Assembly (NCBI RefSeq): GCF_001870905.1
Contig: NZ_LNDC01000034.1
Span: 1 to 35,069, forward strand
Source of the DNA: Geitlerinema sp. PCC 9228
GTDB taxonomy: Bacteria > Cyanobacteriota > Cyanobacteriia > Cyanobacteriales > PCC-9228
Length of the DNA stretch: 35,069 bases
Direction: 5' to 3'
The position numbers and the translations under genes were made by a program. A model generated the notes under the pieces. The model saw only the letters and a list, made by a program, of their open reading frames with translations. It was not told the origin of the DNA and searched no databases. How positions within the stretch are numbered: the stretch's first letter is position 1; every line of letters starts with the position of its first letter. This document shows, piece after piece, positions 1 through 35,069 of the stretch.

Positions 1-53
1 CGGGGATGGGTTAGCATAGCGAATCTATCTAGGCACACCCGATGAAGCGAGAA

Positions 54-76
54 TCTCACGAATTCTATTCGTGAGA
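54..76. promoter_or_regulatory. Perfect hairpin upstream of ftsI
   Basis: A 9-bp perfect inverted repeat (TCTCACGAA and TTCGTGAGA, loop TTCTA) lies 73 bp before the ftsI start. No T-run follows on the plus strand, so it is not a clear Rho-independent terminator. It could be the end of an upstream transcript, a protein-binding site or an mRNA 5' structure. Nothing else is recognisable in positions 1-148. Confidence 0.45.
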
Positions 77-148
77 GTGTCAAACTCCGAAGCTCCGATG
101 CCGCCATGCTCTCTTCTGGAAAAATGACGCAAGGAAGAATCAAAATCC

Positions 149-2002
149 ATGTCCCGGGTCTTACAAACCAGCGATCGCAAAAAGAAACATACCGATTCCA
201 AATCCCCCTCTACTTTACGGATGCGGTTGGTTATGGTTTGGGGGATTTTGATTGGTTTTGGATTGTTGTTGGGGGGAAATTTGTTGCGGTTGCAGGGATG
301 GCAGGGGGAGATACTGCAGCAACGGGCTACCGAACAGCAGTTGGTGCAGTTGCAGCCGTTTGTTCCCCGACGCCCCATTGTAGACCGCCAGGGCAATACC
401 ATGGCTATCGATCGCTTGGCTTACGTCTTGTACGCCCATCCTATTTTATTTGGCCGCAATGGTGCTTCTGGGGAAGCTGCAACGCAGGCATTGAGCGAAG
501 CCGAAACACCTGCCGAACAGGTAGCTCGTCAACTAGCTCCAATTTTAGAGCGATCGCCGGCGGAATTGCTGGCGGAATTCAAGACGCGCAAAAGTGGTAT
601 TCGCTTGGAAGATACTGTATCCGATACGCAAGCCAGAAAAATCCGTAGTTTGCAATTAGATGGATTGGAACTGGTCCGTCGTTCGGTTCGCCTGTATCCC
701 TACCAGGAAATTGGCTCTAGTGTCGTGGGATACGTCGATATCGATCGCCAAGGTCAGGCTGGGATAGAACGTTCCCAGGAAGAGGTTTTGATGCGTTCGG
801 TGCCGGAAGTTTGGTATCGCCGCAGCAGCTACGGTTCTTTGATGCCCGTGGTGAAGGCAGATGAAGTGAAAGGGCAAGTGCCAGGGGGCTTTCTTTATTT
901 AGATGATTGGCGGTTGCAGCTGACGGTGGATGTACCTTTGCAGCGGATGGTTCAACGTGCTTTGGCAGAGCAAATAGAAAGCTTTCAAGCTCAGCGCGGC
1001 ATGGCTTTGGTGATGGATGTGAGAGATGGTTCGCTTTTGAGTTTAGCTACCCATCCCAGTTACAATCCCAATACTTACTACGAGTTTGATGTAAGCTTGT
1101 TTAAGAATTGGGCAGTAACGGATTTGTTTGAACCCGGTTCGACCTTCAAACCGATTAACGTAGCGATCGCTTTGGAAACAGGAGCTGTAGAGCCCAACAG
1201 CCGCTTTCGCGATGAGGGTCGCATTACCATTGAAGGGTACCCTATTTCCAACTACGACTACAGCCAACAGGGGGCACCAGGTGTCGAGTCGGTTACGGAA
1301 ATTTTAAAATACTCCCGCAACGTGGGTATGGTCCACGTGATGGAACAGTTGCCGCGGGAAACTTACTACAACTGGCTGCAAAAATTGGGTTTGTCAGAGA
1401 CTGTGGGCATCGATCTCCCTTTTGAAATTCCCAGCTATATCAAGAGCAAGTCCCAATTTGTCAATTCCCAAGTAGAGGCCGCTACCACAGCCTTCGGGCA
1501 AGGATTTTCCCTGACAGCCATCAAACTTGCACAACTGCACGCCGCGATCGCCAATGGTGGTACCTTGGTGACCCCCCACGTGGTAGCAGGCTTATTCGAC
1601 CGCCAAGGCAACAAATACTGGGAACCCTCCCTCGGGCAATCCCGCCGCATTTTTTCCCAACCAACCACCCGCGACGTTTTGGCGATGATGGAAGAAGTGG
1701 TGGAAGATGGCACCGGTCAAAAAGCTGCCATTGAAGGCTATCGCATTGCTGGCAAAACGGGAACTGCTCAAAAAGCCGATCCCCGCGGTGGCTACAAAGA
1801 AAATGCCATCATCACCAGTTTTGTCGGTATGGTTCCCGCCAGCAATCCCCGCTATTTGGTCTTAGCCGTGGTAGACGAACCGCAAGGGGGCAGCGGTGGA
1901 ACAACGGCCGCTCCCATTGTCAAGAAAATTTTACAAACCTTAATTGTTCGTCAGGGGATTCAGCGTCAACCACCCCCCGGGGAATCAGGCAATATAGAAT
2001 AG
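149..2002 (+). CDS. ftsI: Septum peptidoglycan transpeptidase FtsI (class B PBP)
   Basis: This is a class B penicillin-binding protein that cross-links septal peptidoglycan and acts from the cytoplasmic membrane in the periplasm. The 617 residues fit the family. A basic N-terminus (1-25) is followed by one membrane segment (about 26-48), a PBP dimerisation region (about 80-250) and the transpeptidase domain (about 285-600). All three active-site motifs are visible: STFK with nucleophile Ser331, SRN at 389-391 and KTG at 536-538. The ATG has an AAGGAAG-like ribosome site about 11 bases upstream. The single membrane anchor, the lack of a glycosyltransferase domain and the PRRPIVDRQGN stretch near 70 favour FtsI over PBP2/MrdA. 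A repeat element begins 4 bp after the stop codon. Confidence 0.93.
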   Translation: MSRVLQTSDRKKKHTDSKSPSTLRMRLVMVWGILIGFGLLLGGNLLRLQGWQGEILQQRATEQQLVQLQPFVPRRPIVDRQGNTMAIDRLAYVLYAHPILFGRNGASGEAATQALSEAETPAEQVARQLAPILERSPAELLAEFKTRKSGIRLEDTVSDTQARKIRSLQLDGLELVRRSVRLYPYQEIGSSVVGYVDIDRQGQAGIERSQEEVLMRSVPEVWYRRSSYGSLMPVVKADEVKGQVPGGFLYLDDWRLQLTVDVPLQRMVQRALAEQIESFQAQRGMALVMDVRDGSLLSLATHPSYNPNTYYEFDVSLFKNWAVTDLFEPGSTFKPINVAIALETGAVEPNSRFRDEGRITIEGYPISNYDYSQQGAPGVESVTEILKYSRNVGMVHVMEQLPRETYYNWLQKLGLSETVGIDLPFEIPSYIKSKSQFVNSQVEAATTAFGQGFSLTAIKLAQLHAAIANGGTLVTPHVVAGLFDRQGNKYWEPSLGQSRRIFSQPTTRDVLAMMEEVVEDGTGQKAAIEGYRIAGKTGTAQKADPRGGYKENAIITSFVGMVPASNPRYLVLAVVDEPQGGSGGTTAAPIVKKILQTLIVRQGIQRQPPPGESGNIE

Positions 2003-2006
2003 CTTC

Positions 2007-2128
2007 TACCATTTCTAAAAAACAATGATTCTCTAGAATTTTCCGATTTTCCTAGTAGGGGTGCTCACGCGTTGCGCCCCAACAAAAGTCCCCGCGATTA
2101 TTGCTAGCATACTTTTAAGGAAATGCTA
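2007..2128. repeat. MITE-like repeat, copy A
   Basis: This 122-bp non-coding element begins TACCATTTCT and ends AAATGCTA, which are near-perfect inverted ends. A central stem (TAGGGGTGC against GCGCCCCAA) surrounds the loop TCACGCGTT. It aligns along its whole length, by eye, with copies at 8864-8984, 17349-17469 and 30014-30132. The outermost bases are TA on both sides, as expected of a TA-targeting (IS630/Tc1-like) MITE. It begins 4 bp after the ftsI stop, and its palindrome may serve as a secondary transcription end. It contains no open frame of note. Confidence 0.75.
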
Positions 2129-2224
2129 TGAATTTTCTTGCAGGTCATCCAACATATTTTCACCAGTGCCACTTAGGATAGGTAAAAGATACCTTCCAAA
2201 TCAGCGAAAGGAAAAATTAGCGGC

Positions 2225-3652
2225 GTGGGTACCCCTTCCAGATACTGGCAACTAGCAAAACTAACGGCTGCGGGAACGGTTTTGATTGTCGAAATTCCGT
2301 CGGCAAAGGAGTTTTTCCGCCAGCAGTTTCCCCATATTTTCCACTCCGATAGCATTGCTGACACGAACATCGAACCTCGGTTACTGGCGCTGTGGCAGGA
2401 TCCTCAATACCAGGAAAAGGTGAGTTTGTGCTGGCGCTGTTACATTTCCCATCAAATTTGTCGCGTTTGTTCCCAATTGGAAAAGCAATTTGGGCAGCAA
2501 CATGGGTTCAATCGCGATGACTTGCTGCCTTTGGTTTTAAACGACTCGTTAGAATCTATCAAATCCATGGCATCGGCATCGGTTCCCTCATACCAACCCC
2601 TAGCGGTGCAAATTTTACAAACTTTCAATCCCCAACGGGGCAGTCTTGCCAATTGGGTAGATAAACTGGTCAAACGCGATCGCGAACTCAATCGTTTTTT
2701 ATTACAACACGGTGTTTATCTAGCCAGCGACTGGGCAATTTTAAACGATACCCAACCCAAACAACTAACCAAAATTTTAGGCGAGTTTCACCAATACACC
2801 CATGCCGAAATTGAGTTTACCAAAACCCTGCTAGCCAGCTACCATCGCATTTATCGCGCCCAACGCTTGCGACAAAAACAACAGGGATATTCCCATCGCT
2901 GTTTGCCTCCTACCCAAAGCCAACTCACCGCGATCGCGCAAGACATGCAGCCTAACCTTGCCCAACAACAGTCTCCTGAAACCATTTTAGAACAACTGCA
3001 ATCTTTAGCCGATCGCTTGCGCCAGTATCGCATTTACCGACGCGGCGGTTTCATGCCCAGCCAATCTTTAGACATTCCCGAAACTTCCCAAAAACTGGAA
3101 TACGAACAATATGCAGCACCGCTGCCTGCCAGGGAAAATGACACCAACAACACCCAAGCGCAAATCGATTTTCTACAATTTTACCGCCAAGAATTTGTAC
3201 GCAGTTTGGATCGTTCTCTGGAAGCAGTCTTGCGCGATCGCTTGCGGAAAAAGCAGCGTCAAAAAACCACCCAATCCCAAAAATTATTGCAGGGATTGTT
3301 TTTATTCCACTGCCAGGGAATGGCGATGGGAGACATAGCCCAACAGTTGGAGTTGAAAGCACAGTATCAAGTAACGCGCCTGTTACAGTTAAAAGAGTTT
3401 CGTACCGACGTACGCCAAAAAATGATACTCGATCTCAAAGATTCTATTTGGCAACAGCTACGGCAGTATAAAACGCCACAGGAGTTGCAAAATTTAGAGG
3501 CAAATATAGAAATTGCCCTCAACGAACAGGTGGAAACTGCGATCGCCGCAGCGGAAAAAGAAGCCAGCTTTCCGAAAAAAAACGCCCAACAGAGTCTATT
3601 TGCCCAACGTTTGTGTCGTTTGCTGCGCGAACAGTTCCAACTGTCGCCATAA
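2225..3652 (+). CDS. Sigma-70-like HTH protein of the CHAT/CHASE2 cluster
   Basis: This is a 475-residue cytoplasmic protein with no signal peptide or membrane segment. The N-terminal part holds a cysteine-rich CWRCYISHQICRVC stretch (about residues 75-90) and a long helical region with RGSLANW near 142. The C-terminal part (about 350-400, around GMAMGDIAQQLELKAQYQVTR) resembles the sigma-70 region 4 helix-turn-helix. I recognise the overall sequence as a cyanobacterial family often annotated hypothetical or sigma-like. Direct sigma activity is inference, since no region 2 motif is evident. The GTG at 2225 follows AAAGGA at 2207-2212; the spacing (12) is long, so the start is uncertain. It leads a same-strand series with DUF1822, CHAT-CHASE2 and DUF928-like genes, which suggests it regulates them or responds to them. 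Confidence 0.65.
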   Translation: MGTPSRYWQLAKLTAAGTVLIVEIPSAKEFFRQQFPHIFHSDSIADTNIEPRLLALWQDPQYQEKVSLCWRCYISHQICRVCSQLEKQFGQQHGFNRDDLLPLVLNDSLESIKSMASASVPSYQPLAVQILQTFNPQRGSLANWVDKLVKRDRELNRFLLQHGVYLASDWAILNDTQPKQLTKILGEFHQYTHAEIEFTKTLLASYHRIYRAQRLRQKQQGYSHRCLPPTQSQLTAIAQDMQPNLAQQQSPETILEQLQSLADRLRQYRIYRRGGFMPSQSLDIPETSQKLEYEQYAAPLPARENDTNNTQAQIDFLQFYRQEFVRSLDRSLEAVLRDRLRKKQRQKTTQSQKLLQGLFLFHCQGMAMGDIAQQLELKAQYQVTRLLQLKEFRTDVRQKMILDLKDSIWQQLRQYKTPQELQNLEANIEIALNEQVETAIAAAEKEASFPKKNAQQSLFAQRLCRLLREQFQLSP

Positions 3653-3888
3653 AAAATCAATTGTAACGGTTCCCTTTTGGCATAAGTTCCTCCATGGGTG
3701 GAAATATAGAAGATTGTCAAGGTAGCGTCGTTTCGCGAACCAATCGCGTACCGACAACCATTTTCGGATGGAAATCTCAGCGAAATGGTTTTCTTTCTCA
3801 ATTTAGCGTCTCAGTCAATATCGAAAGAGGTTGGCGAGGATTGGGATTTGGTTAGTTTCATGTTTCATATGGAGTTTCGATTGGTGCT

Positions 3889-5232
3889 ATGGTTCAATCA
3901 CCTTCTTTTTTTGATTGGGAAAGCCTCGATACCAATGCTTTTGCCATCGAACCCAATCGCGCATCGCAAGCGGTGGAGATGACATCGGAGATGGGTTACG
4001 AATCCCAACAATGGCAAATGTACTTACAGTTTTTGGCTTTGGGAGGATTGCAACAGTGGTTGCAGCAGCGATCGCTGGCAGTGCCAGTAGAAGCCAAATT
4101 TCAGAAAAAATACGCACCGGCTACCAATGCTGTGGGATATCTCCAGGCAGGAGGGTGGAAAATTCTACCGGTGGCAATGGGAAGTTTGACGGATGATGCG
4201 ATCGCGATGCCGCGGGTTAGCTTGCACTTACCAACGTTTGCCCATCATTTTTACGTGGCGGTGGAAGTGGCGGAAGAAGCAGAACAAGCTCGAATTTTGG
4301 GTGTGTTGCGCTACGACAAATTGCGAGAACGCTGCCGCCACGAGTCTCTATCCCCAGAAGAGGATTGGCACGATTTTGTTCCCCTGAGTTGGTTTGAATC
4401 ACCCGATCGCTTGTTGCTGTATTTGCGATGTTTGGAAGGCGAGGCGTTGCCGTTGCCAGGGGCAAGTGCCATGGCTGCCTGGGAACAGTTGGAAGAACTC
4501 ACACCAATTGTTTCGCAACTACAAAGCAGCGATCGCCCCTGGTGGGAAATGGTGGCTTACGAACGGGTCAAATCGATTTTAGCCAATCCAGAGTTGCTAG
4601 AACTGGCAACTGCCGACCAACCTTACCAACACCATCGCTTGCTGGAACGGTTGCGGGAAATTTGTCAACCAGCGATTAATGTTGCCAAATGGCTGCAAGA
4701 TGAAATCCAAACCACTGCTAGCGAACTTTCCTGGGTTTTACTACCCAGTCTCACACCGGCTACTTCGGCGTTGCGATCGGTAACGGCGGATTTGGATGCG
4801 ATTTTGTTACAGTTGGAGCGTAATGGCTTAGAAATTTCCGAAACAGCTAGGGGGGCCTATCGCAACATGCAACTGGGGGGCATCTCGCTGAAATTATACG
4901 CGATCGCGTCTGCCGATCTTCCTCACATGCCAGCGACCGATACCGAATCCAGCCATGAGGCGATCGCGCCAAGCGACCAGTGGAGTTTGTTGTTTATTCT
5001 AAGTACCAACGCGGGGGTGACGCTACCGGTGGGAACGACGCTACGGATTAGCGACGAAACTGATTTGTTGTTAGAAAAAAAGGTGAATCCTGGCGATCGC
5101 GAAACCATTCTCTATGCTTGTGTTGTGGGCGAACGATGGGAGTCTTTTTCTGTTGCCATAGCGTTAGACGATCGAGACGCGATCGCGCTGCCTCCGTTTA
5201 TTTTTTGCCCCGACGAGGAGGGGATATCTTAA
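3889..5232 (+). CDS. DUF1822 family protein
   Basis: This 447-residue soluble protein has no signal peptide or membrane helices. The N-terminal half has the pattern of DUF1822, a family found essentially in cyanobacteria: a short FDWESLDTNAFAI start, GYLQAGGWKILPV near residue 84 and HHFYVAVEVAEEAEQARILG near 119. The C-terminal half (about 310-447) looks like a beta-rich region carrying LKLYAIASADLPH and VGTTLRISDETDLLLEKK, the kind of segment that closes many DUF1822 proteins. No enzymatic motif is seen and its function is unknown. It lies 236 bp after the sigma-like gene and 265 bp before the CHAT-CHASE2 gene, all on the same strand, so it is probably a partner in that pathway. The start ATG has GGAG 14 bases upstream, which is only moderately convincing. 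Confidence 0.8.
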   Translation: MVQSPSFFDWESLDTNAFAIEPNRASQAVEMTSEMGYESQQWQMYLQFLALGGLQQWLQQRSLAVPVEAKFQKKYAPATNAVGYLQAGGWKILPVAMGSLTDDAIAMPRVSLHLPTFAHHFYVAVEVAEEAEQARILGVLRYDKLRERCRHESLSPEEDWHDFVPLSWFESPDRLLLYLRCLEGEALPLPGASAMAAWEQLEELTPIVSQLQSSDRPWWEMVAYERVKSILANPELLELATADQPYQHHRLLERLREICQPAINVAKWLQDEIQTTASELSWVLLPSLTPATSALRSVTADLDAILLQLERNGLEISETARGAYRNMQLGGISLKLYAIASADLPHMPATDTESSHEAIAPSDQWSLLFILSTNAGVTLPVGTTLRISDETDLLLEKKVNPGDRETILYACVVGERWESFSVAIALDDRDAIALPPFIFCPDEEGIS

Positions 5233-5497
5233 TTGATTTGGTTGTCAACTCGAACCAGCAACGGTAAATTCAAGTTTCCTCGCATCCCAGTAGTGCCATA
5301 ATAGCAATATAGGACTCCAATGACCGCGATCGCAGTTTGGATGGTTATCAAATTTTGTCGTTTCGATCGAAACCCTAGCCCAAACAGTAGTTGGTTAGTA
5401 GCGGGTTGATGAAAATCCACGATGGCGGACAAATAGCTTTCTCAAAACTTACCGAACCTACAGTTTTTTTTGGCAACCATCTCTTGTTTGTACCATT

Positions 5498-7984
5498 ATG
5501 CCTACAGTTCAATACCGCTTGAATATTTGTAAAGTCGAACAGTTCTGCCTGTTTAAACTGGATTGGGGTCAGGGAAAACAGCTGCTTGCCCATGTCAAAT
5601 ATCCTACGTTTCTCACCAATTTATATCAAGAATGGCAGCGTATCTATATCAGTTTTTACAAAACTGCTTTGCGGGGTCGGGTGGTGGCTAGCGGCGCTAT
5701 GGATGCCTCGCCAGTGGATTGGCATGCCAAATTGGTACAGGCGGAAGCCAAGTTTACCTACGAATTTCATCGTTGGTTGCGCAGTGCAGAGTTGTTCGAT
5801 CTTCGCTCGCAAATTGCCCAACACAGCAATGACAGTAGCAATACTCCTTGTATTGTAGATATTTTTCTGAGTTGCTATCCTTTGGAAATTGCCCGCTTCC
5901 CTTGGGAAAATTGGGAGTTGGCAACGGAATTTGCCAGCAAAGCCCAGATTCGCTTTTCCCGCTATCCCAACAACTTACGTAGCGACAACCACGACAAAAA
6001 CCAAGCCTTTTTTATTGCTCGCAAACCCAGAATTTTAACCGTTGCTGGTGACAGCACGGGATTGGATTTTCAAGCAGAGAAAGAAGCAATTTCTCATCTA
6101 GAGAAACGACTGAATATTCATTTTTTCGGCTGGCAACCTGGGAGAGATATTCAACAGTTAAAAACTGAACTACGCCGGGTAATTACTGACCCGTTGGGTT
6201 GGGATATTTTATTATTTTTAGGTCATAGCAACGAAACGGAAGTTACTGGGGGGGAAATTGCGATCGCACCCGATGTTTCCATTTCCATGAGCGAAATTGC
6301 CAGCGATTTGGCTTTGGCGCGCCAACGAGGATTAAAGTTTGCCCTGTTCAACTCTTGCAACGGGTTAAATATTGCCGATGCTGTCATCGATTTGGGGTTG
6401 TCGCAAGTGGTGGTTATGCGCGAACCTATCCACGACCGCGTTGCGAAAGAATTTTTAACCGAATTTCTACAAAAAATTTCCGTTGGCGAAAACGTTCATG
6501 ATGCCCTATTGTCTACCTGTAAATATCTCAAAACCAAGCAAAATTTAACCTATCCTTCTGCCTATCTCATTCCTTCTATTTTCCGACATCCCGATGCCCA
6601 ACTGTTTCGCTTGCAACCACGGGGATGGCTGGCGAAAGCTAAACAATGTTTGCCCAATAAACTGGAAGCTTTTGTCCTTTCTCTTGTCTTTTTATGCAGC
6701 TTGGAACAGCTACCAATACAACCTTGGTTGTTGGCAACCAGACAACTTGCTCAATCGATTTATCGCGACTACACCGGGCAACTTTCTACTCCCAAATTGT
6801 CGCAACAATTACCACCGCCAATTTTGTTAGTCGAAATTGACGCCAGTTCTTTGCGATCGGCACCTGATAAAATTAGCAAACCGACACCTTTAAACCGCCG
6901 CTATTTGGCTAGATTAGTTGACAAATTAACGGCTTTAGATGTACCCATTGTTGGTATTGATTATTTGCTTGATTTTCATCAGGAAGAAAACGATGCTTAT
7001 TTGGCGCGATCGCTAAAATCTGGTGTCACTCAAACACCACCGACTTGGTTTGTTTTTGCTGCTATTAGGGGGTCTGAGGAGGGGAGTTGGAATTCGGTTA
7101 ATTCCAATTTGGCAAGCTCCAATTGGAGTTTGAACGGTCACATATATGGGTTGACCAATCCCAGTTATACAAAAGTTTGGTACATGCGGTTTCTCCTGGG
7201 AAAAGAACCAGAAGAAATTCCCTATCCGTTTCCATATGTATTGGCTTGGTTGGTAGAAATTCGAGCAGAAAATGCCGAACACATGTTCCCAAAACCTAGT
7301 TTAAAAAGCCAATCAGATTTAATCAAACAAATGAAGAAAAAACTTCCAAAAAAATACGAAAACTTACAGCAAGATCGTTTCTTTTATCCCTGGCAAAAAC
7401 CAGTTTTTACTAGTTTTGCCTATCAATTTCTAGGGCAACGATGGTTCCACCCTACCATTGATTTTTCTATTCCTTCCAGCAGCGTTTATCAAACGATAAC
7501 TGCTAGAGATTTATTAGCTATGTCAAACCAGAAATCATCTCTTCAAAACACACAAGCTGCTATTATAATTCCCGGAGAATATGACAATATGGGATTGACG
7601 CAAGGTAGTCCCGATGGGCATCCAATTCCCGATGCATTTCAATATTGGATTGCTGATAAAGATAGAATGGAGATTTACGGTGGTGAAATTCATGCTTTTA
7701 TGATAGATCATATACTCAACCAGCGTCGGATTTATTGGATTCCCGATATTCTCGCGATCGCGGTGATGGTTGTGTTGGGTAGTATTCTCAAAAAAATGTT
7801 TGTCAATCGCAGTCAGTTACCTTCGCGTCGAAAAATATTTTATTTTGGCAGCGCGATCGCAATTTTATACGTAGCATCCAGCCTACAAATATACGTTTGG
7901 TGGCAAATTGCCATTCCCATGGTTTTGCCAGCTGTAGCTTTAAGCAGCTATCTACTACCTATGCTTTGGAGACGAAAACAATGA
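5498..7984 (+). CDS. CHAT caspase-like protease fused to CHASE2 membrane sensor
   Basis: This 828-residue protein joins two modules. The N-terminal cytoplasmic part (about 120-375) is a CHAT domain, a caspase/separase-like peptidase fold. The His of FLGHSNE (His243) and the Cys of LFNSCNG (Cys287) form the expected catalytic dyad, so it looks active. A hydrophobic helix near 390-410 precedes a CHASE2 extracytoplasmic sensor domain (about 415-735, with PPILLVEIDASSL and GIDYLLDF). The protein ends with about three membrane helices between 745 and 825, the usual CHASE2 anchor. CHASE2 normally feeds kinases or cyclases; here the output appears to be a protease. The stop overlaps the next start (ATGA). 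The start at 5498 lacks a clear ribosome site. The substrate is unknown; the adjacent sigma-like and DUF1822 proteins are candidates by context only. Confidence 0.85.
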   Translation: MPTVQYRLNICKVEQFCLFKLDWGQGKQLLAHVKYPTFLTNLYQEWQRIYISFYKTALRGRVVASGAMDASPVDWHAKLVQAEAKFTYEFHRWLRSAELFDLRSQIAQHSNDSSNTPCIVDIFLSCYPLEIARFPWENWELATEFASKAQIRFSRYPNNLRSDNHDKNQAFFIARKPRILTVAGDSTGLDFQAEKEAISHLEKRLNIHFFGWQPGRDIQQLKTELRRVITDPLGWDILLFLGHSNETEVTGGEIAIAPDVSISMSEIASDLALARQRGLKFALFNSCNGLNIADAVIDLGLSQVVVMREPIHDRVAKEFLTEFLQKISVGENVHDALLSTCKYLKTKQNLTYPSAYLIPSIFRHPDAQLFRLQPRGWLAKAKQCLPNKLEAFVLSLVFLCSLEQLPIQPWLLATRQLAQSIYRDYTGQLSTPKLSQQLPPPILLVEIDASSLRSAPDKISKPTPLNRRYLARLVDKLTALDVPIVGIDYLLDFHQEENDAYLARSLKSGVTQTPPTWFVFAAIRGSEEGSWNSVNSNLASSNWSLNGHIYGLTNPSYTKVWYMRFLLGKEPEEIPYPFPYVLAWLVEIRAENAEHMFPKPSLKSQSDLIKQMKKKLPKKYENLQQDRFFYPWQKPVFTSFAYQFLGQRWFHPTIDFSIPSSSVYQTITARDLLAMSNQKSSLQNTQAAIIIPGEYDNMGLTQGSPDGHPIPDAFQYWIADKDRMEIYGGEIHAFMIDHILNQRRIYWIPDILAIAVMVVLGSILKKMFVNRSQLPSRRKIFYFGSAIAILYVASSLQIYVWWQIAIPMVLPAVALSSYLLPMLWRRKQ

Positions 7985-8154
7985 TAAAAATTACATTGAT
8001 TTCAATTAGTATTTTCACGGGATGTCTGCTTTCCTTTCAATGGGTCGATCTCAAAAAAATAGATATTCCTTGGACCAATCTAATACAAAATCAACCACCA
8101 GGAGAAAGCGACGGCGAGCACGGCTTAAGCCACAGAGAAATGGGAGGTTTTTGA
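7981..8154 (+). CDS. Small exported peptide, DUF928-like N-terminal relic or partner
   Basis: This is a 57-residue open frame. Its ATG overlaps the CHAT-CHASE2 stop (ATGA) and its stop overlaps the next start (TGATG), so it is probably translated by coupling. Residues 1-20 are a hydrophobic signal-like segment containing FTGC, a poor match to a lipobox. The rest carries WTNLIQNQPPGESDGEHG. The next protein begins the same way after its signal peptide, with WTTIFNREEPGESEGD. It therefore looks like a short paralogue of that gene's N-terminus, either a decayed duplicate or a genuine small secreted partner. Function is unknown. Confidence 0.55.
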   Translation: MIKITLISISIFTGCLLSFQWVDLKKIDIPWTNLIQNQPPGESDGEHGLSHREMGGF

Positions 8155-8813
8155 TGAAATTTTTACCCAATCTTATGGAAACTTTACCTATTATTTTCTT
8201 ATTATTTCAAATAGGAATAATACCAGTTCGTGCCCAAGAAAATAATTTATCTTGGACGACAATTTTCAACCGAGAAGAACCGGGGGAAAGTGAAGGCGAT
8301 ACTCCTTTAGTAAATCGAGGAGACATTTGCGCGATCGCGCCAAGGAACGAAATTTGGCACCAACAACCGGTATTTGTCTGGCAGGGAGAATTGGTCAAAG
8401 TTGAAGTGCAACCCCGCAACAGACGCGATACGGTTTTGTGGAGCCAACCAGTTACCCCTGACGATTCCCATGTGGTTTACGATGGCGATCCCCTGCAGCC
8501 AGGAAAAGCTTACGATTGGGTAGCATTTTTAGGAGAAAATGCTGTTTTGGAAGTACCGTTTCAAGTTTCTCCTTATGCCACGCGCGCCCAACATTGGGGA
8601 AATGTGCGCGACTTAGAAACCAAACTCCAACAACAAGGTGCCAATGCCAACGAAATTGCCCTGCATCGCGCCCAATATTTTCAACAACAAGGGTGGCGAT
8701 CGGATGTTATCCAAGAAGCTTTTTCCGTTGCCAATCCTAGTGAAGAATTGCAACAAGTTCGTCGGCGCTGGCAAACCAGTATTTGCTCGCCGCGATCGCA
8801 ATCCAATGAATAA
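8154..8813 (+). CDS. DUF928-like secreted protein
   Basis: This is a 219-residue exported protein. The chosen ATG overlaps the preceding stop (TGATG), follows a GGGAGG ribosome site and starts a good signal peptide (hydrophobic residues about 8-24, cleavage after VRA). The mature part opens with PGESEGD and RGDICAIAPRNEIWHQQPVFVWQ. This order (Pro/Gly-rich linker, Arg-Gly-Asp-x-Cys, then a beta domain beginning 'P.FVW') recalls DUF928 proteins, which often neighbour CHAT or CHASE2 genes in cyanobacteria; I class it as DUF928-like rather than certain. The C-terminal third (about 145-210) is helical with 'ALHRAQYFQQQGW'. An earlier in-frame ATG at 8022 would remove the signal peptide from the N-terminus, so it was rejected. 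Probable role: an extracytoplasmic partner of the CHASE2 sensor (inference). Confidence 0.7.
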   Translation: MKFLPNLMETLPIIFLLFQIGIIPVRAQENNLSWTTIFNREEPGESEGDTPLVNRGDICAIAPRNEIWHQQPVFVWQGELVKVEVQPRNRRDTVLWSQPVTPDDSHVVYDGDPLQPGKAYDWVAFLGENAVLEVPFQVSPYATRAQHWGNVRDLETKLQQQGANANEIALHRAQYFQQQGWRSDVIQEAFSVANPSEELQQVRRRWQTSICSPRSQSNE

Positions 8814-9263
8814 AGGGGAATTTTGTGACTTTCGGCATTTGGGTAGAAAAGGAGGAAGAAGGATACGACTTTTGAAAAACAAGAATTTTTTGAGATCTTT
8901 TTTATTATCTTCGCAGAGGCGCTTCGCACAGAATCCCTACAGAAATATCCCAATTGTTTATTGCAGATTGTTAAGGAAATGGTAGGATATATTTGTCACC
9001 TAGTCATACGAAATCCGATGTACATACACCCACAAAAATGCAGGAATAGTGCCCCCCTGCCTCCCCCTACAGAAAGATTGTGGTTTCTCTATGTTGGATT
9101 TGGTATTAATACCTTCGTATCTACAGGGATATGGCTGTTTGTATGACAAAATATTGCGATTTAAATAAGAAAATTTTTCTCGTGCTAAAATCAAAATATA
9201 TCTTGTTGGCAGATAGGGATAAATAAGCGATAAAAAACAAAACTTTCCTAAGGAGTTCGGTCA
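8814..9263. other. Intergenic region with degenerate repeat copy
   Basis: These 450 bp have no credible gene. They hold repeat copy D (8864-8984), a perfect 12-bp palindrome GGTATTAATACC at 9102-9113 and the AAGGAG ribosome site of the next gene at about 9251-9256. The remainder is AT-rich and probably carries the promoter of the 9264 gene. Confidence 0.6.
8864..8984. repeat. MITE-like repeat, copy D (diverged left end)
   Basis: This 121-bp copy begins TACGACTTTTGAAAAACAA, which matches the left end of copy B at most positions, and ends with an intact AAGGAAATGGTA. The central palindrome has decayed (GGCGCTTCGC, then CCCTACA). Length and register match the other three copies, so it is an old full-length insertion. 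It lies about 50 bp after the DUF928-like gene. Confidence 0.6.
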
Positions 9264-10004
9264 ATGAAAAAGAACTTTTTGACGACTGGGGTTTCTGCTG
9301 CCTTGGCAACGGCTGTGTTGGCTTATCCCGCGATCGCAGTTAATTGGATAAACATGGGTCGTGCTTCTAGCGGAGAATCTATTTTTGTAGACAGCGATAG
9401 CATCCGCAGCCAGCCAGGGGGCATTGATTTTCGCTACCGCATTGGCAACGAAACCATCGACGCCACTGCCTACTGTGAGGGGAATAAATGGTATGCTGAC
9501 GGATATGGTTGGTACTCACCGCAAAGCCAAGCCACCCAAGATATGTTTAACTACGTTTGCAACGCTCGTAGAAATAGTTCGGGGCAGACTTGGCTGAATA
9601 TGGGAAGCGCTTCCACAGGGGAAACTATTTGGGTAAATTGGTACAGTATGGTGATGACCGACCGAGGCGTTGATTTTCAGTACCGAATTGGTAGCGAATC
9701 GATCGCGGCTACGGCGGATTGTTCGCGCAATCGCTGGTATGCGGAAGGATTTGGCTGGTATTCTCCCCAAAGTCGAGCCACCCAAGGAATGATTGATTTT
9801 GTTTGCCATGCTAGCGCCAATCCGCAGCAGAGAACAGCTGTGGTTTTTGACCCACCATCCAACGTTCGAGCTTACCCAAATGGCGATATTATCTGTTCGG
9901 TTCGCCAGCAAAATACCATTAATTTATACGGCAACGATGGTGAGTGGTACTATACCGATGCTTGCGGTTCCATAGGGATGATTCACCAAAGTCAAATTCG
10001 CTAA
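9264..10004 (+). CDS. Secreted protein with two tandem Cys-paired domains and SH3-like tail
   Basis: This 246-residue exported protein has a clear signal peptide (1-25, cleavage after AIA). Residues 28-99 and 110-181 are two copies of one domain, each running from a W-(I/L)-N-M-G start through SGES or TGET, FRYRIG or FQYRIG and GWYSPQS to a final Cys. Each copy has a Cys pair (71/99 and 153/181), a likely disulfide. Residues about 195-246 (SNVRAYPNGDI, C211 and C234) resemble a bacterial SH3 domain. The repeated unit recalls surface-adhesin-E-like domains, a loose resemblance. An AAGGAG ribosome site precedes the ATG. It is probably a periplasmic or cell-surface protein whose specific role is unknown. 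Confidence 0.75.
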   Translation: MKKNFLTTGVSAALATAVLAYPAIAVNWINMGRASSGESIFVDSDSIRSQPGGIDFRYRIGNETIDATAYCEGNKWYADGYGWYSPQSQATQDMFNYVCNARRNSSGQTWLNMGSASTGETIWVNWYSMVMTDRGVDFQYRIGSESIAATADCSRNRWYAEGFGWYSPQSRATQGMIDFVCHASANPQQRTAVVFDPPSNVRAYPNGDIICSVRQQNTINLYGNDGEWYYTDACGSIGMIHQSQIR

Positions 10005-10259
10005 ATTTTCCACACGCGATCGCATAAGCTTGAGGGCAGCCAACCAACTCGGAGAATCTCCAAATCCGTATTTTCCCGATAGGTAGAAAACCGATCTCCG
10101 AGAAAACGCAAGTAGGCGGCGATCGCAAATGGCAGTTTGATAGGAATGTGTCCGTTTTGTCAGTACAATGTATTGGCAAAAAACCGAAAAACTATCTAGA
10201 TTGTCAAGCCTTGTAACTCAGTTATCATACCCCATTAGAAGCATTGGCAAGGGTTGGTT

Positions 10260-10499
10260 ATGAGCGAAGCCAAGCAAAACCAATCTTCTGGGGTTCGTGT
10301 GTTCATGACAGTTCCCGAACATCGAGAATGGTACTGCCAAGGCGGTCGTCGCATTAAAGATATTCTGGAAGAGTTGCAGCTAAATCCAGAAGCAGTCATC
10401 GCCATTTGTGGGGATACCTTACTGACGCCTGACGAAGTGGTTCGCGATGGTACCGAGTTAGAAGTTCGTTCGGCGATTTCAGGAGGAAATGCCTTATGA
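10260..10499 (+). CDS. MoaD/ThiS/TtuB-like sulfur carrier
   Basis: This is a 79-residue ubiquitin-fold sulfur carrier. The family pattern is visible: a beta strand (VRVFMTVPEH), the helix RIKDILEELQLNPEAV, GDTLLTPDEVVRDGTELEV and a C-terminal Gly-Gly (75-76). Unlike standard carriers the Gly-Gly is not terminal: Asn-Ala-Leu follows. Its stop codon overlaps the start of the tRNA thiolase gene (ATGA), so it is most likely the TtuB-type donor for that enzyme. The ATG at 10260 has AAGGG six bases upstream; a TTG six bases earlier is a less likely start. Carriers of this fold need activation at a terminal Gly-Gly, so tail removal may be required (inference). Confidence 0.8.
   Translation: MSEAKQNQSSGVRVFMTVPEHREWYCQGGRRIKDILEELQLNPEAVIAICGDTLLTPDEVVRDGTELEVRSAISGGNAL
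10481..10486 (+). promoter_or_regulatory. Ribosome-binding site of ttuA inside the Gly-Gly codons
   Basis: The bases AGGAGG make an ideal Shine-Dalgarno sequence 9 bases before the ttuA ATG. They overlap the GGA GGA codons for Gly75-Gly76 of the sulfur carrier. The three-residue tail of the carrier is the spacer between this site and the overlapping ATGA. Confidence 0.7.
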
Positions 10500-11446
10500 A
10501 ATGCAAAAAGTGCCGGCAAAAAGCGGTTATCGAACTCAAACGCCACAACAGCGCTTTCTGCCGTGAGCATTTCTTGGAATATTTCCAAAATCAAGTCAAG
10601 CGTACCATTAAAAAATTTAGCATGTTCCGCCACCGCGATCGCGTTTTGGTCGCTATTTCTGGAGGCAAAGACAGCCTCGCCTTGTGGGATGTACTTTTGC
10701 AACTAGGTTACCAAGCGGATGGTTTATACATAGATTTGGGAATTGGTGAATACTCGCAAACCTCAGGTGAAAAAGCGCAAAAATTTGCCGCACAACGCAA
10801 CGCCCAACTGCGCTACGTATCTTTAGCGGATAAATACGGTTTTGATATTCCCGATGCTACCCAGTATACCAACCGACCGGCCTGTTCTGCTTGTGGGTTG
10901 AGCAAGCGATACCTGTTCAATCGCGAGGCCTTTGATGGCGGTTACCATGCGATCGCGACTGGGCACAATTTAGACGACGAAGCGGCTACCCTGTTGGGCA
11001 ATGTATTGGGTTGGAATACGGAAGCCCTAGCCCGGCAATCGCCAGTTCTCGAAGGTAGCAAAAAAGGATTTGCCCGCAAGGTAAAACCGTTAATTCGGCT
11101 TTCGGAACGGGAAACCGCCGCCTACTGCGTACTTACTGGCATTGACTATATTGTCGAGGAATGTCCCAATGCGCTGGGGGCACGTTCCCATTTTTACAAA
11201 GAACTGCTCAACAATCTAGAAACAGAATCCCCTGGCATGAAACAGAAATTCCTCATGGAATATTTGGAACGTGGCAGCCACTACTTTACCCGCGACGATG
11301 CCACCGAACTGAATACCTGTCAAAGTTGCGGACATCCCACCAGTGGTGATATTTGTGCTTTCTGCCGCATGACCGCACAGCTGCTATCGAAAAAATTGCA
11401 CGACGATCCCATTGACGCTCTCTTTTCGTTACCTACTTACTTTTAA
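10496..11446 (+). CDS. ttuA: tRNA 2-thiouridine synthetase TtuA family
   Basis: This is a 316-residue tRNA thiolase of the TtuA/TtcA/NcsA family, which adenylates a uridine and replaces its 2-oxygen with sulfur using a [4Fe-4S] cluster. The N-terminal zinc ribbon (CKKC, then CREH), the PP-loop SGGKDS at 55-60, cluster cysteines Cys130 and Cys133 (CSAC) with Cys223 (EECPNA), and a C-terminal zinc ribbon (CQSC, then CAFC) are all present. The two zinc ribbons, the family length and the adjacent ubiquitin-like carrier favour TtuA (2-thio-ribothymidine at tRNA position 54) over TtcA. The ATG overlaps the carrier gene stop and uses the AGGAGG site within it. The exact tRNA position modified is inferred from the family. 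Confidence 0.85.
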   Translation: MKCKKCRQKAVIELKRHNSAFCREHFLEYFQNQVKRTIKKFSMFRHRDRVLVAISGGKDSLALWDVLLQLGYQADGLYIDLGIGEYSQTSGEKAQKFAAQRNAQLRYVSLADKYGFDIPDATQYTNRPACSACGLSKRYLFNREAFDGGYHAIATGHNLDDEAATLLGNVLGWNTEALARQSPVLEGSKKGFARKVKPLIRLSERETAAYCVLTGIDYIVEECPNALGARSHFYKELLNNLETESPGMKQKFLMEYLERGSHYFTRDDATELNTCQSCGHPTSGDICAFCRMTAQLLSKKLHDDPIDALFSLPTYF

Positions 11447-12054
11447 ATGCTTACGGGCATATCGACTTCTAGCCTTTCGACCGTTCTGGGATTGAGGTTC
11501 TCCTGGGCGAAACTTCTTCTACTTGTTACGGTTGAGTGGATGGAGTTACTTTTCGCTTCGTTTTTCAAAGAATGCGAACTCGTTTAATTGGTGCGGGAAA
11601 AAAGGAATTCAAATCCCTTGAAACAATTAATTTGAGTTTCCCGATTCTCTTTTTATCAGTGAAGTCGTATACTTTTTGCACTTAGAAGGATTCTAATCTG
11701 ATGTTTTATATTCCACCGAATGAGTCGTTTTAGAAAACTTGGGATAACCTTTCTTCCCTTGAATACCAAATCTGACATGGAAGAACCACAATTTTTTTGT
11801 CGGGGCAACTCCCGCTGTGGGTCCCTTTTGTAGGGGTAGGTAGGGGGCGCTACCCCTACATTAGCGATCGGATTTCATTTTCCCAAAATCACGCTAAAAG
11901 GGAGAATTTAGAATTTTATATCAGACAGGATTTCCAGAAAACCCTCCCAGGCTAGCACGACAATGCTGGCAAAACGACATACTTGCGCTTTGCTAGCATT
12001 TGAAAAATCATGCTATACATGAAAATATCGATATATGTTCAATTTTGACTTCTT
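11447..12054. other. Long intergenic region, no gene recognised
   Basis: About 600 bp without a convincing coding frame, tRNA or known RNA. It contains a perfect 10-bp hairpin (11829-11860), an imperfect inverted repeat near 11605-11642 and a GCTAGCA pair (about 11951 and 11992). The AT-rich 3' part presumably carries the promoter for the 12055 gene. Confidence 0.5.
11829..11860. repeat. GC-rich perfect hairpin
   Basis: TGTAGGGGTA and TACCCCTACA form a 10-bp perfect stem around a 12-base loop (GGTAGGGGGCGC). The GTAGGGG and CCCCTAC core resembles the central stem of the 120-bp repeats, but no terminal TACCATTT ends are found nearby. It may be a relic or a separate short palindrome family. 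Confidence 0.5.
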
Positions 12055-12882
12055 ATGAACAGCGAACCGATTATCCGATTTTCTGCCTTCTTTGGGGTTT
12101 TGCTGGCGATGGCACTTTGGGAAGCGATCGCCCCTTGCCGGCAACTATCGGTTTCCAAGCCAGTGCGATGGTTGAGCAATCTGGGCATTGTCGTTCTCAA
12201 TACTGCGATTTTGCGGTTGGTGTTTCCCATGGCAGCGGTCGGCGTAGCCGCGATCGCAACCGAACGCAGTTGGGGATTGTTGAACGTCGCGAATATCCCC
12301 TACTGGCAAGCTGTCGTTCTTTCCGTTATTGTCCTAGATGGCGTCATTTACCTGCAACATGTAATGTTCCATGCCCTGCCCACGCTGTGGCGGCTGCACA
12401 AAGTCCATCACGCAGATATTGACTTTGATGTTACTACGGGGTTGCGATTTCATCCGTTAGAAATTCTTTTGTCTATGGGCATCAAAATGGCAGCCATTCT
12501 GTTGTTGGGGGCACCTGTGTTGGGGGTTTTGATTTTTGAAGTTCTGCTCAATGCCACTGCCATGTTCAATCACGGTAATGTGACATTGCCCCAACAACTC
12601 GATCGCGTTTTGCGGTTGTTTGTGGTGACGCCAGATATGCACAGAGTCCACCATTCAGTGGTTCCGCAGGAAACCAACAGCAATTTTGGCTTCAATCTTC
12701 CCTGGTGGGATTATTTGTTTGGGACCTATCGCGATCGCCCTGCCGCCAGCCAGCAAACCATGACCATCGGACTTTCGGAGTATCAAAGGAATTTGCGCGT
12801 GGAACAGTTGCACTGGATGCTTTTGCTGCCATTTCTCGGTACGCCCAGCCGTTATGCCATCAACCGCGACGAAACGACATAG
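12055..12882 (+). CDS. Sterol desaturase / fatty acid hydroxylase family protein
   Basis: This 275-residue integral membrane di-iron oxygenase has hydrophobic helices in the first 100 residues and again near 135-165. The histidine clusters of the superfamily are present: HVMFH (His102, His106), HKVHH (His115, His118, His119), an isolated His173 in FNHGN, and HRVHH (His196, His199, His200). Such enzymes hydroxylate or desaturate C-H bonds of lipids, sterols or carotenoids; the substrate cannot be read here. The length is typical of the bacterial family. The last 23 bp overlap the 3' end of the convergent HD-domain gene, which is unusual and implies head-on transcription. Confidence 0.85.
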   Translation: MNSEPIIRFSAFFGVLLAMALWEAIAPCRQLSVSKPVRWLSNLGIVVLNTAILRLVFPMAAVGVAAIATERSWGLLNVANIPYWQAVVLSVIVLDGVIYLQHVMFHALPTLWRLHKVHHADIDFDVTTGLRFHPLEILLSMGIKMAAILLLGAPVLGVLIFEVLLNATAMFNHGNVTLPQQLDRVLRLFVVTPDMHRVHHSVVPQETNSNFGFNLPWWDYLFGTYRDRPAASQQTMTIGLSEYQRNLRVEQLHWMLLLPFLGTPSRYAINRDETT

Positions 12883-13432
12883 TTGGTGGCAGCATGGCTT
12901 GTTCCAAGTAAGGAATAAAATGTTCTAAATGGGGCGTTTTTCTTCCAGGAACTTTCGCTCGTTCGTCCCATCGGCGCAGCTTTACGGCGGTTTTGGCGTA
13001 GGGCTGCTGTTGGAATTGCTGCACTTGTTCGAGGGAGAAAGTATCCCCTTGTAGCTTTAAGCTTTTTTGGGAAGCGGCGGATAGTTCCTGCCAGTATTGG
13101 GGTTCTGTGGCACAAAGATAGCGTTTGGCTTCTACATGCAGGCGAATGGGTTCGGTAACCGCAGGGGGAAATATCGATCGCAGCATGCCCAAGCAGCAAT
13201 ATTCGTGGCGATCGTCAATACCGCGATCGCTACTATCTTTTCCCAAATTGTGCATCAGGTGTCCCAAATCATGCAGCAAAGCAGCAGTTAGCAACTCTGG
13301 TGGTGCTTGGTTGGTTTCGGCTAAGGTGGCGCATTGCAAGGCATGTTCCAGTTGGCTGACGGCTTCGTTGCCGTATGGCTGGCTGCCTTTGGTTTGCAGC
13401 AGGTGAATAATTTTCGCGATCGCTGGGTTCAT
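12860..13432 (-). CDS. PhnZ-like HD-domain oxygenase
   Basis: This 190-residue HD-domain protein resembles the di-iron oxygenases of phosphonate catabolism (PhnZ, TmpB) more than phosphohydrolases. The HD ligands are His30, His54-Asp55, His58, His76, His99 and Asp156. The lid pair YxxE (Tyr20, Glu23) sits four residues before the Tyr24/Glu27 numbering I recall for PhnZ, the same offset as the metal ligands. The chosen ATG has GGAAGG upstream; the open frame extends further upstream but shows no family sequence. No other phosphonate genes (phnY, phnW, phnX, phnCDE) lie nearby, so the substrate may be a phosphonate or another small polyol-like molecule. Its 3' end overlaps the convergent hydroxylase gene. 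Confidence 0.75.
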   Translation of the reverse strand: MNPAIAKIIHLLQTKGSQPYGNEAVSQLEHALQCATLAETNQAPPELLTAALLHDLGHLMHNLGKDSSDRGIDDRHEYCCLGMLRSIFPPAVTEPIRLHVEAKRYLCATEPQYWQELSAASQKSLKLQGDTFSLEQVQQFQQQPYAKTAVKLRRWDERAKVPGRKTPHLEHFIPYLEQAMLPPTMSFRRG

Positions 13433-13580
13433 TGGCCATCCTTCCTGATTGCTAGAGGCTTTCGCAAACAACTCCGATCGTAGCAGCATGGGTGATGGGG
13501 GCCGCAAAAAAACCCGCCAGGGGCAAACCAAGGCGAGTGGGAAGCAAATTTGAGCGGGTGTCAAGGTGTCTGTCGTTGGG

Positions 13581-14120
13581 TTAGCTGCGAACTACTAGAG
13601 TGTCGCTAGCCAAGAAGTGCTCGATGTGGTAGGCGCGTTCTTCGGTTTTTAGTAGGATTTCTTCGTATAGGTAACGGGTACCGCGATCGCCGAGACTTTC
13701 CGCTTGGGCAGCTTGCCGGCGTAGTTGGGTAATAATTGCCTGTTCGGCTTTTAAATCGTGCTCTAGCATGGCACGGGCATTGTAAGCCCCATCAGTTTCG
13801 GTTTCAAAGCAGCACAGTTCCTGTAACTTGGAGAAGCTTGCCGCCGGAACGCCGCCCAAACCGTTCAAGCGTTCGCCAATTTCGTGAACGTGTTCAGAGG
13901 CTTCGCCATAGCTTTCTTGAAAGAACTGATGGATGGGATAAAATTCAGCCCCTTCTACGACAAAATGATGCTTTTGATACTGCAAGTATAGGGCTTGGAA
14001 GCTGGCGAGCATGACGTTCAAGCCTTCGCAAACTGGCTGGGTAACGGAAGTGTCTAGCAGTACCGGATTTTCTTTGACCTGGTCGAAAGCTTGTAGGGGG
14101 GTGTGCTGGGTCGTCGTCAT
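13581..14120 (-). CDS. Dps-family mini-ferritin with His-type ferroxidase centre
   Basis: This 179-residue Dps protein oxidises ferrous iron at subunit interfaces and stores it in a 12-mer, protecting against peroxide. The four-helix pattern is clear: HHFVVEG (His51), YPIHQFF (His64), then [10 protein letters not shown]. At the position of the usual ferroxidase Asp there is His79, with Glu83 retained. A His-type centre of this sort was described for Nostoc punctiforme Dps4. The ATG at 14120 follows AGGAGAAG; the frame extends 12 codons upstream without a better site. It is separated by about 150 bp from the HD oxygenase gene downstream on the same strand. Confidence 0.87.
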
Positions 14121-14476
14121 AGGTTCGACTTCTCCTCGTTTTGGTTCAGTCCGCAACTGAAATTTCTTAAGGGTCTTTATGGAATTTTACAAACTTACCC
14201 CAGACAACGCTACCGGCAATCCCCCCATAGACTCCCCCAACTTCAGTACCCAAAATTTTAAGAAATTTTCACATCTTCGGGGTTGTAAATGAAAACTTTT
14301 TTCATCTATTATCGAAAATACCAGCTAAAAAACCAAGGAAATAGCGGGATTGATAATCTGCTAGTGCGGCTCTTTCTCGGTCAACACTCGGCTATGGGAT
14401 CGAGGGATGGCCGTTTTCTTATCCCTTTTTAAGTGCAAATTTTTTGCAAAAACACTGAAGCGAGCGAGGCCGTTCC
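14121..14476. other. Divergent intergenic region between dps and 14477 gene
   Basis: About 356 bp with no gene. It must hold promoters for both flanking genes. An 11-bp exact inverted repeat, AAATTTCTTAA (14160-14170) and TTAAGAAATTT (14258-14268), with arms 87 bp apart, lies 40-150 bp upstream of the dps start and could be paired operator half-sites. Confidence 0.5.
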
Positions 14477-14731
14477 ATGGAAGCACCAAAAACCGTTGAA
14501 GACACTGTGGAAATAGAGCAGATTGATTGGGCCCAAAGATGGCAGGCATATCGGCGGCTGCAAGAACTTGCCATTCCCTGCTGGTGTGCCACCAACCAAC
14601 CTTTACGGGTGCGTCTATCGAGCTTTCACGCCATGATTCAACTCGATAGCGTACTGCGACAGCTGACCTACGACCGCCGAGAACTGGCAACTTGGCTGGA
14701 AGACTGCTGGAAACTCGATTCCAACCGATAA
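14477..14731 (+). CDS. Small conserved hypothetical protein
   Basis: This 84-residue acidic, Trp-rich cytoplasmic protein has no signal peptide. It reads as alpha-helical: a disordered acidic start (about 1-15), then WAQRWQAYRRLQELAIPCWC and the Arg-rich LRQLTYDRRELATWLEDCWK. I do not recognise a named family, though proteins of this type recur in cyanobacteria. A GAGG site is 8 bases before the ATG. The same-strand [2Fe-2S] gene starts 30 bp after its stop, which suggests an operon. Confidence 0.6.
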   Translation: MEAPKTVEDTVEIEQIDWAQRWQAYRRLQELAIPCWCATNQPLRVRLSSFHAMIQLDSVLRQLTYDRRELATWLEDCWKLDSNR

Positions 14732-14761
14732 TCCGACCGATAACGATCTTAGGAAAATACC

Positions 14762-15436
14762 ATGGGTAAAAGTAAAAAGCAAGTATCTCCGTTTCAATTA
14801 GAAGGGCAATTTCTAGGATTTGTGTACAAAAATGGCAAACCCAAGAAATCGTTTCGACTGTCTACCCAGGCAGGGGAATATGACCTGAAACTTCAGCTTC
14901 CCAAATCCAGCCGCTATTTGCTGCAGCAAAGACTACAACCAGGAATTTGGGTGCAAGTGCAGGGGGAAGAGGTGCTACACCTGAAAAAGAACGAACGCAA
15001 ACGCAAGGTCTACCACATCGTTCCCGTTGGTGCAGCGGTTGAAGGGGAAACAGCTACCCCTGCAGCTAGCGAAACGGCTAAAGCGACAAAAGAAACATCC
15101 TACTGGCAGGTTGACAACCCCCCATCAGTGGCTCGCAATACCACAACCAGCCAGCCGCAAGGCAAGATTTTGCTGTGTAGAAAGTCAAGCTGCCGCAAAC
15201 GGGGGGCTGATTGCATTCATAAGGCACTTGCCGAGGCAGTTAGCGATCGCGGTTTGCAGGGAAAAATTGCTATCCAACCCACCGGCTGTATGAAAAAATG
15301 TAAAGCCGGTCCCAATCTTCTGGTGATGCCAGATAAGACACGCTACAAAAGCATTCAACCGGAAGAAATTCCCCAGCTGTTGGAACAGCATTTTCAACCA
15401 TCTACGGTTAAGCAACCAGATGCGATCGCGCAATAA
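14762..15436 (+). CDS. Thioredoxin-like [2Fe-2S] ferredoxin domain protein
   Basis: This is a 224-residue protein with two parts. Residues about 10-90 form a basic beta domain (FLGFVYKNGKPKKSFRL, then LKLQLPKSS), a small RNA/DNA-binding-like or adaptor fold. A variable linker (about 90-130) follows. Residues 135-215 are a thioredoxin-fold [2Fe-2S] domain with likely ligands Cys139 and Cys144 (CRKSSC), Cys176 and Cys180 (GCMKKC), then KAGPNLLVMPD. This is the NuoE-like single-domain ferredoxin type common in cyanobacteria, with an extra Cys151. AGGAAA precedes the ATG. Electron-transfer partners are not indicated by the context. Confidence 0.85.
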   Translation: MGKSKKQVSPFQLEGQFLGFVYKNGKPKKSFRLSTQAGEYDLKLQLPKSSRYLLQQRLQPGIWVQVQGEEVLHLKKNERKRKVYHIVPVGAAVEGETATPAASETAKATKETSYWQVDNPPSVARNTTTSQPQGKILLCRKSSCRKRGADCIHKALAEAVSDRGLQGKIAIQPTGCMKKCKAGPNLLVMPDKTRYKSIQPEEIPQLLEQHFQPSTVKQPDAIAQ

Positions 15437-15446
15437 AAAGAGGGGG

Positions 15447-15490
15447 AACAGGGGAAAGATCGAGCGATCGTCCCTTCTATGTCCCCTGTT
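15447..15490. terminator. Candidate terminator between convergent genes
   Basis: AACAGGGGA and TCCCCTGTT form a 9-bp perfect stem with a 26-base loop that contains its own CGATCG palindrome. On the plus strand it is followed by TTCC, and on the minus strand by CCCCCTCTTTTTATTG. It sits between the stops of the [2Fe-2S] gene and the first porin and may serve both, better for the minus-strand transcript. Confidence 0.55.
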
Positions 15491-15523
15491 TTCCGCTTAT
15501 CTAGTGCCTTGGGAAACCAGGAT

Positions 15524-17092
15524 TTAGAAGAAGAAAACAGTTTGCAAAGCACCTAAGACAATATCCTCGTTGCCGCTTTCGTGTTCTGGGTTAATAACCC
15601 AAATCACACCGGGGGTAAGAGAAATATTGTCAGTAATTTGGTATTTATAGGACGCTTCCACAAGAATGGAAGTATCATCGTCTTCCCGCAAACTGTCATC
15701 GTTGTCAATTGCTTTTGGTGGAATGCCAATGACCAAGCCAGCTAGATTGCCTTCTCCACCTAAATCGGGGAAAGCCAATTGTACAGCCGTGGTAAAGATG
15801 GTGGCGTTGTCGTCGCTATCTGTTTGGTTAGCAAAGACAAAGCCTCCCCAAGCACCGATTTCAAAGCTGGAACTCGGACGAAAGGCGGCTTGCAGCCCCA
15901 CGTGGTGACCCATGGTATCGCTATCGCCAAAGGGTTGGTCGGCGTTGAGGCTACCTTCGGTTCCCCCTAAATTGGCACTGCCGTTGTTGGCGAAACTGTT
16001 GAGATAGGCTAAAGAGACATCAAAGCGATCGCCACCAGAATAACTTACCTGCAAACCAGTGGCGTAGTCGCCGTTGAAAAATCCCTGTCCCAAACCAGAA
16101 TCCGCAGCATCCCCCGGACTGGTCATGTAGATGGCATCAACCCGCAAGTTTTCGCTTAGTTGAAAATTCACACCAAAACCAGCACCGGTGGTTTCTTCGT
16201 AGATCAGTGGATTGTGTTGGCTGAAATCGGATAGGGCGTTGCCATTTAGAGAAGTGCTAGCCGCTTGGGAAAAGATATCGTCAATATCCGTTCCTGTAAT
16301 TGTAGCCCAAGCCGTAATGCTATCGTTGACAGGAAAGCGATAGAAAAACTCATCAAAGATAATATCGTTGCCCGTATCGAAACGCGCGAACACTTGGGTC
16401 ATATTGGTTCCCGTTTCGCTGCGGTCGAAGTTGGGCAAGTTGCCTCCCACGATGCGAGTCCGCAACAAATCCTCTCCAGAAAAACTGGTTTCAAAACTCA
16501 GGTAACCAACGCCACTAAAGGTGGTTTGCGTGTCGCCACCTCCAGGCAAATCCTCGCCACCAAAGGTATCTGCTAGGAAAAAGTAAGCAAAACCTGTGAG
16601 CCTAGTGGTGGTAGAAAACTGATTGGCTTCTAATTCTGCCGTACGTGATTCCAAGCTGTCTACCCGTCCGCGCAAGGTAGCCAGTTCCGCTTGGAATTCC
16701 TCTTGCAAGCGTTGCAGGGTGGCTAAATCTTCTTGACGAACTAAATCAGCCGTACTTTGTTCGATTAGCTGGGTCATTACCTCCATGCAGGCGTTCAGAC
16801 CCGCTGCAAATTCGTACCGGGTCATCGCCCGGTTGCCGCGGAAGGTGCGGTCGGGATATCCCGCAATGCAGCCATAGCGTTCTACGAGGGATTGCAGCGC
16901 TTGAAAAGCCCAGTCGGTAGGCTGTACGTCCCGCAGTTGTGATACGGAAGTAACTTGCTGCAGAGATTTTGATGAATCTAACAGCTCTGACACTTTGGTA
17001 GGTTCGTTTTCGGGAGTTGCACCTACCGAGTGACCAGCCAAGCCTAACAAAAGGGGAGTCGCTACTAAAGATGTATAGATCTTGTGCTTCAT
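15524..17092 (-). CDS. SLH-domain outer-membrane porin (iron-uptake porin type), copy 1
   Basis: This 522-residue outer-membrane porin belongs to the cyanobacterial SomA/B-like (OprB-related) family. It has a signal peptide (1-25), an SLH domain (about 50-105, with DVQPTDWAFQAL and FRGNRAMTRYEFAAGLNAC) that binds peptidoglycan-linked polymer, a periplasmic coiled coil (about 110-165) and a beta-barrel to a C-terminal Phe-Phe-Phe. Family members pass inorganic ions, including iron. Residues about 48-164 are nearly identical to the paralogue at 17667-19217 while the barrel has diverged. The leader TGGTGTGAGG, 13-22 bases before the ATG, is shared by both genes and includes the likely ribosome site. 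Confidence 0.9.
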   Translation of the reverse strand: MKHKIYTSLVATPLLLGLAGHSVGATPENEPTKVSELLDSSKSLQQVTSVSQLRDVQPTDWAFQALQSLVERYGCIAGYPDRTFRGNRAMTRYEFAAGLNACMEVMTQLIEQSTADLVRQEDLATLQRLQEEFQAELATLRGRVDSLESRTAELEANQFSTTTRLTGFAYFFLADTFGGEDLPGGGDTQTTFSGVGYLSFETSFSGEDLLRTRIVGGNLPNFDRSETGTNMTQVFARFDTGNDIIFDEFFYRFPVNDSITAWATITGTDIDDIFSQAASTSLNGNALSDFSQHNPLIYEETTGAGFGVNFQLSENLRVDAIYMTSPGDAADSGLGQGFFNGDYATGLQVSYSGGDRFDVSLAYLNSFANNGSANLGGTEGSLNADQPFGDSDTMGHHVGLQAAFRPSSSFEIGAWGGFVFANQTDSDDNATIFTTAVQLAFPDLGGEGNLAGLVIGIPPKAIDNDDSLREDDDTSILVEASYKYQITDNISLTPGVIWVINPEHESGNEDIVLGALQTVFFF

Positions 17093-17146
17093 TTGCTTTC
17101 AAAAACCTCACACCAATGTTTCTGAATCTCTTTATCGTAGCGCAGG

Positions 17147-17176
17147 TTTTCTAGAAAATCTACTTTCTCTAGAGAA
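17147..17176. promoter_or_regulatory. Paired 12-bp palindromes upstream of porin copy 1
   Basis: TTTTCTAGAAAA (17147-17158) and TTCTCTAGAGAA (17165-17176) are each perfect palindromes with centres 18 bp apart, 55-84 bp before the porin ATG. The arrangement suggests an operator for a dimeric regulator. The regulator cannot be named from sequence, and the pair is absent from the leader of the second porin. Confidence 0.5.
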
Positions 17177-17348
17177 TCTTTAATATTATCACGAAATATA
17201 AAAAATTATGCCGAACAACGAACAGCGGAAACGCTGGAATGGAGAGTCCCTCACATACGTCCCTCTACAAAATCGAAAGGATTTTAAGGCAATGGTGTTT
17301 TAGTCTTGGACTGATGCGAAATCCGATATTGCTAAACCACAAATATAA

Positions 17349-17469
17349 TACCATTTCTGAAAAACAACGATTGTCTGGAATTTTTCAATTGCCCTGGTAG
17401 GGGCGCTCACGCGTTGCGCCCCTACAAAAATGCCTCTATTATCTCTTGCATATTATTAAGGAAATGGTA
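17349..17469. repeat. MITE-like repeat, copy B (best preserved)
   Basis: This 121-bp element begins TACCATTTCT and ends AGGAAATGGTA, with 9-bp perfect terminal inverted repeats (TACCATTTC and GAAATGGTA). The centre holds a perfect 9-bp stem, TAGGGGCGC (17398-17406) and GCGCCCCTA (17416-17424), around TCACGCGTT. No open frame is present, so it would be mobilised in trans if at all. Confidence 0.8.
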
Positions 17470-17584
17470 ACCGAACCGTCCCCCTGCTTTACAAGGGGAA
17501 CAATAGGGGGTTATTACCCGCTTGCATTATCGGGTTTTGCCAGTACGGATTTGGTATGAGATTGGGATAGCACAATAATATAAA

Positions 17585-17610
17585 AAAGCCCAGCTCCAAA
17601 ACTGGGCTTT
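17585..17610 (-). terminator. Rho-independent terminator of porin copy 2
   Basis: AAAGCCCAG and CTGGGCTTT form a 9-bp perfect stem with an 8-base loop. On the minus strand the stem runs into TTTTTTATATT. It lies 57 bp beyond the stop of the 17667-19217 porin, so that gene is probably transcribed separately from the next porin. The plus strand also has a T-rich tail. Confidence 0.85.
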
Positions 17611-17666
17611 ACTTTTCTTTATTTTTGTCAAACAAGCTTCGGTCAGTTTACCCTGGAAAGCTTCCC

Positions 17667-19217
17667 TTAGAATTCAAAGGTAGTCTTGAGAGCACCAACA
17701 ACAATATCTTCGTTATTATCGTTGTGTTCTGGATTGATAACCCAAATCACACCAGGGGTTAAGGAAATATTGTCTGTTAGTGCGTACTCGTAAGCAACGT
17801 CAACGATGACCGAGGTATCCTCGTCTTCCCGACCAATAAAGTCGTTGTCGCTAGCTTTGGGAGGAATACCAACGGAAATACCTGCGACATTCCCTTCGCC
17901 ACCCAAGTCAGGGAAGGAAAGTTGTAAAGCTGCCGTCCAAATGGTGGCGTCGTTGTCGCTGTCGGTTTGGTTAGAGAAGACCACACCACCAAAAGCACCA
18001 ACGTGGAATTTGGAGCTCAGACGATAGGCAGTTTGGAGACCGATGTGGTGGGAGTTAAGGTCGCCGCCAGCAAAAGGATCGTCGGCAAAGGCACTACCCG
18101 TACCGCCACCAGGTTCGCCGTTGAAGGTGTTGAGATAGGAAAGACTGGCGTCCAATTTACCAGCAGCAAAGTTCAGCTGAGCACCGACACTGTAGGGTCC
18201 GTTGAATATACCTTCTCCCAAACCAGGCTCGCTAGCGTCGTCTTCGTCTGCCATGTAGAGGACATCCAAACCGAGGTTTTCGCTAAACTTGAAGTTGGCA
18301 CCCACACCAGCACCATCGGTTTGGTCGAACAGGGTGTTGTTGTCGGCAAATTCAGACAGGTAAGGACCCCCTACGAAAGCGTCCTCCGAGAAGATATCAT
18401 CGATGTCCGTACCTACTGCGGTTACCCAAATTCTGAGATTGTCTCCGAGGGGGAAGCGATAGTAGAACTCGTCTAGTTCAAAGGCAAGACCGCTATCATC
18501 TTCATCATCGATAAACGCCATATTGGTGCCGGTAACATCTTCCCCAAATCCGGGAATGTTGCCGGCTAGTAGGCGTGTCCGCAAGCGATCGCGTCCGGTG
18601 AAGCTGCTATCCAAAGTCAGCTCCGCCATGCCACTGAAGGTGGTTTGGATATCGCTATTGAGGTCTTCGCCACCAAAAGCATCGCCGAGGAAGAATTTCG
18701 CTTCCCCGTTCAGTTTGGTCGTGGTGGAGAATTGATTGGCTTCTAGTTCTGCCGTACGGGCCTCCAAGCTGTCTACTCGACCCCGCAGGGTAGCTAGTTC
18801 CGCTTGGAATTCTTCTTGCAGCCGTTGTAGCGTGGCCAAATCTTCTTGACGCACCAAGTCAGCCGTGCTTTGCTCGATTAGCTGGGTCATTACCTCCATA
18901 CAGGCATTCAGACCCGCTGCAAATTCATAACGAGTCATCGCCCGGTTACCGCGGAAAGTGCGGTCGGGATACCCAGCAATACATCCGTAGCGTTCTACGA
19001 GGGATTGCAGAGCTTGGAAAGCCCAGTCGGTAGGCTGTACGTCCCGCAGCTGGGAAACCGAAGTTACCTGACCCATGCTTTGGGACTCAGCTTCGGTTTC
19101 AGAGAGAAGCTGGGAGACTTTGGTTTGTTGACCTTCTGGAGCCGCAGCCACGGAGCTGCAGGTCATGCCCAATAAAATGGGCGCTGCCAGTAAGGAATTG
19201 CGCAGTTTCTGACTCAT
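17667..19217 (-). CDS. SLH-domain outer-membrane porin (iron-uptake porin type), copy 2
   Basis: This 516-residue paralogue of the porin at 15524-17092 has the same architecture: signal peptide (1-25, cleavage near VAAA), SLH domain, coiled coil and beta-barrel ending in an aromatic residue (TTFEF). Across the 117 residues from VTSVSQLRDV to NQFSTTT only one differs from the paralogue, yet many codons differ synonymously. The barrel region has a markedly acidic loop composition (DDEDDSG, DADEDDAS-like segments), often seen in marine or salt-exposed strains. It has its own leader, a shared TGGTGTGAGG element and a strong terminator. Confidence 0.9.
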   Translation of the reverse strand: MSQKLRNSLLAAPILLGMTCSSVAAAPEGQQTKVSQLLSETEAESQSMGQVTSVSQLRDVQPTDWAFQALQSLVERYGCIAGYPDRTFRGNRAMTRYEFAAGLNACMEVMTQLIEQSTADLVRQEDLATLQRLQEEFQAELATLRGRVDSLEARTAELEANQFSTTTKLNGEAKFFLGDAFGGEDLNSDIQTTFSGMAELTLDSSFTGRDRLRTRLLAGNIPGFGEDVTGTNMAFIDDEDDSGLAFELDEFYYRFPLGDNLRIWVTAVGTDIDDIFSEDAFVGGPYLSEFADNNTLFDQTDGAGVGANFKFSENLGLDVLYMADEDDASEPGLGEGIFNGPYSVGAQLNFAAGKLDASLSYLNTFNGEPGGGTGSAFADDPFAGGDLNSHHIGLQTAYRLSSKFHVGAFGGVVFSNQTDSDNDATIWTAALQLSFPDLGGEGNVAGISVGIPPKASDNDFIGREDEDTSVIVDVAYEYALTDNISLTPGVIWVINPEHNDNNEDIVVGALKTTFEF

Positions 19218-19567
19218 TGGTTCCGATAACCCTCACACCAGTTCAAAAATTTTCAGCTAGATTTTTAGCCTATGGACACTTGCCCTTGTCAAAGGGAAGC
19301 TCGGGAACAATTTTACCTTTTCGCTTGTGCTTAATTTCCAGAATCGCTTGGGACTCTGCCAGCCAAGCCTGTGAAATTTGGCTAAGCCGTACCACCCATC
19401 GATGAAACAATTTGGGAGATTGGGATGGGTTGAATACGTACAAAAAAATTTTAGCAGCTTTCTATGGGTTTGCCTATAGGTTTCTATGGGACCTGCTATG
19501 TTCGTTTAGCCCAACTTTGATGCCACCATTGAGCTATCATGCTATATATCCTATCTTGGTAATTTTG
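19218..19567. other. Leader region of porin copy 2 with direct repeat
   Basis: These 350 bp between ribD and porin copy 2 have no gene. TTTCTATGGG occurs twice (19459-19468 and 19481-19490) exactly 22 bp apart, about two helical turns, a spacing typical of response-regulator sites. The stretch nearest the porin carries TGGTGTGAGG, its ribosome site. Confidence 0.5.
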
Positions 19568-20806
19568 TCAAGCCCGATCTACCCGAGACGTTGTTTCCAT
19601 GGTTGGGGTTCCCGTGCGGCTGAGATATCCTTCCAATAAATAATCAGCACCCAGCGATCGCCATCGGACATTTTGTAAAGGCAGTGCTTCCGTCATTTTC
19701 AAAATGCCCAAATCTCCCACTGGTGAGGGAGCCGCTTGTCCTCCTACCAATTTGGCTGCTACAAAAGCGATTACCTTGTGGACTGCCCCTTGCGCGATCG
19801 CTTGGGCGGCCAGCGTACCGCCACATTCCCACAACACCGACATGGCACCGCGTTCGTAGAGATAGCCCATCACCCGCTGTGGCGTTAGCGGAGTTTGTTC
19901 CACCACTTCTACACCCATTTCCTGCAACTGCTGCTGCATCTGGGGGTTGGCGTTGGGTTCGGTCAGCACCAACGTTGGTGCCCGTTCCACTTCCCACAAA
20001 TGTGCCGATAGGGGCAAATTCAACGTACGACTCATCACCACCCGCAGCGGATTGGGTAAATTTTCGTTGTGACTAGTTAAATAGGGATTATCCTGGCGTA
20101 CGGTATTACCCCCGACCACCACCGCATCGCAGCTAGAACGCAACTGGTGCACCCAGTGCCGTGCCGTTTCTCCCGTTACCCAGGCACTGTGTCCAGTGGT
20201 AGTAGCAATTTTGCCATCGGCGCTCATGGCATATTTTAAAATTCCTAAAGGCACCCCGCGTACGGTTCGGTACCAAAACGCTTCGTTGAGCTGCCAGCAG
20301 TCCTCGGTTTCCACCCCTACAACCACCTCAATCCCCGCCGAACGCAATTTGGCAATGCCGCTGCCGGAAACCCTGGGATCGGGGTCTTGCACCCCCACCA
20401 CCACCTTGGCCACTTGCGCTGCGATCGCAGCTTCCGTACAGGGGGGCGTGCGTCCGTAGTGATTGCACGGTTCTAAATTAACATATAGGGTAGCGCCTTT
20501 GGCTCGTTCTTGGGCTGCCTGCAAAGCCCGAACTTCCGCGTGGGGATACCCAGCACCAGGATGAAAGCCTTCACCCACAATCCGTCCATTTTTCACAATG
20601 ACACACCCCACCAAGGGATTGGGGGCCGTGCGTCCCAGGGCTTGCCGCGCTAAATGAAGGCACCGCTGCATCATGGCGCGGTCAAAAGCACTAACATGGT
20701 AGATGGACTCGGAATCCGAGGGCTGAGCAGCATCAGATGCCATACTGACAGGCGATGGCGCGCGCTCCGTAGGTGCCTTTTGCGGATCGACAGGATATTG
20801 CTCCAT
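19568..20806 (-). CDS. ribD: Bifunctional riboflavin deaminase-reductase RibD
   Basis: This enzyme performs two consecutive steps of riboflavin synthesis: deamination of diaminohydroxyphosphoribosylaminopyrimidine, then NADPH reduction of the ribosyl group. With the ATG at 20806 it has 412 residues. The deaminase zinc site is His89 (HAEVRAL), Cys114 and Cys123 (EPCNHYGRTPPC), and the reductase domain begins near residue 190 (GVPLGILKYAMSADGKIATT). The first 40 residues are poorly conserved in type, so the start is uncertain: ATGs at 20743 and 20872 are alternatives and none has a strong ribosome site. It stands alone, without ribE, ribBA or ribH nearby, as is common in cyanobacteria. Confidence 0.9.
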   Translation of the reverse strand: MEQYPVDPQKAPTERAPSPVSMASDAAQPSDSESIYHVSAFDRAMMQRCLHLARQALGRTAPNPLVGCVIVKNGRIVGEGFHPGAGYPHAEVRALQAAQERAKGATLYVNLEPCNHYGRTPPCTEAAIAAQVAKVVVGVQDPDPRVSGSGIAKLRSAGIEVVVGVETEDCWQLNEAFWYRTVRGVPLGILKYAMSADGKIATTTGHSAWVTGETARHWVHQLRSSCDAVVVGGNTVRQDNPYLTSHNENLPNPLRVVMSRTLNLPLSAHLWEVERAPTLVLTEPNANPQMQQQLQEMGVEVVEQTPLTPQRVMGYLYERGAMSVLWECGGTLAAQAIAQGAVHKVIAFVAAKLVGGQAAPSPVGDLGILKMTEALPLQNVRWRSLGADYLLEGYLSRTGTPTMETTSRVDRA

Positions 20807-21005
20807 GATGGGTCTGCTTGATGGGCTTGATAGCAGTAGAGAAGGGAACCAGCGCTTAACAGCAACTTCCAATTCCCTGCCTCTACATTATCAACAAATT
20901 TTGCCAAACCCAGAACCGATACCCAGCAGCCATATCTCGATCGCAAGGCGCCAGCAAAAAATCATAGCAAAATAGCATCAACACAGTAATAGCAGTCAAA
21001 CCCCA

Positions 21006-21407
21006 CACAACAGCAATTTCTCCTTGCTGGTTTTGATGGACCAAATGCAACTCCACGGCGGCGGCTTCCCCGTTTATCTGATGTTCGCTGGGGAGATGAA
21101 AATGATATTGCTTGAGTTCGTAGGTTTCGCTGTCAATTGTGACTGTACTTCCCCCATCGTAATTAAAATTAATATTGCCCGAACCACGACTTCCTATATT
21201 GCCAGTTTGAATGTTAATCGACGATTATCTGTTACCGGTTTCGCAAGTTTTGAATTCGGCATTTAACTCATCCCATTTGGTGGGATTGGTGGCTCCACCG
21301 TAGCTCCATTCTGCTTTGGCGGTGTCGGCAGTTGCCAAACTGGGAATCCCTATACCCACGCAAGCAATTAAAAGTGTCTTTTGCCATTGTTTTTGATTCC
21401 ATAACAT
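21006..21407 (-). pseudogene. Broken alpha-carbonic anhydrase (EcaA-like)
   Basis: From the ATG at 21407 (strong GGGGAGGA site upstream) the frame encodes a signal peptide and WSYGGATNPTKWDELNAEF then CETGNR, the start of an alpha-type carbonic anhydrase. A TAA at 21225-21227 replaces the Gln of the family motif QSPI. The same frame continues without shifts through SINIQTG, YHFHLPSEH and ELHLVHQNQQGEIAVV, retaining all three zinc histidines. Homology stops near 21006; the remaining third of the domain is absent and the frame ends in an unrelated hydrophobic tail at 20883. Alpha-type enzymes normally run about 220-250 residues. It is therefore a pseudogene with one nonsense change and a 3' truncation. 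Confidence 0.82.
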
Positions 21408-21422
21408 AAAAATCCTCCCCAA

Positions 21423-21444
21423 CTAGGTTTCAAGAAATACCTAG
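21423..21444. promoter_or_regulatory. Inverted repeat in the divergent CA/LysR promoter region
   Basis: CTAGGT and ACCTAG flank a 10-base spacer, just upstream of the carbonic anhydrase ribosome site and about 95-115 bp from the LysR start. LysR regulators usually bind imperfect dyads in the divergent gap next to their own gene, so it is a candidate site; a T-N11-A box match was not confirmed. Confidence 0.35.
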
Positions 21445-21539
21445 CAAAAACGCGGGAATCATCGTAAGCAAGACAACATATCATGTAAAATTGATGTTTA
21501 GAATGAAACCAATAGAAAAAATCTATAGCCATCCCCAAA

Positions 21540-22505
21540 ATGTCTACGATTCAAAATGTAACCCTCCATCAACTGCGTGTTTTTGCACTAGCAGCAGAAC
21601 ACCTTAGTTTTACCAAAGCAGCCGAAGAATTGTTTCTAACGCAGCCGACGGTTTCCATGCAGATGAAGCAACTCACCAAAGCTGTAGGACTACCTTTGTT
21701 TGAACAGGTGGGCAAACAGCTATACTTAACTCAGGCAGGAGAGATTTTGTACGAAAGCTGCCAGCGAGTTTTTAGTGAGTTGGGAGAGTTAGAAAGCGCG
21801 ATCGCCGATCTAAAAGGCTTAAAACAAGGCAAACTCAAGTTAAGTGCCGTTACCACAACCAAATATTTTTTACCGCGTATTATCAGTCCTTTTTGCCAGA
21901 AATATCCCGGTGTGGAACTATCGTTACGTTTCACCAACCACCAACGGATTTGGCAGTATTTTCACGAAAACCAAGATGATTTTTACATTCTCAGCCAACT
22001 CCCCGCCCATGTAGACGTCACCGCTCATAAAATTTTAGAAAATCCCCTCATTGCCATCGCGCCAGCCGACCATCCCCTCGCCCAAGAAACAGATATTCCC
22101 TTTGAACGATTTGCCGAAGAACCTTTCATTATGCGCGAATCCGGTTCGGGAACCAGACAAGCCTTAGAAGAATTATTCCAAAAATATAAAATGCAGCCAA
22201 ATGTCCGCTTGGAACTAGGCAGCAACGAAGCCATCAAACAAGCCGTTTTAGGTGGATTAGGAATTTCTGTTTTATCCAAACACGCGATCGCTTTAGAACA
22301 AGATACTGGTTGGTTCGCCATTTTAAACGTCCAAGATTTTCCCATAAAGCATCATTGGTACGCCATCTATCCCGTAGGAAAAAAACTTTCCGTCGTTGCC
22401 CGTACTTTTTTAGACTATCTAGAAGCAGAGCGACCATTGATAGCAAATGAGAAAAAACCAAACGCCAAAGAAATCAAAAACCACGAACATCCACCACAGC
22501 CATAA
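21540..22505 (+). CDS. LysR-type regulator, CmpR/RbcR-like
   Basis: This 321-residue LysR regulator has an N-terminal winged helix (about 8-67, LHQLRVFALAAEHLSFTKAA, LTQPTVSMQMKQL) and a periplasmic-binding-fold sensor domain (about 95-305). The stretches ADLKGLKQGKL, EEPFIMRESGSGTRQA and LELGSNEAIKQAVLGGLGISVLSKH are typical of the cyanobacterial CmpR/NdhR/RbcR branch, which controls inorganic-carbon uptake and Rubisco genes in response to metabolites such as 2-phosphoglycolate. It is transcribed away from the broken carbonic anhydrase gene, consistent with a former carbon-acquisition regulon. Which branch member it is cannot be settled by eye. The C-terminus has a polar tail (about 300-321). 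Confidence 0.88.
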   Translation: MSTIQNVTLHQLRVFALAAEHLSFTKAAEELFLTQPTVSMQMKQLTKAVGLPLFEQVGKQLYLTQAGEILYESCQRVFSELGELESAIADLKGLKQGKLKLSAVTTTKYFLPRIISPFCQKYPGVELSLRFTNHQRIWQYFHENQDDFYILSQLPAHVDVTAHKILENPLIAIAPADHPLAQETDIPFERFAEEPFIMRESGSGTRQALEELFQKYKMQPNVRLELGSNEAIKQAVLGGLGISVLSKHAIALEQDTGWFAILNVQDFPIKHHWYAIYPVGKKLSVVARTFLDYLEAERPLIANEKKPNAKEIKNHEHPPQP

Positions 22506-22583
22506 AAAATCAAAATCATAATCCCCCTAGCGTAGCCACTGAACCGCTTAAAATTTCTGGTGGTTCCATCGTCGCGTGTTGAC

Positions 22584-22605
22584 CCCCAGACGGTACGATC
22601 TGGGG
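22584..22605 (+). terminator. Hairpin between LysR and WD40 genes
   Basis: CCCCAGA and TCTGGGG form a 7-bp perfect GC-rich stem with an 8-base loop, followed by TAATTCT, a poor T-run. It lies 79 bp after the LysR stop and 68 bp before the WD40 start, so it may be a weak terminator or a structured leader. Confidence 0.4.
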
Positions 22606-22672
22606 TAATTCTACTGGCGGCAAGCAAAGCCGAACCGCATGCCTGGCAAACGCATTACAAGGATTATTGGTT

Positions 22673-23842
22673 ATGTCTCAGTTCGAGTCTGTCGATCTCC
22701 AAGCTCTATCCCAACAAATTCAAAAACTGCAACAGCAAGTAGACGGTTTATCCCAACAACTACAAGAAATTCTCAAAGAGCTACAAGTGGCTCGTACCGA
22801 ACGTCAAAACCTTCAGCAAGCCTTACACACTTCCCCAAACGAAGCCGAAACGCCTGCGGTGAGCGCAGCCGAAACGCCAAATCCCTACGGAAATCTACCC
22901 ACCCCCGCTCCCGCACCAGCTCCCTATTTGCCCGTAGATAATTTACGATATCAAGATATGGTCCTGTGGGGCACGCTCGCCGGACATACCGACAGTGTCC
23001 TCTCCGTTGCCGTAAGCTGGCAAGGGGACATCATCGCCAGCGGTTCCGTCGATCGCACCCTCAAAATTTGGGACCTCAACGAAGCTCGCGAACTATTTAC
23101 CTTAGAAGGACATCAAAGCAGTGTTGTCACCGTTGCCATCAGTCCCGACGGTCAAGCCCTATTTACCGGTAGTGCCGATGGTATAGTGAAAGTCTGGCGG
23201 CGGGTAACAGGAGCGCAAGTTCTCAGTTTGGAAGAACACATGGATGCCGTCTTAGCCATTGCCGCCAGTCCCGACGGCCATCTTTTAGCCTCCGGCAGTT
23301 CCGACTGTTCCGTCAAAATTTGGGATTTAACCACCGGCTACGAATTTCGCACCCTCTACGGTCACGAAGATTCGGTGGTTTCGGTAGCCATCAGTCCCGA
23401 TGGTCGCCTCCTCGCTTCTGGCAGTTCCGATTGTTCTATTAAAATCTGGGATATAAAAAAAGGCAAACTCCTGCATACCCTCACCGGACAAAATCATTCC
23501 GTTCTCTCAGTGGATATCGCACCCGATGGCAAAACCTTGATTAGCGGCGGTTACGGCGATGCCATCATTGTTTGGGATGTAACCACAGGAGAACAATTGC
23601 GTACCATCACCGGACACGAAGATTCGGTGCTTTCGGTGGTTGCCAGTGCCGACAACAAAACCTTGGCTTCTGGTAGTTCCGATTGCACAATTAAATTATG
23701 GAATTTTCGCCAAGGTAGCGAAATCAAAACCCTAACCGGCCACGAAGATTCTATTATATCTATGGATATGACCCGCGATGGCAAAACGTTGGTAAGCGGC
23801 AGTTCCGACAAAACCATCAAAATCTGGAAAATTCCTGGCTAA
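22673..23842 (+). CDS. Seven-repeat WD40 beta-propeller protein with coiled coil
   Basis: This 389-residue protein starts with a coiled coil (about 8-60, QQIQKLQQQVDGLSQQLQEI) and a Pro/Ala-rich linker (60-90). Seven WD40 repeats then fill residues about 96-389, one complete propeller, each running from a GH-type start to an IWD, VWR or LWN end; several carry the SSDC(S/T)(I/V)K variant. There is no kinase, NTPase or peptidase domain, unlike many large cyanobacterial WD40 proteins, so it is likely an oligomeric scaffold. The ATG at 22673 has AAGGA nine bases upstream; a TTG two codons earlier is less likely. Its partner is unknown. recJ follows 48 bp later. Confidence 0.85.
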   Translation: MSQFESVDLQALSQQIQKLQQQVDGLSQQLQEILKELQVARTERQNLQQALHTSPNEAETPAVSAAETPNPYGNLPTPAPAPAPYLPVDNLRYQDMVLWGTLAGHTDSVLSVAVSWQGDIIASGSVDRTLKIWDLNEARELFTLEGHQSSVVTVAISPDGQALFTGSADGIVKVWRRVTGAQVLSLEEHMDAVLAIAASPDGHLLASGSSDCSVKIWDLTTGYEFRTLYGHEDSVVSVAISPDGRLLASGSSDCSIKIWDIKKGKLLHTLTGQNHSVLSVDIAPDGKTLISGGYGDAIIVWDVTTGEQLRTITGHEDSVLSVVASADNKTLASGSSDCTIKLWNFRQGSEIKTLTGHEDSIISMDMTRDGKTLVSGSSDKTIKIWKIPG

Positions 23843-23890
23843 TTTTCTGGAAAAGTTTCCCTTGATGAGACCTGCAACTGGATATTGAAA

Positions 23891-25915
23891 GTGCAAGAAT
23901 CTCTCCGCCAATCTCCTCGTTCCCCATCGAGTTCGGTCCCACCGCAACGGTGGCACATTGCCGAAGCAGACACGCAAAAAGCACGGTGGCTAGCCGAACA
24001 AACGAACATCGACCCGGTTTTGGCACAAGTTTTGCTCAATCGCGGCATCGATACCCTAGAGGCAGCCACGGAATTTTTGTATCCGGAAAATATGGTTTTG
24101 CCGGACCCTCGGGAAGTTTTTCCCGATTTGCCGGTTAGTTTGGCTTTGTTGCAACAAGCGATCGCGCAAAATTGGCCTGTGGTTATCTGTGGCGACTACG
24201 ATGCCGATGGTATGACCAGTACGGCGTTGTTGTTGCGATCGCTGCGTTGGTTGGGGGCTAACGTAAATTACGATATTCCCAGCCGCATGTCGGAAGGCTA
24301 CGGCATCAACGAGCGGATTGTGGAAGACTGCTACGAAAACGGCATTCGCTTAATTTTAACCGTTGACAACGGCATTGCTGCCTACAACCCCATTGCCAGA
24401 GCCAAAGAATTAGGTATCCAGGTCATTATCACCGACCACCACGATTTACCCCCGGAACTTCCCCCCGCCGATGCCATTCTCAATCCCAAATTGCTGCCCA
24501 CCAGTTCCGTTTATTGGGGAATTGCTGGGGTGGGAGTTGCCTATATTTTAGCGGTTTCCCTCGCCAAGGGATACCAACAAGAAGAACAGTTGGATAACGA
24601 CCTGCTGGCGTTGTTTGCTTTGGGAACGGTGGCGGATTTGGCACCACTAACGGGGGTGAATCGCAAGTGGGTTCGGACGGGATTGCGATCGCTTCCCCAT
24701 TCCCCAGTAGAAGGGATTAAAGCTCTCATCCAAGTGTCGGGGGTAACCCAGAAAAAACAAACCCTGAAACCGGAAGACATTGGCTTTCGCCTAGGACCGC
24801 GTATCAATGCCGTGGGTCGCATTGCCGATCCCCAAACGGTTATTGAGTTGCTAACCACCGACGACCCGGCAGTGGCTTTACAGCGAGCCATGGAATGCGA
24901 ACAAATTAACCGCGAACGCCAGTCCATGTGCCATGCTATCGAACAAGAAGCTATTGAATGGGTCGAAACCCAAGGTACGGATTGGCAGCAAAGGCGGGTT
25001 TTGGTTCTGGTACAACCCAAATGGCACCATGGGGTGATTGGCATTGTGGCTTCCCGGCTGGTGGAACGATATGGCGTACCGGTTTTTATTGCTACCTACG
25101 AAGACGAACAACACCAGCACATTCGCGGGTCGGCAAGGGGGATTCCGGAGTTTCATGTTTTTGAAGCGTTGCAGTTTTGCGATGATTTGTTGGGGAAATA
25201 CGGCGGTCACCGAGCAGCAGGTGGGTTTTCTCTGGCAGCGGACAATTTTGCAGCTTTTCGCGATCGCCTCAGTCAATTTGCCCATCAATGCCTGCAGCCG
25301 GAGCATTTGAAGCCTTTGATTTCTATCGATGCTCGTTTGTCTCTGGCGGCTGCCGATTTACCCCTTTACGAGCAAATGCAAGCTTTTCAGCCGATGGGGA
25401 TTGAGAACAATACCCCCATTTTTTGGACGTCGGTGGAAGTTATTGACCAAAAGGTGGTCGGCGACAATCATGTCAAGTTGCGTTTGCAGGAAGGCGATAC
25501 CCTCCGAGATGCGATTGCGTGGCGTTGGGGGTCTTACTATCCCCTACCTCGTCAAATTGATGTTGCCTATCGCTTGCAAGAAAATGAGTTTAATGGTATA
25601 ATTAGCGCTCAACTAGAAATTGCGGGGGTTCGCTTGCCTGCTGTCACCAGCCATCCGACGACGAAACGCACCACCCGTCAGATTACGTTTACTTACAAAC
25701 AACGCCAATATAGCTGTGCGGTTTATCAAAACGGTAGCAAGCAAGAACTACGCATCCGCAACCAACAGGGCGAAGTTTTGGCAGTGACCAAGGGCGAAAT
25801 TTGGGGACTTGTGGGCAAAAATCGCGACAGTGCCCGTCAAGTTGATGTCCGCCAGCCGTTCTTTTACCATCTCATTAAGACAGCGATCGCATCTTTACCG
25901 CCGCACGCTGAATAA
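23891..25915 (+). CDS. recJ: Single-strand DNA exonuclease RecJ
   Basis: RecJ degrades single-stranded DNA 5' to 3' in recombination and mismatch or base-excision repair, using the DHH phosphoesterase fold. The frame has about 674 residues. Visible motifs are DYDADG (102-107), VDNG, TDHHDLP with the DHH at 182-184, and the DHHA1 motif GGHRAAGG (438-445), followed by an OB-like domain. The end (about 580-674) is longer than in enteric RecJ, which is common in cyanobacteria. The start is uncertain: GTG at 23891 is taken, a TTG lies two codons upstream, and neither has a clear ribosome site. No ATG is available before the conserved domain begins. Confidence 0.9.
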   Translation: MQESLRQSPRSPSSSVPPQRWHIAEADTQKARWLAEQTNIDPVLAQVLLNRGIDTLEAATEFLYPENMVLPDPREVFPDLPVSLALLQQAIAQNWPVVICGDYDADGMTSTALLLRSLRWLGANVNYDIPSRMSEGYGINERIVEDCYENGIRLILTVDNGIAAYNPIARAKELGIQVIITDHHDLPPELPPADAILNPKLLPTSSVYWGIAGVGVAYILAVSLAKGYQQEEQLDNDLLALFALGTVADLAPLTGVNRKWVRTGLRSLPHSPVEGIKALIQVSGVTQKKQTLKPEDIGFRLGPRINAVGRIADPQTVIELLTTDDPAVALQRAMECEQINRERQSMCHAIEQEAIEWVETQGTDWQQRRVLVLVQPKWHHGVIGIVASRLVERYGVPVFIATYEDEQHQHIRGSARGIPEFHVFEALQFCDDLLGKYGGHRAAGGFSLAADNFAAFRDRLSQFAHQCLQPEHLKPLISIDARLSLAAADLPLYEQMQAFQPMGIENNTPIFWTSVEVIDQKVVGDNHVKLRLQEGDTLRDAIAWRWGSYYPLPRQIDVAYRLQENEFNGIISAQLEIAGVRLPAVTSHPTTKRTTRQITFTYKQRQYSCAVYQNGSKQELRIRNQQGEVLAVTKGEIWGLVGKNRDSARQVDVRQPFFYHLIKTAIASLPPHAE

Positions 25916-25995
25916 AGCGATCGCTACCTCTATGTTTACACAGCTTATATATTTGAGCAAAAGAATTTCCCCAAAAAAATAAACTTGCCCCAGAC

Positions 25996-26050
25996 GTTTC
26001 GCGAAGCGCCTCTACAAAGTTTGAGTGATTTTTCTAAAAAATGAAATGTA
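25996..26050. repeat. Possible decayed right half of the 120-bp repeat
   Basis: GTTTCGCGAAGCGCC followed by TCTACAAAG and ending in AATGAAATGTA resembles the centre and right end of the repeat family. The left half cannot be aligned convincingly. It is a tentative relic 80 bp after recJ. Confidence 0.3.
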
Positions 26051-26188
26051 ATATACGCGATTTCGTCCCTTTTGTCAATCCCCAGGTTAACCAAAACTCG
26101 GAGGGTAAAAACGCCACTCGAAACCGATGGCTCCAAGCTAGGCCTTTACCCCCCAAATTTGGCAGAACTGAGTTGTCGCCATCTAACT

Positions 26189-26329
26189 TTATAAATCGCC
26201 GCCGCGAACGGCTAGCAAGAAAATCACAATGGGACCAGAAATCATAATCGCCGCCACCAGGGCAAGCTGGACAATTGGTTCCCAGTTGAAGCTAGCCAAG
26301 CCGCTGAGTAAATCGTTTAGAAATTCCAT
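26189..26329 (-). CDS. psb30: Photosystem II subunit Psb30 (Ycf12)
   Basis: This 46-residue single-helix membrane protein is peripheral to the photosystem II core near cytochrome b559. The sequence reads MEFLNDLLSGLASFNWEPIV, then a hydrophobic helix (about 20-41) and the ending FLLAVRGGDL. The segment E-x-I-x-Q-L followed by a G-P-(I/M)-(V/I)-I-F-L-L-A-V-R ending is the Psb30 signature. No strong ribosome site is visible. It lies divergent from the split cation exporter pair, sharing a 215-bp promoter region. It is easily missed in annotation because of its length. Confidence 0.9.
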   Translation of the reverse strand: MEFLNDLLSGLASFNWEPIVQLALVAAIMISGPIVIFLLAVRGGDL

Positions 26330-26544
26330 GGTTGTTCTGGTACAACTACTGAATCTAGCGTTTCATAATTTATATTATCTGGTTCCCTCAATCTAGTTTA
26401 AGGAACTTTACAAAAGTATAGAAAACGACAACTTCCTAAGCATTCTCCCTTAGAATATCTATGGAGGCGAATTGTTCGCGATCGCCGTTTCCAGTCCCTG
26501 TTACCATAGTTATTTGAGTTCCAGTACATGCCGGGAGTCACGCT

Positions 26545-26943
26545 TTGACAGTCAATATTTCTCCATCAACCACCAACCAAACAACCGCCAATTCTTCTAC
26601 CGAAACGTCTTCATCAGAACCAACCACCTCCCAAACCCCATCCTCCTCTCGTTCTACCTCTTTAGGAGGCATTTGGGCAGTCTTTTCCTCCACCTTTATC
26701 ACTATTTTGCTGGCGGAAATGGGAGACAAAACCCAAGTCGCTACCCTCCTGATGAGTGCCGAATCTCACGAACCCTGGATGGTGTTTGCTGGGGCAGGAA
26801 CCGCTTTGGTTGCCACCAGCTTGATTGGGGTTAGCTTGGGAAGTTGGTTGGGCAACCGCCTGTCGCCGCGAGTTCTGGAAAAATCGGCTGGCGTTTTATT
26901 GCTGTTTGTGGCGGCTTCTTTATTGTGGGAAATCTTTGCCTGA
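26545..26943 (+). CDS. GDT1/UPF0016 half-exporter, first half
   Basis: This 132-residue membrane protein has three hydrophobic segments after a disordered Ser/Thr-rich N-terminus (1-40). The family motif E-x-G-D-K-T (AEMGDKTQVATLL, about residue 58) marks the TMEM165/GDT1/Mnx family of cation exporters, which in cyanobacteria and chloroplasts move Mn2+ (and in relatives Ca2+). Full-length members have two such motifs; this protein has one and the next gene supplies the other, so the two probably pair as a heterodimer. The start is a TTG with GGGAG seven bases upstream; an ATG at 26528 is out of frame. It is divergent from psb30, which fits manganese supply or tolerance around photosystem II. 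Confidence 0.85.
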   Translation: MTVNISPSTTNQTTANSSTETSSSEPTTSQTPSSSRSTSLGGIWAVFSSTFITILLAEMGDKTQVATLLMSAESHEPWMVFAGAGTALVATSLIGVSLGSWLGNRLSPRVLEKSAGVLLLFVAASLLWEIFA

Positions 26944-27014
26944 CTAGTGGCAAATCCCAGCTCAAGTACAAACGTTTGCAAATAGCTTGAAAAAATAGAT
27001 ACAAAACAAGACTT

Positions 27015-27308
27015 ATGGATTGGCAATTAATCGGATTGAGCTTTATGACCGTATTTTTGGCAGAGTTGGGCGACAAAAGCCAAGTAGCTGCGATCGCATT
27101 GGGAGGCAGTAGCAAAGCCCCCAAAGCAGTGTTTTTGGGAACGGCTTCTGCCCTCGTCTTAGCCAGTTTTTTGGGGATTATGGTTGGCGAGGGAACCGCT
27201 CAAATCTTACCACAAGATATCGTCAAAGCGATCGCAGCCGTTGGTTTTACCATTATGGCCTTTCGCCTGTTATTTGGTTCCAGCGAAGCAGAAGAAACAG
27301 AAGAATAG
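27015..27308 (+). CDS. GDT1/UPF0016 half-exporter, second half
   Basis: This 97-residue membrane protein has three helices (about 3-22, 38-58, 66-87) and the motif FLAELGDKSQVAAIAL at about 15-30, the second E-x-G-D-K-(S/T) site of the GDT1 fold. An acidic tail (SSEAEETEE) ends it. It starts 71 bp after the first half on the same strand. Split two-gene versions of the manganese exporter are known in cyanobacteria and are thought to work together. The substrate here is inferred from the family. Confidence 0.87.
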   Translation: MDWQLIGLSFMTVFLAELGDKSQVAAIALGGSSKAPKAVFLGTASALVLASFLGIMVGEGTAQILPQDIVKAIAAVGFTIMAFRLLFGSSEAEETEE

Positions 27309-27334
27309 ATTGCCCATTTGATGGCAAGGAAATT

Positions 27335-27844
27335 TTAGTTCGATGCTGTCATCGGGGGAAAGTGTCGATAGCACCAATACATAACCGTTCCCCCAGCCAC
27401 CAGTTTCAGCATTTCCAAACCAAAGTATGCCATATGCATTTGGTTCATGCCCGAGGCAGCACTAGCTACCGGTTCCAGCAAATTCAACTGGGCACCCATG
27501 GCACTCATTTGGGGGGTGAGCACAAATGCCTGGGTCAGCGCGATCGCCATCAGCGAAACCGATAAAATAATAACAGTATTGCGACCGCGATCGCGATCGG
27601 GGTTGTTCTTGCAGGTGACCAGCAAACCAGTCAATGCCAAACCAGCACAGACCAGTTCCACACGATTGAACAACCAAAACAGCGAATAACCGGCAGAAGC
27701 AAATCCAGTGGTTTTCATCATGCCCGCAGCATACAAAGAAGGCATGACTACGAAATCCAACAACACGCTAGCACTTAACCAGAACCCTAGCGCGAACAGC
27801 AAAATTGTTTGCCATCGACGGGGATGAAAGTTAGAAGAATACAT
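27335..27844 (-). CDS. Four-helix membrane protein, DUF4149-like
   Basis: This 169-residue integral membrane protein has helices at about 12-33, 45-75, 87-110 and 138-158. The pattern FALGFWLSASVLLDFVVMPSLY and the loop QAFVLTPQMSAMG resemble DUF4149/TMEM205-like proteins, whose role is unknown. It is convergent with the exporter pair, with only 26 bp between stops. The ATG is preceded by an AT-rich stretch without a clear ribosome site. Confidence 0.65.
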   Translation of the reverse strand: MYSSNFHPRRWQTILLFALGFWLSASVLLDFVVMPSLYAAGMMKTTGFASAGYSLFWLFNRVELVCAGLALTGLLVTCKNNPDRDRGRNTVIILSVSLMAIALTQAFVLTPQMSAMGAQLNLLEPVASAASGMNQMHMAYFGLEMLKLVAGGTVMYWCYRHFPPMTASN

Positions 27845-28024
27845 AATTGCTAGAATTTCCTACGAATTCTGTTCTTTTATTCATACTCTAACGAATTTCT
27901 GCTTTCGTTCCTATAAAGCTTCATTTCAATTTAATTAAGAACCTTCACAATGTAAATTTTTTTGAAGGTTGCCCCCATGCCCGAAAATGAGAATATTTAA
28001 TTTAATTTCATTTCATTTGATTCC

Positions 28025-28432
28025 ATGTCCTATCAATACCATCGTGTGGTTCGATTTGCCGATACCGATGCCGCCGGTGTCGTCTACTTTGCCAATCTAT
28101 TATCCATGTGTCACGAAGCCTACGAAGCTTCCCTCACCGCCTCCAACATCCATTTGCCAAGCTTCTTTAGCAACGCACAAACTGCTATCCCCATCGTACA
28201 TGCCGATATCGATTATTTTCATCCTTTGTGCTGCGGCGATCGCTTAATAATTTCGTTACAAACAAAACCAGAAACCCCAGAAAAATTCCACATCCACTAT
28301 CAAATTTCTTTAGAAAACGAAAAAATAGCAGCCAAAGCCCATACCATTCACCTTGGCATCGATCCTGCCACCCGCAGCAAACAAGCTCTATCCCCAGAAG
28401 TGACCGCTTGGTTGCAAGCACATCGGCATTGA
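28025..28432 (+). CDS. menI: 1,4-dihydroxy-2-naphthoyl-CoA thioesterase MenI
   Basis: This 135-residue hotdog-fold thioesterase removes CoA from 1,4-dihydroxy-2-naphthoyl-CoA, the step before prenylation in phylloquinone synthesis. The 4HBT motif FADTDAAGVVYFANL carries the likely catalytic Asp15. HADIDYFHPLCCGD (about 59-72) is the usual second strand and turn. The length fits the cyanobacterial enzyme. Its position next to menE, menC, menA and menF supports this assignment over a generic acyl-CoA thioesterase. It is convergent with menE, so it is a separate transcript. Confidence 0.85.
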   Translation: MSYQYHRVVRFADTDAAGVVYFANLLSMCHEAYEASLTASNIHLPSFFSNAQTAIPIVHADIDYFHPLCCGDRLIISLQTKPETPEKFHIHYQISLENEKIAAKAHTIHLGIDPATRSKQALSPEVTAWLQAHRH

Positions 28433-28486
28433 CAAAAAATCCGATTTATGGTATGCTTTTAAGCAAAGATGGAAAAAGGAATAGCT

Positions 28487-28543
28487 GGGGCAAAAGTTGG
28501 CACGACTTCATGCCCCGTGGTCGGGGAAAGTTTCATTTTTTTT
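28487..28543 (+). terminator. Terminator-like hairpins after menI
   Basis: GGGGCA (28487-28492) can pair with TGCCCC (28511-28516), and the overlapping CCCCG (28513-28517) can instead pair with CGGGG (28522-28526). The second stem is followed by AAAGTTTCA and eight T residues to 28543, so a Rho-independent terminator for menI is likely. The alternative pairing is noted but no downstream plus-strand gene exists for it to control. Confidence 0.6.
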
Positions 28544-28620
28544 GAGATTCTTTCGCTCAAACATCTAACCTGGGCAAAAATAATTTCTGTAGGGTCTAAC
28601 CCCCATGCAGTCATCCCCCC

Positions 28621-30009
28621 TCATTCACTGCGTTGCCATTCAGCAATAATACGATCGACAGCTTCGCGATCGATTTTATGGCGATCGTTGCGAGGAATTT
28701 TCTCCACAGGAATCCAAACCTTGGGATATTTGTAACGGCTAATATTTAGAGAAGGAACTGGTTGCGGCAATGGTTCGCCTTGGCAACGCGGAACGTAAAG
28801 AGCAACCACAACTTGCCCCCAATCGCTATCAGGAATTCCCGTCACCAAAACATCGCGAACCCAACCCGTTTCTCGAATCGCTGCCTCCACTTCCTTGGGA
28901 AAAACATTTTCTCCACCCGTAACAATTTTATCGCTGTTGCGTCCGATTAAATGTAAATAGCCAGCAGCATCAAAATATCCCAAATCATCGGTTATCAATT
29001 TTCCATCAAACGGTTGGTTGGGATAGTATCCCCAAGCGAGAGAATCAGATGCGATCGCGACAATTCCCACCGCCTGTGAAGATGCTTGAATCGTAATTTT
29101 TGCATGGGGTAAACAACAACCTACTCCATTTTTTCCCAATAAAAAATCCTGGGGTTTTAGCGTTGCTACCTGAGCAGCCGTTTCCGTCATTCCGTAGGTA
29201 GGAGAAAGGGGAAGTTGCCATTGTTTTGCCGTTTCCAACAACGCCTGCCAAGCCGCTGCCCCCCCTAAAAAAATCGTTTGAAATTGCGACAACCAAGAAG
29301 CCGTTTCCGCCGATGCCAGCAAGCGTTGTAATTGCGTGGGAACCAGAGAAAGAAAAAACGTTTCTGGAGAAAATTCCTGCGGTAACTGGGAAGAATTCTT
29401 AGCCGAACCAACAAGCATATCCTTCCAAGAAGACAGAAGAAAAAATTTTCCGCCAGTAACCAGCGATCGCACAAATTGCATCAAACCGCTAACATGATAT
29501 AAAGGCAAAACGCACAAACTATTGATTTGCGAAACCTGGAAATACTGCCTCAATCCAGCCACCGCAGCCAGCAACGTTTCCCAATTGTGAACCACAAAAC
29601 GCAATTTTCCCGACGAACCGCCAGTAGCAATGCCAATTGGTCTGGAAATAAAAATCGGGAAAGGTTCCGATGCCGGTATTTGCCGTTCCTGCCAATTTCC
29701 ATCAGTAACAATAATATTGGGATGAACCAACTGCAAAGCCTGTTCCCATTCTTGCTTTCCCCATTGAGAATTTCCTAAAAATACCGGAAAATTGCAGGAA
29801 ACAGCAGCTACAAAAGTTGCTAAGAAATTAACTGTATCTGATGTAGCCAGCAAAATCTTCGGTGGATTTTTTCCTTGATAAGAATCTAGGCATTGCTGGT
29901 ATCGTTTCTGGCTAAATGCCAATAGATTTTCCGCCAGATAAGTAGGATGGAAATTTTCCCGAGGATATTCTTCTAAAAATGCTAACGGTGTTTTTCTGTT
30001 ATCGACCAT
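28621..30009 (-). CDS. menE: o-Succinylbenzoate-CoA ligase MenE
   Basis: This 462-residue ANL-superfamily ligase activates o-succinylbenzoate with ATP and joins it to CoA in phylloquinone synthesis. The motifs seen are the phosphate loop ATGGSSGKLRF (about 130-140), TYGMTETAAQV, YLHLIGRNSDKIVTGGENVF (the hinge and C-domain start) and a C-terminal Lys in NDRHKIDRE. The order and length match MenE. The ATG at 30009 lies only 4 bp from repeat copy C, so its upstream leader is repeat sequence and no Shine-Dalgarno is visible. It follows menC on the same strand across that repeat. Confidence 0.9.
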   Translation of the reverse strand: MVDNRKTPLAFLEEYPRENFHPTYLAENLLAFSQKRYQQCLDSYQGKNPPKILLATSDTVNFLATFVAAVSCNFPVFLGNSQWGKQEWEQALQLVHPNIIVTDGNWQERQIPASEPFPIFISRPIGIATGGSSGKLRFVVHNWETLLAAVAGLRQYFQVSQINSLCVLPLYHVSGLMQFVRSLVTGGKFFLLSSWKDMLVGSAKNSSQLPQEFSPETFFLSLVPTQLQRLLASAETASWLSQFQTIFLGGAAAWQALLETAKQWQLPLSPTYGMTETAAQVATLKPQDFLLGKNGVGCCLPHAKITIQASSQAVGIVAIASDSLAWGYYPNQPFDGKLITDDLGYFDAAGYLHLIGRNSDKIVTGGENVFPKEVEAAIRETGWVRDVLVTGIPDSDWGQVVVALYVPRCQGEPLPQPVPSLNISRYKYPKVWIPVEKIPRNDRHKIDREAVDRIIAEWQRSE

Positions 30010-30013
30010 ATCA

Positions 30014-30132
30014 TACTATTTCTAAAAAACAACAATCGTCTGACGTTCACTAATTTTCTTGCTAGGGGGGCTTCGCGAAGTACCCCTACAAAAGTACCCC
30101 GATTATTTTTTGGAAAATCTAAGAAAATGGTA
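30014..30132. repeat. MITE-like repeat, copy C, between menC and menE
   Basis: This 119-bp copy begins TACTATTTCT and ends AGAAAATGGTA, with the variant centre GGGGGGCTTCGCGAAGTACCCC. It fills more than half of the 201-bp gap between the menC stop and the menE start. On the men strand, its end forms the menE leader. Confidence 0.72.
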
Positions 30133-30210
30133 TTATGTTTTTTTTCGATATTTTTTGCCTACAGTAGAGCAAACAAAATCTATTTTCCCCAAAATGAATT
30201 GTCCTAAAAT

Positions 30211-31170
30211 TTATTTTCCCCCTTCTTTTCCAAACAATCCATCTACCCCAAAACCAACACAACGACTGGGATTTACCTCCGCCGCCAATCGCAAAGCTGC
30301 TTTTCTTCCCACTTCTGTTTCCAAAGCCGAAGAAAAAACCACATCAATTTCATGGGTTTGGCAAAACTTTCGCAACCTACTTGGCGAACCAGCGATGCAG
30401 GGTTTGATAATAAAAATTCCTCGCCATTGTCGCTGGTAGCAATCTTGCAGTTGCGGCAAAGTTGCCACCGATTCGTCTAATGCAATGGGAGTGGTATATT
30501 GCTGGTTGAGGTCTTGCATGGTGTTAAAGAAATGGGGAGGGAGAGGTTGTTCTAAAAACTCGATTGGGGGTTGGTGGTTTTTCCTCATGCGATCGCAATT
30601 TGCCAACCAAGCTTTCGTCGTATCTACATCCAATCCACCATTGGCATCGAGGCGTAGCTGGCAATCTGTGGGAAGTTCTTGTAGCAACTGCTGCCAAATT
30701 TTTTGTTCGGTATTGAAATGGGTAACCCCAATTTTCCATTTAAAGGTACGATACCCTTTTTCATAGGGCGATCGCCAGGCGGATAAAGCTGCTTCTCCAG
30801 TAGGCAACAGCCAGCTATATTGCAAAGACGGCAATGGTGGCAATTCGCCTATATCTTCCATCGCCGATTCCAAACCAAACTGACACGCCGGTAGCCGATG
30901 GGGAATAGCAAAAATGGTTTCTGCGGTAATGGTTTTCGGTAGTTGCTGGCAAAAAGCAACAGCTTCGGAAAGACTTTCGCTACCAAAATCGGTTAGAGGG
31001 GCAATTTCTCCCCAACCAGTTCCCCGATTTCCTGTCAAACGTACGAAAATGCCTTCCCGATACTGCCAAGTTCCGTGGCTGGTTGCCAGGGGATGGCGAA
31101 GCGATCGCCGATAGGGATAAAATGTAAAGCTATATGTTTCGCAAAGCGTTTCTGGTTGAGTGCGGTACAT
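30211..31170 (-). CDS. menC: o-Succinylbenzoate synthase MenC
   Basis: This enolase-superfamily enzyme dehydrates SHCHC to o-succinylbenzoate. From the ATG at 31170 it has 319 residues. The N-terminal FYPYRRSLRHPLATSHG is typical of the cyanobacterial form. The barrel shows FKWKIG (the KxK acid/base pair), LRLDANGG, EFLEQPLPP, IALDESVAT and the second Lys in IIKPCIAGSP. The frame is open to a TTG at 31254, 4 bp after the menA stop, but the extra 28 residues carry no family sequence; GGAAAAG precedes the chosen ATG. It is co-directional with menA upstream, so menA-menC form an operon. Confidence 0.88.
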   Translation of the reverse strand: MYRTQPETLCETYSFTFYPYRRSLRHPLATSHGTWQYREGIFVRLTGNRGTGWGEIAPLTDFGSESLSEAVAFCQQLPKTITAETIFAIPHRLPACQFGLESAMEDIGELPPLPSLQYSWLLPTGEAALSAWRSPYEKGYRTFKWKIGVTHFNTEQKIWQQLLQELPTDCQLRLDANGGLDVDTTKAWLANCDRMRKNHQPPIEFLEQPLPPHFFNTMQDLNQQYTTPIALDESVATLPQLQDCYQRQWRGIFIIKPCIAGSPSRLRKFCQTHEIDVVFSSALETEVGRKAALRLAAEVNPSRCVGFGVDGLFGKEGGK

Positions 31171-31257
31171 CGTCTTTTCCATGCATGGAAGCCAGGAATT
31201 ACCCATGGTTGTGGTTTTCCATTGGTAGTTCCTGACTTCAAAGGTTGACTGCAACGG

Positions 31258-32178
31258 CTAGGGAAGGAAATTTAGGAGAAAGCCAACTCCCAGCAAGGAA
31301 CAACTCGATGCGTGGATGGAAATAGCAATGAATTTGCTATTGCTAACTTTATCCGGTTGTGCGTGATATTTGTTGACATGGGTACACAACTGCCAAGCAA
31401 ATGGGAGGCTACCAAAAGCCAGAATCGTCCACATGGGCAGGATTTCCAGTACAATTCCGGCTACAATGGTGGCGTAGATACTACCACAGAACCAAGGTAA
31501 GAGTTTGGCACCGCGTTCGGTTCCCAAACGTACGATCGGCGATCGCTTGCCGGCTTTGATATCGTCTTCCACTTGGTGGAAATGAGAACAAAACAACACC
31601 AAGCTGGTGACCAAACCCACCACCGTCGCCGCAATCCACAAAGCAGCCATGTTGCCAACCAACCAACGCTGGGTTTGGCTGTAGTAGGCAGCTGCTACCG
31701 CTAGCGGACCAAAGGCGATCCAACAAATAATTTCCCCCAAACCATGATATCCCAATCGGAAAGGCGGTCCTTGGTAAGTGTAGCCCAGCAGACAACTGAG
31801 AACCACCAAAGCGATAATGGTGATGTCTTGCTGCCACCAAGCGATCGCTAGAATTCCCAAGATTCCCAAGATTAAAAATAGGTTGGCTAACCCGAATATT
31901 AAGTTTTTGTTACCTGTTAAGTTTACTAAAGAATGGGGTTTGTTTTCGTCAATCCCAGTTTCCGAATCAAAAACATCGTTGCTGAGATTTAACCAGATCA
32001 CGATGAAAATGGCGGATATCAAAAAGGTGTAAAATACTCTGCCGTTAAAAACCTGGGTATCGGCAACAGCTACCGCCGTTCCTACCCAAATCGGCATGAT
32101 GGCTACGCTGTAAATCGGCGGCTTGATGGCTGCCAGCCACAGTTTCGCACTCGATGATTCCAAAGTCTGCAAACTCAT
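31258..32178 (-). CDS. menA: 1,4-dihydroxy-2-naphthoate phytyltransferase MenA
   Basis: This 306-residue UbiA-superfamily membrane prenyltransferase attaches the phytyl chain to dihydroxynaphthoate, the committed step to phylloquinone of photosystem I. It shows about eight to nine hydrophobic helices. The Mg-diphosphate motif is NDVFDSETGID, with the second aspartate-rich region around HQVEDDIKAGKRSPIVRLG. The length and the LAAIKPPIYSVAIMPIWVG start are typical of the cyanobacterial enzyme. It heads the minus-strand menA-menC-menE series and is divergent from menF, sharing a 280-bp promoter region. Confidence 0.92.
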   Translation of the reverse strand: MSLQTLESSSAKLWLAAIKPPIYSVAIMPIWVGTAVAVADTQVFNGRVFYTFLISAIFIVIWLNLSNDVFDSETGIDENKPHSLVNLTGNKNLIFGLANLFLILGILGILAIAWWQQDITIIALVVLSCLLGYTYQGPPFRLGYHGLGEIICWIAFGPLAVAAAYYSQTQRWLVGNMAALWIAATVVGLVTSLVLFCSHFHQVEDDIKAGKRSPIVRLGTERGAKLLPWFCGSIYATIVAGIVLEILPMWTILAFGSLPFAWQLCTHVNKYHAQPDKVSNSKFIAISIHASSCSLLGVGFLLNFLP

Positions 32179-32458
32179 GCGGCGTTCCTACAATATAGTA
32201 AATGTTCGCCAAGTGTTTATTTATTTTACGACGTAGTGCGGTAGGAGAAAACTCCATCGTGGTTTCTATTGGCTTGACCACCCGTAACGAACAGACAATT
32301 CCAGTGGCGGTTGCCGGGAATAAAAAAAGTAGTGCTATTGGCATGGTTCCTATCTACGGTATCTCATGGCAAACTAGGGATTACGTACCTTGCGTGCCAA
32401 ATCTTAACCATCGTTTGCATTTGTCAAAAATGTTTCGGTGGTAGAGAGAAACGATCCT

Positions 32459-33883
32459 ATGAAATCCATGTCAGCGACCCCATTTCATACGACACTTTTG
32501 CTAGAACGTAAAGAATTGTATCATTTCCTTGCCAAATGCCAGCAGATGTCGCACAAGCAAGGATATCCTTATATTGCCAGTATTTCTTTAGAAATCCCCC
32601 CCCTCGATCCCCTGGCTGTTCTCGATACAATTTGCTATCCCCAGCCGCAACATTTTTATTTGGAAAAACCCGGTTTTTGGGCGATCGCTGCCTTGGGAAG
32701 TGCCGTCAAGTTAACCTATACGCAAAGCGATCGTTTTCCCGTGGCACAGGAATTTATTCAAAATTGTTTGTCTCGCACGCTATCGACAGGTAGTTTGAAT
32801 TTGCCTTTTAGTGGTGCCCACTTTTTCTGCAGTTTTACATTTTTTCCAGATACCTTACATACAAATATATTTCCAGCAGCAACCGTTTTTCTTCCAGAAG
32901 TTCAAATTTCTAAATACTTACAGAATTCAGTTGTAACAATTAACAAAGAAATCCATTTCCGGGACAATATAAAACAAATATCTGAATATTTTAATAGCCA
33001 AATTAATATCGTTCAAAATTGTATATGTAAACTTTATTTATTTCAACATAAAAATCGCAACCCAATAAACGAAAATTCCATTCAAGAAAGTGAAGACATA
33101 TTTAAAAATTCTGTTCTGCAATCTTTGAATTCTATCCAGGATAATATTCTACAAAAAATCGTTTTAGCTCATACAATATCTGTTCGTTCGGAAAAAAACT
33201 GGGAACCGTTAGTAGCTTTGGCCAACCTCCGGAAACAATATCCAGACTGTTATATTTTTTCTACTAGAAATAGTAGCGGTCAAAGTTTTATTGGTGCAAG
33301 TCCCGAACGCCTGTTAAGTGTTCGAGATAGTTGTTTGACTACAGATGCTTTGGCAGGTTCTGCCCCCCGTGGCAAACGCCTACAGGAAGATATAAAACTA
33401 GCACAAACTTTGTTATCTAGCGAGAAAGAAAAGCGAGAACATTTAATGGTTTTAGAATTTATTTTAGAACGATTGCGTTCCTTGGGATTGGCTCCCTGTG
33501 CCAAACCCCTACGACTCATGCAACTTTCCAATATTCAACATTTATGGACACCCATTCAAGCCGATTTGCCTGCAGATATTCATATTTTACAAATTCTAGA
33601 ACAATTGCATCCTACACCCGCTGTTGCTGGCGTTCCTAGGGATATGGCATTACAAAATATTCGTCAATACGAACCCGAGGATCGTTGTTTGTATGCAGCT
33701 CCCCTTGGTTGGGTGGATAATCATGGTAATGGAGAATTTATTGTGGGGATTCGTTCGGCTTTTATAGACGGCGATCGCGCTCGTTTGTATGCCGGTGCTG
33801 GCATTGTAGCGGGTTCCCAACCGGAACGAGAACTTGCCGAAGTACAACTAAAACTTCAAGCTTTATTGAAAGCTTTGGTTTGA
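32459..33883 (+). CDS. menF: Isochorismate synthase MenF
   Basis: This 474-residue chorismate-using enzyme makes isochorismate, the first committed intermediate of phylloquinone synthesis. The conserved C-terminal catalytic domain (about 215-470) shows FIGASPERLLS, LAGSAPRGK, LHPTPAVAGVP, YAAPLGWVD and AGAGIVAGSQPE(R)E. The middle portion (about 130-235) is unusually rich in AT, Asn and Ile compared with the rest, probably a divergent linker. ATG 32459 follows GAGAG; a GTG seven codons upstream is possible. It is divergent from menA. Confidence 0.92.
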   Translation: MKSMSATPFHTTLLLERKELYHFLAKCQQMSHKQGYPYIASISLEIPPLDPLAVLDTICYPQPQHFYLEKPGFWAIAALGSAVKLTYTQSDRFPVAQEFIQNCLSRTLSTGSLNLPFSGAHFFCSFTFFPDTLHTNIFPAATVFLPEVQISKYLQNSVVTINKEIHFRDNIKQISEYFNSQINIVQNCICKLYLFQHKNRNPINENSIQESEDIFKNSVLQSLNSIQDNILQKIVLAHTISVRSEKNWEPLVALANLRKQYPDCYIFSTRNSSGQSFIGASPERLLSVRDSCLTTDALAGSAPRGKRLQEDIKLAQTLLSSEKEKREHLMVLEFILERLRSLGLAPCAKPLRLMQLSNIQHLWTPIQADLPADIHILQILEQLHPTPAVAGVPRDMALQNIRQYEPEDRCLYAAPLGWVDNHGNGEFIVGIRSAFIDGDRARLYAGAGIVAGSQPERELAEVQLKLQALLKALV

Positions 33884-34041
33884 TCTTCTCTAAGACCTAG
33901 CAGAGAAGTCAATTCCCATGCAACCTGAAATTTGGAAATTGAATATCTATAAGCAGCGAAAGAAGGTTCGGTTTCTGCTGCAAAACTTGAAAAGAAATGT
34001 TAAAAAAAGAAAGCAGACCCTCTCTGAAACGAAGCATTTCT

Positions 34042-34464
34042 ATGAAAGCAAGCTACTATGTAATTTACGATGGGGATTGCAACCTGTGTACCACCCTCGT
34101 ACAGTTGCTCGAACGCTTGGATGGTGGAGAGCAATTTGCCTACATTCCCATGCAAGCCAAAGAAACCCTGCAGCAGTTTGGGATTACTCCCCAAGACTGC
34201 GAATTGGGAATGATATTGCTAGATGCCAACCACCCACAAAACCGCTGGCAAGGAAGCGATGCCGCCTTGAAAATTGGTAGCCTTCTGCCAGCAGGAGACC
34301 TATTTGTTAATACTTATTACGCACTTCCCGGCATGAAATGGGTTGGCGAAAGGGTTTACGAACAAATTCGCGATCGCCGTTACGAACTATTTGGTAAGCG
34401 ACAAGAAACCTATTGTTCCACCTATAATGCCTGTGGCAATCCAAAACGAAATGCTCAGCATTAA
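34042..34464 (+). CDS. DCC (DUF393) family thiol-disulfide oxidoreductase-like protein
   Basis: This 140-residue protein begins YYVIYDGDCNLCTTLVQLL, the DGDCxLC signature of the DCC family (DUF393), related to thioredoxin-like folds. The CxxC pair (Cys14, Cys17) is intact. The second half holds PAGDLFVNTYYALPGMKWV, the usual family segment, and a C-terminal extension with further cysteines (CSTYNAC). The ATG at 34042 is adopted because the family begins here; the frame also offers an ATG at 33997. No specific partner or substrate is known. Confidence 0.78.
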   Translation: MKASYYVIYDGDCNLCTTLVQLLERLDGGEQFAYIPMQAKETLQQFGITPQDCELGMILLDANHPQNRWQGSDAALKIGSLLPAGDLFVNTYYALPGMKWVGERVYEQIRDRRYELFGKRQETYCSTYNACGNPKRNAQH

Positions 34465-34563
34465 ACCATTTTTGAAATATCTGTTCGTCATTTTAAAAAT
34501 GTACCCAATTGCGATACGCTAGACTTTACTAACCAGGTAAGGATTCCAAGGAAACAATTCTTT

Positions 34564-34950
34564 ATGAGTAGTCCCTGTCATCTTCTTGTAGAAGGAAATC
34601 CCGCGATCGTATACGCCAGCAGAAAAGGCGAACCAGAATCGATTCAGCCGGTACTGCTACCTTTTCTAGAAAAGTTTTGGCAAGAAAGGGAAACTGCCGG
34701 TGAATACTTGGATACCCCTGAGTGTCTTTTAGCTCAATTAATCGTTAGATTTGGATTTGAATTTTGCGAAGACGATTTTTCCAACCTCCGAGTTGGATTG
34801 CAATACAAACCAAAAGTAGAATATTTGTATTGGATCTCGCTTAACAAAACAGTAAATATCTGGGTACCAGAAGCAAAATATTTTGAAAACCCAGCCGTAG
34901 GTTTGCAAGGTTGCCGCCAGCTAGAAGGGCAATCCTGGTCTATTGACTAA
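34564..34950 (+). CDS. Conserved hypothetical protein
   Basis: This 128-residue soluble protein has no signal peptide or membrane helix. It reads as an alpha/beta fold: HLLVEGNPAIVYASRKG, a helix FLEKFWQERET, then RFGFEFCEDDFSNLRVG and the beta-rich tail YLYWISLNKTVNIWVPEA. I do not recognise a named family. AAGGAAAC lies about 10 bases before the ATG. It ends 53 bp from the 3' end of the convergent 5S rRNA. Confidence 0.65.
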   Translation: MSSPCHLLVEGNPAIVYASRKGEPESIQPVLLPFLEKFWQERETAGEYLDTPECLLAQLIVRFGFEFCEDDFSNLRVGLQYKPKVEYLYWISLNKTVNIWVPEAKYFENPAVGLQGCRQLEGQSWSID

Positions 34951-35003
34951 AAACATGCGCCAGAAAATAAGCTAAAAAATAAAACCAACAATAAAAAAGA
35001 AGA

Positions 35004-35069
35004 CTCCTGGCACCGAGCTATTTTCCCAGGCGGTTGCCCGCCAAGTATCTTCGCCGCTACCGCGTTTCA
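35004..35069 (-). rRNA. rrf: 5S ribosomal RNA, 3' part, truncated by the window edge
   Basis: On the minus strand the window end reads GAAACGCGGTAGCGGCGAAG, then a TTGGCGGGCAACCGCC hairpin, AAAATAGCTCGGTGCCAGG and AGT. This matches the 3' half of cyanobacterial 5S rRNA (loop E/helix IV, then the GCTCG..GCCAGG end). The gene continues beyond 35069, and 23S and 16S genes should follow there. T-rich sequence (TCTTCTTTTTTATTG on the minus strand) after the 3' end probably terminates the operon. The exact 3' end is uncertain by a few bases. Confidence 0.85.

Follow-up and report, generated by a model that had tools for sequence, protein, structure and literature searches.

Gene neighbourhoods that combine an EACC2-caspase with an ECF sigma factor and a DUF1822 protein have been predicted by Kaur et al. 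2021 (PMC8195603), and in the passages concerned CHASE2 appears among the variable C-termini and an output running from proteolysis to transcription is proposed. Secondly, the TPR-CHAT protein Csx29 cleaves Csx30, which inhibits CASP-sigma (PMC10028731). Thirdly, nearby CHASE2 and DUF928 genes have been noted in Nostoc punctiforme, beside WD40 genes and in one lineage (PMC5587647). Functions have hardly been assigned to DUF1822, to DUF928 or to the many CHAT proteins of cyanobacteria, and DUF928 and DUF1822 are scarcely mentioned in the literature we searched.

The window, i.e. the entire 35,069-nucleotide stretch of Geitlerinema sp. PCC 9228 DNA that was analysed, contains at 2225-8813 one copy of a cassette that is widespread in cyanobacteria. 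The features of this block are as follows.

2225..3652, + strand: predicted divergent sigma70-type factor (family SIG_A), 475 aa (BLASTP, hhalign of families, AF2-model matches)
3675..3708, + strand: degenerate promoter-motif candidate TTTTGGCATAAGTTCCTCCATGGGTGGAAATATA upstream of the DUF1822 gene, not significant (by eye, PWM -4.3)
3889..5232, + strand: DUF1822 protein, 447 aa (Pfam PF08852, E 5.7e-31)
5498..7984, + strand: CHAT-CHASE2 membrane sensor/protease, 828 aa (Pfam CHASE2 and CHAT, hydropathy)
7981..8154, + strand: 57-aa ORF with a hydrophobic N-terminus (partial duplicate of the DUF928-like N-terminal region)
8154..8813, + strand: DUF928-like, putatively exported protein, 219 aa, with an apparent signal peptide ending at about VRA-Q (orthologues and paralogues match PF06051)

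The first-pass annotation described five same-strand genes here, and all are present on the + strand at the coordinates given, with the correction that the DUF928-like gene starts at 8154 and not at 8022. CHAT, CHASE2 and DUF1822 pass their Pfam cut-offs, and in the same search of the window the sigma-like protein, the DUF928-like protein and the small ORF have no match of their own. The first three genes are spaced by 236 and 265 bp; they are closely packed in most relatives. ATGA stop-start overlaps join the CHAT-CHASE2 gene to the small ORF and the small ORF to the DUF928-like gene, and because of these overlapping codons the last three genes may well be translationally coupled. Rfam and tRNA scans of the window found nothing, and scanning the block for generic promoters and terminators gave no excess over shuffles. 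To the right, at 9264-10004, lies a gene for a secreted protein of 246 aa that contains two similar ~80-aa repeats and has a weak Adhesin_E match, without the promoter motif described below.

The cassette resembles a pathway that carries signals from the cell surface to the control of genes, and the original view of it as a membrane-sensed signalling cassette with an apparently intact caspase-like output and a transcription factor alongside is supported. We put at about 0.5 the probability that the block is a membrane-sensor/protease/sigma cassette in which CHAT cuts DUF1822 and thereby frees the sigma factor to drive motif-bearing genes. CHASE2, as the extracytoplasmic domain, and the exported DUF928-type protein would jointly sense a cell-surface signal and relay it through the membrane to CHAT, the N-terminal protease in the cytoplasm. 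Once active, CHAT would cut a sigma inhibitor, most likely DUF1822 serving as anti-sigma or adaptor, and the released sigma factor would transcribe its own gene or cassette together with genes carrying the promoter TGMATAaG-N12-cAGAnnTAtat; in relatives this predicted regulon would consist largely of exported proteins, among which TPR-CHAT proteins and Tat-exported caspases would be numerous. The sensing, CHAT and sigma parts of this scheme draw on genomic evidence, and cutting of DUF1822 is proposed by analogy with Csx29/Csx30/CASP-sigma and from gene adjacency.

Of 390 genomes of the class that were searched, 224 encode relatives of CHAT-CHASE2, and most of the loci retrieved keep the order sigma, DUF1822, CHAT-CHASE2, DUF928-like. 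Among 71 loci surveyed, the window included, a sigma gene is present in 52, a DUF1822 gene in 56 and a DUF928-like gene in 50, and the gene order is far beyond chance. The co-occurrence on which the proposed system had been made to depend is thus conserved in other genomes, and the system survives this survey. A locus mostly keeps to one set of gene types: 39 are of class A, the window's cassette type, in all four genes, and 27 are of the related class B throughout with DUF928_B, 18 of these with SIG_B and nine with SIG_S2. Three more cassettes of a related class are found in the window's own genome (contigs C60, C101 and C163), and each of these contigs holds an extra CHAT gene besides its cassette. 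At L087:5838-8285 a class A cassette is followed, 23 nt further on, by sigma and DUF1822 genes of another class, giving tandem cassettes. A large gene (~840-1810 aa) is inserted upstream of CHAT-CHASE2 in L041-L043, L047, L054-L056, L077 and L081, whose products have an apparent signal peptide and are TPR-like in several loci, with the promoter motif in some (L077:2436, L081:11975).

The architecture of the CHAT proteins themselves is also variable. In L100 (7093-11772), L129-L133, L136 and L138 an N-terminal CHAT module is carried on proteins of ~1500-1650 aa, that of L100 with nSTAND1 and WD40; DUF1822 and sigma genes lie upstream in most, and there is no DUF928 gene. The module is C-terminal, with the dyad near residues 783-867, in proteins adjoining DUF1822 at L102:7346-10186, L145:1809-4691, L146:1769-4543 and L147:6941-9811, and the L102 protein starts with pentapeptide-like repeats.

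The same N-terminal CHAT module is found with TPR, nSTAND1-WD40 and other C-termini, as in conflict systems, and this suits a reading in which CHAT is an autopeptidase or conflict effector that, on sensing, would cleave itself and set free an effector or cell-death activity, with the sigma factor merely adding a transcriptional arm; autopeptidase activation is put forward for this class in the pertinent passages of PMC8195603. We rate this account as a minority possibility, perhaps one in several. Most of the variant CHAT genes still adjoin sigma and DUF1822 genes, and both of these genes lie beside 80 of 98 CHASE2 variants, DUF1822 usually between sigma and CHAT, so transcription looks like a core output. 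Nor does any PADLOC model match the six proteins encoded by the block and the next gene, although this means only that they are uncatalogued there.

In the CHAT-CHASE2 protein an N-terminal alpha/beta region and CHAT occupy residues 1-365, a transmembrane segment lies at ~389, and CHASE2 (432-762, mostly extracytoplasmic) sits between this single segment and a C-terminal transmembrane cluster at 743-826, as judged from Pfam (E 1.3e-15) and hydropathy. The CHAT match is closer to the limit (E 2.8e-5; 24.1 bits against a cut-off of 24), and the two domains do occur in one protein as first proposed; His243 and Cys287 are also exactly as given and are conserved. This dyad is kept in 69/70 sequences and in 101/101 CHASE2-bearing members. 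Its exceptions are both non-CHASE2 relatives, L096 being truncated and L101:2605-4596 a second copy that has degenerated, and four further apparent exceptions are alignment artefacts. L101 encodes two CHAT relatives in one region, of which that at 7069-10002 is intact and that at 2605-4596 has lost its catalytic residues (Cys to Ala) and is possibly a pseudoprotease partner.

The dyad also bears on whether CHAT binds instead of cutting, with CHASE2-CHAT holding DUF1822 and sigma at the membrane and freeing them on signal. A membrane sensor, an adaptor and a sigma factor would fit such sequestration without any cutting, and one relative, that at L101:2605-4596, has lost the dyad, but retention in every CHASE2 member is hard to explain without catalysis and we consider binding alone improbable. 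The median pairwise identities within class A are those to be expected of an enzyme behind a diversifying sensor: CHAT is the most conserved (0.57), and CHASE2 (0.38) and the DUF928-like protein (0.29) are among the least. Residues 1-170 of CHAT-CHASE2, where the constant EACC2 alpha+beta domain of the published class might lie, are conserved with a median of 0.46.

The 219-aa exported protein is assigned as DUF928-like through its relatives, given that 18 of 38 orthologues match PF06051 (best 1.3e-7) and that the genes in the same position in the paralogous cassettes of its own genome match at 1.6e-55 and 4.1e-53. DUF928 is a specific partner of CHASE2. A DUF928-type gene follows 86 of 96 CHASE2 variants compared with 1 of 28 non-CHASE2 variants (Fisher p 6e-18, with counts that are non-independent since the genomes are related), and the sole exception is the CHAT protein of C101, in which TPR repeats replace CHASE2 and a DUF928-like gene nevertheless follows. 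This pairing upholds the earlier suggestion of an exported partner coupled to CHASE2. Distance matrices from 43 loci are strongly correlated for DUF928-like/CHASE2 (r 0.85, or 0.74 once CHAT is controlled for) and for sigma/DUF1822 (r 0.83), but they fail to single out pairs cleanly, because DUF928-like/DUF1822 distances are also correlated (r 0.83).

The 57-aa ORF had been taken as a second exported partner, and this we reject. Its tail (27-52) aligns with residues 30-55 of the DUF928-like protein, within the N-terminal linker, a match that none of 2000 shuffles equals, and no homologue occurs in the other surveyed loci; it is thus a local partial duplicate.

The sigma-like protein and its 39 aligned relatives have essentially no Pfam sigma match, and an ECF match is absent in the window protein and in most relatives. 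Its assignment as a divergent sigma70 factor comes through relatives, specifically the class B sigma factor on C163 of the same genome, which has both Sigma70_r2 and Sigma70_r4. The window protein matches this by BLASTP (E 7e-8), and hhalign of the two families gives a probability of 98.6 and E 6.4e-16 across the region-2-to-4 part, with a region-2-like segment at about residues 129-175 and the region-4 HTH at about 350-400. What was earlier termed a region-4-like regulator is, on this indirect evidence, a sigma70 factor with a region-2-like part as well. The AlphaFold (AF2) model is mediocre (pLDDT 69), and its VIA-align matches are nearly all sigma factors, at a Z of ~6 that is in the noise range for helical proteins and proves nothing alone.

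The DUF1822 assignment is secure, as the first annotation had it (PF08852, E 5.7e-31). The protein is a candidate anti-sigma factor or adaptor and a candidate CHAT substrate; its model is poor (pLDDT 61), with no recognised anti-sigma fold and no confident structural match, and Foldseek returned no significant match for either the sigma or the DUF1822 model. An apparent natural sigma-DUF1822 fusion in L066 was discarded, since sigma is encoded there by a split gene whose last part reads out of frame, for which a frameshift or assembly error is likelier.

The regions upstream of class A sigma genes share the promoter-like motif given above, and sites outside these upstreams yield the consensus TGMATA-AG-N12-AGA-NN-TA-tat, in which the spacing is fixed. 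Class A loci contain 47 such sites beyond the sigma upstreams, whereas order-2 Markov sequence gives 2 and the reversed PWM 1, and 35 of the 47 are within 150 nt before an ORF. Counted over 194 genomes, hits to the strict pattern average 2.19 in the 57 with this sigma factor and 0.32 in the 137 without (p 4e-13; genome size only partly controlled; 22 and 25 hits in all for backwards-pattern controls). Of 49 hits in eight near-complete genomes, 32 are no more than 50 kb from a sigma gene against 1.5 expected, or 24 of 40 by a hand count that leaves out hits in the training loci. A search upstream of the SIG_B, SIG_S and SIG_S2 genes found nothing above shuffles.

The window's own genome differs from its relatives in this respect. 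Its sigma gene is without the motif (best PWM -3.4; refined PWM 3.4), the genome has no excess of sites (64 hits and 77 for the backwards pattern), and the TTTTGGCATAAGTTCCTCCATGGGTGGAAATATA pattern at 3675..3708 is no rarer than chance in the window. A variant, GGCATAAG, was set aside as an own-genome promoter, being no better than its control, and the CHAT genes of this genome share no common upstream dyad. The regulon is consequently evidence on the family and not on this copy. The first-pass annotation had the scheme end in a change of transcription, for which the conserved motif and regulon of the relatives speak, whereas the window's own genome has no demonstrable motif.

These data bear on a further reading, that the genes stay together without sharing a function and that the motif serves a different regulator, encoded within the same gene-rich clusters. 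Besides the result for the window's genome, this would accommodate the finding of a recognisable site at only 26 of 54 sigma genes, i.e. about half. The motif does, however, track this sigma factor across genomes and cluster at its gene, it precedes cassette genes that are split from sigma (CHAT-CHASE2 in L070 and L107, DUF1822 in L040), and its two-box layout is promoter-like, with most sites ~25-60 nt before start codons. We therefore think this further reading very improbable, and retain the reading in which the sigma factor would act on the motif.

In many relatives the sigma factor seems to activate a set of genes whose products are for the most part exported and in many cases caspase-like. 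CHAT or C14 domains are found in 26 of 67 non-cassette targets of at least 200 aa (~40%), as against 65 of the 462 remaining ORFs nearby (p 6e-6, using profiles built from the targets). Twenty hand-chosen targets that were annotated include six CHAT proteins (with TPR), five Tat-type exported Peptidase_C14 caspases and one C11 peptidase, the remainder being TPR, PPC or TPS-domain proteins, and by a crude hydropathy rule 57 of 127 targets have signal-peptide-like N-termini compared with 30% of ORFs. Caspases and TPR-CHAT proteins among the targets would also be in keeping with the autopeptidase or effector account. For the sigma-release reading they raise a more tentative idea, that a membrane-gated caspase-like protease acts through a dedicated sigma factor to produce, besides other exported proteins, more caspase-like proteases (exported TPR-CHAT proteins and C14 caspases), an envelope-to-transcription caspase cascade that would parallel CASP with DUF928-CHASE2 as its envelope receptor.

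The closest published counterpart is that of Kaur et al. 2021 (PMC8195603), which in the passages concerned likewise has a caspase-like protein with variable C-termini, CHASE2 included, and sigma and DUF1822 neighbours; the constant N-terminal module described there may correspond to the conserved N-terminal region of the present proteins. The linkage of sigma factor, DUF1822 and caspase on which the first-pass protease-to-transcription scheme was built is thus conserved, and the idea itself is not new, because this core had been published as a prediction. Those passages have no mention of DUF928 and no promoter or regulon, and describe an ECF sigma factor, while the window protein is a long and apparently divergent sigma70 factor that individual Pfam models miss. 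What is new is the sigma70 identity of this subfamily, as assigned through relatives, the DUF928-CHASE2 rule, the 101/101 dyad, and the promoter motif with its protease-rich regulon; the rule, the sigma identity, and the promoter and regulon were not found in the literature searched, a scope that excludes most subscription papers and bioRxiv. The CHASE2-DUF928 neighbours of Nostoc punctiforme (PMC5587647) are a local instance of a pairing that is general here and specific to CHASE2 variants. The SigJ regulon of the same species (PMC6495340) likewise has a cyanobacterial alternative sigma factor with a defined promoter, but its J-Box, GGGaAtacT, is unlike TGMATAaG-N12-cAGAnnTAtat, and we reject their identity. 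In the RseA/DegS-RpoE and RsiW-SigW systems of regulated proteolysis, as mentioned in PMC10028731, the comparison differs in that the protease proposed here is cytoplasmic, caspase-like and fused to the sensor.

If the scheme is true, DUF1822, DUF928 and CHAT proteins would be placed in one pathway, and the promoter sequence would make its regulon testable in genetically tractable Nostoc strains. The parallel with CASP/Craspase of type III-E CRISPR (PMC10028731), where a CHAT protease cuts the inhibitor of an adjacent sigma factor, lies in the proposed scheme only: cleavage is demonstrated there and predicted here, DUF1822 would play the part of Csx30, and none of the six proteins has a PADLOC match to Cas7-11 or type III-E. 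The triggers also differ, RNA bound by Cas7-11 in the one case and a membrane CHASE2/DUF928 sensor in the other. The best mechanism we can offer is that the cassette is a membrane-gated analogue of the Csx29/Csx30/sigma pathway, such that the control of sigma factors by CHAT proteases, with CRISPR CASP as the known case, would exist also as an envelope-signalling device.

What the first reader, a model, noticed from the sequence alone, without database searches (positions are those of the whole stretch)
10260..10510. Sulfur carrier ends Gly-Gly-Asn-Ala-Leu, and the Gly codons double as the ttuA ribosome site
Sulfur carriers need a terminal Gly-Gly for adenylation. Here a three-residue tail follows. 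The codons GGA GGA form AGGAGG, the Shine-Dalgarno of ttuA, and the tail is the spacer to the ATGA overlap. The tail may be a by-product of this coding economy and would need trimming, as by JAMM-type peptidases in other systems.
Basis: partly seen in the sequence, partly recalled or inferred. Interest (0 to 1): 0.55.

Follow-up and report, generated by a model that had tools for sequence, protein, structure and literature searches.

The report
Capped TtuB sulfur carrier before ttuA
A small sulfur-carrier protein that helps modify transfer RNA is made with three extra residues after its essential Gly-Gly end, because the same DNA letters also start the next gene; related bacteria show the same arrangement, and most of those with such a tail also carry a protease that could cut it off.

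Summary
The carrier (10260-10499) is a TtuB relative ending Gly-Gly-Asn-Ala-Leu. AGGAGG (10481-10486) lies in its Ser-Gly-Gly codons, 9 nt before the ttuA ATG, and the genes overlap by ATGA.
Across 144 TtuB loci, mostly outside cyanobacteria, where this pair is very rare, the tail varies freely. All 50 four-base overlaps carry a tail of at least 2 residues; 37 of 80 pairs without that overlap also carry one. The first Gly codon is GGA/GGG far more often than expected only at ribosome-site distance from ttuA (54 of 79, expected 29). So the coding economy is real and general. The overlap forces a tail, reuse of the Gly codons alone does not, and overlap is not the only source of tails.
Trimming is well supported, but by inference. 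A JAMM protease with an intact motif lies beside the MoeB-rhodanese E1 in this genome. JAMM is found with 62 of 70 tailed and 19 of 47 tailless TtuBs. The residue after Gly-Gly is usually small (75 of 96), as if read by a protease; this window's Asn is an exception. JAMM trimming of capped carriers is known elsewhere. Cleavage was not tested.

The parts
10260..10499 (+). ttuB-like sulfur carrier, 79 aa, ends SGG-NAL (TTG at 10254 would add two residues)
10482..10487 (+). Gly-Gly codons GGA GGA (residues 75-76), invariant SGG in the 17 aligned relatives
10481..10486 (+). AGGAGG, putative Shine-Dalgarno of ttuA, 9 nt before its ATG
   Evidence: enrichment over loci
10488..10496 (+). three-codon tail Asn-Ala-Leu, also the spacer to the ttuA start
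10496..10499 (+). ATGA stop/start overlap
10496..11446 (+). ttuA-like tRNA-5-methyluridine(54) 2-sulfurtransferase, 316 aa
10473..10510 (+). possible RNA hairpin AUUUCA...UGAAAU that would cover the SD and the ATG (weak, not conserved)

Best explanation
This is a ttuB-ttuA operon for 2-thiolation of tRNA uridine 54. Translation of ttuA is started at, or re-started from, AGGAGG inside the Gly-Gly codons of ttuB. Because the two genes overlap by ATGA, the stop codon of ttuB cannot stand directly after Gly-Gly, so the carrier is made with a short cap (here Asn-Ala-Leu) that is first of all the spacer between ribosome site and start codon. The cap has to be removed before the MoeB-rhodanese E1 can adenylate and thiocarboxylate the terminal Gly and before TtuA can use it. 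The likely remover is the genome's JAMM peptidase, encoded beside that E1. Shown: the sequence anatomy, its recurrence and codon bias in relatives, the presence of JAMM and E1, the JAMM/tail co-occurrence and the small-residue bias after Gly-Gly. Inferred: that trimming happens, that JAMM does it, and that translation is coupled.
For: Anatomy. TtuB/TtuA identity. Gly1 GGA/GGG at ribosome-site distance 54 of 79 against 29.2 expected, not at longer distance. 50 of 50 four-base overlaps have tails of 2 or more, with independent-branch support. In T. thermophilus the TtuB C-terminus coordinates the TtuA Fe-S cluster (PMC7138817, passages) and its terminal Gly is acyl-adenylated (PMC3980101, passages), so a cap should block both. 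JAMM beside MoeB-rhodanese, the motif HSHx7SxxD intact in the printed sequence. JAMM with 62 of 70 tailed and 19 of 47 tailless TtuBs, stratified by phylum p 7e-5. First tail residue small in 75 of 96 against 38% expected and 35 of 74 at the second; holds at <55% identity, 13 of 17. Precedents: capped carriers PtmS2/PtmS3 and QbsD (PMC6006322 section 7); JAMM deletion in T. thermophilus roughly halves thiouridine (PMC3980101 passages). The three other carriers found in this genome end exactly at Gly-Gly, so TtuB is the only capped one of the four.
Against: The tail/JAMM link on independent branches is only suggestive (about 7.4: 1.4, median p 0.07, range 0.039-0.51), and within the loci alone it is not significant (32 of 38 against 7 of 12, p 0.10). 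Eight tailed TtuBs had no strong JAMM hit, one of them (L164, G1367) on a long contig. JAMM was found in no ttuBA flank and is common without TtuB (8 of 14 control genomes rang), so it has other work. The window's own first tail residue, Asn, is not in the small class. Cyanobacteria use SD motifs sparingly, though more at overlaps (PMC6728339 passages). No cleavage was tested.
Confidence: 0.65

Rival explanations
1. The cap is a selected propeptide: it keeps new TtuB from being activated or conjugated until a protease releases it, as with ubiquitin-family precursors. The overlap is incidental.
For: Tails occur in 37 of 80 pairs without the four-base or longer overlap. The first tail residue is constrained to small residues in both overlapped (38 of 50) and non-overlapped (35 of 44) loci.
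Against: Tail length and sequence are otherwise free. 46 of 144 loci have no tail at all. Tail and overlap go together on independent branches.
Confidence: 0.15
2. The tail is removed by an unspecific carboxypeptidase or another endoprotease, not by JAMM.
For: Eight tailed genomes without a strong JAMM hit; JAMM is never beside ttuBA; tail sequences are diverse.
Against: JAMM/tail co-occurrence; known JAMM trimming of capped carriers (PMC6006322) and of a MoaD-MoaE fusion (PMC8832034 passages). Several of the eight genomes are MAGs that may be incomplete (completeness not reported for them).
Confidence: 0.15
3. The tail stays on and the protein works anyway, or this copy of the pair is inactive.
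For: TtuB/TtuA is rare in cyanobacteria, so a recent or useless acquisition is conceivable.
Against: Both genes are intact, with invariant SGG. The pair has host-like base composition and two GCGATCGC sites in ttuA. A second cyanobacterium keeps the pair with a different, longer tail. Known chemistry needs the terminal Gly.
Confidence: 0.05

Closest known systems
TtuB/TtuA of Thermus thermophilus
   Same: Sequence (5ztb, E 4e-14), fold, the C-terminal SAISGG, and the partner TtuA.
   Different: The solved T. thermophilus TtuB chain ends at Gly-Gly; here Asn-Ala-Leu follows and the two genes overlap.
Capped sulfur carriers QbsE/QbsD and PtmS2, PtmS3/PtmS1 (JAMM)
   Same: One or a few residues after Gly-Gly, with a JAMM metalloprotease in the genome (PMC6006322 section 7; the name QbsE is recalled).
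   Different: Those serve natural-product thioacids and PtmS2 is clustered with its JAMM. Here the client is the tRNA carrier and JAMM lies on another contig.
HcyS/HcyD of Wolinella succinogenes (recalled, no call)
   Same: A JAMM-type enzyme removes a single Ala after Gly-Gly; Ala is also the commonest first tail residue in TtuB (42 of 96).
   Different: That carrier serves methionine synthesis.
MoaD-MoaE fusions cut by JAMM (Deinococcus DRJAMM)
   Same: JAMM exposes the terminal Gly of a beta-grasp carrier (PMC8832034 passages); fused TtuB-TtuA frames L012 and L015 look like the parallel case.
   Different: There the cap is a whole enzyme domain, here three residues.
ATGA overlapping gene pairs with an SD inside the upstream gene
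   Same: General re-initiation architecture (PMC6728339 passages).
   Different: Here the SD coincides with the functionally essential last two codons, so the overlap changes the C-terminus of the upstream product.

Membership tests
TtuB sulfur carriers | sequence similarity over the beta-grasp domain | tested here: met
   (5ztb, E 4e-14; 5gha, 5.8e-14)
TtuB sulfur carriers | beta-grasp fold closest to TtuB | tested here: met
   (ranks 1-5 are TtuB chains)
TtuB sulfur carriers | C-terminal Gly-Gly | tested here: inconclusive
   Gly-Gly present and SGG invariant in 17 aligned rows, but not terminal in the gene product
TtuB sulfur carriers | genomic link to TtuA | tested here: met
   ttuA overlaps by 4 nt
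TtuB sulfur carriers | forms a thiocarboxylate and donates sulfur to U54 | not testable with these tools
   needs biochemistry
ThiS/MoaD family (PF02597) | score over the curated cut-off | tested here: not met
   18.1 bits against 22.5
TtuA (PF22082, PF01171) | LIM-like N-terminus and PP-loop domain over cut-off | tested here: met
   44.7 against 27 and 37.8 against 27 bits
TtuA equivalog NF049949 (Pyrococcus type) | score over the curated cut-off | tested here: not met
   302.9 against 450 bits, best model but under cut-off
Capped sulfur carriers trimmed by JAMM | residues after Gly-Gly | tested here: met
Capped sulfur carriers trimmed by JAMM | JAMM peptidase in the genome with an intact motif | tested here: met
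   motif as in the PMC300881 abstract shown in the listing
Capped sulfur carriers trimmed by JAMM | JAMM clustered with the carrier gene | tested here: not met
   other contig; in no fetched ttuBA flank
Capped sulfur carriers trimmed by JAMM | cleavage shown | not testable with these tools
   needs purified proteins or mass spectrometry

The most novel reading that the evidence does not exclude
In a large share of bacteria with ttuBA, the carrier for tRNA thiolation is made as an inactive precursor whose cap was imposed by reuse of its Gly-Gly codons as the ribosome site of ttuA plus the ATGA overlap. The operon's translational coupling thereby made tRNA thiolation depend on a ubiquitin-type JAMM protease, which in turn constrains the residue after Gly-Gly to be small. 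JAMM presence would predict which lineages may carry a cap.
Probability: 0.45. Interest if true: 0.6.

Novelty: new variant of a known kind. Interest (0 to 1): 0.5.

Why it matters
It would link three things usually treated apart: gene overlap and ribosome-site placement, the C-terminal chemistry of ubiquitin-like sulfur carriers, and the reason many bacteria keep a JAMM peptidase. It also predicts that recombinant TtuB cloned as annotated from such species will be dead unless the cap is removed or JAMM is supplied.

Tried and rejected
Comparison across cyanobacteria alone: too few cases, so other phyla were used. That the second cyanobacterial pair (L083, G115) is a contaminant: rejected, since its contig is close to four other stretches of that genome in GC and GCGATCGC density and that genome has the same JAMM-MoeB neighbourhood. 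JAMM inside the ttuBA operon: not found. A conserved hairpin covering the SD: present in the window (z about -2 to -3.3, with stretches I chose by eye) but not in relatives (mean z -0.31, n 79) and not in the longer fold (z -0.07). Promoter-like sites at shuffle level; six terminator-like sites against 2.6 in shuffles, not followed up. Literature searches for capped TtuB or for the overlap listed no paper describing a cap on TtuB; this covers only the open-licence library and the listings shown.

Rows dropped and choices. Table of 144 loci: left out L003 (contig edge, no carrier), L136 and L161 (no SGG read there; L136 was read by hand as tailless and used in the JAMM test), and duplicates L019, L084, L089, L122, L123, L152, L163. 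In one search the starts of L053 and L059 were set by hand. For the JAMM test I gave 50 of the 80 genomes: all 12 whose carrier was read as tailless plus 38 tailed, chosen by me, not drawn at random. 'Strong JAMM' means best E under 1e-15, chosen after seeing that values fell either below that or above 1e-8 (weaker hits taken as RadC-like, from recall). Fused frames L012 and L015 count as tailed there. Phylum labels of loci are taken from record titles or from the phylum searches. The tree is a quick one with 48 of 132 inner branches starred.

Full report
What is there. The window's carrier gene runs from ATG 10260 to TGA 10499 and ends Ser-Gly-Gly-Asn-Ala-Leu; ttuA starts at 10496 inside the ATGA overlap. 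AGGAGG spans 10481-10486: the last base of the Ser codon TCA, GGA, and the first two bases of the second GGA. The spacer to the ATG is 9 nt: the last base of the second Gly codon and the tail codons themselves. The last sense codon must end in A to make the ATG, which TTA (Leu) does.

Identity. The carrier matches T. thermophilus TtuB (5ztb, E 4e-14; the aligned chain ends exactly at its own Gly-Gly), misses the ThiS cut-off (18.1 against 22.5 bits), and its AlphaFold model (mean pLDDT 82.4, residues 75-77 under 50) finds TtuB chains at ranks 1-5. The next gene passes PF22082 and PF01171; its best NCBIfam model is the tRNA-5-methyluridine(54) 2-sulfurtransferase, under the curated cut-off (302.9 against 450).

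Host and rarity. The window contig carries 64 GCGATCGC sites (my count of the list), two of them in ttuA, which from recall is a cyanobacterial hallmark; the pair's GC (0.483) is close to the window's (0.469). TtuB was found in 2 of 195 genomes of the order (the window's own included), 1 of 388 of the class (its own) and TtuA, at a strict E of 1e-60, in 1 of 145 of the class (its own). The second cyanobacterium (L083, genome G115) has the same arrangement with GGA GGG and an 8-residue tail that runs into ttuA, and its genome has JAMM next to a MoeB-rhodanese gene too.

Comparison. A ttuA search in genome contigs gave 80 loci, mostly actinobacterial MAGs. Profile searches with alignment A1 (SGG invariant, tail not) gave matches in 51 of 301 Chloroflexota genomes (E up to 1e-3), 10 of 297 in the phylum of an Acidobacteria MAG and 35 of 398 in the phylum of Hydrogenibacillus (both at E up to 1e-9); loci of the best 30, 10 and 30 were read. 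After dropping duplicates and unreadable ends, 144 loci were tabulated: 98 with residues after SGG, 46 without. Of 132 pairs with a placed ttuA start and no fusion, 50 overlap by 4 nt: 41 have a 2-residue tail, 3 a 3-residue tail (the window among them) and 6 longer; none has less than 2. Two overlap by more, both with longer tails. Of the other 80 (gap -1 or more), 43 have no tail and 37 have one. On independent branches of a ttuA tree, overlap and tail of 2 or more change together about 7.6 times and never oppositely (median p 0.008). So the overlap forces the tail, but tails also exist without it.

The Gly codons as ribosome site. Where the motif lies 4-12 nt from the ttuA start, the first Gly codon is GGA or GGG in 54 of 79 loci against 29.2 expected from the other Gly codons of the same genes (z 6.0); where it lies farther off, in 14 of 56 against 21.7. 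Near loci include tailless ones in which the stop codon sits in the spacer (for example L169, L172, L175), and the window's own genome has such a case: moaD ends GGT GGA GGT TGA just before moaE. The economy is therefore wider than this locus, and compatible with either end. A survey of 720 genomes reports that cyanobacteria use SD motifs seldom for leading genes but amply at overlapping pairs (PMC6728339, passages), so AGGAGG here is plausible as a re-initiation site. In the window the site could fold into a hairpin with the start codon, but this is not conserved.

The cap and its removal. In T. thermophilus the terminal Gly of TtuB is adenylated and thiocarboxylated (PMC3980101, passages) and its C-terminus binds the Fe-S cluster of TtuA (PMC7138817, passages); a cap should prevent both. 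Capped sulfur carriers that need a JAMM protease are known: QbsD, and PtmS1 with PtmS2/PtmS3, capped with MV and C (PMC6006322, section 7). The window's genome has one JAMM, with motif HSHx7SxxD, directly before a MoeB-rhodanese gene; Iyer et al. 2006 list this JAB plus E1-rhodanese pair in several cyanobacteria (PMC1779556, passages). The three other carriers found in this genome end exactly at Gly-Gly, so TtuB is the only capped one of those four.

JAMM and tails. A strong JAMM hit (E under 1e-15) was found in 62 of 70 genomes with a tailed TtuB and 19 of 47 with a tailless one (count); stratified by phylum the odds ratio is 7.9 (p 7e-5). By group, tailed/tailless with JAMM: Bacillota 5 of 6 / 7 of 26; Chloroflexota 19 of 20 / 6 of 10; Actinobacteria 27 of 32 / 6 of 9; Acidobacteria 9 of 9 / 0 of 2; cyanobacteria 2 of 2 tailed; one Rokubacteria MAG tailed without. 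On independent branches the trend is 7.4: 1.4 (median p 0.07), so relatedness may account for part of it; in the loci alone it is not significant. Eight tailed genomes show no strong JAMM. JAMM has other clients, since it is found without TtuB (8 of 14 control genomes rang, among them E. coli) and lies in no ttuBA flank.

The residue after Gly-Gly. In the 96 tailed, unfused loci it is Ala, Gly, Ser, Thr or Cys in 75 (Ala in 42; Pro in none, 8.7 expected), against 38% expected from all-frame triplets of the same loci, 35 of 74 at the next position and 6 of 20 at the third. The bias holds with overlap (38 of 50) and without (35 of 44), and after thinning to under 55% identity (13 of 17). This looks like a cleavage preference and is the strongest sign that the tail is read as protein and cut right after Gly-Gly. 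The window's Asn is outside the small class. Two actinobacterial loci have TtuB and TtuA in one open frame (L012, L015), the extreme form of a cap, similar in kind to the MoaD-MoaE fusion cut by DRJAMM (PMC8832034, passages); both genomes have JAMM, but their internal ttuA starts could also be used.

Verdict. The by-product idea is right for the overlap class, including this locus, and incomplete as a general rule. Trimming, most likely by the JAMM next to the E1, is the best explanation; it rests on co-occurrence, residue bias and precedent, not on a cleavage test.

Noticed in passing
window 10260-11446: ttuB-ttuA, a pair known for thermophile tRNA thiolation, is almost absent from sampled cyanobacteria (2 of 195 in the order, 1 of 388 in the class); nearest ttuA relatives of the two cyanobacterial copies are Acidobacteria MAGs and Hydrogenibacillus, which suggests lateral transfer.
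   Followed up: partly
L012 2297-3490, L015 2270-3505: TtuB and TtuA in one uninterrupted frame in two actinobacterial MAGs; TtuA has an in-frame ATG behind GGAGG in L012.
   Followed up: partly
L086 1477-1736: In the window's genome moaD ends GGT GGA GGT TGA, so its Gly codons also form GGAGG shortly before an ATG of moaE, without a tail.
   Followed up: yes
window 10473-10510: Hairpin AUUUCA...UGAAAU that would cover both the SD and the start of ttuA; low energy for its size, not conserved in relatives.
   Followed up: yes
L085 1489-1764: A third MoaD/SAMP1-like carrier (ends AVAGG) just after a threonine-synthase-like gene (that name from recall of the sequence type); client unknown.
   Followed up: no
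L164, genome G1367: A TtuB with a one-residue tail (Arg) in a genome whose contig is over 2.6 Mb and in which no strong JAMM hit was found: a test case for other proteases.
   Followed up: no
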